Under the pieces are notes generated by a model. It was given only the letters and a program-made list of their open reading frames with translations. It did no database searches and was not told the origin of the DNA. Below, in pieces: positions 1-49,078 of a stretch of 49,078 nt of DNA. The stretch's first letter is position 1, and every line of letters begins with the position of its first letter. The DNA lies in the NCBI RefSeq assembly GCF_016793225.1, contig NZ_JAEUMN010000188.1, positions 1 to 49,078 of the forward strand, given 5' to 3'. The position numbers and the translations under genes are program-made. The stretch is from Phenylobacterium sp. GTDB lineage: Bacteria > Pseudomonadota > Alphaproteobacteria > Caulobacterales > Caulobacteraceae.

Positions 1-434
1 CGGCCCATCAGCGACCCGTAGGCGCGCGCCTCCTCGATGGCGTTCAGGTCGGCGCGCTGGATGTTCTCGATGACCGCGATCTCGAAGGCCTCGACGTCGC
101 CGAGCTCGCGCACGAGGGCGGGGACGGCCCTGAGGCCCGCCCGCTGCGCCGCCCGCCAGCGGCGCTCCCCGGCGACGATCTCGTACTCGCCGGGCTGGCC
201 CGGCGCCGGCCGCACCAGGATCGGCTGCAGCACGCCCTTGTCGCGGATCGAGGCTTCGAGCTCCGCGAGGTCCTCCTCGGCGAAATGCCGGCGGGGCTGT
301 TCGGGGTTGGCGCGGACCAGCTCGATCGGGATCTCGCGCACGCCCTGCGCGGGATCGATGGCGTGGCTGATCTCCTCCGCCTCGCCCAGCAGCGCCGAGA
401 GGCCCCGGCCCAGTCCCCTGCGGTTCTCCGCCAT
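1..434 (-). CDS. parB: Chromosome partitioning protein ParB (partial)
   Basis: ParB is the CTP-dependent DNA clamp that loads at parS sites and, with ParA, segregates the replicated origin. Only the first 144 codons are in the window; the C-terminus runs off the left edge. The translation starts MAENRRGLGRGLSALLG, typical of the family. It contains the CTP-binding boxes GERRWRAA (about residues 89-96) and ENIQRADL (about 123-130). The ATG at 434 lies one base after the parA stop codon (438-436), so the two are translationally coupled. Cognate parS sites are present at 2390, 3814 and 7223. Identity is secure; full length cannot be judged. Confidence 0.97.
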   Translation of the reverse strand, partial: MAENRRGLGRGLSALLGEAEEISHAIDPAQGVREIPIELVRANPEQPRRHFAEEDLAELEASIRDKGVLQPILVRPAPGQPGEYEIVAGERRWRAAQRAGLRAVPALVRELGDVEAFEIAVIENIQRADLNAIEEARAYGSLMG

Positions 435-435
435 C

Positions 436-1260
436 TCAACTCACCTCGAGCTGGGCCTGCGCCCGCCGCCTGCGTTCCCGCAGCACCACTTCGCGCGCCA
501 GCTTCAGGTACGCCTGGCTGCCCGCGCACTTCAGGTCATAGACCAGCGCCGGCTTCCCGAACGACGGCGCCTCGGAGACGCGCACGTTGCGGGGGATCAC
601 CGTCTGGTAGACGGTCTCGCCGAAGTGCCCGCGCACGTCGTTGGCCACCTGCTGCGACAGCGAGTTGCGGCGGTCGAACATGGTCAGGACCACGCCCTGC
701 AGCTCCAGCGCCGGGTTCAGGCTGCCGCGGACCAGGTCGATGGTCCGCATCAGCTGCGTGAGCCCTTCCAGCGCGAAGAACTCACACTGCAGCGGCACCA
801 GGACCGCGTCGGCCGCGGCCATGGCGTTGACGGTAAGCAGGTTCAGCGAGGGCGGGCAGTCGATGAGGACGTAGGTGTAGGCGGCGTTCGCACGGAAGGG
901 CGCGATCGCGTCGCGCAGCTTGAACGAGCGGCGCGCCTGCTGGCCCAGCTCCAGCTCCACGCCGGAGAGGTCGGGGTCGGCCGGCACCAGGTCGAGCCCG
1001 GGCACCGAGGTCTTCACGATGGCGTCGGCCAGCGCTTTCTCGCCCATCAGGACGTCGTAGAGGGTCTTCTTGCGCAGGGCCCGGCCCACGCCGAGGCCGG
1101 TGGAGGCGTTGCCCTGCGGGTCGGAGTCGATGAGCAGCACCTTCTCGCCCACGGCGGCCAGCGCCGTGCCGAGGTTGATGGCGGTGGTGGTCTTGCCCAC
1201 GCCGCCCTTCTGGTTGGCCACCACGAGGACACGTAGGGCCCGGTCAGACCTTCCTGGCAC
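436..1260 (-). CDS. parA: Chromosome partitioning ATPase ParA
   Basis: A 274-residue ParA/Soj-type ATPase that forms the nucleoid-bound gradient along which ParB-parS complexes move. Visible motifs are the deviant Walker A KGGVGKTT (residues 18-25), Walker A' around LIDSDPQGN (43-51) and Walker B VLIDCPP with D134. There is no N-terminal helix-turn-helix extension, which fits a chromosomal rather than a plasmid ParA. The start codon lies 17 bases inside the 3' end of rsmG and the stop abuts parB, so rsmG-parA-parB form one tightly packed leftward transcript. Confidence 0.97.
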   Translation of the reverse strand: MPGRSDRALRVLVVANQKGGVGKTTTAINLGTALAAVGEKVLLIDSDPQGNASTGLGVGRALRKKTLYDVLMGEKALADAIVKTSVPGLDLVPADPDLSGVELELGQQARRSFKLRDAIAPFRANAAYTYVLIDCPPSLNLLTVNAMAAADAVLVPLQCEFFALEGLTQLMRTIDLVRGSLNPALELQGVVLTMFDRRNSLSQQVANDVRGHFGETVYQTVIPRNVRVSEAPSFGKPALVYDLKCAGSQAYLKLAREVVLRERRRRAQAQLEVS

Positions 1261-1939
1261 GTCCCAGCCTCCTCACGCGCACGATGCGCCCCCGCGGGTC
1301 GCTTCGAGACGGAAGGGTGTCCGCATCGAAGTCCCAATATCTTGTAGCCTCCTTCAGATCAGCCGCAACATCTTGTCCCTTGAGGAACAAGCCTTGCGCG
1401 CCAGCCTGCAGGTATGGCCGGGCATACCCCAACAGCCGATGGAGCGGGGCGCAAGCCCGCGCGGTGACGATGTCCACAGGCAGGCTAAGGTTTTCCGCGC
1501 GCGTGTTGTGGACCGTGGCGGGCAGGTCCAGTTCGCGCACGACCTCGGACAGGAACCGGCACCGCTTGGCCATGCTCTCCACCAGGTGGACGTGGAAACC
1601 CGCGCGGCCCTTGCCGAGGATGGCGAGAACCAGCCCCGGAAAGCCGGCGCCCGCGCCCAGGTCGGCCCAGGTGCGCGCGTCGGGCGCGATCTGCAGGAGC
1701 TGGGCGGAATCCCAGGCGTGCCGGTTCCAGAAATCCGGGAGGGTCGCCGGGCCCACCAGGTTCATCACCGCGTTTCCGGCGGTCAGCATCTCCAGGAAGC
1801 GCTGGAGAGCGGCGACCTCAGTCTCGGTCGCGCCGCTGGCCTGGGCGAAGCTCGGCGCGTCCCTGACCCCGTCCGCCTCGCCGCCCTGGCGGCCATCCGC
1901 CTCCGCCGGACGGGGAGGACTTGCCGGTTCGCCGGTCAT
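1244..1939 (-). CDS. rsmG: 16S rRNA (guanine-N7) methyltransferase RsmG (GidB)
   Basis: A 231-residue class I SAM-dependent methyltransferase expected to methylate 16S rRNA G527 (E. coli numbering). The SAM-binding loop [10 protein letters not shown] is at residues 93-102, preceded by the family signature [10 protein letters not shown] (73-82). The first ~30 residues are a proline/alanine-rich extension with no obvious homology, so the true start could be further in. It overlaps the mnmG stop by 4 bases and parA by 17, which implies coupled translation in an mnmG-rsmG-parA-parB operon, the usual alphaproteobacterial arrangement. Confidence 0.95.
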
Positions 1940-3795
1940 GCCGCGCGGCGGCGGACATGGGCCAGGAGGGCGGTTAGCGCCCCGGGGGTCACCCCCTCGA
2001 TCCGGGCGGCTTGGCCCAGGGTCAGCGGGCGGACCGCGGCCAGCTTCTCGCGGACCTCATTCGAGAGCCCGCCGATGGCGACGTAGTCCAGCTCGGCGGG
2101 AAGACGCAGGTCCTCGTCGCGCCGGAAGGCCTCGGCGTCCGCGGCCTGGCGGTCGAGGTAGCCGGCGTAGGCGGCGTCGATCTCCACCTGCTCCCGCACC
2201 GCGGGGTCCCAGGCGCCGATCTGCGGCCAGATGCGGGCGAGGTCCTCGAAGCCAATGGTCGGGTAGGCCAGGAGCTCGCTGAGGCTGCGGCGCTGGCCGT
2301 CGGCCTTGACCGGGAGGCCGTGCCGCTGGGCTTCCGCGGGCGTGAGCGTCAGCGCCCGGGCCGCCTCTCGCGCCGCCGCAAGCGCCTCATGTTTCACGTG
2401 AAACACCTGGCTGCGCCGGGCGCCGACGACCCCGAGCTCGACGCCGCGACCCGTGAGGCGCTGGTCGGCGTTGTCGGCGCGCAGGGTCAGCCGGAACTCG
2501 GCGCGGCTGGTGAACATGCGATAGGGCTCGGTCACGCCGCGCGTCACGAGGTCGTCCACCAGCACGCCGATGTAGCCCTCGTCCCGGGCGAACTGCACGG
2601 GCTCGGCGCCGGACGCCGCCCGGGCCGCGTTCAGGCCGGCGACGAGGCCCTGGGCGCCAGCCTCCTCGTAGCCCGTGGTCCCGTTGATCTGGCCGGCCAG
2701 GTAGAGGCCCGCCAGCCGCTTGACCTCCAGCGTCGGGTAGAGCTCCCGCGGATCGACGTAGTCATACTCGATGGCGTAGCCGTGGCGGCGGACCTTCACC
2801 GCCTCCAGGCCCGGGATGGTGCGCAGGAACAGGTCCTGGGTCTCGGCCGAGACGGAGGTCGAGACGCCGTTGGGGTACACCGTGTCATCGTCCAGGCCCT
2901 CGGGCTCCAGGAAGATCTGGTGGCTGGTCTTGTCGCGGAACCGGACCACCTTGTCCTCGATGGACGGGCAGTAGCGCGGCCCGCGCCCGGACACCCGCCC
3001 CCCGTACACGGCGCTCTCGCCCAGGCGCTCGGCGATGATCCGGTGCGTCTCGGCCGTCGTGGCGGTGATGCCGCACTGGATCTGCGGGACCGTGATCCGG
3101 TCGGTGAGGAACGAGAACGGGATCGGGTCGGCGTCGGCCGACTGCATCTCCAGACGGTCCCAGGCGATGGTCGACCCGTCGAGGCGCGCGGGCGTGCCGG
3201 TCTTCAGCCGTCCCATCCGCAGGCCCAGGGCGTACAGACGGTCCGACAGGCCGATCGCCGGCGCGTCGCCGATGCGCCCCGCGGGAATGCGGCTTTCGCC
3301 CTGGTGGATGACGCCCTTCAGGAAGGTCCCGGTGGTCAGCACCACGCAGCCCGCGGCATAGGCCTGGCCGCTCGCGCCCAGCACCCCGGCGACGCGGCCG
3401 TCCGCGACCAGCAGGTCCTCGACGGCCTCCGCCCGGATCTCGAGGTTGGGAGTGGCGGCCAGTTCGGCCTGCATGGCCTCGCGGTAGAGCCGGCGGTCGA
3501 TCTGCGAGCGCGGACCGCGGACGGCCGCGCCCTTCGATCGGTTGAGCATGCGGAACTGGATGCCCGCGGCGTCGGCAAGCCGCCCCATCACGCCGTCCAG
3601 CGCGTCGATCTCCCGCACCAGGTGGCCCTTCCCCAGGCCTCCGATGGCGGGGTTGCAGCTCATCTCGCCGATGGTCTCGAGCTTGTGGGTGAGCAGCAGG
3701 GTGCGCGCGCCGAAGCGCGCCGACGCCGCGGCCGCCTCGCAGCCCGCGTGCCCTCCCCCGATGACGATCACATCCCAAGTCATGGAGCGCGGCAT
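1936..3795 (-). CDS. mnmG: tRNA uridine-5-carboxymethylaminomethyl synthesis enzyme MnmG (GidA)
   Basis: A 619-residue FAD-dependent enzyme that acts with MnmE to modify the wobble uridine (xm5U34) of certain tRNAs. The FAD-binding glycine loop GGGHAGCE is at residues 13-20, and the rest is the full GidA fold to the usual length. Codons 464-469 read VFHVKH and are encoded by a perfect 16-bp parS palindrome, so this stretch is under DNA-binding as well as protein constraint. An alternative ATG four codons in (3783) would give [14 protein letters not shown]; neither start has a clear ribosome binding site. The partner gene mnmE follows upstream on the same strand. Confidence 0.96.
2390..2405. 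other. parS: parS site 1 (inside mnmG)
   Basis: The 16-bp palindrome TGTTTCACGTGAAACA matches the canonical ParB-binding parS site of Caulobacter and most bacteria. It sits inside the mnmG coding sequence, where it encodes VFHVKH. It lies about 9.5 kb left of the putative origin. Confidence 0.95.
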
Positions 3796-3813
3796 ATAGT
3801 CGATCGCGGGCCG

Positions 3814-3829
3814 GGTTTCACGTGAAACA
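3814..3829. other. parS: parS site 2 (mnmG-mnmE intergenic)
   Basis: GGTTTCACGTGAAACA matches the parS consensus except for the first base; the inner 14 bases form a perfect palindrome. It lies in the 78-bp gap between the mnmE stop and the mnmG start, 19 bases upstream of the mnmG ATG. ParB bound here could influence mnmG-rsmG-parAB transcription; that is inference. Confidence 0.93.
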
Positions 3830-3873
3830 GTGGCGCGCCCCGGGCGCGCAGCATCGGAGCCGGACCTCCGCGC

Positions 3874-5211
3874 CTACTTCCCGATACAGAACGTGGCGAA
3901 GATCCGGCCCAGGACGTTCTCGGGGTCGATGCGTCCGGTGATCCGGTCCAGCGCCCGCGCCGCCAGCCGCACGTCCTCCGCCGCGAGCTCCAGATGCTCG
4001 TCGTGCCGCAGCGCGCTCCGCAGGCGGTCGGCGGCCTCGTTCAGGATCTCCTGGTGGCGCAGCCGCGTCGCGGCCGGCGGTTCGGCGCCGGCCAGCGCCT
4101 CGACCACCCGCTCCTCGAGGGTGGCTCGAAGCCAGGCCAGATCGCCCGGCCCCCGCGCCGTGAGCTCGGCCACGCCCAGCCTGAGCCGGCGGGCCTGCTG
4201 CGCCGCCCAGGCCCCCGCCCGGCCGACCGGAAGGTCCCGTTTCGTGACCACGCACAGATCGTTCGGGGCCAGTTCCATCGGCACGGCCGGGGTCTCGTCG
4301 GACGCGCCGTCCACCAGCCAGAGCCGCAGGTCGGCGCCGGCGGCCCAGGCGCGCGCGCGGCGCACGCCTTCGGCCTCGATCTCGTCGCCCGTTTCCCGCA
4401 GCCCGGCCGTGTCGGCCAGGACGGCCTTGTAGCCCGCGAGCACCATGGGGACCTCGATGATGTCGCGCGTGGTCCCGGGCGTCGCCGTGACGATGGCGGC
4501 GTCCCGCCCCGCCAGGGCGTTCAGCAGCGTGCTCTTGCCGGCGTTGGGCGCGCCGATCAGGGCGATGCGGTAGCCCTCCCGGACCCGCTCGCCGCGCTCG
4601 GCGTCGGCGGCCGCGGCGTCCAGTTCCGCGACCAGCTGCTCCAGTGCAGGCCGGGCGCGCGACGCGACGTCGGCCGGCACCTCCTCGTCCGGGAAATCGA
4701 CGGCGGCCTCCAGCATGGCGAGCGCCTCGAGCAGCCCCTCGCTCCAGCGCGCCTGCACGTCCGACAGCCGGCCGCCCACCTGCTCCAGCGCCTGCCGCCG
4801 CTGCGCCTCCGTCTCGGCCTCCACCAGATCGGCGACGCCCTCGGCCTGAGCCAGGTCCAGCTTGCCGTGTTCGAAGGCGCGACGGGTGAACTCGCCCGGC
4901 TCGGCGAGGCGAAGGCCCAGCGCGGCCAGGGCCGCGATGACCGCCGCGACCACGGCAGGGCCGCCGTGGAGCTGGAGCTCTGCCACGTCCTCGCCCGTGT
5001 AGCTGTCGGGGGCCGGGAAATAGAGGACCAGCGCCTGGTCCAGCGCCTCGCCCGCCGCGCCCCGCAGGGTCCGCAGGGCCGCGCGACGCGCCCGGGGCAC
5101 GCCGCCCGCCAGCGCGCGCAGGGCCGGCCGCACCGCCGGCCCGGACATCCGCACCACGGCGACGGCCGCCCGCCCCGGGGCCGTCGCCGGCGCGAAGATG
5201 GTGTCGGTCAT
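3874..5211 (-). CDS. mnmE: tRNA modification GTPase MnmE (TrmE)
   Basis: A 445-residue GTPase that works with MnmG on wobble-uridine modification. It has the N-terminal tetrahydrofolate-binding domain (about 1-115), a helical region, and the inserted G domain with G1 GAPNAGKST (220-228), a DTAGLRE G3 motif and a TKRD G4 motif. The C-terminus ends in the hallmark CIGK. The start [19 protein letters not shown] is the family start. The frame stays open far upstream, but that extension overlaps other genes and is not real. The start overlaps the stop of the DUF6489 gene by 4 bases. Confidence 0.96.
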
Positions 5212-5438
5212 TTCGGGGTCGTGGCGGCTTCCATGAACTTGCGGAACTGCTCCTGGGCGCCGGCGCCGAAGCTCATCCAGTTCTTCATGAAGTCCTCGGG
5301 GTTGAGCAGGCTGATGTTGGCGTCGATCCGCTTGCTCATCTCGCTGACCAGATGGTCGTTCAGCGCGCTCACGTCGGGCAGGCCCAGGAACCGTCGCGCC
5401 TCTTCCGGGGAGCAGTCCACCTCGATCGTCATCTTCAT
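5208..5438 (-). CDS. DUF6489 family small protein
   Basis: A 76-residue protein beginning [23 protein letters not shown], a pattern I associate with the DUF6489 family of alphaproteobacteria; its function is unknown. It has no signal peptide, membrane segment or cysteine cluster beyond one Cys near the start, and looks like a small, mostly helical cytosolic protein. Its stop codon overlaps the mnmE ATG by 4 bases, so it is likely the first gene of the mnmE-mnmG-rsmG-parAB transcript. A second ATG two codons in is an alternative start. Confidence 0.8.
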
Positions 5439-5532
5439 GGTCTATGGCCTTCCCTATGGTCTCCGAATATGGCTGCGACCTGACCCGTTCCGCTAGTGCC
5501 GCGGCGCGGGCTTTCGACGACGGAGGACGATT

Positions 5533-6227
5533 ATGGGCGAACGCATCAGCATCTCGACGCCGGACGGCGCGTTTTCGGCCTATGTGGCCCGGCCCGCCGC
5601 CGCCAAGGCGCCCACGGTGGTGGTGATCCAGGAAATCTTCGGCGTGAACAAGGTGATGCGCGACATCACCGACGGCCTCGCCGGCCAGGGCTTTCTGGCG
5701 GTCTGCCCCGACCTCTTCTGGCGCATCGAGCCGGGCGTCGACATCACCGACCAGTCCAAGGCCGAATGGGACAAGGCGTTCGCGCTCTACAACGCCTTCG
5801 ACGTGGACCAGGGGGTGAAGGACATCCAGGCGACCATCGACGCCATCCGGGCCGACGGCCAGAGCAACGGCAAGGTGGGCGCGGTGGGCTTCTGCCTGGG
5901 CGGCCTGCTCGCCTTCCTGTCTGCGACCCGGACCGACGCCGATGCGGCGGTGAGCTACTACGGCGTCGGCATCGAGGGCCGCGTCGGCGAGGCCGAGGGG
6001 CTCTCCAAGCCGCTCATGCTGCACATCGCCGAGGAGGACGGCTTCGTCCCGAAGGCGGCCCAGGCGGCGATCCGCCAGGCCCTGGAGGGCCGCCCGCAGG
6101 TGGTCATCCACACCTACCCCGGTCGGGACCATGCCTTCGCCCGCGAGGGCGGCGAGCACTACCACGCCGGCGACGCCGCCCTGGCCGGCGACCGCTCGCT
6201 AGCCCTCTTCCGGGAGGCCCTGGCCTG

Positions 6228-6228
<1 letters not shown>
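5533..6228 (+). CDS. Dienelactone hydrolase family protein
   Basis: A 231-residue alpha/beta-hydrolase of the dienelactone hydrolase (carboxymethylenebutenolidase-like) family. The Cys-Asp-His triad is visible: nucleophile C121 in GFCLGG, D169 in AEEDGFVP and H200 in GRDHAFA. The conserved EIFGVN segment (34-39) is also present. There are no aromatic-degradation genes around it, so its natural substrate cannot be assigned; such orphan members are common. It has a GGAGGA ribosome binding site about 6 bases before the ATG. It is followed without a gap by the quinone oxidoreductase gene, with stop and start sharing one base. Confidence 0.92.
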
Positions 6229-7196
<968 letters not shown>

Positions 7197-7222
7197 TCGG
7201 GGATGACCGGGTAGAGCTTGGC

Positions 7223-7238
7223 TGTTTCACGTGAAACA
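7223..7238. other. parS: parS site 3
   Basis: TGTTTCACGTGAAACA, a perfect 16-bp parS palindrome identical to site 1, lies 26 bp after the quinone oxidoreductase stop. Of the three it is the closest to the putative origin, about 4.6 kb away. Confidence 0.95.
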
Positions 7239-7456
7239 TCGAAGCCCCGGTATGGCCAGGTCCTACCGGCGCCGCTCTCGCGCAGGGAAGCGGGCCCTCG
7301 CGCGGCCGCGGCGCGCCGCTGCGCCACAGGCGCTGTTTTGCCATGGGAGCGTTGTTTTCGTACGGTTTTCGCTCTGCTCCGAGAACCGCGTTCTGTCGGA
7401 TCGCCTTGGCTCGGCGGAGCTAACGCTTGAGCCTGTCACCCGCGGAGCCGGTCGAC

Positions 7457-7543
7457 TTAACCGCAGAGGGCGCGGAGGGGGCGCGGAGGGGGCGCGGAGA
7501 CCTCTGCGCTCTCCGCGTTCCTCTCTGCGTCCTCCGCGGTTCA
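7457..7543. repeat. Imperfect inverted repeat of the intergenic hairpin class
   Basis: The left arm begins TTAACCGCAGAGG and the right arm ends CCTCCGCGGTTCAA; the arms are purine-rich and pyrimidine-rich respectively and pair imperfectly over about 40 bases. The left arm contains three tandem copies of a GGCGCGGAGG-like unit. It lies in the 412-bp convergent gap between the quinone oxidoreductase and rho genes, with parS site 3 as the only other recognisable element there. It may act as a bidirectional terminator, although there is no T-run. Confidence 0.6.
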
Positions 7544-7608
7544 ATCGAGCGCCTGCGGCGGCCCCACATGGCTGACAAGCCGGGCTGCGCCAAAGGCCCG
7601 AGCAGGCT

Positions 7609-9051
7609 TCAGGTGTTCATCGACTGGAAGAAGTCGTCGTTGTTCTTGGACTGCCGAAGCTTGTCGAGCAGGAACTCGATCGCGTCCTGCGCCCCCATCG
7701 GCGACAGGATCCGCCGCAGGATGTAGGTCTTCTGCAGGTTCGCCGGCGGCGTGATGAGCTCGTCCTTGCGGGTGCCGGACTTCAGCACGTCGATCGCCGG
7801 ATAGATGCGCTTGTCGGCCACCTTGCGGTCGAGGACGATTTCCGAGTTACCGGTGCCCTTGAACTCTTCGAAGATGACCTCGTCCATCCGGCTGCCGGTG
7901 TCGATCAGCGCGGTGGCGATGATGGTCAGCGACCCGCCTTCCTCGATGTTCCGCGCGGCGCCGAAGAAGCGCTTCGGGCGCTGCAGCGCATTGGCGTCCA
8001 CGCCGCCGGTCAGCACCTTGCCCGAGGACGGCACCACCGTGTTGTAGGCGCGGCCCAGGCGGGTCACCGAGTCCAGCAGGATCACCACGTCGCGCTTGTG
8101 CTCGACCAGGCGCTTGGCCTTCTCGATGACCATCTCGGCCACCTGGACGTGGCGCGTCGCGGGTTCGTCGAAGGTGGAGGAGATCACCTCGCCCTTCACC
8201 GTGCGCTGCATGTCGGTGACTTCTTCCGGGCGCTCGTCGATCAGGAGGACGATCAGGTAGCACTCGGGGTGGTTGGTCTCGATCGACTTGGCGATGTTCT
8301 GCAGCATCACCGTCTTGCCGACGCGCGGCGGCGCCGTGATCAGGCAGCGCTGGCCCTTGCCGAGGGGCGCGACGATGTCGATCACCCGGCCCGACCGGTC
8401 CTTCAGCGTCGGATCGTCGATCTCCATCCGCAGGCGTTCGTCGGGATAGAGCGGCGTCAGGTTGTCGAACATCACCTTGTGGCGGACGTTCTCGGGCGCC
8501 TCGAAGTTGATCTGACGGACGTTCACCAGGGCGAAGTAGCGCTCGCCCTCGCGCGGGGCGCGCACCGCGCCCACCACCGTGTCGCCGGTGCGCAGGCCGA
8601 ACTTGCGGATCTGCGAGGGCGACACATAGACGTCGTCCGGCCCCGGCAGGTAGTTGGCCTCGGGCGAGCGCAGGAAGCCGAATCCGTCCTGCACCACTTC
8701 CAGCGTCCCCGAGCCCTCGATCTCGACGCCCTCTTCGGCGAGCGTCTTCAGGATCGCGAACATCATGTCCTGCTTGCGCATGGAGTTCGCGGACTCGACC
8801 TCCATCTGCTCGGCGAAGGCGAGCAGGTCGGCGGGCGACTTGTCCTTCAGCTCCTGCAGGCTCATGCGGGTCAGGCCCATGGCGGCGATCGCCTTGGCCG
8901 CCTCGCTGGGCTCCTCGGGCTCGGCGTCGGCTTCGACGCCCTCCGCGCCGGCTTCTGCGGCCGCGTCCGCCAGGGCGGGGTCCAGGGCGTCGACGTCCAT
9001 GGCGGGACCGTCTTCGGCGGCCGGGGCGTTGTCTTGGTTTTCGTCGGTCAT
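7609..9051 (-). CDS. rho: Transcription termination factor Rho
   Basis: A 480-residue Rho hexameric RNA helicase. After an acidic, alanine-rich N-terminal extension (about 1-55) come the Rho N-domain ([15 protein letters not shown]), the cold-shock-like RNA-binding domain with DGFGFLRSP (about 122-130), and the ATPase with P-loop APPRVGKT (240-247). The extension makes it longer than E. coli Rho (419 residues). The chosen start, [11 protein letters not shown], is the last ATG before the acidic region; in-frame sequence further upstream lacks Rho homology. The preceding 260 bp to hemJ may contain its leader, but I see no defined element there. Confidence 0.96.
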
Positions 9052-9311
9052 ATTGATTTCACTTCGGATTCCCGCGCCCACGGACGCCGTCCGGGTGCGG
9101 TGGGGTAAGCATGTGGACGCCCGCGGGCGCCGATTTGACTTCGTTCTGGGAGCCGGCGGACCGCGCGATGTCGCTGCGGGGCCGGAAAAGATGCGGGGCG
9201 CGCCGGAGTCCGACGCGTGGGCCAGGGGAACCACGTCCGGGGGCGCGGGTCAAGGCTGGCGACGGGCCGCCTCCGAGCCTGAGCGCGCTTCGATCCGGAA
9301 ACCGGCGCCCG

Positions 9312-9782
9312 TCAGCCGAACTGCAGCGTGACCGCCAGGACCGCCAGGACCGCCAGCAGGAACGGGATCTCGTTCGTGGCGCGCCAGAACTTCCCCGACC
9401 GCGGCCGCTCGCCGGCGGCGATCCGGCGGCGCGCGCCCGAGAGGAAGCCGTGCCAGCCCGACAGGACGACGACCACGCCCAGCTTCACGATCATCCAGGG
9501 CTGCGCCAGGAACCCCCAGCCCGCGCCGGCGGCGTAGACGTGCCAGAGGATCAGCGTGACCCCGAGCACCCACGTCAGCCCCATGGCCGGGTTGATGATG
9601 ATCCGCAGGAGCTTGGCCTCCCACACCTTGAAGTGGGCGTCGAACTCGCTGCCCGGCGGGGCCGTCTCGGTGTGGTAGGCGAACAGCCGCGGCAGGTACA
9701 TCATCCCGCTCATCCAGGCGATGACCGCGATGATGTGCAGACCCCGCAGCAGGTCGTAGCTCAGGAATTGCGGCCAGCTCAT
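9312..9782 (-). CDS. hemJ: Protoporphyrinogen oxidase HemJ (CopD-like membrane protein)
   Basis: A 156-residue integral membrane protein with about four hydrophobic segments. The N-terminal signature LRGLHIIAVIAWMSGMMYLPRLFAYH fits the HemJ (formerly UPF0093) family, which oxidises protoporphyrinogen IX to protoporphyrin IX in bacteria lacking HemG and HemY. The context supports this: the start overlaps the ferrochelatase stop by 4 bases and hemE lies just upstream, so hemE-hemH-hemJ encodes three late steps of haem synthesis. The C-terminal LAVLAVLAV is encoded by three tandem 9-bp repeats near 9331-9356. Confidence 0.9.
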   Translation of the reverse strand: MSWPQFLSYDLLRGLHIIAVIAWMSGMMYLPRLFAYHTETAPPGSEFDAHFKVWEAKLLRIIINPAMGLTWVLGVTLILWHVYAAGAGWGFLAQPWMIVKLGVVVVLSGWHGFLSGARRRIAAGERPRSGKFWRATNEIPFLLAVLAVLAVTLQFG

Positions 9783-10816
9783 GCGGCTTTCCCCCCGTCC
9801 CTGCACGCGCACTTGCCATGCGCCGCGGGGCAGAGCCAAGGCCCGAAGGGCCGCACGCCGTCCTGCGGCAGGGCGTCCTGCACCGCGTCCGCGAGGGCGC
9901 CGATGAACGCCGGCGTGGTCCCGGGGGTCCGCGCCCGCAGATAGGGCGCGACGCCGGCCTCGGCGGCCAGCGCCGCGTATTCGTGGTCCAGCTCGACCAG
10001 GGTCTCGACGTGCTCGGAGACGAAGGCGATCGGCGAGATGATGACCCCCTTCCCGTCCTCGGCGGCGCGGCGGATCTCGGTCTCGGTGGACGGTTCCAGC
10101 CACTTCAGGGGTCCGACCCGGCTCTGGAACGAGACGCGCCAGTCGGGCAGTTCCGGCAGCAGCGCCGCCACGGCGGCGGCGGTCGCCTCGATCTGCGCGC
10201 GGTAGGGATCGCCCCGGTCCACCACGTTCTGCGGCAGCCCATGGGCCGAGAACAACAGACGCAGGCCGTCCGGCCGCCCGCCCGCCTCCCAGGCCTTGCG
10301 GATCTGCTCGGCCACCGCCTGCACCAGGCCGGGCGCGGTGGGATAGCAGCCGACGGTCCGCGTCCGGCCCACGCCCTTGTAGGTGCGCATCCAGTCCGCG
10401 AGCGACGACCCCGTCGTGGTGGTGGAGAACTGCGGATAGAGCGGCAGCAGGACCACCTCGTCCGGCGCGAACTGGGCCACCGCGCGCGCGGTCTCGCGGG
10501 CGAACGGATGCCAGTAGCGCATGGCGATGAAGACCCGCGCCTCGATCTCGGGCGCCCGGCTGCGCAGCTCGGCCTCGAGCGCGTTCGCCTGGGCCTGGGT
10601 CTCCTCCAGCAGGGGGGAGCGGCCGCCCATGATCGCGTAATTGGCCTGCGCGAGCTTCTCCCGGCGGCTCGCGATGAGGCCGGCCAGCGGATGGCGGATC
10701 AGCGTCGGCAGGCCGATGATCGCCGGATCGCGGAACAGGTTGGCCAGGAACGGCCGCACGGCCGCCAGGCTGTCCGGGCCCCCGAGGTTGAAAAGGACGA
10801 CGGCGACCCGGGTCAC
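9779..10816 (-). CDS. hemH: Ferrochelatase, [2Fe-2S] type
   Basis: A 345-residue ferrochelatase that inserts Fe2+ into protoporphyrin IX. It starts VTRVAVVLFNLGGPDSL from a GTG at 10816 that overlaps the hemE stop (GTGA). The family segments YPQFSTTTTGS (128-138) and FSAHGLP are present. Cysteines at 157, 329, 336 and 338 (C-x6-C-x-C near the C-terminus) match the ligand pattern of the [2Fe-2S] cluster reported for the Caulobacter crescentus and Mycobacterium ferrochelatases. The cluster is therefore expected, though its role is unclear. Part of the hemE-hemH-hemJ transcript. Confidence 0.95.
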   Translation of the reverse strand: MTRVAVVLFNLGGPDSLAAVRPFLANLFRDPAIIGLPTLIRHPLAGLIASRREKLAQANYAIMGGRSPLLEETQAQANALEAELRSRAPEIEARVFIAMRYWHPFARETARAVAQFAPDEVVLLPLYPQFSTTTTGSSLADWMRTYKGVGRTRTVGCYPTAPGLVQAVAEQIRKAWEAGGRPDGLRLLFSAHGLPQNVVDRGDPYRAQIEATAAAVAALLPELPDWRVSFQSRVGPLKWLEPSTETEIRRAAEDGKGVIISPIAFVSEHVETLVELDHEYAALAAEAGVAPYLRARTPGTTPAFIGALADAVQDALPQDGVRPFGPWLCPAAHGKCACRDGGKAA

Positions 10817-11862
10817 GGCGCGACGGGCGCCTCCACGCGCCGGCCCGTCACGCGCTCGACCACGCGGGCGATGTTCTCGATCGGCGTCTCTGGCATCACC
10901 CCGTGGCCGAGGTTGAAGATGTACGGCCCGTCCGACCACTGGGCGAGCAGCCGCTCTACCCGCGCGTCCAGCGCCGGCCCGCCCGTGGCCAGCAGCAGGT
11001 TGTCGAGCGCGCCCTGGATGGCCTTGCCGCCCGACTGGATGCTCCGGCCCAACGCCGCCGAGGCCTGGGTGTCGAGGGCGACCGCCTGCACGGGGACCTT
11101 CGCCGCGTACGAGGCCACCAGCGCGCCCGCGCCGCGCGGGAAGCCGATGAAGGGCGCGTCGACCCCGGCGGCCCTGACCTTCTCGACGATGCGGACATGA
11201 GGGCCGATCACGATCCGCTCGAAGACGTCCTCGGCCAGGTTGTCCGCCCAGCTCTCGAAGAGCTTCAGCACCTGGGCCCCGGCGCGCGCCTGCATCACCA
11301 GGTAGCGGGCCGTGGACTCGACCAGGACGTCCAGCAGCGCATCCAGCGCCTCGGGATGGCGATAGGCGTAGGCGCGCGCCGCCTCGCGCTGGGATCCCCG
11401 GCCTTCGAGCATGTAGGTGGCGACGGTCCAGGGGGCGCCGGCGAAACCGATGAGCGCGCGGTCGGGCTCGAGCTCGGCGCGGACCCGCGACAGCGTCTCC
11501 CCCACGTTGGCCAGCTTCGCCGTCGAGCCTTCGATGGCGTCCTGCAGCGCGGAAATCGGCGGCAGCTCGCCCAGCCGCGGCCCCTCCCCCGCCTCGAACC
11601 AGACCTCCTGGCCCAGGGCCAGCGGGATCAGCAGGATGTCGGCGAACACGATGGCCGCATCCATCGGGAAGCGGCGCATGGGCTGCAGCGTCGCCTCGGC
11701 GGCCATCTCAGGGTCGAAGCAGAAGGCGATGAAGTCCTTGGCCCGGGTCCGCAGCGCCCGGTACTCGGGCAGCGATCGGCCGGCCTGGCGCATGAACCAC
11801 ACCGGCGGCCGCGCCAGGGTTTCGCCCGAAAGCACGCGCAGGAGGTTGGGCGTCTGGCTCAT
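10813..11862 (-). CDS. hemE: Uroporphyrinogen decarboxylase
   Basis: A 349-residue HemE that decarboxylates uroporphyrinogen III to coproporphyrinogen III. The signature RPPVWFMRQAGRSLPEYR is at about residues 18-35, followed by FADILLIPLALG (about 73-84) with the conserved Asp. It is the first gene of the leftward hemE-hemH-hemJ operon. It flanks the putative replication origin, exactly as hemE does in Caulobacter crescentus, where a hemE promoter lies inside the origin. Confidence 0.96.
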   Translation of the reverse strand: MSQTPNLLRVLSGETLARPPVWFMRQAGRSLPEYRALRTRAKDFIAFCFDPEMAAEATLQPMRRFPMDAAIVFADILLIPLALGQEVWFEAGEGPRLGELPPISALQDAIEGSTAKLANVGETLSRVRAELEPDRALIGFAGAPWTVATYMLEGRGSQREAARAYAYRHPEALDALLDVLVESTARYLVMQARAGAQVLKLFESWADNLAEDVFERIVIGPHVRIVEKVRAAGVDAPFIGFPRGAGALVASYAAKVPVQAVALDTQASAALGRSIQSGGKAIQGALDNLLLATGGPALDARVERLLAQWSDGPYIFNLGHGVMPETPIENIARVVERVTGRRVEAPVAP

Positions 11863-11917
11863 GAGAGCCTTTAAGCCTGCCCCGCCCCGGGGCTCAAGGC
11901 GCTGTCGGCCGGACCGC

Positions 11918-11955
11918 TCTTCTTCTTCTCAAGAAGACTCTTGAAAGAGGTTGGG
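11918..11955. repeat. Short palindrome-rich, relatively AT-rich stretch at the hemE edge of the origin
   Basis: TCTTCT-CA-AGAAGA forms a compact palindrome, followed by GACTC (a GANTC site at 11936) and CTTGAAAGAGG. It is the lowest-GC part of the region and so a candidate unwinding element, or a hemE promoter/operator. No experimental motif was matched. Confidence 0.4.
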
Positions 11956-11992
11956 ACAGAGGCGGTAGGGCCTGTCGGCGGCGTGGAAAACC

Positions 11993-12007
11993 TTGACGAT
12001 CCCTTAA
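11993..12007. promoter_or_regulatory. Candidate CtrA-binding site (one mismatch)
   Basis: TTGACGATCCCTTAA fits TTAA-N7-TTAA except for one base in the left half-site. It lies in the putative origin on the hemE-proximal side. The master regulator CtrA silences Cori by binding such sites in Caulobacter. Confidence 0.6.
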
Positions 12008-12210
12008 CGGCGCCCCGCTCGTCCCCAGGGTGTCCCAGGGCGGCCGCGCCGGTCCACAGGCCCTGTGAGTCACGGGGACCCCGGCTCCCGCGCCTTGAGA
12101 CGCTTGAGGAATCGGCCGGGGTTCCGGGGACAAGCCCCGGTATGGAACGGCGGATCCCCGGTCGTCGACAACAGCCGGCCATTCGGGCCGCGCAGGCGCC
12201 GGCCTGGGGG

Positions 12211-12225
12211 TTAACAAATGCTTAA
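12211..12225. promoter_or_regulatory. CtrA-binding site (perfect consensus)
   Basis: TTAACAAATGCTTAA is an exact TTAA-N7-TTAA CtrA box in very GC-rich surroundings, within the putative origin. CtrA bound here would be expected to block replication initiation in non-replicating cells, as at Cori. Confidence 0.85.
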
Positions 12226-12357
12226 AGCGGCAAACCGTCCCCGCCTTCCTCCGGAACGCGCCACATGCGAAAGGCGGGTCCGATCTATCCCCATCGCCGT
12301 CCAGCTTCGCTAAGACTGCGTCCACAGGAACCGTCCCCAGGGTTTTTCGGAGTCGCC

Positions 12358-13212
12358 TTGCCCAACACCTCGCCGCCCCGTCTCGCCACCTACTTTCACG
12401 TCCACCTGGTGTCGGATTCCACCGGGGAGACGCTGAACGCCATGGCGCGCGCGGTCTGCGCCCGCTTCGAGAACGTCCTGCCCATCGAGCACATCTACGC
12501 CCTGGTGCGCTCGCAGCGGCAGCTGGACCGGGCCCTCAACGACATCGAGGAGGCGCCCGGCATCGTGCTCCACACGATCGTCGACGAGAAGCTGCGCGCC
12601 GCGCTGGAGGAGGGCTGCCGGCGCCTGGACATGCCGTGCCTGCCGGCGCTCGACCCCCTGGTGAGCGCGATGCAGCGCTACCTGGGCGCGGCGACGACCA
12701 GCCGGGTCGGCGCGCACCTGCGGCTGGACAACGACTACTTCAACCGCATGGACGCCCTGAACTACGCCATCGGCCACGACGACGGCCAGGGCGGGCAGGA
12801 CCTGGACCAGGCCGACGTGGTGCTGCTCGGCGTGTCCCGGACCAGCAAGACGCCCACCTGCATCTACCTGGCCCACCGCGGGGTCCGGGCGGCCAATGTG
12901 CCGCTGGTCCCGGGCCGGCCCCTCCCCGAGAAGCTGTTCCAGCTCCGGAACACCCTGGTGGTGGGGCTGCTGATCTCGCCCGACCGGCTGATCCAGATCC
13001 GCCGCAACCGGCTGCTCAGCCTCAAGGAGACGCGGGACACCAGCTACACCGACCAGGAAGCGGTCCGCGAGGAGATCATCGCCGCGCGGCGGCTGTACGA
13101 GCGGCACGGCTGGCCGACGATCGACGTCACACGGCGCTCGGTGGAGGAGACGGCCGCGGCGGTCCTGAACCTGGTGCACAAGGGCCACGGCCAGGTCGAG
13201 GTGCTGGGGTGA
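12358..13212 (+). CDS. ppsR: PpsR-like pyruvate,phosphate dikinase regulatory protein (DUF299 kinase/pyrophosphorylase)
   Basis: A 284-residue DUF299 protein, equivalent to the RP001 gene next to Caulobacter Cori. Family members phosphorylate and dephosphorylate PEP synthase or PPDK. The start of the fold is FHVHLVSDSTGETLNAMARA, and the P-loop-like GVSRTSKTP is at about 158-166. I chose the TTG at 12358 because CGGAG precedes it by 5 bases. An in-frame ATG at 12265 would add a 31-residue segment overlapping W-box-like motifs and without family similarity. The stop overlaps the maf start by 4 bases. Confidence 0.92.
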   Translation: MPNTSPPRLATYFHVHLVSDSTGETLNAMARAVCARFENVLPIEHIYALVRSQRQLDRALNDIEEAPGIVLHTIVDEKLRAALEEGCRRLDMPCLPALDPLVSAMQRYLGAATTSRVGAHLRLDNDYFNRMDALNYAIGHDDGQGGQDLDQADVVLLGVSRTSKTPTCIYLAHRGVRAANVPLVPGRPLPEKLFQLRNTLVVGLLISPDRLIQIRRNRLLSLKETRDTSYTDQEAVREEIIAARRLYERHGWPTIDVTRRSVEETAAAVLNLVHKGHGQVEVLG

Positions 13213-13799
13213 GCATCGTCCTGGCTTCCCAGAGCGCCGCGCGCCGCGCCCTCTTGCACGGCGCGGGCGTCCCTCACGACGCGGTGGTGGCGGGCGTCGA
13301 CGAGGACGCCGTCAAGGCGACCCTGCTCGCGGCCGGCCAGGGGCCGCGCGAGGTGGCCGACGCCCTGGCCGAGGCGAAGGCGCTCCGCGTCTCGCAGGCC
13401 AGGCCGGGCTGGGTGATCGGCGCCGACCAGACCCTCGACCTGGACGGCCGTCTCTACGACAAGGCGCCCGATCTGGCGGCGGCCCGATCGCGCCTCGTTG
13501 AGCTGCGGGGAAAGACCCACAGGCTGCATTCCGCCGTGGTGGTCGCGAAGGCCGGGAGGCCCATCTGGCGGGAGATCGCCACATCGAGCCTGACCATGCG
13601 CGACTTCAGCGACGCGTTCCTCGAAGACTATCTCGCCAGGGAAGGGGAGGCCGCCCTGGGCTCTGTGGGCTGCTACCGCCTGGAGGGGCCCGGCGCGCAG
13701 CTCTTCGCCGCCATCGAGGGCGACTACTTCGGCATCCTCGGCCTGCCGCTCCTGGGCCTCCTCGACTTCCTGCGGCGCGAGGGGGCGCTCGCCGCATGA
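13209..13799 (+). CDS. maf: Maf family nucleotide pyrophosphatase
   Basis: A 196-residue Maf/YhdE-type nucleoside triphosphate pyrophosphatase, which hydrolyses non-canonical or modified nucleotides and thereby protects nucleic acids. The N-terminus [16 protein letters not shown] carries the S-x-S-x-x-R-like signature, and VIGADQTL holds the conserved catalytic Asp. The GTG start at 13209 overlaps the ppsR stop (GTGA), and the stop overlaps the aroE ATG (ATGA). The four genes ppsR-maf-aroE-coaE therefore read as one coupled operon leaving the origin. Confidence 0.93.
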
Positions 13800-14638
13800 T
13801 CACCGGCAAGACCGTCGTGGCGGGGGTCGTCGGCCGGCCCGTGGCCCACTCCCTCTCGCCCATCCTGCACAACGCCTGGCTGGCCGCCGCCGGGATCGAC
13901 GGGGTCTATGTCCCCTTCGCGCCGGACGCCCACGGCTTCGAGCGCCTGGCGAACGGTCTCCGCGGCGGCGCCGTGCGGGGCGTGAACGTCACCGTGCCGT
14001 TCAAGGAGGCCGCCCTCGCCGTGGCCGACAGGGCCAGCGAGGCGGCGCGGACCGCGGGCGCGGCCAATGTGCTGGTGTTCGAGGCCGACGGGCGGATCCT
14101 GGCCGACAACACGGACGGCTACGGCCTGCTGCGGGCGTTCGCGGTCCAGGCCCCGCGCTGGGACGTGGGCCTGGGACCGGTGACGGTGCTGGGGGCGGGC
14201 GGCGCCGCGCGCGGGGCGGTGGCGGCGTTGCTGCTGGCCGGCGCGCCGAAGGTCTGGGTCGTGAACCGGACGCTGGCCAAGGCCGAGGCGCTGGCCGCGG
14301 CGCTCGGGCCAAAGGTCGTGGCCCTGCCCTGGGGCCACGCGGCGGGCGCGCTCAGCGCATCCACCGCCGTGATCAACGCCACGAGCGCCGGGCTCGGCGG
14401 CGGCGAGGCGCCCGACGCGCCGCTCGAGACCACCCAGCCCCAGGCCGTGGTGATGGACATGGTCTACAAGCCGCTGGTCACCCCCTTCCTGCGCCGCGCC
14501 ATGGAGCTCGGCCGGCCGGTGGTGGACGGGCTGGAGATGCTGGTCCGGCAGGCCGAGCCGTCGTTCGAAGCGTTCTTCGGGGCGCCGCCGCCGGCGGAGG
14601 TGGACGTGCGCGCCCTGGCCCTGGAGCACCTGGCATGA
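13796..14638 (+). CDS. aroE: Shikimate dehydrogenase
   Basis: A 280-residue NADPH-dependent shikimate dehydrogenase of aromatic amino acid biosynthesis. The substrate pocket segments HSLSPILHN (18-26), NVTVPFKE with catalytic K70, and NTDGYG with catalytic D107 are all present, as is the NADP loop GAGGAARGA. Length is normal. Both ends overlap neighbouring genes by 4 bases (maf and coaE). Confidence 0.95.
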
Positions 14639-15225
14639 AGATGATCGGTCTCACCGGCTCGATCGGCATGGGGAAATCGACCACCGCGGCGATGTTCCGC
14701 GAGGCCGGCATCCCCGTCTACGACGCCGACGCCGCCGTGCACGCCCTCTACGACGTGGGCGGGGCCGCGGTGGGGCCCGTGGGCGAGGCCTTCCCGGGGG
14801 TCGTGAAGGACGGGCGCGTGGACCGCGAGGCGTTGCGCCAGCGCGTGCTCGGCAAGCCCGAAGAGCTCAAGCGGCTGAACGCCATCGTCCATCCGCTGGT
14901 CGGCCAGCACCGGGGCGGCTTCTTCAAGGACGTCGAGGCGAGCGGCGCCGACATGGTGATCCTCGACATTCCGCTGCTGTACGAGACCGGGGGCGACCGC
15001 AACATGGACGCCGTGATCGTCGTCTCGGCGCCCGCCGAGATGCAGCGCGCCCGGGTGCTCGAACGCGAGGGCATGTCGCCCGAGCGCCTCGAGGCCATCC
15101 TCGCGCAGCAGACGCCGGATGCCGAGAAGCGCGCGCGCGCCGACTACGTCGTCGACACCGGCCAGGGCCTCGAGCACGCCCGGGCCCAGGTCGCCGCGAT
15201 CATCGCCAAGCTCCGGGAGAGCTGA
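14635..15225 (+). CDS. coaE: Dephospho-CoA kinase
   Basis: A 196-residue CoaE catalysing the last step of coenzyme A synthesis. The P-loop GSIGMGKST is at residues 8-16, YDADAAVH follows at about 27-34, and [11 protein letters not shown] is the conserved lid/substrate segment. The start overlaps aroE by 4 bases and it is the last gene of the ppsR operon. A perfect 12-bp-stem hairpin begins 11 bases after the stop. Confidence 0.95.
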
Positions 15226-15235
15226 CGTCCCTTCT

Positions 15236-15270
15236 CTGTCATCCCGGCTTCGGCGAAACCGGGATGACAG
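15236..15270. repeat. Hairpin (12-bp perfect stem) after coaE
   Basis: CTGTCATCCCGG pairs perfectly with CCGGGATGACAG around an 11-base loop. There is no T-run, but the position just after coaE could allow it to act as an operon-end hairpin. It shares its sequence with the arms of the element at 15474-15621. Confidence 0.7.
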
Positions 15271-15303
15271 CCGTTTGAGTTAGCGCTCCCACCCAACCCC
15301 CGA
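15251..15303. repeat. 53-bp direct repeat, copy 1
   Basis: CGGCGAAACCGGGATGACAG and the following 33 bases recur at 15602-15654 with one mismatch. The two copies are offset by 351 bp and flank two inverted-repeat elements in the 598-bp gap between coaE and dnaQ, which contains no convincing gene. Confidence 0.85.
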
Positions 15304-15423
15304 CCATCCCGGCGAATGCCGGGATCTAGATGGGATGGCTGGAAAGCGGGTTCCACAAGCCCGGAGCCCTTCCCACCACCATCCCGCCCATGGATCTGGG
15401 TCCCGGCATTCGCCGGGACGATC
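15304..15423. repeat. Inverted-repeat element (MITE/REP-like), type A
   Basis: Left arm CCATCCCGGCGAATGCCGGG (15304 on) and right arm around GTCCCGGCATTCGCCGGGAC (to 15423) are imperfect reverse complements. Each arm also folds on itself. The internal GGAGCCCTTCCCA and both arms recur in the element at 16586-16757. No ORF is carried. Confidence 0.75.
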
Positions 15424-15473
15424 GGAAGCTTTGGGTTGAACCTGGCCCCCCACAGCGCCCCCCACCCTTTCAG

Positions 15474-15621
15474 CTGTCATCCCGGCATCGGCGAAGCCGA
15501 AAGCCGGGACCCATACGCGCCCGATGGCAGGGGCGGCCCGCGGCCGTCACCGCCGCGCCCCCTCCGGACCCACGGAGTCTATGGGTCCCGGTCTTCGCCT
15601 CCGGCGAAACCGGGATGACAG
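15474..15621. repeat. Inverted-repeat element with ~41-bp termini, type B
   Basis: Left terminus 15474-15514 begins CTGTCATCCCGG and ends GCCGGGACCCAT. The right terminus 15581-15621 is its imperfect reverse complement. The same terminal pattern (GTCATCCCG ... CGGGACCCAT) bounds the element at 27558-27688, so this is a dispersed non-coding family. Confidence 0.8.
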
Positions 15622-15654
15622 CCGTTTGAGGTAGCGCTCCCACCCAACCCCCGA
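15602..15654. repeat. 53-bp direct repeat, copy 2
   Basis: Second copy of the repeat at 15251-15303, one mismatch. It overlaps the right terminus of the type B element, so duplication and element insertion are intertwined. Confidence 0.85.
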
Positions 15655-15823
15655 TGAGGGGCCGCCAAGGGGCCGGCTGGCGTTCGCGGGAACATTGTGC
15701 GAACATCGCCGCTTGCGGGCGAGAAGCTGCGAGAGGCGTTGAGCTGTGGGTGATTTCAGCCGCCTGGGGACGGCGCCGCGGACGCGGTTGCCCGGCCGCC
15801 GCGAAGCACGGCATGAACGGGGC

Positions 15824-16558
15824 ATGGGGCGTGAGATCGTTCTCGATACCGAAACCACCGGCTTCGACCCGCTGACGGGCGACCGTCTGGTGGAGCTCGC
15901 GGCGCTGGAGATCGAGCAGTTCGTCCCCACCGGCCGCAGCTTCCACGTCTACATCGATCCTTGCCGCGACATGCCCATCGAGGCCGAGCGGGTGCACGGG
16001 CTGACCAGCGGCTTCCTGAAGGGCAAGCCGCGGTTCGAGGACCCCGAGGTGGTGGACGCCTTCCTCGAGTTCGTCGGCGACGCCCCGATCATCGCTCACA
16101 ACGCCGCGTTCGACCGCGGCTTCGTGAACTGGGAGCTTTCGCGCTGCAGCCGGGTCGAGATCCCCGAGCACCGCTGGATCGACACCCTGGGCCTGGCCAA
16201 GCAGCGCTTCCCGGGGATGCACAACTCGCTGGACGCCCTCTGCAAGCGCTTCCGCATCTCGCTGTCCGAGCGCGAGAAGCACGGCGCGCTGATCGACGCG
16301 AAGCTGCTGGCCGCCGTCTATCTCGAGCTGAAGGGCGGCCGCGAGCGGCGGCTGGAGCTTACCGCGTCGACGGCGGTGGGTTCGGTGGCGATGACAACCC
16401 GGGTCGAGTACGGGCCGCGGCCGCGACCCCTGGCCCCCCGTTCGACCGAGGCCGAACGGGCGGTCCACGCGGCGTTCATCCGCGAAAAGGTGAAGGGCGA
16501 GGCGCTTTGGGCCGAATTCGGCCTGGCGGTGATCGAAGCCGAGGACCGGGCGGCCTGA
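15824..16558 (+). CDS. dnaQ: DNA polymerase III epsilon subunit (3'-5' proofreading exonuclease)
   Basis: A 244-residue DnaQ with the DEDD exonuclease motifs: ExoI IVLDTETTGFDP (D8, E10), ExoII IIAHNAAFDRGF, and ExoIII KHGALIDAKLLA. The C-terminal ~60 residues, after about 185, hold the region that binds the polymerase alpha subunit. The start MGREIVLDTETTG is chosen because the motif must be near the N-terminus; the in-frame sequence upstream has no family similarity. It lies near the origin after coaE, as in Caulobacter. Confidence 0.94.
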   Translation: MGREIVLDTETTGFDPLTGDRLVELAALEIEQFVPTGRSFHVYIDPCRDMPIEAERVHGLTSGFLKGKPRFEDPEVVDAFLEFVGDAPIIAHNAAFDRGFVNWELSRCSRVEIPEHRWIDTLGLAKQRFPGMHNSLDALCKRFRISLSEREKHGALIDAKLLAAVYLELKGGRERRLELTASTAVGSVAMTTRVEYGPRPRPLAPRSTEAERAVHAAFIREKVKGEALWAEFGLAVIEAEDRAA

Positions 16559-16585
16559 ACGCCGCCCGCGCAGGCTTGTGCGCCT

Positions 16586-16757
16586 AGGGTCCCTATTCAA
16601 TACCCGGCCATCCCGGCGAAGGCCGGGATCCAGATGGAAGGGCTCAGATGGGGGGCCCTTGCTTCGGAGCCCTTCCCATCATGATCTCGCACGCAAATCT
16701 GGGTCCCGGCATTCGCCGGGACGCTCGGAAGATATCCAATAGGGCCTGAACCCTAGG
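16586..16757. repeat. Inverted-repeat element (MITE/REP-like), type A, between dnaQ and secB
   Basis: The ends AGGGTCCCTATT and AATAGGGCCTGAACCCT are imperfect reverse complements. Inside are the arms CATCCCGGCGAAGGCCGGGA and GTCCCGGCATTCGCCGGGAC plus GGAGCCCTTCCCA, all shared with the element at 15304-15423. Its right end overlaps the secB stop codon (16755-16753). It may terminate both convergent genes. Confidence 0.75.
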
Positions 16758-17232
16758 CGTGGCCGACCTGCGGCTCCTGCTGCGCCTTGCGCGCCGCGTA
16801 GACCCCGGCGAAATCGATGGGATCGAGCAGGAACGGTGGGAAACCGCCTTCGGAGCTCACCTCGGCGATGATGCGCCGGGCGAAGGGGAACAGGTAGCGC
16901 GGGCACTCGATCAGGAGCACCGGTTCCATCTCGTCGGGCTGGACCCCGCCGATCTGGAAGACGCCGCCGTACAGCAGCTCGACCACGAACAGGGCGCCGT
17001 CCGAGCGGTTGGCCTTGGCGGACAGCTTCAGGTCGACCTCGAAGAGCCCGTCCTCGCGCCCGCGGGCGTTCATCTCGACGCCGAGATCGATCTGCGGCTG
17101 GTCCTGGCTGGGGCGCAGGGCGTCCGGCGCGCGCGGATTCTCGAAGCTGAGGTCGCGGATGAACTGGGCGAGGATGCGGATGCCGGGCTCGGAGCCTTGC
17201 AGCGCCATGTCGCCGGCGTCGGTGTCGGTCAT
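16753..17232 (-). CDS. secB: Protein-export chaperone SecB
   Basis: A 159-residue SecB that keeps precursor proteins unfolded and delivers them to SecA. The family core IRDLSFENP is at about residues 23-31, followed by [22 protein letters not shown] and [14 protein letters not shown]. Length is usual for alphaproteobacteria. The start MTDTDAGDM at 17232 is preferred over the upstream in-frame codons, which lack similarity. It is divergent from the Tim44-like gene and convergent with dnaQ. Confidence 0.96.
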
Positions 17233-17408
17233 GACTGGAGCGGATTTCTCATCTGGAGGCGGCAGGATCGCGCGCTTTCGGAGGACGCGGCTATCATGTG
17301 GGTAGGTCCGATGCAACGCCGCCCCTGACGACCGCGTTCCGGCGGACTATATGGGTGAAATGGGCGTATAAGGATGCGTTCGCCCCGCACTGACCTGAAA
17401 GCGGCTCG

Positions 17409-18026
17409 TTGCAAGTCCTCGAACTGATCATCTTCGCCGGCCTCGCGGCCATCGTGCTCTACCAGCTCTACTCGGTGCTGGGCCGGCGCGTCGGACGCCA
17501 GCCGGGCGAGCAGCCGGCGGCGGAAGCGACGCCGAGGCCCCCGCGCGCGCCCGAGCGCCTGGCGGAACCCGCCGACGACGGCGTGGAGCTGACGGGCCTG
17601 GCCGCGGTGAAGGCCAAGGATCCGGCCTTCGACATGACCCGGTTCCTGGGCGGCGCGAAGTCGGCGTACGAGATGATCGTCAAGGCGTTCGCCGAGGGCG
17701 ACAAGGCGACGCTCCGCAACCTGCTGGCGCCGCAGGTGCTGGAGAGCTTCGAGGCGGTGATCGACACCCGCGCCCGCGAGGGGCGGACCGAGACGGTGGA
17801 GTTCCTGCAGGCGCCCCGCGCGGACCTGGAGCGGGCCGACGTGACCGACGGCGACCTCGCCCGGCTGACCGTCCGGTTCCTGGCCGAGTTCCGGAGCCGC
17901 ACCAAGGGTCCGGAAGGCGAGGCCGTGGACGACCGCCGCACCGCCGAACTCTGGACGTTCGAGCGGCGCCTCAAGGCCCGCGACCCGAACTGGACGCTCG
18001 TCCACGTGGACGCCGCCGAGGCGTGA
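17409..18026 (+). CDS. Tim44-domain (TimA-like) membrane adaptor protein
   Basis: A 205-residue protein with a single N-terminal membrane helix (about 3-21, LELIIFAGLAAIVLYQLYSVL), a proline/alanine linker, then a C-terminal Tim44/MRPL45-like domain. This is the alphaproteobacterial TimA type, homologous to mitochondrial Tim44 and reported to have a membrane-adaptor role. I use a TTG start because an in-frame TGA lies at 17391 and no ATG or GTG precedes the membrane helix. The stop overlaps the mltA GTG by 4 bases. Confidence 0.88.
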   Translation: MQVLELIIFAGLAAIVLYQLYSVLGRRVGRQPGEQPAAEATPRPPRAPERLAEPADDGVELTGLAAVKAKDPAFDMTRFLGGAKSAYEMIVKAFAEGDKATLRNLLAPQVLESFEAVIDTRAREGRTETVEFLQAPRADLERADVTDGDLARLTVRFLAEFRSRTKGPEGEAVDDRRTAELWTFERRLKARDPNWTLVHVDAAEA

Positions 18027-19171
18027 GCCTGCCGGGGGGCCGACGGATGGCGGCGGCCTTCGCCGCCCTGAAGCTCGCCGTCTCGGGTCTGGCTGCCCTG
18101 ACTCTGGCTGGGTGCGCCACGCCCTACGAGCATGGTCCGCCGCCGCCGGGCTTTCCTACGCCCGGACCGCCGGCGCCGCGTCCGGAGGCGCCCGAACCGC
18201 GCCGGGTCGAGCTTTCGGCCCTGCCGGGCTGGTCGACCGAGGATCACAACGCCGCGTTCGGCGCCTGGCGGGCGGTGTGCCACGCGTCGAAGGACCCCGG
18301 CCTCTCCGACCTTTGCGCCCGGGCGCGGGCCGTCCGGGACGTGGCGCCGGGCGTCGGGCGGCCCTTCCTCGAGGCCTTCTTCATCGCCGAACGGGTGGAG
18401 GGGGAGGGCGTGCTGACGGCCTACTTCGCCCCGGTCTACCCCGCCCGCCGCCGTCCCGACGGCGAGTTCAGCGCGCCTGTAAGGCCGCGCCCCGCGGACC
18501 TGCTGGTCGAGGACGGGGCGGTCCTGCAGTCGCTGCCGGACGGCTCGCGGACCAGCTATCCCGACCGCAGCGCCATCGAGGCGCGTCCGTCGGAGGACGC
18601 GCTGGCCTGGATGCGGCCCGAGGACCTCTTCTTCCTGCAGGTGCAGGGCTCGGGGGTCCTCGTGTTCGAGGACGGCGCGCGGCGCAAGGCGCTGTACGCC
18701 GCGCACAACGGCCGCCCCTTCGTGGGGATCGCCAACCCGATGCGGGACCGCGGGCTCCTGGCGCGGGACAACACCTCGGGCGATGCGATCCGCGGCTGGC
18801 TGGCGGCCAATCGCGGCGCGGCCGCCGACGAGATCATGCGGCTCAACCCCCGCTACGCCTTCTTCCGCCTCGCGCCGGACGACGGCCGGCCGCCGGCGGG
18901 GGCCGCGGGCGTGCCGCTGCCCCGGGGCCGCGCCGTGGCCGTCGACCCCGCGTTCCACGCCATGGGCGAGCTTCTCTGGATCGACGCCAGCGCGCCGCTG
19001 CTGGCGGGCGCCTTCCCGACCTACAGCCGCCTGGTGACGGCGCTCGACACCGGCGGGGCCATCAAGGGCGACGTGCGCGCCGACCTCTACCTCGGCGAGG
19101 GCGAGGCCGCGGGCCTGGAAGCCGGCCGCGTGCGGCACACGCTTCGGCTCTGGCGGATCGTGCCGCGATGA
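18023..19171 (+). CDS. mltA: Membrane-bound lytic murein transglycosylase A
   Basis: A 382-residue MltA-type lytic transglycosylase that cleaves peptidoglycan to 1,6-anhydromuropeptides. The signal peptide ends in a lipobox LAGC (about 28-31), so it is an outer-membrane or periplasmic lipoprotein. It has the MltA domain (YFAPVYPARRRPDGEF through the FFLQVQGSG segment) and the C-terminal 3D domain ending around DVRADLYLG. The GTG start overlaps the preceding stop (GTGA); an ATG at 18047 (MAAAFAALKLAVSG) is an equally good start for the signal peptide. The stop overlaps the smr start by 4 bases. Confidence 0.92.
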   Translation: MSLPGGRRMAAAFAALKLAVSGLAALTLAGCATPYEHGPPPPGFPTPGPPAPRPEAPEPRRVELSALPGWSTEDHNAAFGAWRAVCHASKDPGLSDLCARARAVRDVAPGVGRPFLEAFFIAERVEGEGVLTAYFAPVYPARRRPDGEFSAPVRPRPADLLVEDGAVLQSLPDGSRTSYPDRSAIEARPSEDALAWMRPEDLFFLQVQGSGVLVFEDGARRKALYAAHNGRPFVGIANPMRDRGLLARDNTSGDAIRGWLAANRGAAADEIMRLNPRYAFFRLAPDDGRPPAGAAGVPLPRGRAVAVDPAFHAMGELLWIDASAPLLAGAFPTYSRLVTALDTGGAIKGDVRADLYLGEGEAAGLEAGRVRHTLRLWRIVPR

Positions 19172-19659
19172 AGCGCCACCCGACGCCGGAAGAGCTTCAC
19201 CTGTGGGGCAAGGTCGCCGCCACGGTCCACCCGCTGCAGAACCGCGCGGGCCCGCAGCCGCAGACCCTGGACGCCCCCGCGCGCATCGCGCCCGCAAGGG
19301 TGGCCGAGGCGGCCAAGGCGCTGCGCGAACGCGTGGACGCCATCGAGCCTAACCGCCGCCATCGCATCGCCCGGGAACGCGAGGAGATCGGCGGGCGGAT
19401 CGACCTCCACGGCATGACGCAGGACCGGGCGCGCCGCGCGCTGGAGGCGTTCCTGCAGCGGGCCTGGGACGACGGCTGGCGCGCCGTCCTGGTGATCACG
19501 GGAAAGGGCGTCCAGGGCGACGGCGTGCTGCGCCGGCGCGCTCCGGACTGGCTGGGCGCGCCCGAGGTGTCGCACATCGTCGCCGGAATCTCGGAGGCGT
19601 CGCGCCGTCACGGCGGGGAAGGGGCGCTTTACGTCGCCCTGAAGCGCAAGCCGCGCTGA
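19168..19659 (+). CDS. Smr/MutS2-C-domain protein
   Basis: A 163-residue protein with an unstructured N-terminal half and a C-terminal Smr domain. The domain shows the IDLHGMTQDRARRALEAF and VLVITGKGVQGDGVLRR motifs and the ALYVALKR end. Stand-alone Smr proteins are nucleases or nucleic-acid-binding proteins, reported in ribosome collision rescue or DNA metabolism depending on clade; its role here is not assignable. It is translationally coupled to mltA and ends 6 bases before the convergent hisE stop. Confidence 0.88.
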   Translation: MKRHPTPEELHLWGKVAATVHPLQNRAGPQPQTLDAPARIAPARVAEAAKALRERVDAIEPNRRHRIAREREEIGGRIDLHGMTQDRARRALEAFLQRAWDDGWRAVLVITGKGVQGDGVLRRRAPDWLGAPEVSHIVAGISEASRRHGGEGALYVALKRKPR

Positions 19660-19665
19660 GGCGGG

Positions 19666-19989
19666 CTAGCTCTTGCGCGCAGCCTTCTCCGCGAGGCCCG
19701 AAGTCCCCTCGCGGGCCTCGAGGCGCGCCGCGACGTCGTCGAGGCTGACGCCGGCGGCCGCGAGCAGGACCAGCCAATGGTAGATCAGGTCGGCGCTCTC
19801 GGCGGTCAGGGCGTCGCGGTCGCCCTGGGCGGCGGCGATCACCGTCTCCACCGCCTCTTCGCCCATCTTCTTGGCGGCGCGGTCCAGGTCGCCCAGGAGC
19901 TGGGCCGTGTAGGACGTCGAGGCGTCGGCGCCCCGGCGGCTCTCGATGGTCTGGGTCAGGCGGGCCACGACGTCGGTGAAGCGGCTCAT
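19666..19989 (-). CDS. hisE: Phosphoribosyl-ATP pyrophosphatase HisE
   Basis: A 107-residue HisE removing pyrophosphate from phosphoribosyl-ATP, the second step of histidine synthesis. The metal-binding [10 protein letters not shown] helix and [14 protein letters not shown] are present. It is separate from HisI, as usual in alphaproteobacteria. It is the last gene of the his block, and its start overlaps the hisF stop by 4 bases. Confidence 0.95.
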
Positions 19990-20780
19990 GCGGGTACGGG
20001 CTCCGTCAGGCGCACCGGGATGCCGGCCGCGGCCATGGCCGCCTTGGCCTCGCCGATGGAGATCTCGCCGAAGTGGAAGATGGACGCCGCCAGGACGGCG
20101 TCGGCGCCGGCCTCGACCGCCTCGACCAGGTGCCGCGTGGTCCCGGCGCCGCCCGACGCGATGACCGGCACGCTGACCGCCTCGGCCACCCGCCGCAGCA
20201 GGTCGAGGTCGTAGCCGGTCTTGGCGCCGTCGCGGTCCATCGAGGTGAGCAGGATCTCGCCCGCGCCCTTCGCCACCACCTCGACGGCGTAGTCGATGGC
20301 GTCCAGGCCGGTCGGATTGCGGCCGCCGTGGGTGAAGACCTCCCAGTGGTCCCCCCGCCCCGGCGTCGTCACGCGCTTGGCGTCGACGGACACGACGACG
20401 GCCTGGCTGCCGAAGGCGTCGGCGCAGCGGCTCACGACGTCGCGGTCCTGCACGGCGGCGGTCATGATCGAGATCTTGTCGGCGCCCGCCAGCAGCAGCC
20501 GGCGCCCGTCCTCGACGCTGCGGATCCCGCCGCCCACGCTGAGCGGCATGAAGCAGACCTCGGCCGTGCGCGCGACGACGTCGAGGATGATGCCGCGGTT
20601 CTCGTGGCTGGCGGTGATGTCCAGGAACATCAGCTCGTCGGCGCCGGCCGCGTCGTAGGCCTGGGCCTGCTCGACGGGATCGCCGGCGTCCACCAGGTTC
20701 ACGAACTGCACGCCCTTCACGACCCGGCCGTCCTTCACGTCGAGGCACGGGATCAGGCGGGTCTTGAGCGTGGTGCTCAT
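19986..20780 (-). CDS. hisF: Imidazole glycerol phosphate synthase cyclase subunit HisF
   Basis: A 264-residue (beta/alpha)8 barrel that closes the imidazole ring using ammonia from HisH. The first catalytic Asp is in [13 protein letters not shown] (D14), the second in VVVSVDAKR. Phosphate-binding glycines are in SVGGGIRS and ASGGAGTT. The start overlaps the hisA stop by 4 bases. Confidence 0.96.
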
Positions 20781-21508
20781 GCGGCCAGCCTCAGCGCCTC
20801 GGCGGGATCGATGGCGCCGTTGTAGAGCGCCCGGCCCAGCACCGCGCCCGCGACCGGCACGCCCGGCCGCGCCTTGAGTCTGGCGATGTCGTCGACGCTG
20901 GCGAGGCCCCCGGCGGCGATGACCGGGATCGCCACGGCGTCGGCCATGGCGCCGAACGCCTCGACGTTGAAGCCCATGACGGTGCCGTCTCGGTCGATGT
21001 CGGTGACGATCAGGGCGGCGACGCCGGCGTCCTCGTAGCGCCGGGCCACGGTGATGGCGTCCAGGTCGGAATCGGCGGTCCAGCCCTCGACCGCCACCTT
21101 GCCCTTGCGGACGTCGACGCTGACGGCGATCTGCTCGGGCCATTCGCGGGCGGCGTCGATGACGACCTGCGGCTGCTTCACCGCCACGGTGCCCAGGATC
21201 ACGCGGCTGACGCCCGCCTCGATCCACCGCTCGACGTCGGCCAGGCTGCGGATGCCCCCGCCCAGCTGCACCGGCACCGACACGGCCGAGAGGATGGCCT
21301 CGACGCCCTGGGCGTTGATCGCCTCGCCCTTCACCGCGCCGTTCAGGTCGACCACGTGGATCCAGTGGAAGCCGGCGTCGGCCCACTGGCGCGCCTGGGC
21401 CCCGGGGTCGGCGTTGAACACGGTGGCGGTCGACAGGTCGCCGTGCAGCACGCGTACGCACTGGCCGTCCTTCAGGTCGATGGCGGGATACAGGATCAAG
21501 GGCGCCAC
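20777..21508 (-). CDS. hisA: ProFAR isomerase HisA
   Basis: A 243-residue barrel enzyme converting ProFAR to PRFAR in histidine biosynthesis. The family start [21 protein letters not shown] includes the catalytic Asp (ID-L). QLGGGIRS and the second half [14 protein letters not shown] with its catalytic Asp are present. It starts with GTG at 21508 and overlaps the 3' end of hisH by 13 bases. Confidence 0.95.
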
Positions 21509-22131
21509 TCCAGGAATGCGGCCAGGAGGCCGAGGCCGGTCCCCTGCGATTTCTCGGGGTGGAACTGCACCCCGGCCATGTTGTCCCGCGCGACGGCGGC
21601 GGGGAAGCGCCCGCCGTGGTCCACGTAGGCCGCCACGTCCGCCGGATCGGTGGGGAACATGGCGTACGAATGGGTGAAATAGACGGGCTGGCCCGCCCGG
21701 GGTCCGGCGAGCAGCGGCAGGTCCGAGACGACCTCCAGCGTGTTCCAGCCCATGTGCGGCACCTTCAGGTGCGGGTCGCTCACCGCGATCTTCCGCACGT
21801 CGCCCTCGATCCAGCCGAGGCCGGCGGTGACCCCGAACTCGTGGCCTCGCGAGGCCATGAGCTGCATGCCGACGCAGATGCCGAGGAAGGGCGCGCCGCG
21901 ATCGCGCACGGCGGCGTTCAGGGCTTCGATCACGCCGGGGCGGGCGGCGAGCGCGTCCATGCAGGCCTTGAACGCCCCGACGCCGGGCAGCACCACGCGG
22001 TCGGCGGCGGCGACCCGGTCGGGGTCGTGGGTCACGACGATCTCGGCCTTCCCGGCCGCGGCGCGGACCAGGGCCTTCTCGGCCGAGCGCAGGTTGCCCG
22101 ACCCGTAGTCGATCAGGGCCACTTGCTGCAT
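21496..22131 (-). CDS. hisH: Imidazole glycerol phosphate synthase glutaminase subunit HisH
   Basis: A 211-residue class I glutamine amidotransferase that feeds ammonia to HisF. The triad is visible: C86 in GICVGMQLM, and H191 and E193 in VQFHPEKSQ. The start [15 protein letters not shown] is canonical. It lies 10 bases downstream of hisB and overlaps hisA. Confidence 0.96.
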
Positions 22132-22141
22132 GGGATGATCC

Positions 22142-22732
22142 TTACAGCACGCCCTTGGTGGAGGGGGCGTGGCCGTGGGTCTTCGGGTCGAGCTCGACCG
22201 CCTGGCGCAAGGCCCGGGCCAGGGCCTTGAAGCCGCTCTCGGCGATGTGGTGGCTGTTGGCGCCGTAGAGGCACTCGAGGTGCACGCAGGCGCCCGCGTT
22301 CATGGCGAACGCGTGGTGGAACTCCTTGAAGAGCTCGGTGTCCATGTCGCCGACCTTGGGCGTGCGGAAGTCCACCCGCCAGATCAGGTAGGGCCGGTTC
22401 GACAGGTCGATAGCGCACCGCGACAGGGTCTCGTCCATCGGGATGTAGGCGTGGCCGAAGCGGCGGATCCCCTTGAAGCCCGGCAGAGCCTCCTTGATCG
22501 CCTGGCCGAGGACGATGCCGGTGTCCTCGACGGTGTGGTGCATGTCGATGTGCAGGTCGCCCTTGGTCTCGACCTCGAGGTCGATGCCGCCGTGGCGGGC
22601 GAAGCTGTCCAGCATGTGGTCGAAGAAGCCGATGCCGGTGGACACCTTGGACACGCCGGTCCCGTCCAGGTCCAGGGCGATCCGGATCTGGGTCTCCTTG
22701 GTGTTGCGGACGACCTCGGCCTTGCGGCTCAT
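22142..22732 (-). CDS. hisB: Imidazoleglycerol-phosphate dehydratase HisB
   Basis: A 196-residue monofunctional IGP dehydratase, without the phosphatase domain of enteric HisB. The Mn-binding histidine motifs HMLDSFARHG, HIDMHHTVEDTGI and EFFHHAFAMNAG-like (FKEFHHAFAMN) and NSHHIAESGFKA are all present. It follows the PfkB kinase gene by only 5 bases, so the kinase is probably in the same transcript. Confidence 0.95.
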   Translation of the reverse strand: MSRKAEVVRNTKETQIRIALDLDGTGVSKVSTGIGFFDHMLDSFARHGGIDLEVETKGDLHIDMHHTVEDTGIVLGQAIKEALPGFKGIRRFGHAYIPMDETLSRCAIDLSNRPYLIWRVDFRTPKVGDMDTELFKEFHHAFAMNAGACVHLECLYGANSHHIAESGFKALARALRQAVELDPKTHGHAPSTKGVL

Positions 22733-22737
22733 CTTCC

Positions 22738-23727
22738 TCAGTACCCCTTGGACGCGGCCAGGTCCTTCAGCGAGACCTGCGGGCGCGGACCATAGTGCGA
22801 GATCACCTCGGCCGCCGCCAGGGAGGCGAGCTGGCCGCACTGCTGCAGCGGCCGTCCCCGGGATAGACCGAACATGAAACCGGCTGCGTATTGGTCGCCC
22901 GCGCCGGTGGTGTCCACGACTTTCTCCACAGGCTCGGCGCGGACGGTCAGCCGTTCGCCCTGCGAGAGGATCACCGAGCCCTTGTCGCTGCGGGTCACGG
23001 CGGCGAGGTCGCAACGGGTCCGCAGGGCCTCGCAGGCCTCGTCGAAGCTGTCGGTCTCGAACAGCGCGAGGAGCTCGGCCTCGTTGGCGAACAGCAGGTC
23101 CACCTGGGTCTCGATGAAGCCCAGCAACCCGCCGCGGTGACGCTCCACCACGAAGCTGTCGGACAGGGTCAGGGCGATCCTGCGGCCGGCGCCGTGCGCG
23201 AAGGCCGCCGCCTTGGCAAAGGCGCGCCGCGCCGCCTCGGCGTCGAAGAGGTAGCCCTCGAGGTAGACGATCTGGGCCGCTTCGACCGTGTCCTGGTCCA
23301 CGTCGTCGTCGGTGAACTGCACCGAGGCGCCCAGGTAGGTGCACATGGTGCGCTGGGCGTCCGGCGTCACGTTGATCATCGAGACGGCGGTGGCCGGCCC
23401 GCCCTTCAGCGGCGCGTTCTCGAAGCGCGCGCCGATGCGGCGCATGTCCTGGGCGAAGGTGCGGCCCAGCTGGTCGTCCGCCACCTTGCCCATGAAGGCG
23501 CCGCGGCCGCCGAAGCTGGCCAGGCCCGCGATGGTGTTGGCCGCCGAGCCGCCCGACGCCTCGACCGCCTGCTGCATCTTCGAATAGAGCCGCGACGAGG
23601 CCTCGGGGTCGACCAGCATCATGGCGCCCTTGGTCAGCCCGTTCTCCGTCAGGAACGCGTCCGTGCACGGCGCGATCACGTCGACGATGGCGTTGCCGAT
23701 CGCGGCGACGTCGTAGAGTTCGGGCAT
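22738..23727 (-). CDS. PfkB-family carbohydrate/nucleoside kinase (adenosine kinase-like)
   Basis: A 329-residue ribokinase-fold sugar kinase. The N-terminal substrate region (GNAIVDVIAPCTDAFL) and GGSAANTIAGLASFGGRGAFMGKVADD are followed by the C-terminal PfkB signature DTTGAGDQYAAGF with the catalytic Asp. The pattern resembles the alphaproteobacterial 'adenosine kinase' annotations, but substrate specificity is not proven. It directly precedes hisB. An adenosine or AICAR-related salvage role beside the histidine genes would be logical, but is inference. The chosen ATG at 23727 gives the family-typical N-terminus MPELYDVAAIGNAIVD. Confidence 0.88.
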   Translation of the reverse strand: MPELYDVAAIGNAIVDVIAPCTDAFLTENGLTKGAMMLVDPEASSRLYSKMQQAVEASGGSAANTIAGLASFGGRGAFMGKVADDQLGRTFAQDMRRIGARFENAPLKGGPATAVSMINVTPDAQRTMCTYLGASVQFTDDDVDQDTVEAAQIVYLEGYLFDAEAARRAFAKAAAFAHGAGRRIALTLSDSFVVERHRGGLLGFIETQVDLLFANEAELLALFETDSFDEACEALRTRCDLAAVTRSDKGSVILSQGERLTVRAEPVEKVVDTTGAGDQYAAGFMFGLSRGRPLQQCGQLASLAAAEVISHYGPRPQVSLKDLAASKGY

Positions 23728-23818
23728 GCGTGGCTTTTCCGGTCCGATCTGGTGGGGCGGCTTAGCCGGATTGGGGTTCCGGAGCAACGCCGGGCGGCAG
23801 CAGAGACCTGTGCGGCGC

Positions 23819-23840
23819 ACGATCACGGGCCCGTGATCGT
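23819..23840. promoter_or_regulatory. 22-bp perfect palindrome in a divergent promoter region
   Basis: ACGATCACGGG followed directly by its exact reverse complement, with no spacer. It lies in the 228-bp gap between the divergent kinase-his block and the small Cys-rich secreted protein. The form is that of an operator for a dimeric regulator; the regulator is unknown. Confidence 0.6.
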
Positions 23841-23955
23841 CCATGCGCACGTCTAGGGCGCGTCTGATGGCAGGAACCGAGGCTTCGGCGGCATACCTGA
23901 CGCCGAACTCCTGACGTAACCTGCGCCGGTTAGACGTCAGCCTGGGGGTCCGTCC

Positions 23956-24186
23956 ATGCTCACCCGCCGCGCGTTCGCCGCCTTGTCCGCCTGCGCCTGC
24001 ATCGCCCCGGCGACGGCCGTGGCCCAGGCAAACCCCGGAGGAAAGTGGGTCTGCCCGCCGTGCGGATGCGACCACGACGGGAAGGTGTTCGACGCGCCCG
24101 GGACCTGCCCGGCGCCGGGCTGCGGCATGGAGCTGGTTCCGCAACCCGAGCAGACGCCCGCGCCGGCCCCCAGCGCGCCGCGCTAG
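23956..24186 (+). CDS. Small secreted Cys-rich protein, heavy-metal-binding-domain-like
   Basis: A 76-residue protein with an N-terminal signal peptide (MLTRRAFAALSACACIAPATAVAQA, likely cleaved near residue 24). A compact cysteine cluster, CPPCGCDHDGKVF...GTCPAPGCGMELVP, follows, then a proline tail. The cluster resembles the short heavy-metal-binding domain (CPMHP...GTCPICGMxL) found at the N-terminus of copper ATPases and in efflux components. It may bind a metal in the periplasm; there are no metal-resistance genes beside it. Divergent from the kinase-his block. Confidence 0.7.
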   Translation: MLTRRAFAALSACACIAPATAVAQANPGGKWVCPPCGCDHDGKVFDAPGTCPAPGCGMELVPQPEQTPAPAPSAPR

Positions 24187-24295
24187 AGCCTGTCCGGTCT
24201 CGACGGGAGCATCAGGACCGGTCGAAAAGGCTCAATCTCTTCGAAGGGGAGCGCGTCCTCGCGGCGGAACCGGCTTCCACCTTCGCCGAACGCGC

Positions 24296-24904
24296 TCAGC
24301 CGCCCCAGCGGCCGCCGCGCATGCTGTGGTTCGACATCCGGCCGCCGAAGCCGCCGCGGCTGACCACGCTGGTGCGCGACATCATCTTCTCGGGCGGCCG
24401 CACGATGTCGGGGCGCTCGAAGCTGCGGTTTCCGATCCTGGCCCGGCCGGTGGAATAGTCGGTCCAGACGCGCCCGCCGCCATAGGAGTAGTAGCCGCCG
24501 TCGCGCCAGTCGCGGTACATGCCGCGCCCGCCCCAGCCGCCGTCCAGCATGCGGCCGACGACGAACCCGGCGATCAGCGGCCCCCAGATGCTGCCGCCCC
24601 CGCTCGCCTGCTGGCGGGGCACGCACTGGCCCTCGCCATAGACGTCCTCGCAGCTCTTCTGGTCGTTCCAGCTGGCGGCCTTCTGATCGTCGGCGAGGGC
24701 CTGCTTCTCGGCCTTGTCGCAGACGTCGTCGGGGACCTCGTTCTTGTCCTTGCACTCGGCCAGCGACTGGTAGGCGTAGGCGTCGACCGAGGGGCCGGGA
24801 TTTTCGATGCGGACGTTGTCGGCCGGGCTGTCGCCGCAGGCCGTGAGCGTCACCCCGCCCATCGCCATGAGGGAGGTCAGCGCCAGGGTCTTCGAGCGTT
24901 TCAT
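24296..24904 (-). CDS. DUF1190 (YgiB/YjfM-like) lipoprotein
   Basis: A 202-residue lipoprotein: signal peptide with lipobox LTAC (about 20-23). A DUF1190 core follows, with its cysteine pairs in the patterns ECKDKNEVPDDVCDKAEKQA and SCEDVYGEGQC, then a glycine-rich hydrophobic segment and a Gly/Arg/Ser-rich tail (RGGFGGRMSNHSMRGG). Function is unknown; E. coli YjfM and YgiB are homologues. It is third in the leftward DUF2491-DUF350-DUF1190 set, 18 bases after the DUF350 gene. Confidence 0.85.
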   Translation of the reverse strand: MKRSKTLALTSLMAMGGVTLTACGDSPADNVRIENPGPSVDAYAYQSLAECKDKNEVPDDVCDKAEKQALADDQKAASWNDQKSCEDVYGEGQCVPRQQASGGGSIWGPLIAGFVVGRMLDGGWGGRGMYRDWRDGGYYSYGGGRVWTDYSTGRARIGNRSFERPDIVRPPEKMMSRTSVVSRGGFGGRMSNHSMRGGRWGG

Positions 24905-24922
24905 GCCAGATCCTCGCGGCCG

Positions 24923-25339
24923 TCAGGCCGTCATGCAGGCGGCGTTCAGGATGCCGACGGTGATCGAGATGAACATCAGGTAGAGCGCGGTCGACACCTC
25001 GCCCCGCTCGATCCGCGCCGAGACGTCCGGCAGCGCGATGCGGCGGACCAGCCAGAAGGTGGCGATCTGGATCACGCCCGCCAGCAGGGCCCAGGCGACG
25101 AATTCGGGGAGCGAGTGGGTGTTGGCGAGCGCGGAGGCCAGCGGAATGACGTAGCCGATCAGCGCGCCCCCCAGGGCCACGGCCGCCGCGGGGTTGCCGG
25201 CGCGGATCAGGGCGCCCTCGTCGTGCGGCGTGATCCAGCGGTAGGCCGCCTTGAAGATCAGCGTGAAGCCGCCGGCGGCCAGGAAGGCGAGGAGGAAGGC
25301 CAGGGCGCCGGTGGCGAAGGCGTTGGGATCGAAGGTCAT
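24923..25339 (-). CDS. DUF350 (YjfL-like) inner-membrane protein
   Basis: A 138-residue protein with four predicted membrane helices (about 10-32, 50-72, 80-101 and 115-135) arranged as two DUF350-like halves. Function is unknown. I chose the ATG at 25339 (MTFDPNAFATG) because AGAGGGA lies just upstream; an in-frame ATG nine codons earlier (25366) adds charged residues unlike the family. Charged residues between helices 2 and 4 (RIALPDVSARIERGEVS) face the cytoplasm in homologues. It belongs to the same leftward operon as DUF2491 and DUF1190. Confidence 0.85.
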   Translation of the reverse strand: MTFDPNAFATGALAFLLAFLAAGGFTLIFKAAYRWITPHDEGALIRAGNPAAAVALGGALIGYVIPLASALANTHSLPEFVAWALLAGVIQIATFWLVRRIALPDVSARIERGEVSTALYLMFISITVGILNAACMTA

Positions 25340-25369
25340 GCAGTCCCTCTCGAGCTGGCGTTTCACGCC

Positions 25370-26014
25370 TTAAGCTTCGAATTCTCCCACATTGAGCGGG
25401 ATTCCCACCATCACCTCGTGGGTCAGGTCGCCGCCCTCCGGCTCCATCTCGATGGCCAGGAGCAGTTCGCGTCCGTCACCCGGAAGGTCCCGGGCGAAGA
25501 GCATGCAGGTCTGGTAGATGCGCCGCGCCCGGGCGCCCGAGCGATCGTCGTAGACGCTCTCCCAGAAGCTGACGGGCTCCTGCCGCGCGTCCGCGTCGCC
25601 GAACCAGAAGCGGCGGTACTCGGGCAGGTCCTGCCCGCCGAACGCGGGCGCCCGCAGCCGGTCCGCCCAGCGGCGCCGCGCCGCGCCGTCGGGCGGGTAG
25701 TCGCTGGACCACGGTCCGAAGAGGGTGAAGTCGTCGGCGCCCTGGCCCTCGGGGTCGGGGCTGACCATCTGCAGCATGAGATCGTGTTCGGTGTAGAAGC
25801 GGTGCACGAAGCCGTCCGGCCCCAGGTCGATGCGGCCCTGGGCCACGATCTCGAGCACGTCGGTGTCGAGGGCGAACTTCGCGTCCGACCCGTACCGGCG
25901 CCAGGCCAGGGGATCCAGGCGGACGGTGCGCCCGATGGTGATGTTGCGGACCACGGGGATCGCCTGATCGTCGCCCTGGTCGCGCTTTCCGCCGAAAAGT
26001 CCCCGGAAGATCAC
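25370..26014 (-). CDS. DUF2491 (YjfK-like) protein
   Basis: A 214-residue soluble protein, first gene of the leftward arm of the yjf-like module. No signal peptide or membrane segment is seen; it starts VIFRGLFGGKRDQGDD from a GTG preceded by AAGGACGG. It matches DUF2491 in overall layout (IGRTVRLDPLAW..., FYTEHDLMLQMV, an FWF/FWES region) and in genomic partnership. Function is unknown; homologues always travel with DUF350 and PspA-like proteins. The gap to the DUF350 gene is 30 bases. Confidence 0.82.
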   Translation of the reverse strand: MIFRGLFGGKRDQGDDQAIPVVRNITIGRTVRLDPLAWRRYGSDAKFALDTDVLEIVAQGRIDLGPDGFVHRFYTEHDLMLQMVSPDPEGQGADDFTLFGPWSSDYPPDGAARRRWADRLRAPAFGGQDLPEYRRFWFGDADARQEPVSFWESVYDDRSGARARRIYQTCMLFARDLPGDGRELLLAIEMEPEGGDLTHEVMVGIPLNVGEFEA

Positions 26015-26092
26015 GTCGTCCGTCCTTGCTGAACGCGGACCATACGCGCATCTTGCGTGTTGTCAAATGTACGCGTATGGATACGTGAACGC
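26015..26092. promoter_or_regulatory. Divergent promoter region with palindromic repeats
   Basis: The 78 bp separating the two arms of the yjf-like module contain the inverted repeat CCATACGCG (26040-26048) / CGCGTATGG (26072-26080). The right arm overlaps a perfect 8-bp palindrome TACGCGTA (26070-26077), and a further ATACGTG starts at 26081. The repeated TACGCG/TACGTG half-sites look like operators able to control both arms. The DUF2170 protein with its DNA-binding-like N-terminus is a candidate binder. Confidence 0.6.
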
Positions 26093-26761
26093 ATGGGACG
26101 GCGCAGGACGGACAAGGCGGCGGGCCTCAGCCCCGCAGAACGGACCCGGCTCTGGCGCGAGGAGCGCCAGCGGCTCGGGCTCGTGAAGCTGGAGCTCTGG
26201 GTTCCCCCCGCAGCCAGGTCCGACATCCAGGCCGCCGCCCGCGCGATCATCACGGCGTCGAGCCGCGGACCGGCGCTGATGAGAAACCCCGACCCTCCGC
26301 AGGGATCATTCCAGATGGACCATGTCATCGACACCGATTGGTCGGTGAAGAGTCTTGCCGAAGCGCTGTCCGAGACCCGCCTCCTGCGCGAGGGCGAACT
26401 GACCGCGCGCGTGCTGGAGGGGACGGACCCCGTGCTGCAGGTCACCATGCACGAGTTCGGCGACCTGCCGGTCTTCATGTCGGTGGGCGCCGAGCAAATC
26501 GTCGTGAGCGCGCTGCTGTGGCCGGTGGACGAGCAGAAGGACCAGGCGGCGTTCAACGTCTTCCTGCTGAAGGCGCAGAAGCTGGTGCCGCTCTCGAACT
26601 TCGGAATCACCACCATCGCCGGCCGCGACTACTACGAGGTGTTCGGCGAACTGTCGTGCAAGACGACCCTGCAGACGGTCATCATCGAACTGCGCATGCT
26701 GGCGGAGAACGCGATCCGCGCCGCCAGCGACCTGCGCGACGATTTCGCCTCGGCGGCCTGA
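26093..26761 (+). CDS. DUF2170 (YjfI-like) protein with N-terminal DNA-binding-like extension
   Basis: A 222-residue protein. Residues ~75-222 match the DUF2170/YjfI family (VKSLAEALSETRLLREGELTARVL... through VPLSNFGITTIAGRDYYEVFGELS). The first ~60 residues (SPAERTRLWREERQRLGLVKLELWVPPAARSDIQAAARA) resemble the arginine-rich strand-helix-helix pattern of MazE-like/DUF3018 and ribbon-helix-helix antitoxins. E. coli YjfI lacks this extension. The ATG at 26093 is used; an upstream GTG (26057) would translate the palindromic promoter region. First gene of the rightward arm, 13 bases before the PspA gene. The DNA-binding role is inference. Confidence 0.8.
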   Translation: MGRRRTDKAAGLSPAERTRLWREERQRLGLVKLELWVPPAARSDIQAAARAIITASSRGPALMRNPDPPQGSFQMDHVIDTDWSVKSLAEALSETRLLREGELTARVLEGTDPVLQVTMHEFGDLPVFMSVGAEQIVVSALLWPVDEQKDQAAFNVFLLKAQKLVPLSNFGITTIAGRDYYEVFGELSCKTTLQTVIIELRMLAENAIRAASDLRDDFASAA

Positions 26762-26774
26762 GCCCGGAGCCCAC

Positions 26775-27539
26775 ATGTCGATCTTCACCAAGCTCATCAC
26801 CCTCTTCCGCGGCGCCAGCTACGAGGCCGGCGCGGCGGTCGTCGACGCCAACGCGCTGCGCATCCTCGACCAGGAGATCCGCGACGCGGACAACGCGCTG
26901 GGGCGCGCCCGCGACGACCTGGCCACGCTCGTCGCCAAGCGGCGCATGCTGGAAAAGGAGATCCAGGGCCTGAAGGACCAGTCGGCCCGGTACGAGGGCT
27001 CGGCGCGCGCCGCCCTGGCGAAGGGCGACGAAGGCCTCGCCCGCGAGGTGGCCGTCCGGATCGCCGACCTGGAGACCGACATCGGCGTCAAGACCCCGCA
27101 GCTCGCCGACATGCGCACCGCCGAGGAGCGCCTGCACCAGACCATCGCCCAGACGCAGCAGAAGGTCGAAAACCTGCGCCGCGAGATCGACGTGGTGAAG
27201 GTCAACGACAGCGTCCAGCGCGCCCAGGCTTCCGTCGCCTCCCGCGGCGGCTCGGCGCAGGCGTCGCTCGGCTCGGCCGCGGACAGCCTCAAGCGGATCA
27301 AGGAACGCCAGGCGATCGCCGACGAGAAGTTCCGCGCCGCCGGCGAGCTGGAGGACAAGCGCACCGGCGCCGACCTCGACGCCAAGCTGGCCGCCGCCGG
27401 GATCCTGCCGGGCCACCAGAGCGCCGACGACATCCTGGCCCGCCTGAAGGCCCCCGCCGGCGAGCCGATGCCCCAGCTCGAGGCCCCGCGCCTGCAGCTC
27501 GAGGCTCAGCCGGTCCCGGTCGAGCGGAAGGAGAGCTGA
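26775..27539 (+). CDS. PspA/IM30 family protein (YjfJ-like)
   Basis: A 254-residue PspA/IM30-family protein, predicted to be almost entirely coiled coil up to about residue 180. It starts MSIFTKLITLFRGASYEAG, an amphipathic membrane-binding helix, and ends in a proline/glutamine-rich tail. PspA-family proteins form ESCRT-III-like polymers on damaged inner membrane. As in E. coli yjfJ it lies in a DUF2170-DUF2491-DUF350-DUF1190 neighbourhood rather than with pspBC. It is followed by an inverted-repeat element, then the ATP-grasp gene. Confidence 0.9.
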   Translation: MSIFTKLITLFRGASYEAGAAVVDANALRILDQEIRDADNALGRARDDLATLVAKRRMLEKEIQGLKDQSARYEGSARAALAKGDEGLAREVAVRIADLETDIGVKTPQLADMRTAEERLHQTIAQTQQKVENLRREIDVVKVNDSVQRAQASVASRGGSAQASLGSAADSLKRIKERQAIADEKFRAAGELEDKRTGADLDAKLAAAGILPGHQSADDILARLKAPAGEPMPQLEAPRLQLEAQPVPVERKES

Positions 27540-27557
27540 GGGTCCCGCTCTCCTTAC

Positions 27558-27688
27558 GTCATCCCGCGGCTTGTCCGCGGGACCCATGTCGGCGACCGCG
27601 CGAGCCACGAAACGAAGGCGCGGGGCGAATACCCACGCACGCGCCTGCGAGCGGGACGATGGGTCCCGCGAACAAGTCGCGGGATGAC
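27558..27688. repeat. 131-bp inverted-repeat element, type B
   Basis: Termini 27558-27587 and 27659-27688 are 30 bases each and match as reverse complements at 28 of 30 positions (GTCATCCCGCGGC ... GGGACCCAT). Each arm can itself form a hairpin (CCCGCGG-CTTGT-CCGCGGG). The ends match those of the 15474-15621 element. It sits between the PspA-like and ATP-grasp genes and could attenuate or terminate transcription between them. Confidence 0.85.
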
Positions 27689-27715
27689 GAGCAGGGGTCC
27701 GGAGATTCCGACACC

Positions 27716-28879
27716 ATGAAACGCATCAAGACCCCCGAGCGCCCCGGCTGGGACGAGAAGGCCGAGCGGCTCGGCTTCACGTGGCGCCATATCGACGGGG
27801 CGCGGTACTGGGACGAGCGGGCCTACTACGCGTTCAGCCTGCCCGAGATCGAGGAGGGGCTCGAGGCGCCCGCGCGCGAGCTGCACGCCCTGTGCCTGGA
27901 CCTCGTGGACGAGGTGGTGAAGTCGGAAGAGCTGATGGCGAAGCTCGCCATCCCCGAGGCCAGCCGCGACGACGTGGCTGAGAGCTGGGCGCGGCGCGAT
28001 CCCTCGCTCTACGGCCGGTTCGACTTCGCCTACGACGGCGAGGGTCCGGCGAAGCTCTTCGAGTACAACGCCGACACGCCCACCAGCATCTACGAGTCCG
28101 CGGCCTTCCAGTGGATCTGGCTGGAGGACATGATGGCGGCCGGGCGCCTGCCCGCCAACGCGGACCAGTTCAACAGCCTGCACGAGAAGCTGCAGTCGCG
28201 CTTCCGGGCGATCTTCCCGGCGGGCGGCTTCGTCCACTTCGCCAGCGATCCCGACGCGGTCGAGGACCGGCAGACGGTGAAGTACCTCGAGGACATCGCC
28301 TCCCAGGCCGGGATCGAGCCCAAGTTCACGCCCGTGGGCGAGATCGGCCTGACGGCGGACCAGAAGTTCGTGGACCAGGACGGCTACGTCATCCAGGCGC
28401 TCTTCAAGCTGTACCCCTGGGAGGAGATGCTGCGGGAGGAATACGCCGCCAACATCAAGGCCTCGGGGACGCAGTTCCTGGAGCCGGCGTGGAAGGCGGT
28501 GCTCTCGAACAAGGGCGTTCTGCCGCTGCTCTGGGCGCGGCATGAGGGCCACCCGAACCTGTTGCCCGCCTACTTCGAGGACGATCCCCGGGCCGCCGAC
28601 CTGGGCCGCTCGTTCGTGCGCAAGCCGCTGTTCAGCCGCGAGGGCGCCAACATCGAGCTCGTGAAGGCCGGCCGACGGGCCCGCGTGCTGGACCAGGGCT
28701 ACGGCGAGGAGGGCCACATCCGCCAGGCGCTCCACGAGGTCACCGCCTTCGACGGGAACTATCCCGTGATCGGCGCGTGGATCGTGGGAGACGAGCCGGC
28801 CGGCATCGGCATCCGCGAGGACCGCAGCCGCGTCACCCGCAACCTCAGCCGCTTCGTTCCCCACGCGATCATCGGGTAG
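27716..28879 (+). CDS. Glutathionylspermidine synthase-like ATP-grasp protein (YjfC-like)
   Basis: A 387-residue homologue of the synthetase half of glutathionylspermidine synthase (the GSP_synth family, like E. coli YjfC and YgiC); there is no amidase domain. Recognisable segments are YAFSLPEIEEGLEAPARELHALC near the N-terminus, FDFAYDGEGPAKLFEYNADTPTS (about 102-124), LFKLYPWEEM, and FVRKPLFSREGANI (ATP-grasp). The family forms amide bonds between peptides and amines, but the substrate here is unknown. GGAG lies 11 bases before the ATG at 27716. Last gene of the rightward arm, separated from the PspA gene by a repeat. Confidence 0.88.
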   Translation: MKRIKTPERPGWDEKAERLGFTWRHIDGARYWDERAYYAFSLPEIEEGLEAPARELHALCLDLVDEVVKSEELMAKLAIPEASRDDVAESWARRDPSLYGRFDFAYDGEGPAKLFEYNADTPTSIYESAAFQWIWLEDMMAAGRLPANADQFNSLHEKLQSRFRAIFPAGGFVHFASDPDAVEDRQTVKYLEDIASQAGIEPKFTPVGEIGLTADQKFVDQDGYVIQALFKLYPWEEMLREEYAANIKASGTQFLEPAWKAVLSNKGVLPLLWARHEGHPNLLPAYFEDDPRAADLGRSFVRKPLFSREGANIELVKAGRRARVLDQGYGEEGHIRQALHEVTAFDGNYPVIGAWIVGDEPAGIGIREDRSRVTRNLSRFVPHAIIG

Positions 28880-28900
28880 CGGCGCAAGCTCGCCCCACGT

Positions 28901-29578
28901 TCAGCGGACGAACAGGCGCCGGCTGGGGCAGAGGTCGGCGACGGGGCAGGCTTCGCACTTCGGCCGGCGCGCGAGGCAGGTGTAGCGGCCGTGCAGGATC
29001 AGCCAGTGGTGGGCGCGCGTCAGGTACGGTTCGGGGACGATGGCCATCAGGTCCTGCTCGACCTTGTCGGGCGTCTTGCCGGTCGAGAGACCCAGCCGAT
29101 GGCCGACGCGGAAGACATGGGTGTCCACCGCGATCGCCGGCTCGATGCGCAGCTCGTTCAGGACCACCGAGGCGGTCTTGCGGCCGACGCCCGGCAGCGC
29201 CTGCAGCTTCTCGCGCTCCAGAGGCACCTCGCCGCCATACTGCTCGACCAGGATCTCGGCCATCCGGACGACGTTGCGGGCCTTCGTGTTGAACAGCCCG
29301 ATGGAGCTGATGAACGGCTTCAGGCCGTCCTCTCCCAGCGCCAGCATCTTCTGCGGCGTATCGGCGACCGCGAACAGCTTCGCGGTGGCCTTGTTGACCG
29401 AGACGTCGGTGGCCTGGGCCGACAGGGCGACCGCGACGACCAGCGTGTAGGGGCCGGCGTAGTCGAGCTCGGTGCGCGGATCCGACTCCTGCGCCTCGAA
29501 GCGCGCGAACAGCTCGGCGATCCGCGCCTGTTCGGCGGGCTTGAGCTTGCGGCGCGGCGGTCCGGCGGGTCTGGGCAC
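28901..29578 (-). CDS. nth: Endonuclease III (DNA glycosylase/AP lyase)
   Basis: A 225-residue Nth that excises oxidised pyrimidines in base-excision repair. The helix-hairpin-helix LPGVGRKTASV carries catalytic K134, and VDTHVFRV carries catalytic D152. The [4Fe-4S] ligands C201, C208, C211 and C217 have the canonical C-x6-C-x2-C-x5-C spacing. The start is GTG at 29578; the basic N-terminal 15 residues are an extension relative to E. coli Nth. It lies 7 bases after the SDR stop and is convergent with the ATP-grasp gene. Confidence 0.95.
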   Translation of the reverse strand: MPRPAGPPRRKLKPAEQARIAELFARFEAQESDPRTELDYAGPYTLVVAVALSAQATDVSVNKATAKLFAVADTPQKMLALGEDGLKPFISSIGLFNTKARNVVRMAEILVEQYGGEVPLEREKLQALPGVGRKTASVVLNELRIEPAIAVDTHVFRVGHRLGLSTGKTPDKVEQDLMAIVPEPYLTRAHHWLILHGRYTCLARRPKCEACPVADLCPSRRLFVR

Positions 29579-29585
29579 GGCCGCG

Positions 29586-30362
29586 CTAGCCGCCCCGATC
29601 GACGGCGAAGGGGCTGAAGGCCTGCTGCACCGGCATCAGCTCCAGGGTGTTGACGTTGATGTGCGCCGGGAGCCTCAGCACGCTCTCGCAGACCAGGGCC
29701 ACATCGTCGGCGCTCATGGCGTGGACGCCCTTGTAGACGTTGTCCGCCCTCTCGCGGTCGCCGGCGAACCGCACCAGCGAGAACTCGGTGTCGGCCATTC
29801 CGGGCTCGATGGAGGTGACCCGCACCTTCGTGCCCAGGAGATCGGCGCGCAGGTTCAGCGAGAACTGGCGGACGAACGCCTTCGTCGCGCCGTAGACGTT
29901 GCCGCCGGGGTACGGATAGCTGGCCGCCACCGACGACAGGTTGATCACGTCGCCGCAGTTGCGCTCCACCATGCCGGGCAGCACCGCCCGGGTGATGCGG
30001 ACGAGTCCCGTCACATTGGTGTCGATCATCGTCGTCCAGTCGTCGAGCGAGGCCTCGTGCGCCTTGCCCAGGCCCAGCGCCAGGCCGGCGTTGTTGTAGA
30101 GGACGTCGATGGCCTGGAACCCGGCCGGCAGGCCCGGCAGCAGGGCGTCGATGGAGTCGGGGCTGCGCACGTCGAGCTCGCGGGTGAGGAGGTCGGGCGT
30201 GCGCAGTTCGTCGGCGAGCGCCTGCAGGCGGTCCACCCGCCGGCCCGTGGCGATCACCTTGGCGCCGCCGGCGACCAGGCGCCGCGCCATGGCCTCCCCG
30301 AAGCCCGACGTTGCCCCCGTGACGAGCGCGATGCGGCCCCTGGCCCAGGTCTGTTCGGTCAT
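29586..30362 (-). CDS. Short-chain dehydrogenase/reductase (YdfG-like)
   Basis: A 258-residue SDR. The NADP-binding TGATSGFG is at 15-22, with R38/R39 after the second strand (ATGRRVDRL) favouring NADP. NNAG and the catalytic Ser (NLSSVAA) and YGATK motifs are present. The sequence most resembles the YdfG / serine 3-dehydrogenase branch, which oxidises 3-hydroxy acids such as L-allo-threonine; the substrate is not proven. Cotranscribed with nth, and divergent from the DUF2244 gene. Confidence 0.88.
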   Translation of the reverse strand: MTEQTWARGRIALVTGATSGFGEAMARRLVAGGAKVIATGRRVDRLQALADELRTPDLLTRELDVRSPDSIDALLPGLPAGFQAIDVLYNNAGLALGLGKAHEASLDDWTTMIDTNVTGLVRITRAVLPGMVERNCGDVINLSSVAASYPYPGGNVYGATKAFVRQFSLNLRADLLGTKVRVTSIEPGMADTEFSLVRFAGDRERADNVYKGVHAMSADDVALVCESVLRLPAHINVNTLELMPVQQAFSPFAVDRGG

Positions 30363-30412
30363 GGCGGTTGGGATAGTGGACTTCTGCGGCGACCGGAATA
30401 GTGTCCGCAGCC

Positions 30413-30895
30413 ATGCCTGCGGCGGCCCTCTACATGGACGCGGAGATCCGGCCCAACCGGTCGCTGTCCGACCGCGGCTTCATCATCCTGATCAGCCTGA
30501 TCACCGTGGCCAACTGCGCTTCGGCGCTGGTGTTCCTGCGGATGGGCGCGGTCTTCGTCCTGCTGCCGTTCCTGGCGATCGACGTGCTGGCGGTGGTCGT
30601 GGCGTTCATGGCCAGCTTCCGCGCCGGCCGCATCGTCCAGCGGGTCCAGGTCAGCCCCGCCGAGGTGACCGTCACCTACGAGAGCCCGAAGGAGACCCGG
30701 GTCGTCTGGGAGAGCCCTACGGCGTTCACCCGGGTGGCCACCGAGCGGGACGAGGAGGACCGGGTCACGGCCCTGCGGCTCGCGCTGTCGGGGCGGGAGA
30801 CGCCGGTCGCGCAGGCGCTCAGTCCTGGCGAGCGGGCGGCCTTCGCACGCGCCCTGGAAGACGCGATCTGGAAGGCTCGCCGGCACCGCGACTGA
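30413..30895 (+). CDS. DUF2244 membrane protein
   Basis: A 160-residue protein with two adjacent membrane helices near the N-terminus (about 22-41 and 43-65) and a C-terminal cytoplasmic beta-rich domain, the DUF2244 layout. Function is unknown. DUF2244 genes often neighbour nth in alphaproteobacteria, and do here (divergent across the SDR gene). The start is uncertain: ATG at 30413 or ATG at 30434 (MDAEIRPNRSLS). Confidence 0.82.
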   Translation: MPAAALYMDAEIRPNRSLSDRGFIILISLITVANCASALVFLRMGAVFVLLPFLAIDVLAVVVAFMASFRAGRIVQRVQVSPAEVTVTYESPKETRVVWESPTAFTRVATERDEEDRVTALRLALSGRETPVAQALSPGERAAFARALEDAIWKARRHRD

Positions 30896-30920
30896 CATCC
30901 ACACTGGACAGGGCCCGAAA

Positions 30921-30957
30921 ATGGTTTAGACCTTAGCTATATGGTTTAGGTCTAAAC
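30921..30957. promoter_or_regulatory. Palindromic operator/promoter for the nitroreductase-marR operon
   Basis: GTTTAGACC (30924-30932) is the exact reverse complement of GGTCTAAAC (30949-30957). In addition ATGGTTTAG occurs twice at a 20-bp spacing (30921 and 30941), and GTTTAG-GT-CTAAAC (30944-30957) is a second palindrome. A -10-like CTATAT lies between the arms. The layout suggests a dimeric repressor, most simply the MarR protein encoded in the operon, occluding its own promoter. Confidence 0.7.
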
Positions 30958-30968
30958 GGAATACGCCG

Positions 30969-32099
30969 ATGCCCACCCGCCGCCATGTCCTGGAAGTCCT
31001 GGCCGCCGCCGCGCCGCTGGCGGCGTGCGGCCCGCCGTCGGGGCCCGATCCGGTCGCGGCCTGGCGCAATCCGGGAGCGGGGGAGACGGACCCCCGGCGG
31101 TGGGCGCTGGCGCATGCCATCCTCGCCCCGAACCCGCACAATCGGCAGCCCTGGCTGGTGGACCTGCCGGGTCGCGACGAGATCGTGCTGCACGTGGACC
31201 GCACGCGCCTGCTGCCGGCGACCGACCCGCCGAACCGGCAGATCGTCCTGGGCTGCGGCGCGTTCCTGGAGGTGCTCGCGATCGCGGCGGCGCAGCGCGG
31301 CCTGCGGGCCGACGTCACGCCCTGGCCGCAGGGCGAGCCCCAACCGGTGCTCGACGACCGCCCGGTGGCGCATGTCCGGCTGGCGGCCGACGCTTCGGTG
31401 CGGCCCGACCCGCTGTTCGCGCAGATCCTCCGCCGGCACACCAACCGCCAGCCGTTCGACCTGAAGCGCCCGCCGGCCGAGGCCGAGCTCGCCGCGATCA
31501 CGGCCGCCGCGTCTGCGCCGCTGACCGCCGGATCGGTGACCGACGCCGCGCGGCGGGCGCGCCTGATCGCCGTGGGCGGCGAGGGGTTCCGCATCGAGGG
31601 CGCCACCACCGCCACGCACATGGAGTCGGTGCGGCTGATGCGCATCGGCCGCGAGGAGATCGCCCGCCACCGCGACGGAATCGCGCTGGAGGGGCCGATG
31701 ATCGACGGCCTCGCGGCGCTCGGCCTGATGTCGCACAAGACGCTGGCGGACCCCAAGTCGTTCGCCTCGCGCAGCGGCGAGGACATGTGGCTGAAGATGC
31801 TGGCCGCCACCCCGGCCTTCGTCTGGCTCCGGGGGCCCGACAACGGCCGCGCCACCCAGCTCGCGGCCGGCCGGGCCTATGCGCGCATGCAGCTGACCGC
31901 CACGGCGCAGGGGCTCTCGCTGCACCCCTGGAGCATGACGCTGCAGGAGTTCCCCGAGATGGCCGGCCCCTACCGCGAGACCCAGGCCTTGCTGGACGCG
32001 TCGCCCGCCGCGCCGCTGCAGATGCTGGTGCGCGCCGGCCGCGCGAAGCCGGCCGGGCCGGCGCCCCGGCGCGGCCTCGCCGAGCATATCCGCGCATGA
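30969..32099 (+). CDS. Exported nitroreductase-like (Acg family) protein
   Basis: A 376-residue protein with an N-terminal export signal (MPTRRHVLEVLAAAAPLAAC) that contains a twin Arg at 4-5 and ends in a lipobox-like AAC, so it may be a lipoprotein. The rest resembles the two-lobed, flavin-binding nitroreductase superfamily members related to mycobacterial Acg: APNPHNRQPWLVDL (about 53-66) and RRHTNRQPF (about 158-166) are the typical motifs. Substrate is unknown; reduction of quinones or nitro compounds, or simple flavin binding, are possible. Its stop overlaps the marR ATG by 4 bases. Confidence 0.8.
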   Translation: MPTRRHVLEVLAAAAPLAACGPPSGPDPVAAWRNPGAGETDPRRWALAHAILAPNPHNRQPWLVDLPGRDEIVLHVDRTRLLPATDPPNRQIVLGCGAFLEVLAIAAAQRGLRADVTPWPQGEPQPVLDDRPVAHVRLAADASVRPDPLFAQILRRHTNRQPFDLKRPPAEAELAAITAAASAPLTAGSVTDAARRARLIAVGGEGFRIEGATTATHMESVRLMRIGREEIARHRDGIALEGPMIDGLAALGLMSHKTLADPKSFASRSGEDMWLKMLAATPAFVWLRGPDNGRATQLAAGRAYARMQLTATAQGLSLHPWSMTLQEFPEMAGPYRETQALLDASPAAPLQMLVRAGRAKPAGPAPRRGLAEHIRA

Positions 32100-32545
32100 A
32101 GCCGCCCGCCGACCCGACGGCCTTCGTCTTCTTCAACGAGATCGGCATCATCGAGCACCTGGCGCGCACGGCCGCCGAGCGGGTGATGCCGCCCGGCCTC
32201 TCGATGGCCGGCTTCACCGTCCTGAACCACATGATCCGGATGGGCCACGTGCGCCGCGCGCCGTCGCGGATCGCCGGCGCCCTGCAGGTGACCAAGGCCG
32301 CGGTGACGGGCACGCTGAAGCGGCTGGAAGCCGAGGGCTGGGTCGTGGTCGAGGCCGACCCCGCGGACGGCCGGGGCAAGGCGGTCAGCGTGACGCCCGC
32401 CGGCCGGGCGGTGCGCGACGCGGCGGTCGCGAGCCTCGAGCCCCTGTTCCGGGAGCTGTTCTCCGAGGTCGACGAGGCTGAGCTGGCGGCCCTCCTGCCC
32501 ACGCTGCAGAAGGTGCGCCGGCTGCTGGACGAGGCCCGGGACTGA
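32096..32545 (+). CDS. MarR family transcriptional regulator
   Basis: A 149-residue winged-helix regulator of the MarR family. The DNA-recognition region is PSRIAGALQVTKAAVTGTLKRLEAEGWVVVEADPADGRGKAVSVT in the middle, with wing residues DGRGK. Helical dimerisation segments flank it. It is translationally coupled (ATGA) to the exported nitroreductase-like gene, and the operon promoter carries matching palindromes, so autorepression relieved by a small phenolic or electrophilic ligand is likely. Confidence 0.92.
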   Translation: MKPPADPTAFVFFNEIGIIEHLARTAAERVMPPGLSMAGFTVLNHMIRMGHVRRAPSRIAGALQVTKAAVTGTLKRLEAEGWVVVEADPADGRGKAVSVTPAGRAVRDAAVASLEPLFRELFSEVDEAELAALLPTLQKVRRLLDEARD

Positions 32546-32576
32546 AGCCCTCGCGCGGCCTTCTGCCTTGGGAACC

Positions 32577-32598
32577 GGTCCTCCCCGCGGGCAGGACC
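32577..32598. terminator. Possible hairpin between convergent marR and M48 genes
   Basis: GGTCCT and AGGACC bracket a GC-rich 10-base segment. There is no T-run, so terminator function is only suggested by its convergent position. Confidence 0.35.
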
Positions 32599-32621
32599 AT
32601 GGGAAGCCCGGGCGCTTGGGG

Positions 32622-33388
32622 TCAGGCGGGTCTGGCGACGGCGGCCTTCAGCGCTTCCAGGCGGCGCGTGTCGGCCGGGTGGGTGGAGATCACCTCGGGC
32701 GGCCGCTCGGTGTTCTGGGCCCGGCGGATCATCCGCTCCCAGAAGCGCACGGCGTCGTTGGGGTCCTGGCCGGCCTTGCGCATCAGGTCGACGCCCACGC
32801 GGTCGGCCTCGAGCTCGTGCTTGCGCGAGTAGGGCAGGATGACCCCCAGCACCGCGCCCGCGCCGAGGGCCGCGCCGATCTCGTCGGCGTACTGGCCGGC
32901 CTCCTGCGAGATCAGGAGCTGGGCGATGCCGACGCCCGCCTGGACGGCGATCTCCTGGCTCATCCGCTCGGCCGAGTGCCGCGCCAGGACGTGGCCGATC
33001 TCGTGTCCGACCACCGACGCGATGGCGCCGTCGTCGCGGGCGAACTCCATGAGGCCGCGGAAGAAGCCGACCCGGCCGTTGGGCAGGACGAAGGCGTTGA
33101 ACTCGGGGCTGTCCAGGACCGTGAACGACCAGTCGAGATCGTCGCGGCCGGCCGCCTTCACGAGCGGGGCGCCGATGCGGGCGAGCCGCGCCTGGGCGGC
33201 GGGGTCGGCCACCGGCGGGATCTTGGCCACCACCTCGTTCCAGGTGCGGTCGGCGAGGGTGGCCAGCTGGCCGTCGTCGACGAAGACGAGCTGGCGTCGG
33301 CCGGTGGCTGCGTTCTCGCTGCAGCCGGCGAGGCCGACCGCGCCGAGGGCGGCCAGCAGCCCGCGACGGGAGAAGCAGACGCCGCACA

Positions 33389-33389
<1 letters not shown>
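32622..33389 (-). CDS. M48 family metalloprotease, lipoprotein
   Basis: A 255-residue zinc metalloprotease like BepA/LoiP/OMA1-type outer-membrane quality-control proteases. The signal peptide ends in lipobox LAGC (C23). The active site HEIGH (129-133) is in VVGHEIGHVLARH, and the third ligand Glu is in RKHELEADRVG. GRRQLVFV and NAFVLPNGRVGFF are family hallmarks. The ATG shares one base with the hslU stop (TGATG), so it is coupled to the HslVU stress protease operon. Confidence 0.93.
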
Positions 33390-34693
<1,304 letters not shown>

Positions 34694-34711
34694 GCCGCGC
34701 TAGATAGGGGC

Positions 34712-35605
34712 TCAGTTCGCCCCTGGCGACGGTGACGCTGCGCCGTCCGGCGTTTTTGCGGGCGGCGGTTTCAGCGGCGGCGCGGCCAGCAGCTGGTCGT
34801 AGAGCAGGCGCCAGCCCGCCTTGTCGTTGCGCCAGATGCGCACGTAGTGGCCCCGCTGGGCCGAACCGTCGCGCGCGGTCCATTTCGCCGCCCCGTAGGT
34901 CCAGGCCAGGTCGCCGGCGTCGGACGCCGAGCCGCCCAGGGGCGCGAAGGCGATGGCCGCGGGGCGGGTGTCCAGCTCAGCCTCCAGCTCGGCGCGGCTG
35001 GTGGGCGGCCTGGCGCGCGAGCCCTGCACCCGGCCGTCGTCGGCCACCGCGGCCAGGTAGGCCGCCTTCACGTCGGCCGCGGCGGCGGCGTGCAGCGCCT
35101 TCTCGGCCGCGGTCACCTGGACCATGGCCTTGTGGGCCGAGCCCGCACGGCGCTCGGCCAGCCGGGCGTAGGCGACGGGGGAATCCTTGGGGGCCGCGCC
35201 GGTCATGTCGCTGGGGGGACCGCCGTCGTAGAGCCACTTCCAGGAGCCGTCGGGCTGCCGGGCCCAGACGGTGAAGTACCAGGCGCGCGGCTGGCCGTCG
35301 AAGGTGTAGGGCCCCGTGGTGAAGCCAAGGTCGCCCGACCGCGCGATGCCGGCCCACAGGGGCCACCAGACCAGCGGCGGACCCTTGGGCTGGGGCTCGC
35401 CGAAGGCCGCCTTGGCCAGGATGGGCTCGGGCCCGAAGACGATGCCGTCGGGCGCCGAGTGCTTGAAGAAGCTGGCCTGGATGCCCAGCGCCAGCCCGTC
35501 GGCCGCGAACGCCCGCTCGGCGGCGACCACGGGCGCGGGATCGATCGGCGCGGCGACGGCGGGAACGGCCAGGAGGACGATCAGGAGGGCGGACAAGGCG
35601 CGCAT
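34712..35605 (-). CDS. Secreted protein with two tandem SnoaL/DUF4440-like domains
   Basis: A 297-residue protein with a Sec signal peptide (MRALSALLIVLLAVPAVAA) and two related halves. The first half has AERAFAADG..., GDLGFTTGPYTF, YFTVWARQPDGSWKWLYDG. The second has AEKALHAAA..., GDLAWTYGAAKW, HYVRIWRNDKAGWRLLYDQ. This is the pattern of duplicated NTF2-like (SnoaL/DUF4440) folds, followed by a proline-rich tail. Function is unknown. It interrupts the usual hslV-hslU pair in the same direction. The two halves were aligned by eye. Confidence 0.78.
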   Translation of the reverse strand: MRALSALLIVLLAVPAVAAPIDPAPVVAAERAFAADGLALGIQASFFKHSAPDGIVFGPEPILAKAAFGEPQPKGPPLVWWPLWAGIARSGDLGFTTGPYTFDGQPRAWYFTVWARQPDGSWKWLYDGGPPSDMTGAAPKDSPVAYARLAERRAGSAHKAMVQVTAAEKALHAAAAADVKAAYLAAVADDGRVQGSRARPPTSRAELEAELDTRPAAIAFAPLGGSASDAGDLAWTYGAAKWTARDGSAQRGHYVRIWRNDKAGWRLLYDQLLAAPPLKPPPAKTPDGAASPSPGAN

Positions 35606-35631
35606 GGTGGTGGTTTAGCCGCGACGCGACG

Positions 35632-35711
35632 AGGTTTCACCACCAAGAGCACGAAGGACACCAAGGGTCAGCGCCGACTCTTTGTGAGCTTGGCGGGCCT
35701 GGTGGTTCAAT
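35632..35711. repeat. Imperfect inverted repeat of the intergenic hairpin class
   Basis: The left arm begins GGTTTCACCACCAAGAGCAC and the right arm ends GGCGGGCCTGGTGGTTCAAT. The arms are degraded reverse complements, in the 124-bp gap between hslV and the duplicated-domain gene. The form is similar to the element at 7457-7543. Confidence 0.55.
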
Positions 35712-35729
35712 AGGAGGGCCCCGCGGCGC

Positions 35730-36278
35730 TTAGCCCAGGATTTCCACCGTGAGCGAGGCGTTGGTGTAGACGCAGATCTCGGCGGCGATGGCCATGGCCC
35801 GGCGGGCGATCTCCTCGGCGCCGAGGCCCTCGACGTCCACCAGCGCCCGGGCGGCGGCCAGGGCGTAGTTGCCGCCGGAGCCTATGGCGGCGACCCCATG
35901 CTCGGGCTCCAGCACGTCGCCGGCGCCGGTCACGGTGAAGATCTGGTCCTTGTCGGCGACGATCATCATCGCCTCGAGCCGGCGCAGGTACCGGTCGGTC
36001 CGCCAGTCCTTGGCGAGGTCGACGCAGGCGCGGGTCAGCTGCTCGGGATACTGCTCGAGCTTGCCCTCGAGCCGCTCGATGAGCGTGAAGGCGTCGGCGG
36101 TGGAGCCGGCGAAGCCCGCGATCACGCGGCCGCCCGCCAGGGTGCGCACCTTCTTCGCGGTCCCCTTGACCACGGTCTGGCCCATGGAGACCTGGCCGTC
36201 GCCGGCCACGACGGTCTTGCCGCCCTTCCTCACCGCGAGGATGGTGGTGCCGTGCCAGTCTGGGAAGCTATTGGACAT
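35730..36278 (-). CDS. hslV: HslV, peptidase subunit of the HslVU protease
   Basis: A 182-residue proteasome-like peptidase. The N-terminus [10 protein letters not shown] is a 10-residue propeptide before the catalytic T11 ([11 protein letters not shown]), longer than the single Met removed in E. coli HslV but usual in alphaproteobacteria. [22 protein letters not shown] and [14 protein letters not shown] are the family motifs. Transcribed towards hslU; divergent from the MoeB-like gene with a 38-bp gap. Confidence 0.96.
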
Positions 36279-36316
36279 CGGCGCGATGTGAGCAGCGGGG
36301 TCCGCCAGGTCAAGAC

Positions 36317-37054
36317 ATGAGCTTCACCGACGAGGAGATCGAGCGGTACGCCCGCCACCTGGTGCTGCGCGAGGTGGGCGGTCCCGGGCAGCAGAAGCTG
36401 AAGAGCGCGAGCGTGCTGATCGTCGGCGCCGGCGGCCTGGGCGCGCCGGCCTCGCTCTACCTGGCGGCCGCGGGCGTGGGGACGATCATCCTGGCCGATC
36501 CCGACGAGGTGGAGCGGTCGAACCTGCAGCGGCAGGTGATCTACGCCGACGACGACCTGGGCCGGCCCAAGGTGGACGCCGCCGCCGACCGCCTGCACGA
36601 CCTGAACCCGCACATCTTCGTGGCGGGCTTCCACGGCGCGTTCGGGCCCGACACCGCCGACCAGCTGGTGGAGGGCGTCGACATGGTGCTGGACGGCACC
36701 GACGACTTCGGGGTGCGGTTCTGCGTGAACGAGGCCTGCGTGAAGCACGGCAAGCCGCTGGTGTCGGGCGCCATCGGGCGCTGGACGGGACAGGTGGGCG
36801 TGTTCGGCCGCCAGCCCTGCTACCGCTGCCTGGTGCCCGAGATCCCGCCGGACGCGGAGACCTGCACGGCCGTGGGCGTGGTGGGCGCCCTGGCCGGCGT
36901 CGTGGGCTCGATGATGGCGGTGGAGGCCGTGAAACTGATCACCGGCGCGGGCGAGCCGCTCGCCGGCCGGCTGCTCATCTACGACGCCCTGGCCGGCGAG
37001 ACGCGCACGGTGCGGGTGGCGGGCGATCCGGACTGCCCGGTCTGCGGGGGCTGA
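36317..37054 (+). CDS. moeB: MoeB/ThiF family adenylyltransferase
   Basis: A 245-residue E1-like enzyme that adenylates the C-terminus of a ubiquitin-like sulfur carrier (MoaD or ThiS). The ATP-binding loop is GAGGLGAP (37-44), followed by [14 protein letters not shown] (61-74). Zinc ligands are C168/C171 (CYRC) and C240/C243 (CPVC), and C183 is in the conserved ETCTAVGV. There is no rhodanese domain. MoaD or ThiS genes are not in the window, so molybdopterin and thiamine/thiolation roles cannot be separated. Confidence 0.9.
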
Positions 37055-37063
37055 TTTCCGAAG

Positions 37064-37132
37064 CTCCCCCCTCTCCCCGTCCCTGCCGACATTGCTCCCC
37101 CTTTGGGGGAGCTCGCGAAGCGAGAGGGGGAG
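37064..37132. repeat. Nested inverted repeat between convergent genes
   Basis: CTCCCCCCTCTC (37064-37075) pairs with GAGAGGGGGAG (37122-37132). Inside lie GCTCCCCC-TTT-GGGGGAGC (37094-37112) and CTCGC-GAA-GCGAG (37112-37124). It lies between the moeB-like gene and the S9 peptidase gene and may terminate both; no T-run follows. Confidence 0.65.
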
Positions 37133-37140
37133 GCGTGCGG

Positions 37141-39147
37141 TCAAATGTGCGCGGCGATGAAGTCGGTGACCTTGGCCAGGACGTTCTTCCAGGTGGCGTC
37201 AGACCAGTTGCGGTGGCCCTCGCCCTTGAGCTCGACCAGCTCGCAGGTCTTGCCGGCCGCCTTCAGGGCCCGGGCCATCAGCCGCGACTGGCGAGGATCC
37301 ACGATGGCGTCCTCGGTCCCGTGGATGAGCAGGACGGGGATCTCGATCTCGGCCGCGCGGCGGGCGGGCGAGGCCTGGATCAGGCGCGCCTCGTCGGCCT
37401 TCGGATCGCCGATGGTGGTCCGCCAGTAGGCGTAGGCGGGCGAGTCGGCGCCGTCCTCGCGCCGCGAGAAGGCCAGCGTCTCGAGCAGGTCGGCGTCGCC
37501 GGCGATCGAGACGGCGGCGCGGTAGAGCCGGGGCGTCTTCACCGCGCCCATGAGGGCGGCGTAGCCCCCGTAACTGGCGCCGAAGATCGCCACGCGACCC
37601 GGGTCGGCGCGGCCCAGCCGCACCACGTGGGCGACGCAGTCCTCGACGTCGTCCTGCATGAGCCCGCCCCACTGCCGGCGCCCCTTGTCGGCGAAGGCCC
37701 GGCCGTAGCCGCCGGACCCGCGGAAGTTGGGCTGCAGCACCAGCCAGCCGCGCGCGGCCAGGGCCTGCGCCGTGGCGTCCCAGTCCAGGTAGTCGCGCAG
37801 CTCGGGCCCGCCGTGCGGCATCACGACCATCGGCCGGGGCGCCGCGGCCGCGCCGATCGGCGTCGTCAGGTAGGCGGTGATCTCGGCGCCGTCGCGGGTC
37901 TTCACGCGCAGCGGCTCGGTCCGGGCCAGCCGTTCGGGCGCGAGCCACGGCTTGCAGTGGCCCACGTACTCGAGCGACCGCTTCTCCCGGTCGTAGACCT
38001 GGAAGGCGCCGGGCTCCTGGGGTCCGCTCACCTTCAGCAGCAGGCGACGATGGGCCGTGTCGATGTCGTAGAGCGCCACGTTGCAGGCGTTCTTCAGCGC
38101 CGCGTTGATCGCGCGGAAGTGCGGCGCGAGCGCCGGGTCCGCGAACTCGTAGTTCAGGCGGTCGTCCCAGTAGAGGCTGCCCACCAGGCGCAGGTTCTCG
38201 TCCACGAAGGCGGTCTCGAAGTCGTGGCCGGGCTTCTCGGCCACCACGTCGCCGAAGGTGAGGCTCGCGATGTCGAAGGTGCGCACCACCGTGGTGTCGC
38301 GGCCCTCCATGCGCTGGCACACCAGGAAGACGCCGGCCTGGGGCGTCGGCCCCACCACGTCGAAGTCGGGCACCTTCTTGAGCTCGTTGAGGCGCGACTT
38401 GCGCACCAGCTTCCAGTCGCGCTCGCCGGGCGCGCGGCCGTAGACCCAGCGCACCGTGCCGCGGGCGTTGGAGTCCATCCGCAGCATGGGCACGCCACCC
38501 TGGGTGAGCCAGAAGTCGGTGGCCGGCACGCCCGTCTCCACCAGGGCGGCTTCGCCCGAGTAGACGTCCACATGGTAGAGGCCGAAGGCGTTGCGGGTGT
38601 CGTTCCACGCCTGCATCAGGATGCGGCGGGGATCGTCGGCCATCAGGTCGACCACCTGGCTCGCGTCGAAGCCCCGGCGCAGTACGGCCTTGGAGCCGGC
38701 GAACATGACCACGGGGTCCTGGCCCTTCAGGTCCACCGACACGACGCGCCGCACCGGGATCGGCAGGAACTCGTCGCCGAACCACACGCCGTAGGGCTTG
38801 CCCCGGTCGTCGCGGTAGAGGGTGATCCAGATGAGCAGGCGCTCGTTGTTCGCCCACTCGACCTGGCGCACGCGCGTCTCGCCCAGCAGCACGACCGCCG
38901 GCCGCGCGGTGAGCTCGGCCATGCGCGAGAGGGTGACGTAGGCGCGGACCTTCCCGTCGCGGATGTCGGTGCGCAGGATGGCCAGCTGCTCGCCGTCGGG
39001 CGAGATCGCCGCGTCGTGCACGGTCGGCTCGCGGAGGAGTTCGTCGAGGCTGGGCGGAAGGGGGGCCTTGCCCTGCGCGCGCGCCGCCTGCGGCGCCACG
39101 GCGGGGCCGGCGCCCGCGGCGGCCAGCATCGAACGGCGCGTCAGCAT
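37141..39147 (-). CDS. S9 family peptidase (prolyl oligopeptidase / acylaminoacyl-peptidase type), exported
   Basis: A 668-residue serine peptidase. The N-terminal signal MLTRRSMLAAAGAGPAVAPQAARAQG resembles a twin-arginine signal. A beta-propeller spans about 40-390, followed by an alpha/beta-hydrolase domain. The triad is S525 (GASYGG), D613 (GTEDAIV) and H645 (GEGHRN). The family cleaves short peptides; many such exported copies occur in Caulobacterales. The start at 39147 is chosen for the signal peptide; the frame continues open upstream without meaning. Convergent with the MoeB-like gene. Confidence 0.9.
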   Translation of the reverse strand: MLTRRSMLAAAGAGPAVAPQAARAQGKAPLPPSLDELLREPTVHDAAISPDGEQLAILRTDIRDGKVRAYVTLSRMAELTARPAVVLLGETRVRQVEWANNERLLIWITLYRDDRGKPYGVWFGDEFLPIPVRRVVSVDLKGQDPVVMFAGSKAVLRRGFDASQVVDLMADDPRRILMQAWNDTRNAFGLYHVDVYSGEAALVETGVPATDFWLTQGGVPMLRMDSNARGTVRWVYGRAPGERDWKLVRKSRLNELKKVPDFDVVGPTPQAGVFLVCQRMEGRDTTVVRTFDIASLTFGDVVAEKPGHDFETAFVDENLRLVGSLYWDDRLNYEFADPALAPHFRAINAALKNACNVALYDIDTAHRRLLLKVSGPQEPGAFQVYDREKRSLEYVGHCKPWLAPERLARTEPLRVKTRDGAEITAYLTTPIGAAAAPRPMVVMPHGGPELRDYLDWDATAQALAARGWLVLQPNFRGSGGYGRAFADKGRRQWGGLMQDDVEDCVAHVVRLGRADPGRVAIFGASYGGYAALMGAVKTPRLYRAAVSIAGDADLLETLAFSRREDGADSPAYAYWRTTIGDPKADEARLIQASPARRAAEIEIPVLLIHGTEDAIVDPRQSRLMARALKAAGKTCELVELKGEGHRNWSDATWKNVLAKVTDFIAAHI

Positions 39148-39236
39148 CCAGGGTCCAAGGGTAACGCCGATACGTCGCGCCCGACCTTGCGGAGACGGCG
39201 CCGGACCGTCAACGCCGCAGGTTGGCGCAGGCGGGC

Positions 39237-40223
39237 CTACAGCATCTGCGGCAGGACCCGGTCGGGCGGGCGGTGGCCGTCCATCCAGGTCTTGATGTTG
39301 ATGATCACCTTCTCGCCCATGTCCACGCGCGCCTCGACGGTGGCCGAGCCCATGTGCGGCAGCAGGACCGCCTGGGGGCACTTCAGGAGCTTGGGATTGA
39401 TCTTCGGTTCGAGCTCGAAGACGTCGAGGCCGGCGCCGGCGAGCTTGCCCTCGACCAGCATGTCGGCCAGCGCCTGCTCGTCGATGATCGAGCCGCGCGC
39501 GGTGTTCACCACGACGGCGTGCGGCTGCAGGAGCTTGAGCCGCCGGGCCGAGAGCAGGTGGTAGGTGGCCGGCGTCGCCGGGGCGTGCACCGTGACGATG
39601 TCCACCCGCGCCAGCATCTGGTCCAGGCTGTCCCAGTAGGTGGCTTCCAGCTCGTCGGCGACCACGTGACTGACGGGTTTGCGGTTGTGGTAGTGGATCT
39701 GGAGCCCGAACGCGCGGGCGCGCCGGGCCACCGCGGCGCCGATGCGGCCCATGCCGATCACGCCCAGGCGCTTGCCGCCCAGCCGGCGGCCCAGCATCCA
39801 GGTGGGCGCCCAGCCGGTGAACTCGCCCGCCTGGACGGCGTTGGCGCCTTCGATCACCCGGCGCAGCGTGGCCATGATCAGCGTCATGGTCAGGTCGGCG
39901 GTGTCCTCGGTCAGCACGCCCGGGGTGTTGGTGACCACGACGCCCGCGGCGTTGGCGGCGGCCACGTCGATGTGATCGACCCCCGCGCCGAAGTTGGCGA
40001 TGAGCTTCAGCCGCTCGCCGGCCTTGGCGAGCATGGCGGCGTCGATCTTGTCGGTGATCGTGGGCGCCAGCACGTCGCAGCGCCCGATGGCGTCGAGGAG
40101 CTGCTTGCGGGTCATCGGCTCGTCCGAGATGTTCAGCTCGGTGTCGAACAGCTCGCGCATCCGCGTCTCGACCTGGTCGGGCAGTTTGCGGGTGACGATG
40201 ACTTTCGGCTTGCGGGACGCCAT
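39237..40223 (-). CDS. D-isomer-specific 2-hydroxyacid dehydrogenase (glyoxylate/hydroxypyruvate reductase type)
   Basis: A 328-residue NAD(P)-dependent D-2-hydroxyacid dehydrogenase. It has the NAD motif GMGRIGAAVARRARAFG. The catalytic Arg is in NTARGSIID, the Glu in the FELEP region and the His in LLPHMGSAT. FGAGVDHIDVAAANAAGV is the substrate-domain hallmark. It most resembles glyoxylate or hydroxypyruvate reductases (D-glycerate dehydrogenases), which exact substrate is unproven. The ATG at 40223 is supported by the family-like MASRKPKVIVTRKLP start. A 119-bp divergent gap separates it from the SH3-domain gene. Confidence 0.9.
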   Translation of the reverse strand: MASRKPKVIVTRKLPDQVETRMRELFDTELNISDEPMTRKQLLDAIGRCDVLAPTITDKIDAAMLAKAGERLKLIANFGAGVDHIDVAAANAAGVVVTNTPGVLTEDTADLTMTLIMATLRRVIEGANAVQAGEFTGWAPTWMLGRRLGGKRLGVIGMGRIGAAVARRARAFGLQIHYHNRKPVSHVVADELEATYWDSLDQMLARVDIVTVHAPATPATYHLLSARRLKLLQPHAVVVNTARGSIIDEQALADMLVEGKLAGAGLDVFELEPKINPKLLKCPQAVLLPHMGSATVEARVDMGEKVIINIKTWMDGHRPPDRVLPQML

Positions 40224-40342
40224 GGGCCTACGGGAAAAGGTCCTGCGCCGTCCGCCTCGCATCGAGACGGCGGCGCGTCGAGTTGCGGAACCCTTAGCAG
40301 GGGGGCCGGTCACGGCCAAGGCGAGGCGAGGGTCATCGGACG

Positions 40343-40861
40343 TTGGCGTTGAAGGTGGTTCGCGCAAGGGCGCCCCGGCTGGCGGCCCTGGGCATGGCCG
40401 CGCTGCTGCTGGCGGGCGCGGCCCCGGCCGACCGGCCGACCCCGTCGGGCTATCCGGTGCCACGCTACATCGTGCTGAAGTTCGGCAAGGTGAACGCCCG
40501 CGCGGGCCCTGGCGACGACCACCGGCTGCTGTGGGTCTACCGCACCCGCGGCCTGCCCGTGCAGGTGGTGGCCGAGACGGCCGACTGGCGGCGGGTCTGC
40601 GATCCGGAGGGCGGCGTGGCCTGGGTGCACAAGCGCGTGACCGACGGCCGCCGCGCGGTGATCAACACGCGCCGGCAACCGGTGGCCCTGCTGCGCCGGC
40701 CCGAGAGGGGCGCCGAGACCGCGGCCTATCTGAACGTCCGCGCCATGGCCTCGCTCACCCGCTGCGAGAAGGGCTGGTGCAGGGTGAAGGCGGACCGCGC
40801 CAGCGGCTGGGTCCGGGAAGGGACCCTCTGGGGAACTTCCGACGCGCCGCAATGTCGTTGA
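40343..40861 (+). CDS. Secreted bacterial SH3-domain protein
   Basis: A 172-residue protein: hydrophobic N-terminal signal (about residues 8-27, [17 protein letters not shown]) then two bacterial SH3-like units. The first is GKVNARAGPGDDHRLLWVYRTRGLPVQVV...WRRVCDPEGGVAWVH and the second LNVRAMASLTRCEKGWCRVKADRASGWVREGTLWG. Such proteins usually bind peptidoglycan or other periplasmic partners. The start is uncertain: TTG at 40343, GTG at 40355 or ATG at 40394; the GAGGCGAGGG upstream fits the first best. Confidence 0.82.
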   Translation: MALKVVRARAPRLAALGMAALLLAGAAPADRPTPSGYPVPRYIVLKFGKVNARAGPGDDHRLLWVYRTRGLPVQVVAETADWRRVCDPEGGVAWVHKRVTDGRRAVINTRRQPVALLRRPERGAETAAYLNVRAMASLTRCEKGWCRVKADRASGWVREGTLWGTSDAPQCR

Positions 40862-40918
40862 GGGAGCGGCGGGCTCCGTGCTAGGCCCGGCGCCTCTGCC
40901 GAAACGAGGGCATATTCG

Positions 40919-41446
40919 ATGAATGACGTGCCGATAAGGCCCTCGAGCTTCGCCTACGAGGAACTCCTGGCGTGTTCCCGCGGCGAGATGTTCGGGCAGG
41001 GCAACGCCCAGCTGCCCGCGCCGCCGATGCTCATGTTCGACCGGATCGTGGAGATCAACGCGACCGGCGGCGAGCACGGCAAGGGCTACATGGAGGCCGA
41101 ACTCGACATCCGCCCGGGCCTCTGGTTCTTCGACTGCCACTTCATCGGCGACCCGGTGATGCCCGGCTGCCTGGGCCTGGACGCCATGTGGCAGCTGGTC
41201 GGCTTCTTCCTGGGCTGGAGCGGCGCGCCGGGCCGCGGCCGGGCGCTGGGCTGCGGCGAGGTCCGCTTCGCCGGCGAGGTCACGCCCGACATCAAGAAGG
41301 TGACCTACAAGATCGAGATGAAGCGCGTGATCCTGCGCCGTCTGGTCATGGGCATCGGCGACGGGGTTCTCCTCGCCGACGGCAAGCCCATCTATGAGGC
41401 CAAGGACCTTCGCGTCGGCCTCTTCAAGCCCGGCGAGCAGGGGTAA
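40919..41446 (+). CDS. fabA: 3-hydroxydecanoyl-ACP dehydratase/isomerase FabA
   Basis: A 175-residue FabA that dehydrates beta-hydroxydecanoyl-ACP and isomerises the product to cis-3-decenoyl-ACP, the branch point to unsaturated fatty acids. The active-site region [18 protein letters not shown] carries H74 and D88, equivalent to E. coli H70 and D84. It is followed 18 bases later by fabB and then fabI, a complete set for anaerobic-type unsaturated fatty acid synthesis. The 57-bp region upstream shows no clear FadR or FabR operator. Confidence 0.96.
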
Positions 41447-41464
41447 GGGAGGGAGACGGACGGA

Positions 41465-42670
41465 ATGCGCCGCGTGGTCGTCACCGGGATGGGCATCGTC
41501 TCGTCCATCGGCAACAACACCAACGAGGTCCTGGCCTCGCTGCGCGAAGCCCGCTCGGGCGTCGAGGCCGCGCCGGAGTACGCCGAGCTCGGCTTCCGCT
41601 GCCAGGTGCACGCCCCGCCGAACATCGACTGGGAGTCCATGGTCGACCGGCGCGCCGCGCGGTTCCTCGCGCAGGGGACGGCCTTCGGCCACATCGCCAT
41701 GGAGCAGGCCATCGCCGACTCCGGCCTGGGCGAGGACGAGGTCAGCCACGAGCGCACCGGCCTGATCGTCGGCTCGGGCGGCCCGTCCACCCGCGCCATC
41801 GTCGAGGCCGCCCAGACGGCCCGCGAGAAGGGCCCGAAGCGGGTCGGCCCGTTCGCGGTGCCCAAGGCCATGAGCTCGGGCGCATCGGCCACGCTCGCGA
41901 CCTGGTTCAAGATCAAGGGCCTGAACTTCTCGATCAGCTCGGCCTGCGCCACTTCCACCCACTGCATCGGCTCGGCCTACGAGCAGATCGCCATGGGCAA
42001 GCAGGACGTGGTGTTCGCCGGCGGGACCGAGGAGCTGGACTGGACCCTGTCGGTCCTGTTCGACGCCATGGGCGCCATGAGCTCGAAGTTCAACGACCGG
42101 CCGTCCACGGCCAGCCGCGCCTACGACGTCGACCGCGACGGCTTCGTGATCGCCGGCGGATCGGGGATCCTGGTGCTCGAGGAGTATCAGCGGGCCAAGG
42201 CGCGCGGCGCGAAGATCTACGGCGAGATCGTGGGCTACGCCGCCAACTCCGACGGCTTCGACATGGTGGCCCCTTCGGGCGAGGGCGCGGCGCGCTGCAT
42301 GCGCCTGGCCAACGCCGACGGGCGCTCCATCGACTATCTCAACCCGCACGGCACCGGCACGCCGGTGGGCGACGTGAAGGAGATGGAGGCGGTCCGCGCC
42401 GTCTTCGGCGCCAAGGCGCCGCTGATCTCGTCCACCAAGTCGCTGACCGGCCACAGCCTGGGCGCCGCGGGCGCGCAGGAGGCGATCTACTCGCTGCTGA
42501 TGCTGAACAACGGCTTCGTGGCCGAAAGCGCGCACATCGAGAACCTCGACCCGGCCTTCGCCGACATGCCCATCGTGAGGACGCGCATCGACAAGCCGAT
42601 CCAGACGGTGATGTCGAACAGCTTCGGCTTCGGCGGGACCAACGGCTGCCTGGTGATGGCCCGGGTCTAG
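41465..42670 (+). CDS. fabB: 3-oxoacyl-ACP synthase I FabB
   Basis: A 401-residue condensing enzyme elongating saturated and cis-unsaturated acyl-ACPs. The nucleophile is C161 in [13 protein letters not shown], and the two catalytic histidines are in [11 protein letters not shown] and [12 protein letters not shown], the Cys-His-His triad. GFGGTNG near the C-terminus is conserved. It is preceded by GGAGGGAGA-type purine-rich sequence and shares its last base with the start of the small Oxidoreductase-like gene. Confidence 0.96.
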
Positions 42671-42852
42671 TGAGCGACGCGGCGATCCCGCGGCCGCCAA
42701 CGCCTCCGGACCCGCAGGAGTGCTGCCAGCGCGGCTGCGATCCCTGCATCCTCGACTACTACGACCGCGCCCTGGAGCGCTGGGAGGCGCGCGTGCGGAC
42801 GATGGGGCTGGACCCCGACGAGGCGCGGGCGCGGCTGCAGCCGCCCCCTTAG
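42670..42852 (+). CDS. Small Cys-rich Oxidoreductase-like domain protein
   Basis: A 60-residue protein with PPTPPDPQECCQRGCDPCILDYYDRALERWEAR, the pattern of the short 'oxidoreductase-like N-terminal' domain (PF09791 type; CC-x2-GC-x2-C). Function is unknown; in larger eukaryotic proteins the domain occurs alone or at the N-terminus. The GTG start shares one base with the fabB stop (TAGTG), so it is translationally coupled to fabB. It lies before fabI, 93 bp upstream of that gene. Confidence 0.78.
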   Translation: MSDAAIPRPPTPPDPQECCQRGCDPCILDYYDRALERWEARVRTMGLDPDEARARLQPPP

Positions 42853-42945
42853 GACCTCCGGGGCGGGCGCCGGTTGTGGACCGTGGCCGCTGGCGCGGCC
42901 TGTCACGGCCCATTAAGGGAGGGAGGAACGAGGGAGACGCACGAC

Positions 42946-43767
42946 GTGGCCGACGAGTATCAGATGCCGACCGGGACCCTGATGAAGGGGAAGAAGGGCG
43001 TCATCACCGGGGTCGCCAACCACCAGTCCATCGCGTGGGGCATCGCGAGCCAGCTTGCGGCGCAGGGCGCCGAGCTCGCCTTCCTGCACCTGCCGGGGAT
43101 GGAGCGGCGCGTGGAGCCGTTGGCCCAGAGCGTGGGCGCCAAGCTGATCGCGCCGGCCGACGTCACCGACGACGCGGCCATGGACGAGGCCTTCGGCAAG
43201 GTGAAGGACACGTTCGGCCAGATCGACTTCTTCCTCCACGCCATCGCCTTCGCCAACAAGGACGAGCTGAAGGGCAGCTTCGTGGACAACACCACCCGTG
43301 AGGGCTTCCTGCGGGCGATGAACATCTCGGCCTTCAGCTTCGTGGACTGCGCCCGGCGCGCCGCGGCGCTGATGCCCGAGACCGGCGGCTCGATCGTGAC
43401 CCTGACCTACATGGGCTCGGAGCGGGCGATCCCGAACTACAACACCATGGGCGTGGCCAAGGCCGCGCTGGAGGCCGCCGTCCGCTACGCCGCCCGCGAC
43501 CTGGGGCCGCGCGGCATCCGCGTGAACGCGCTCTCGCCCGGCGCCATGAAGACGCTGTCGCTGGCGGGCATCTCCGGCGGGCGGGGCATGCTGGCCAAGG
43601 GCCGCTCGCTGTCGGCCATGAAGGAAGACACCGCCATGGAAGGCGTGGCCGGCGCGGCGCTCTGGCTGCTGTCGGACCTCGGCCGCTCGACCACGGGCGA
43701 GTGCGTGCACGTGGACGCGGGCTTCCACATCATGGGTTTCTCGGACGACGAGGGCGGCGAGGGCTGA
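42946..43767 (+). CDS. fabI: Enoyl-ACP reductase FabI
   Basis: A 273-residue NADH-dependent enoyl-ACP reductase, the last step of each elongation cycle and the triclosan target class. The divergent SDR motifs are ITGVANHQSIAWGIA (19-33) and Y155-x9-Y165-x6-K172, matching E. coli Y146/Y156/K163. The GTG at 42946 gives VADEYQMPTGTLMKGKKGVI; AGGGAG lies about 10 bases upstream. The frame extends a little further upstream but without family similarity. Confidence 0.95.
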   Translation: MADEYQMPTGTLMKGKKGVITGVANHQSIAWGIASQLAAQGAELAFLHLPGMERRVEPLAQSVGAKLIAPADVTDDAAMDEAFGKVKDTFGQIDFFLHAIAFANKDELKGSFVDNTTREGFLRAMNISAFSFVDCARRAAALMPETGGSIVTLTYMGSERAIPNYNTMGVAKAALEAAVRYAARDLGPRGIRVNALSPGAMKTLSLAGISGGRGMLAKGRSLSAMKEDTAMEGVAGAALWLLSDLGRSTTGECVHVDAGFHIMGFSDDEGGEG

Positions 43768-43845
43768 CGTTCGCCGTTTCCGCGGGCGGCGCGCGCCGTC
43801 AGCTGGAGGGGGCAAGGGGCGCCGCCTGCGCGACGAGCGCGGACA

Positions 43846-44454
43846 TCAGACGGCGTAGGCGCGCATGAAGCGGGCGGCCGCCTCCTGGGCGACGGCTTCG
43901 ACCTCGTCGTCCGTGAGCTCGATCTGCGCGCCCAGGAGCGCGGCGGTCTGGTAGCGCCCCAGCACCATGCCGCCGAAGAACTCGGCGGCCTGCAGGGGAT
44001 CGGGGCAGGAGAGGCGGCCCGCCGCGTTCTCGACCCGCAGGAAATCGGCCAGGCTGCGCCGGCTGGCCCGGGGGCCCGCCTCGTAGATGGCGCGGGCCAC
44101 TTCGGGCATGGTGGCGGTCGCCGCCATAGCCATGCGGTAGATGGCCATGCTGCGGACATTGACCACCGAGTTCAGCAGCACGCGGGCGTAGGCGGCCAGC
44201 GCCTCCTCGGGCCGCTCGACGGCGCCGGGGGCCGCCAGCGTCTCGACCACTTGGTGGGCGCGCCGCTCGGCCATGGCGCGGGCCAGCTCGGCCTTGGATC
44301 CGTAGTGGTTGTAGATGGTCTGCTTGGAGACGCCCGCGCGGCGCGCGATCTCCTCCATGGGCGCCTGCGGCCCCCGCTCGGCCATGACGTCGACGGCGGC
44401 GTCGAGGATGGCCTCGGTCTTGGAGAGGTCGATCTGGCCGGCGACCCTAGGCAT
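43846..44454 (-). CDS. TetR family transcriptional regulator
   Basis: A 202-residue TetR/AcrR repressor. The N-terminal helix-turn-helix is MEEIARRAGVSKQTIYNHYGSKAELA (about 33-58), and the C-terminal half is the ligand-binding and dimerisation domain. It is the last gene of the emrA-like / MFS operon, starting 15 bases after the MFS stop. It therefore probably represses its own efflux operon, with a candidate operator at 47230-47245. Confidence 0.92.
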   Translation of the reverse strand: MPRVAGQIDLSKTEAILDAAVDVMAERGPQAPMEEIARRAGVSKQTIYNHYGSKAELARAMAERRAHQVVETLAAPGAVERPEEALAAYARVLLNSVVNVRSMAIYRMAMAATATMPEVARAIYEAGPRASRRSLADFLRVENAAGRLSCPDPLQAAEFFGGMVLGRYQTAALLGAQIELTDDEVEAVAQEAAARFMRAYAV

Positions 44455-44469
44455 GCTTCACCTCGGACA

Positions 44470-46092
44470 TCAGTGCGCGCCTGCCGGCCGCGGCGGCCCG
44501 CCGGCGGGGCCCTCCTTCACCGGCCGCACGAACAGCGCGAGGCCGCAGGCGATCCAGCAGCCCATGGCCAGCGCCGCGAAGGCGTCGCCGAAGGCCAGCA
44601 CCGAGGCCTGCCGGTGCATCATCCCGCCCATCGCCTTCATCGCCATGCCCTCCGGGTCGGCGGAGCCGCCCGCGCTCATCATCGACCGCATGGCGTCCAT
44701 CATCGCCGCCGAGGTGGGGTTGGCGGTGCTGGCGGCCGAGACGAGGTCCATGTAGTGCACGGCGGTCTGGTGGCTGAGGATGGTGGTCAGCACGGCCAGC
44801 CCGATCGCGCCCGCCACGTTGCGGGTCAGGTTGATCAGCCCGGAGGCGTCCTTCATCATCGTGACGGGCAGCGAGGCGACGCTCATCTGCTGCGCGGCGA
44901 TCATCGCCACCATGGTGCCCAGCCCTCGCGCGACCTGCAGCACGAAGAACTCCCAGAATCCCCAGTCGTCGGTCACCCGCACGCCGATCTGGATGCCCCA
45001 GCCGGCGAGGGCGAACCCGCCCACCATGGCGATGCGTGGGTCCACATAGCGGACCACGCGGCCGGCGATGGGCGCCGAAAGGAACATGGTGAGGCCCGTG
45101 ACGAGCATGACGTTGCCGACCTCGGCCGACGAATAGCCGCGCACCTGTCCCAGGAAGATCGGCATCAGGAACGTGCCGCCGAACAGGCTGACGCCCGTGA
45201 CGAAGGTCATCACGATGCCCAGGGTGAAGTTCATGTCGCGGAACGGCTTCAGTGAGACGATCGGCTGCCAATAGCTGAGCTGCCGCCAGACGAAGACCAC
45301 GCCGGTGACCGTTGCGAGCACGCTCAGCCAGAGGATGGCCGGCTCCTCGAACCAGTTCTCGCTGGCGCCCTCCTCCAGCACGTACTGAAGCGACAGCAGG
45401 GCGACCGCCATGAGGCCGAGGCCCCACCAGTCGATCCCCTTCGAGAGGCTCGGGTCGCCCTTGTCGAAGTTGGCGTAGCGGCCGACCAGGAAGATCACGA
45501 GCATCCCCACAGGGATGTTGATGAAGAACAGCCAGCGCCAGGAGAGGAGTTCGGTGAGGTGGCCGCCCAGGGTCGGCCCGATGGTCGACGAGAGGGTGAC
45601 GATCAGGCCCACGACGACGTTGGCCGTCACCCGCCGTTCGGGCGGGAAGACCGTCATGGCGGTGGCGAAGACGGGCGGGATCATCGCCCCGGCGAAGAGG
45701 CCCTGCAGCGCCCGGAAGAAGATCATGGCCGACACCGAGGTCGAGAGGCCCACGGCGGCCGAGGTCACGATGAAGCCCACCACCGCGACGACGTAGAAGG
45801 ACCGCGTCCCCCACATCTTGGTGAGGTAGGCCGTGAGCGGCATGATCACGACCTCGGCGAGGAGGTAGATCGTCTGCACCCAGCTGATCTCGTCGGCCGT
45901 GGCGCCGATGCCCGACTGGATCTGGGTGAGCGAGCTCGCCACGATCTGGATGTCGAGCATGGCCATGAACTGGCCCACGACCATGCCGCCGAAGCCCAGG
46001 AACACCCGCAGCCAGTCCACCGGCTGGCCGTCGGCGCCGAGCGCCGCCGGCGCGGCCGCGGCCGGCCTGGGATGGAGCGCCGCGTCGGTCAC
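44470..46092 (-). CDS. DHA2-family MFS multidrug efflux transporter (EmrB-like)
   Basis: A 540-residue inner-membrane drug:H+ antiporter with about 14 membrane segments. The DHA2 motifs are present: DIQIVASSLTQIQSG near the start, LTAYLTKMWGTR in motif A position, and GALMIPP-like AGAMIPPVFA. GTG start at 46092 overlaps the stop of the membrane-fusion gene (GTGA). Together with that protein and an outer-membrane TolC homologue (not in the window) it should form a tripartite pump. Confidence 0.92.
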   Translation of the reverse strand: MTDAALHPRPAAAAPAALGADGQPVDWLRVFLGFGGMVVGQFMAMLDIQIVASSLTQIQSGIGATADEISWVQTIYLLAEVVIMPLTAYLTKMWGTRSFYVVAVVGFIVTSAAVGLSTSVSAMIFFRALQGLFAGAMIPPVFATAMTVFPPERRVTANVVVGLIVTLSSTIGPTLGGHLTELLSWRWLFFINIPVGMLVIFLVGRYANFDKGDPSLSKGIDWWGLGLMAVALLSLQYVLEEGASENWFEEPAILWLSVLATVTGVVFVWRQLSYWQPIVSLKPFRDMNFTLGIVMTFVTGVSLFGGTFLMPIFLGQVRGYSSAEVGNVMLVTGLTMFLSAPIAGRVVRYVDPRIAMVGGFALAGWGIQIGVRVTDDWGFWEFFVLQVARGLGTMVAMIAAQQMSVASLPVTMMKDASGLINLTRNVAGAIGLAVLTTILSHQTAVHYMDLVSAASTANPTSAAMMDAMRSMMSAGGSADPEGMAMKAMGGMMHRQASVLAFGDAFAALAMGCWIACGLALFVRPVKEGPAGGPPRPAGAH

Positions 46093-47201
46093 CGGGCCGC
46101 GGCCGACTCCGCCGCGCCGCCGCGGGCGTAGCGCGAGGGGAGCCGGCCCGCCTCGGCGAAGGAGGGGCCGGTGTCGCGCGTGACGTCCACCTTCACCTTC
46201 AGGGACAGGCCCGGCCGCAGCGCCCCGGCCAGCTCCTGGTCACCGTCGATGGCGATCCGGACGGGCAGCCGCTGGGTGATCTTGGTGAAGTTGCCGACGG
46301 CGTTCTCCACCGGAATGAGCGCGAACTCGGCGCCGGTCGCCGGGGCGAAGCTCTCGATGCGGCCGCGGATCGCGGCCTTGCCGAAGGCGTCGGCGTGGAT
46401 GGTCACCGGCTGGCCGATCCGCAGCCGGGCGACCTGGGTCTCCTTGAAGTTGGCCACCACATAGGCCTCCGAGACCGGCACGATGGACATCAGCGCGCCG
46501 CCGGGCCGCACGTACTGGCCCACCCGCACGCCCCGGGCGCCGACGACGCCGGCCACGGGGGCGCGGATCTCGGTGCGGGCGAGGTCGAGGCGGGTCTGCT
46601 CGGCCGCCGCCCGCGCGGCGGCGGCCTGGGCCACGCTTTGGGCCCGGGCCGAGCCCAGCGCCTCGGCGGTCCGGCGCTCGGCCTCGAGCGCGGCGCGGGC
46701 CTGGCTGACGCCCGCCAGCGCCTGGTCCTGCACCGTCCTGGCGGTCTGGGCGCGCTGGGGCGAGACCCAGCCTTCCTGCGCGAGCGCCCCATAGCGCTTC
46801 ATCTCGGCCGCCGCCCACTGCGCCTGGGCGTCCGCGGCGCTCACCGCCGCCGCGCGCTGGGCGATCATCGCCTGCTCCAGCCGGGCCTTGTCGTCCACGG
46901 CCGCGACGCCCGCCTCCAGCGACCGGGCGTTGGCTTCGGCCTGGGCGAGACGCGCCCTGAGGCTCGCGGGGTCGATGCGGACGAGGAGCTGGCCCGGCTG
47001 CACCGCCTGGTTGTCGTCCACCAGGACCTCGGCCACGTAGCCGTCCACCAGCGGGGCCACAGTCACCTTGTCGGCGGCGACGAACGCGTTGTCGGTGGTC
47101 TCGAAGGTCTGCCGATCGACCCACCAGAGGCCGCCGCCGATCGCGATGGCCAGGGTGGAAACGCCGCCCACGACGGCGGGAACAATGGGAACACGCACCA
47201 T
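46089..47201 (-). CDS. HlyD/EmrA-family membrane fusion protein
   Basis: A 370-residue periplasmic adaptor. One N-terminal membrane anchor (about 8-27) is followed by a biotinyl-lipoyl-like half (VTVAPLVDGYVAEVLVDDNQAVQPGQLLVRID), a long alanine-rich coiled-coil hairpin (about 85-190) and the second lipoyl half (IRAPVAGVVGARGVRVGQYV). First gene of the efflux operon that continues with the MFS transporter and TetR regulator. Divergent from the ubiquinone hydroxylase gene. Confidence 0.92.
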   Translation of the reverse strand: MVRVPIVPAVVGGVSTLAIAIGGGLWWVDRQTFETTDNAFVAADKVTVAPLVDGYVAEVLVDDNQAVQPGQLLVRIDPASLRARLAQAEANARSLEAGVAAVDDKARLEQAMIAQRAAAVSAADAQAQWAAAEMKRYGALAQEGWVSPQRAQTARTVQDQALAGVSQARAALEAERRTAEALGSARAQSVAQAAAARAAAEQTRLDLARTEIRAPVAGVVGARGVRVGQYVRPGGALMSIVPVSEAYVVANFKETQVARLRIGQPVTIHADAFGKAAIRGRIESFAPATGAEFALIPVENAVGNFTKITQRLPVRIAIDGDQELAGALRPGLSLKVKVDVTRDTGPSFAEAGRLPSRYARGGAAESAAAR

Positions 47202-47229
47202 GCGGGAAGCACTCCCCCGTACTCAAAAA

Positions 47230-47245
47230 TGGACTGACGGGTCCA
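47230..47245. promoter_or_regulatory. Candidate TetR operator upstream of the efflux operon
   Basis: TGGACTGACGGGTCCA is an inverted repeat (TGGAC-N6-GTCCA) 29 bp upstream of the membrane-fusion start. The spacing and location suit a TetR-family operator; binding is inferred. Confidence 0.5.
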
Positions 47246-47354
47246 AGATCGAGATAGACCCGGCCACCGGGGCCTTCAAGGGAAACATGGACCGCAGGGC
47301 CCACTCTTTCTTCGGATGCTGGACGGCCGTTCCCGTTCGTGGCCTATCGCCCCC

Positions 47355-48602
47355 ATGAGCGCGAAAGCCGATGTGATCATCGCCGGGGCCGGAATGGCGG
47401 GGGCGACGCTGGCGCTGTCGTTGTCGCGGGCCGGCCTGACCCCGGTCCTCGTGGATCCCGTGGTCTTCGACGACCAGCTTGCGCCCACATTCGACGGCCG
47501 GGCCTCCGCCATCGCCTATGCGGCCTACCGCCAGTGGCGCGCCCTGGGCCTGGCCGAGGCGCTGGACCCGCACGCCCAGCGCATCGAGCAGATCCTGGTG
47601 ACGGACTCCACGGCGCCCGGCGCGGCCGCGGGGGCGCAGCTGCCGTTCTTCCTGCGCTTCGATTCCGCCGAGATCGCGGACCGGTCCGACGGCGAGCCGC
47701 TGGGCTATCTGCTCGAGAACCGGCGCACGCGCGCGGCCCTGGCCGCGGCGGTGAAGGCGGCCGGCATCGAGGTGGTCGCGCCGGCGCGCGTGGCCGGCGC
47801 CGTGTTCGGCCCCCGCAGCGCGGACGTCTCCCTGGCCGACGGCCGGGTGCTGAGCGCGCCGCTGGTGGTGGGCGCTGAAGGGCGTGGCTCGGTGATCCGC
47901 AGCGAGGCCGGCATCGGGGTCATCGGCTGGGACTACCGCCACACCGGCGTCGTCGCGACCGTCCGCCTGGAGCGGCCGCACGAAGGCGTGGCCCACGAGT
48001 ACTTCCTGCCGTCCGGTCCGTTCGCGATCCTGCCGCTGACGGACAACCGCGCGAGCCTGGTCTGGACCGAAAGCCCGGCCCGCGCCGCCGCCCTGAAGAC
48101 CGCCCGTCCGGAGATGTTCCAGGCCCATCTCGAGCGGCGGTTCGGCGAGTTCCTGGGCGCCGTCGCGGTGGAGGGCCCGATCTTCACCTATCCGCTCAGC
48201 CTTCAGCTGGCCGAACGGCTGACGGCCCCCCGCGTGGCCCTGCTGGGCGACGCGGCCCACGGGGTGCACCCGATCGCGGGCCAGGGGCTGAACCTGGGCC
48301 TGAAGGGGGCGGCGGCCCTGGCGCAGGTGCTGGTCGACGCCATGCGGCAGGGCGAGGACATCGGCTCGGCGGCGGTGCTCGAGCGCTACGCGGCTTGGCG
48401 GCGGTTCGACACGGTGATGCTGTCCGCCGGCATGGACGCCTTCGTCCGCCTGTTCTCCAACGACAACCCGCTGCTGCGCGTGGCGCGCGGGGCCGGCATG
48501 GCCGTGGTCAACCGGATCGGCCCGGCGCGGCGCTTCTTCATGCACGAGGCCGGCGGCGCGGTGGGCGACCTGCCGCGGCTGCTGCGCGGCGAGGCGCTGT
48601 AG
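47355..48602 (+). CDS. UbiH/UbiF/Coq6-family FAD-dependent hydroxylase
   Basis: A 415-residue class A flavin monooxygenase of ubiquinone biosynthesis. FAD-binding GAGMAGATLALSLSRAG (about 9-25) is followed by the second FAD motif ALLGDAAHGVHPIAGQGLNLGLKG, the Ubi family signature. Which ring position (C5, C6 or C1) it hydroxylates cannot be told from sequence. The start MSAKADVIIAGAGMAG at 47355 is preferred to an in-frame codon 13 residues earlier. Divergent from the efflux operon and convergent with the Trm112-like gene. Confidence 0.93.
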   Translation: MSAKADVIIAGAGMAGATLALSLSRAGLTPVLVDPVVFDDQLAPTFDGRASAIAYAAYRQWRALGLAEALDPHAQRIEQILVTDSTAPGAAAGAQLPFFLRFDSAEIADRSDGEPLGYLLENRRTRAALAAAVKAAGIEVVAPARVAGAVFGPRSADVSLADGRVLSAPLVVGAEGRGSVIRSEAGIGVIGWDYRHTGVVATVRLERPHEGVAHEYFLPSGPFAILPLTDNRASLVWTESPARAAALKTARPEMFQAHLERRFGEFLGAVAVEGPIFTYPLSLQLAERLTAPRVALLGDAAHGVHPIAGQGLNLGLKGAAALAQVLVDAMRQGEDIGSAAVLERYAAWRRFDTVMLSAGMDAFVRLFSNDNPLLRVARGAGMAVVNRIGPARRFFMHEAGGAVGDLPRLLRGEAL

Positions 48603-48628
48603 AGCACGCGGTCGCGGCCAGGGGGCCG

Positions 48629-48829
48629 CTACTCGCCTTCGCCCAGCGCCCGCGCCTCTTCCGGCAGCATGATCGGGACGCCGTTGCGGATCGGATAGGC
48701 CAGCCGCGCGCCCTGGCTCACCAGCTCGCCCTTCTGCCGGTCATAGGCCAGCGGCCCCTTGGTCACCGGGCAGACCAGCACCTCGAGCAGGCGGGGGTCG
48801 ACGTCGTGCTGTTGCGCGTCTTCGGACAT
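48629..48829 (-). CDS. Trm112-like small protein
   Basis: A 66-residue protein of the Trm112/UPF0434 family: [51 protein letters not shown]. It has one cysteine (CPVTKG) rather than a full zinc site. Eukaryotic and archaeal Trm112 activates methyltransferases; the bacterial small form is uncharacterised. It starts 9 bases after the stop of the LON-domain gene, so the two are cotranscribed. Confidence 0.9.
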
Positions 48830-48838
48830 GCCCCGCCT

Positions 48839-49078
48839 CTACTGCAGGTGCGGCCGCTCGTCATCCGGCTCGGTGGTGTCGATCTCGAGCAGGGTGGTGA
48901 GGACCTCGAACCTGGCCGCGAGGTCCGGCGCCTCGAGGAAGGCCTGCTTCTCGGCCGGCTCGAAGGGCAGGCCCATGCACAGGCTGTTCACCAGGGCTTC
49001 CAGGGGCGCGGCGCTGGCGGTCTCCCAGTCGATGTCGAGCTCGCGCCGGTTGAGGTAGCGCTTCAGCGCCTGGCCGAA
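48839..49078 (-). CDS. LON substrate-binding-domain protein (partial, C-terminal end)
   Basis: The last 79 codons of a gene that enters from the right edge; the visible C-terminus includes LVNSLCMGLPFEPAEKQAFL and ARFEVLTTLLEID, then an acidic tail ending DERPHLQ. This is the end pattern of the stand-alone LON peptidase N-terminal (substrate-binding) domain proteins of about 220 residues, which have no protease domain. Function is unknown. It is the upstream partner of the Trm112-like gene. Confidence 0.85.
   Translation of the reverse strand, partial: FGQALKRYLNRRELDIDWETASAAPLEALVNSLCMGLPFEPAEKQAFLEAPDLAARFEVLTTLLEIDTTEPDDERPHLQ

Follow-up and report, generated by a model that had tools for sequence, protein, structure and literature searches.

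Gene Content and Organization of the Cluster

The window, that is, the whole 49,078-nucleotide stretch of Phenylobacterium sp. DNA analyzed here, carries six adjacent genes that match the families DUF1190, DUF350, DUF2491, DUF2170, PspA and GSP_synth far above the Pfam cut-offs. As the initial annotation had described, they form two divergent arms, 78 bp apart (DUF2491 start at 26,014; DUF2170 start used, 26,093), and the same six families make up yjfI-J-K-L-M-C of Escherichia coli K-12, where all lie on one strand. The first gene of the left arm encodes the YjfK-like DUF2491 protein (25,370–26,014, reverse strand; PF10679, E = 3.9e-48; alignment A1, which was dropped as a query of the genome collection for being too divergent). 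It is followed by a YjfL-like small membrane protein of the DUF350 family (24,923–25,366, reverse strand; PF03994, E = 6.6e-35) and by a YjfM/YgiB-like DUF1190 lipoprotein (24,296–24,904, reverse strand; PF06693, E = 1.1e-30), at whose N-terminus a short signal stretch and then a lipobox-like LTAC were recognized by eye. The right arm opens with DUF2170 (long form of the ORF, 26,057–26,761, forward strand; PF09938, E = 9.3e-48). Directly after this gene (26,093–26,761 from the start used) lies that of a PspA/IM30 family protein, YjfJ/BacB-like (26,775–27,539, forward strand; PF04012, E = 1.6e-48), the sole PspA match in a scan of the genome, which is 97.5% complete. The arm ends with a GSP_synth-family ATP-grasp ligase without amidase domain, YjfC/YgiC-like (PF03738, E = 3e-148); its long ORF spans 27,659–28,879 (forward strand), but the alignments to YgiC and YjfC begin at ORF residues 19–20, so the start is more likely at 27,716 (gene 27,716–28,879). 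A search of the window with Rfam at gathering thresholds found no RNA family.

The best solved relatives of the ligase are E. coli YgiC (7uk8; E = 1.1e-120 over 385 residues) and YjfC (7uk6; E = 1.6e-113). In alignment to GspS the ligase keeps the pattern R-x-D...E-x-N, residues that we take to matter. YgiC and YjfC have been reported as peptide-spermidine ligases, in the part of that literature considered. The early suggestion of polyamine or peptide ligation fits an ATP-grasp enzyme with these two as its best solved relatives, and the ligase probably makes peptide-polyamine amides.

Of 200 Pseudomonadota genomes, nine had all six families clustered on a single contig within about 6 kb, against 0.003 genomes expected under independence, a figure that serves as a guide only, the genomes being related. 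This co-occurrence, together with the synteny, backs the proposal that the families form one system, for which profiling had been advised; sub-modules are also found apart. DUF2170, for instance, was missing from 14 of 23 genomes with DUF1190, 29 of 38 with GSP_synth and 3 of 12 with DUF2491, and the other four families were not seen in the nearby DNA of 35 of the 36 gammaproteobacterial loci. The genome samples represent one phylum, Pseudomonadota, plus 14 control genomes; in the latter, matches to DUF2170, DUF2491, DUF1190 and GSP_synth were confined to E. coli and Caulobacter. Among plasmids, 73 records matched DUF2170, and six of them were examined. Two alignments joined the window to 47 of 69 listed fragments (A5) and to 37 of 39 listed loci plus eight others (A4; L136, whose frame ends early, and L137 were omitted). 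The idea that the divergent layout is a speciality of Caulobacteraceae was ruled out, since Rhizobium plasmids are also divergent; in their form an ion channel is present and the DUF2170 N-terminal domain described below is absent.

An envelope role, as first supposed, is plausible from the PspA, the lipoprotein and the membrane protein, from the biofilm and osmotic traits to which the available text of PMC10948618 ties BacA/BacB of Pseudomonas, and from the raised yjfIJKL of heat-evolved E. coli reported in PMC12492005. The six-gene cluster probably has a role in coping with membrane stress.

The Two Domains of the DUF2170 Protein

The C-terminal part of the DUF2170 gene (26,339–26,761, forward strand) encodes the YjfI/BacA-like domain, recognized by Pfam (PF09938) and by Foldseek, whose best match is BacA (8q8o; E = 3.3e-13), followed by ExsC, AmyR, SigE and YbjN. 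The label of soluble unknown is thus outdated for this protein, which has a CesT/Tir-type chaperone fold according to these matches and to the relevant parts of PMC11237479 and PMC10948618. An interaction between BacA and BacB, the PspA protein, has been predicted at 0.981 (PMC13092808). In Pseudomonas, section 3.4 of PMC10948618 reports five operon partners raised 6.1 to 13.5-fold in the delta-bacA strain; the mutant is a transposon insertion, and the raised levels may have other causes.

Upstream of this part, positions 26,093–26,320 (forward strand) encode an N-terminal domain of about 60 residues plus a linker, a putative DNA-binding domain with the core R..WR..R..LGLVKLELWVP; Pseudomonas BacA-type proteins have this domain too. 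The earlier reading had named DUF2170 alone. A pattern scan built from the extension gave 271 stretches encoding relatives, 80 of which were kept for the counts of domain-bearing loci; DUF2170 without the extra domain was seen in 18 of 23 genes. Among the window and 13 relatives, the domain showed 1121 synonymous against 359 non-synonymous pairwise codon differences; for the linker, the numbers were 131 and 549, from an ungapped comparison, which inflates the 549. The synonymous bias in the domain argues that it is translated and selected. The 206-position NCBIfam BacA model NF050185 aligns both domains (residues 27–224) at 159.8 bits, short of its equivalog cut-off of 300. Apart from this weak match, searches of the N-terminal domain in Pfam, NCBIfam and the solved structures gave no named family; with the domain alone Pfam gave no match, PF11455 included. 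Compared with the ribbon-helix-helix repressors, its monomer model is helix-extended-helix, and Foldseek found no solved match for it (best E = 4.7).

The relationship emerged from profile comparisons. Against MazE-like antitoxins, hhalign gave a probability of 94 and P = 8.6e-8 over 33 columns, with 63 distinct sequences of the 80 on one side and six of eight proteins on the other (L207, with an internal stop, and the truncated L210 were omitted). A profile of the domain run over the 200 genomes found five DUF2170 fusions and five weaker places; four of the latter are MazE-like ORFs of 74–79 aa, each directly followed by a MazF-like ORF (by eye), and one of these coincides with a Pfam MazE-like match (genome G004). 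As judged by these comparisons, the N-terminal domain is of MazE-like antitoxin ancestry.

The Divergent Control Region and Its Palindrome

The 78-bp region between the arms (26,015–26,092) was aligned with 14 of the 16 Phenylobacterium-like loci (L134 and L138 omitted). Two σ70-like promoters are predicted in it. The rightward one, TTGCGT-N17-TATGGA (26,053–26,081, forward strand), has TTG and TAT blocks that are invariant in this alignment; its -10 ends 11 bp from the ATG, so the rightward message is probably leaderless. The leftward one, TTGACA-N16-TATGGT (26,039–26,066, reverse strand), has an invariant TGTCAA block. Together, the alignment, motif counts and a genome search mark out a conserved putative operator element, TGTCAAATGTACGCGTATGGATAC (26,061–26,084). 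Its core palindrome, TACGCGTA (26,070–26,077), shares positions with the rightward promoter (spacer and -10) and is separated from the leftward -35 by 3 bp. The control region had been noticed at the outset and is indeed present; its operator and likely regulator had been missed. A 9-bp inverted repeat, CCATACGCG/CGCGTATGG, was rejected as the operator, its left arm not being conserved in relatives, which keep only the right-hand TACGCGTAT. The σ54 promoter proposed for bacA in PMC10948618 was likewise set aside for loci of this type, with matches in 4 of the 36 gammaproteobacterial ones.

The core can be written YACRYGTR. This motif, which was written down after viewing most of the loci counted and with nine genes held out, was present in all 80 domain-bearing promoters (55 exact, 25 with one mismatch); among 1,528 control windows, 239 were within one mismatch (four exact, 235 with one). 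In genomes sampled regardless of the domain, the exact site was found in five of the six domain-bearing genes but in none of the 20 others (Fisher p = 9e-5). With the motif fixed beforehand, the exact site was seen in all four held-out genes that have the domain (one in G223, the others on three Pseudomonas plasmids that are close relatives) and in none of the five that lack it, three of which are closely related Rhizobium genes. One-mismatch sites occurred in 4 of the 20 genes without the domain, so the 25 one-mismatch Brevundimonas-like promoters are weak on that measure alone; GTTACNYGTTDCATGWAAC is present in 27 of 28 Brevundimonas-like loci. All 36 gammaproteobacterial loci contain the YACATGTR form, in two copies in 35, where shuffled sequences led to expect 0.33 and 0.0 loci; the shuffle test took in 15 of the 16 Phenylobacterium-like loci (L134, without upstream DNA, was omitted). 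The predicted site varies from group to group.

At the genome scale, the element of the window is a single site in 4.6 Mb, even with up to three mismatches allowed. The tandem site of genome G190 is found at one place only, the DUF2170 promoter; the tandem gammaproteobacterial pattern has one extra occurrence each in G130 and G140 and is absent from G196, whose spacing is shorter. A conserved palindrome in the gene's own promoter thus accompanies the DNA-binding-like domain, as for an autoregulatory repressor.

A Proposed Autoregulatory Switch

The reading preferred here, to which we give a probability of roughly three in four, is that of a PspA-centered, yjfIJKLMC-type envelope-stress cluster in which the DUF2170 fusion acts as its own repressor, with the chaperone fold as input. 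The protein would consist of a MazE-type DNA-binding domain at the N-terminus and, behind it, a dimeric domain of the CesT/Tir-type chaperone fold. The former is predicted to bind YACRYGTR in the 78-bp control region and so to keep the rightward DUF2170-PspA-ligase operon low; the left arm, DUF2491-DUF350-DUF1190, may be set too, because the site adjoins the leftward -35. The chaperone fold would most likely bind the neighboring PspA. Upon membrane damage, PspA would be taken up into polymers, the ratio between free PspA and DUF2170 would shift and the operon would be derepressed, whereupon the PspA polymer, the small membrane protein, the lipoprotein, DUF2491 and the ligase may protect the envelope. 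Such a switch was not found in print for DUF2170.

Several alternatives have to be weighed. The initial annotation pictured a system that senses or repairs envelope damage and couples a polyamine- or peptide-like moiety to some target in the membrane; a dedicated regulator is not part of this picture. The gene content of the cluster, the reported peptide-spermidine ligase activity of YgiC/YjfC and the pattern kept with respect to GspS all speak for this model; however, it accounts for neither the conserved operator nor the extra domain, and nothing was found pointing to a membrane-bound acceptor, which makes it a possible but doubtful account. DUF2170 may instead be an activator or dual regulator that activates the DUF2491-DUF350-DUF1190 arm and represses its own. 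The position of the core, close to the leftward -35 and over the rightward -10, would suit this arrangement, but the sole genetic data, from Pseudomonas, are of higher partner levels without BacA (PMC10948618, in the part considered), and we hold it to be unlikely. The bacA data are silent on the left arm, because its families are not seen near 35 of the 36 gammaproteobacterial loci.

It seems improbable that DUF2170 is purely a chaperone or partner of PspA, as in the CesT/Tir-PspA dyad, with an unrelated regulator on the palindrome and the N-terminal domain otherwise employed, for example in protein binding. The fold does match chaperones, and DUF2170 commonly comes without the extra domain, as in YjfI. 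Nevertheless, the exact site tracks the domain across alpha- and gammaproteobacteria, in the sampled genomes and once more in the held-out plasmid genes, and the domain is related to antitoxins, which are described as controlling their own operons (PMC4803016, in part). Lastly, it is most improbable that the extension only reflects a wrongly chosen start codon: internal starts such as ATG 26,315 are available and the crystallized BacA chain (8q8o, 146 aa) starts near the DUF2170 domain, yet the 271 related stretches and the synonymous bias speak for the extension, and both NF050185 and the RefSeq-type annotation of three plasmid relatives take it in.

Tentatively, and with somewhat less than an even chance, the autoregulatory fusion may supply the switch that a large class of PspF-less PspA systems has been missing. 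In it, a DNA-binding domain taken over from a toxin-antitoxin module would be joined to a type-III-chaperone-like fold, and PspA would replace the toxin as bound partner and co-regulator. If so, membrane damage, by way of PspA polymerization, would set transcription as the toxin:antitoxin ratio does in toxin-antitoxin operons. This would bear on stress sensing and gene control in PspF-less systems and on the role of BacA in Pseudomonas biofilm physiology. A further suggestion is that the DNA-acting part is missing from the published BacA structure, which holds the DUF2170 part only, and that envelope-stress control has co-opted a DNA-binding domain of toxin-antitoxin origin. The conserved domain and the short palindrome make the switch simply testable in several genera.

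Comparison with Known Systems

This set of genes has been published before, as the third CesT/Tir-PspA group of Ravi et al. (2024; PMC11237479). In the part of that paper considered, the group shares with the window the DUF2170-PspA pair, the GspS-like ATP-grasp ligase, DUF350, DUF1190 and DUF2491. The window differs in having no potassium channel either between its arms or immediately next to them, in the divergence of these two arms and in the DNA-binding-like N-terminal domain of its DUF2170. An insert of about 1.1 kb separates the arms in 9 of the 28 Brevundimonas-like loci, and the four examined all carry a channel-like ORF with TVGYGD. The yjfIJKLMC genes of E. coli run in one order on their single strand, and YjfI (133 aa) is devoid of the N-terminal domain; exact YACRYGTR was not found in the 200 bp upstream of it. 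As for YjfC and YgiC, the window ligase is related to these reported peptide-spermidine ligases over its full length and, like them, has no amidase domain.

The Pseudomonas bac operon (PMC10948618, in the part considered) has the same DUF2170-PspA pair, and the N-terminal domain and palindromes were found in the Pseudomonas-type loci examined; unlike the window, nearly all of the 36 gammaproteobacterial loci show none of the other four families in their nearby DNA. Finally, the MazE-like antitoxins (PF11455) share with the window domain the core R..R..G(L)...WVP between two helices. Antitoxins control transcription of their own operon, as the available text of PMC4803016 states. In the window, by contrast, the domain is fused to DUF2170 and the next gene encodes PspA instead of a toxin.

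Composition and Layout of the Cluster

The six gene families lie where the initial annotation placed them, and Pfam matches all six far over the cut-off. The minus strand carries DUF1190, DUF350 and DUF2491; the other three (DUF2170, PspA and GSP_synth) are on the plus strand. The control region between the divergent arms (26015-26092) is exactly 78 bp long, as had been read. That the six form one system is borne out by family profiling in part. In the same 200 Pseudomonadota genomes searched for every family (E <= 1e-3; 14 control genomes extended the sample beyond this phylum), DUF2170 was found in 22 genomes, DUF2491 in 12, DUF1190 in 23, GSP_synth in 38, DUF350 in 54, and PspA in 67. The complete set of six is present in nine genomes, always on a single contig and within about 6 kb, against 0.003 genomes expected under independence, although the sampled genomes are related and such figures are not strict probabilities. 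PspA is present in 22/22 DUF2170 genomes and GSP_synth in 22 of the 23 DUF1190 genomes. On the other hand, DUF2491 occurs without DUF2170 in 3/12 genomes, 13/22 DUF2170 genomes lack DUF2491, and 29/38 GSP_synth genomes lack DUF2170. The families co-occur yet also live apart, and therefore the full cluster is made of smaller modules.

Among the nine full clusters, the three from Alphaproteobacteria (genomes G000, G119, and G043) are divergent, with the ligase in the left arm in G043, and the other six are colinear. A pattern built from the N-terminal part of the DUF2170 protein alone, run against 84,980 species genomes, gave 271 stretches encoding relatives of this type, of which 80 loci were kept. 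These include 44 Caulobacteraceae-like loci, 16 closer to the window (mostly Phenylobacterium; the closest at 88-92% identity) and 28 mostly from Brevundimonas, several of these records being named to class level only. The divergent six-gene layout is found in 43 of the 44, the exception (L134) being cut at a contig end, and three Rhizobium plasmids carry a divergent DUF2491-channel / DUF2170-PspA arrangement. The layout is therefore not peculiar to the window but an old alphaproteobacterial variant. DUF2170 itself is rare in Alphaproteobacteria (5/289 genomes of a class-level sample vs 22/200 in the phylum sample; not found in G020 and G147 among four genomes sampled from the window's family), and transfer or repeated loss is likely.

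Plasmids yielded 73 records with a DUF2170 match, 52 of them from Rhizobium. In the Pseudomonas plasmids L231-L233 (including pQBR103), DUF2170 with the extra domain, PspA, and DUF2491 are consecutive, sometimes with a rhomboid protease in between; this set is a mobile form of the module. Elsewhere in the window, a DUF2244 membrane protein (30401-30895) is encoded next to genes for an endonuclease III-like protein and a short-chain dehydrogenase (Pfam).

The N-Terminal Domain of the DUF2170 Protein

The DUF2170 domain begins about 80 residues into the window protein and is preceded by the segment R..WR..R..LGLVKLELWVP and then a helix. This N-terminal domain recurs in Brevundimonas, Pseudomonas, Halopseudomonas, Lysobacter-type, and Endozoicomonas proteins, is found in 5/23 DUF2170 genes of the phylum sample, and is absent from E. 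coli YjfI. The NCBI model of BacA, the Pseudomonas DUF2170 protein, spans it; the BacA crystal chain 8q8o (146 aa) begins near the DUF2170 domain. Codon differences in the N-terminal domain are mainly silent (1121 synonymous vs 359 non-synonymous pairwise differences), against 131 and 549, respectively, in the linker, compared without gaps. In L136, a Phenylobacterium metagenome bin, the DUF2170 frame (8004-8282) stops early past the domain (93 aa), either by a genuine break or by an assembly error.

In profile-profile comparison, the domain matched six MazE-like antitoxins with probability 94 (P 8.6e-8, 33 columns). Over 200 genomes, its profile retrieved the five DUF2170 fusions along with five weaker hits; four of the latter are MazE-like ORFs of 74-79 aa directly followed by ORFs that by eye look MazF-like, and one of these four (in G004) is also matched by the Pfam MazE-like model. 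Because Pfam gave no match for the window's domain and its monomer model (pLDDT 81) matched no solved structure, the ribbon-helix-helix (RHH) fold stays putative. The rest of the protein gave a good model, with structure matches to BacA, ExsC, AmyR, YbjN, and SigE, this predicted structure confirming the published CesT/Tir relation of the DUF2170 domain.

A Candidate Operator in the DUF2170 Promoter

A palindrome of the form YACRYGTR, exact or with one mismatch, lies upstream of 80/80 domain-bearing genes, a count that is partly post hoc because most of these loci were already known when the motif was defined. It is exact in 16/16 Phenylobacterium-like, 36/36 gammaproteobacterial, and 3/28 Brevundimonas-like promoters, the remaining 25 having one mismatch. 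Control windows of the same loci (n=1,528) contained 4 exact and 235 one-mismatch sites. Because 16% of controls thus reach at most one mismatch, the evidence for the Brevundimonas-like promoters comes from a longer motif of their own, GTTACNYGTTDCATGWAAC, present in 27/28 of them and at no other place in these loci. The palindrome occurs twice in 35/36 gamma loci, with a spacing of 22 bp in 27 of these.

In genomes sampled regardless of the domain, an exact site precedes 5/6 genes with it vs 0/20 without it (Fisher p 9e-5); the sixth (G119) has a one-mismatch site, as do 4 of the 20. Genes that came in after the motif was fixed served as a held-out test. G223, which belongs to a different alphaproteobacterial family, carries the domain together with two exact sites, and TACATGTA stands 27 bp before the start in each of three domain-bearing genes from Pseudomonas plasmids; no exact site was found in two domain-less genes new in the G223 search or in three domain-less Rhizobium plasmid genes. 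The held-out total is 4/4 vs 0/5, the plasmid genes within each trio being close relatives and covering 6/73 plasmid records.

The window's core site, TACGCGTA (26070-26077), overlaps the spacer and -10 of the rightward sigma70-like promoter and lies 3 bp from the -35 of the leftward one. With up to three mismatches allowed, the 4.6-Mb genome contains a single copy of the 24-bp element. The tandem gamma pattern is absent from 19/22 genomes; in G190 it occurs only at the DUF2170 promoter, and in G130 and G140 once each elsewhere, the G130 DUF2170 promoter having two CACGCGTG sites instead. A sigma54 site has been proposed for bacA (PMC10948618), a reading matched in only 4/36 gamma loci vs 35/36 for the palindrome pair. 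In the window, 11 bp separate the end of the -10 box from the ATG (26076-26093), and most of 12 gamma promoters inspected by eye (from L167-L202) have a TAGTCT-like box about 7 bp upstream of the start. This spacing suggests that the regulator mRNA may be leaderless, and it would then be translated without a leader.

Proposed Regulation

The domain, the candidate operator, their co-occurrence, and the promoter anatomy are supported by this analysis. Higher partner levels without BacA are supported by published data: five operon partners rose 6.1 to 13.5-fold upon transposon insertion in bacA of P. aeruginosa PA14 (PMC10948618). The DUF2170 protein would be an autorepressor, contacting DNA through its N-terminal domain, with a chaperone-like sensor domain that would read the state of PspA. 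We hold autoregulation with high confidence and titration by PspA, the putative signal, with moderate confidence. Binding of BacA to its PspA-family partner BacB was predicted at 0.981 in a 2026 study (PMC13092808). The left arm may be controlled by the same protein.

The Ligase and the Hairpin Before Its Gene

The window ligase is closest to YgiC (E 1.1e-120) and YjfC (E 1.6e-113), and in alignment to GspS it keeps the R-x-D...E-x-N pattern, whose positions we take to be the GspS substrate and metal residues. Its product is probably a peptide-polyamine amide. Peptide-spermidine ligase activity has been reported for YgiC and YjfC (Pederick et al., 2023). In E. coli evolved to 45 C, yjfIJKL is raised, according to the authors probably via a promoter deletion (PMC12492005), which is consistent with an envelope role.

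A long REP-like hairpin (27546-27715) separates the PspA and ligase genes, with arms at 27557-27587 and 27659-27689 that are 93.5% alike and a predicted RNA fold of -106 kcal/mol (z -6.6). The gap between these genes is only 16 bp in four relatives (L124, L128, L134, and L136) and 168-236 bp in others; because of this variation, the hairpin is probably a mobile repeat. It may damp ligase expression.

Comparison with Known Systems

A regulatory role of BacA through protein contacts was suggested by its authors, the terms DNA-binding, ribbon, and RHH being absent from the main text of that paper (PMC10948618). The available text of Ravi 2024 (PMC11237479) mentions an RHH gene that stands on its own in a different operon group; a fusion with DUF2170 was not found there or among the matches listed from open-licence literature, and subscription journals may already describe one. 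A roughly 1.1-kb insert separates the arms in 9/28 Brevundimonas-like loci (L139-L166), and the four read all encode a TVGYGD channel-like protein, which corresponds to the extra gene mentioned by Ravi et al. (PMC11237479). The cluster itself is already known, and the regulator and its site appear new. As the initial annotation held, the six families are also those of yjfI to yjfC in E. coli K-12, where all run in one direction, whereas the window cluster is divided into two arms.
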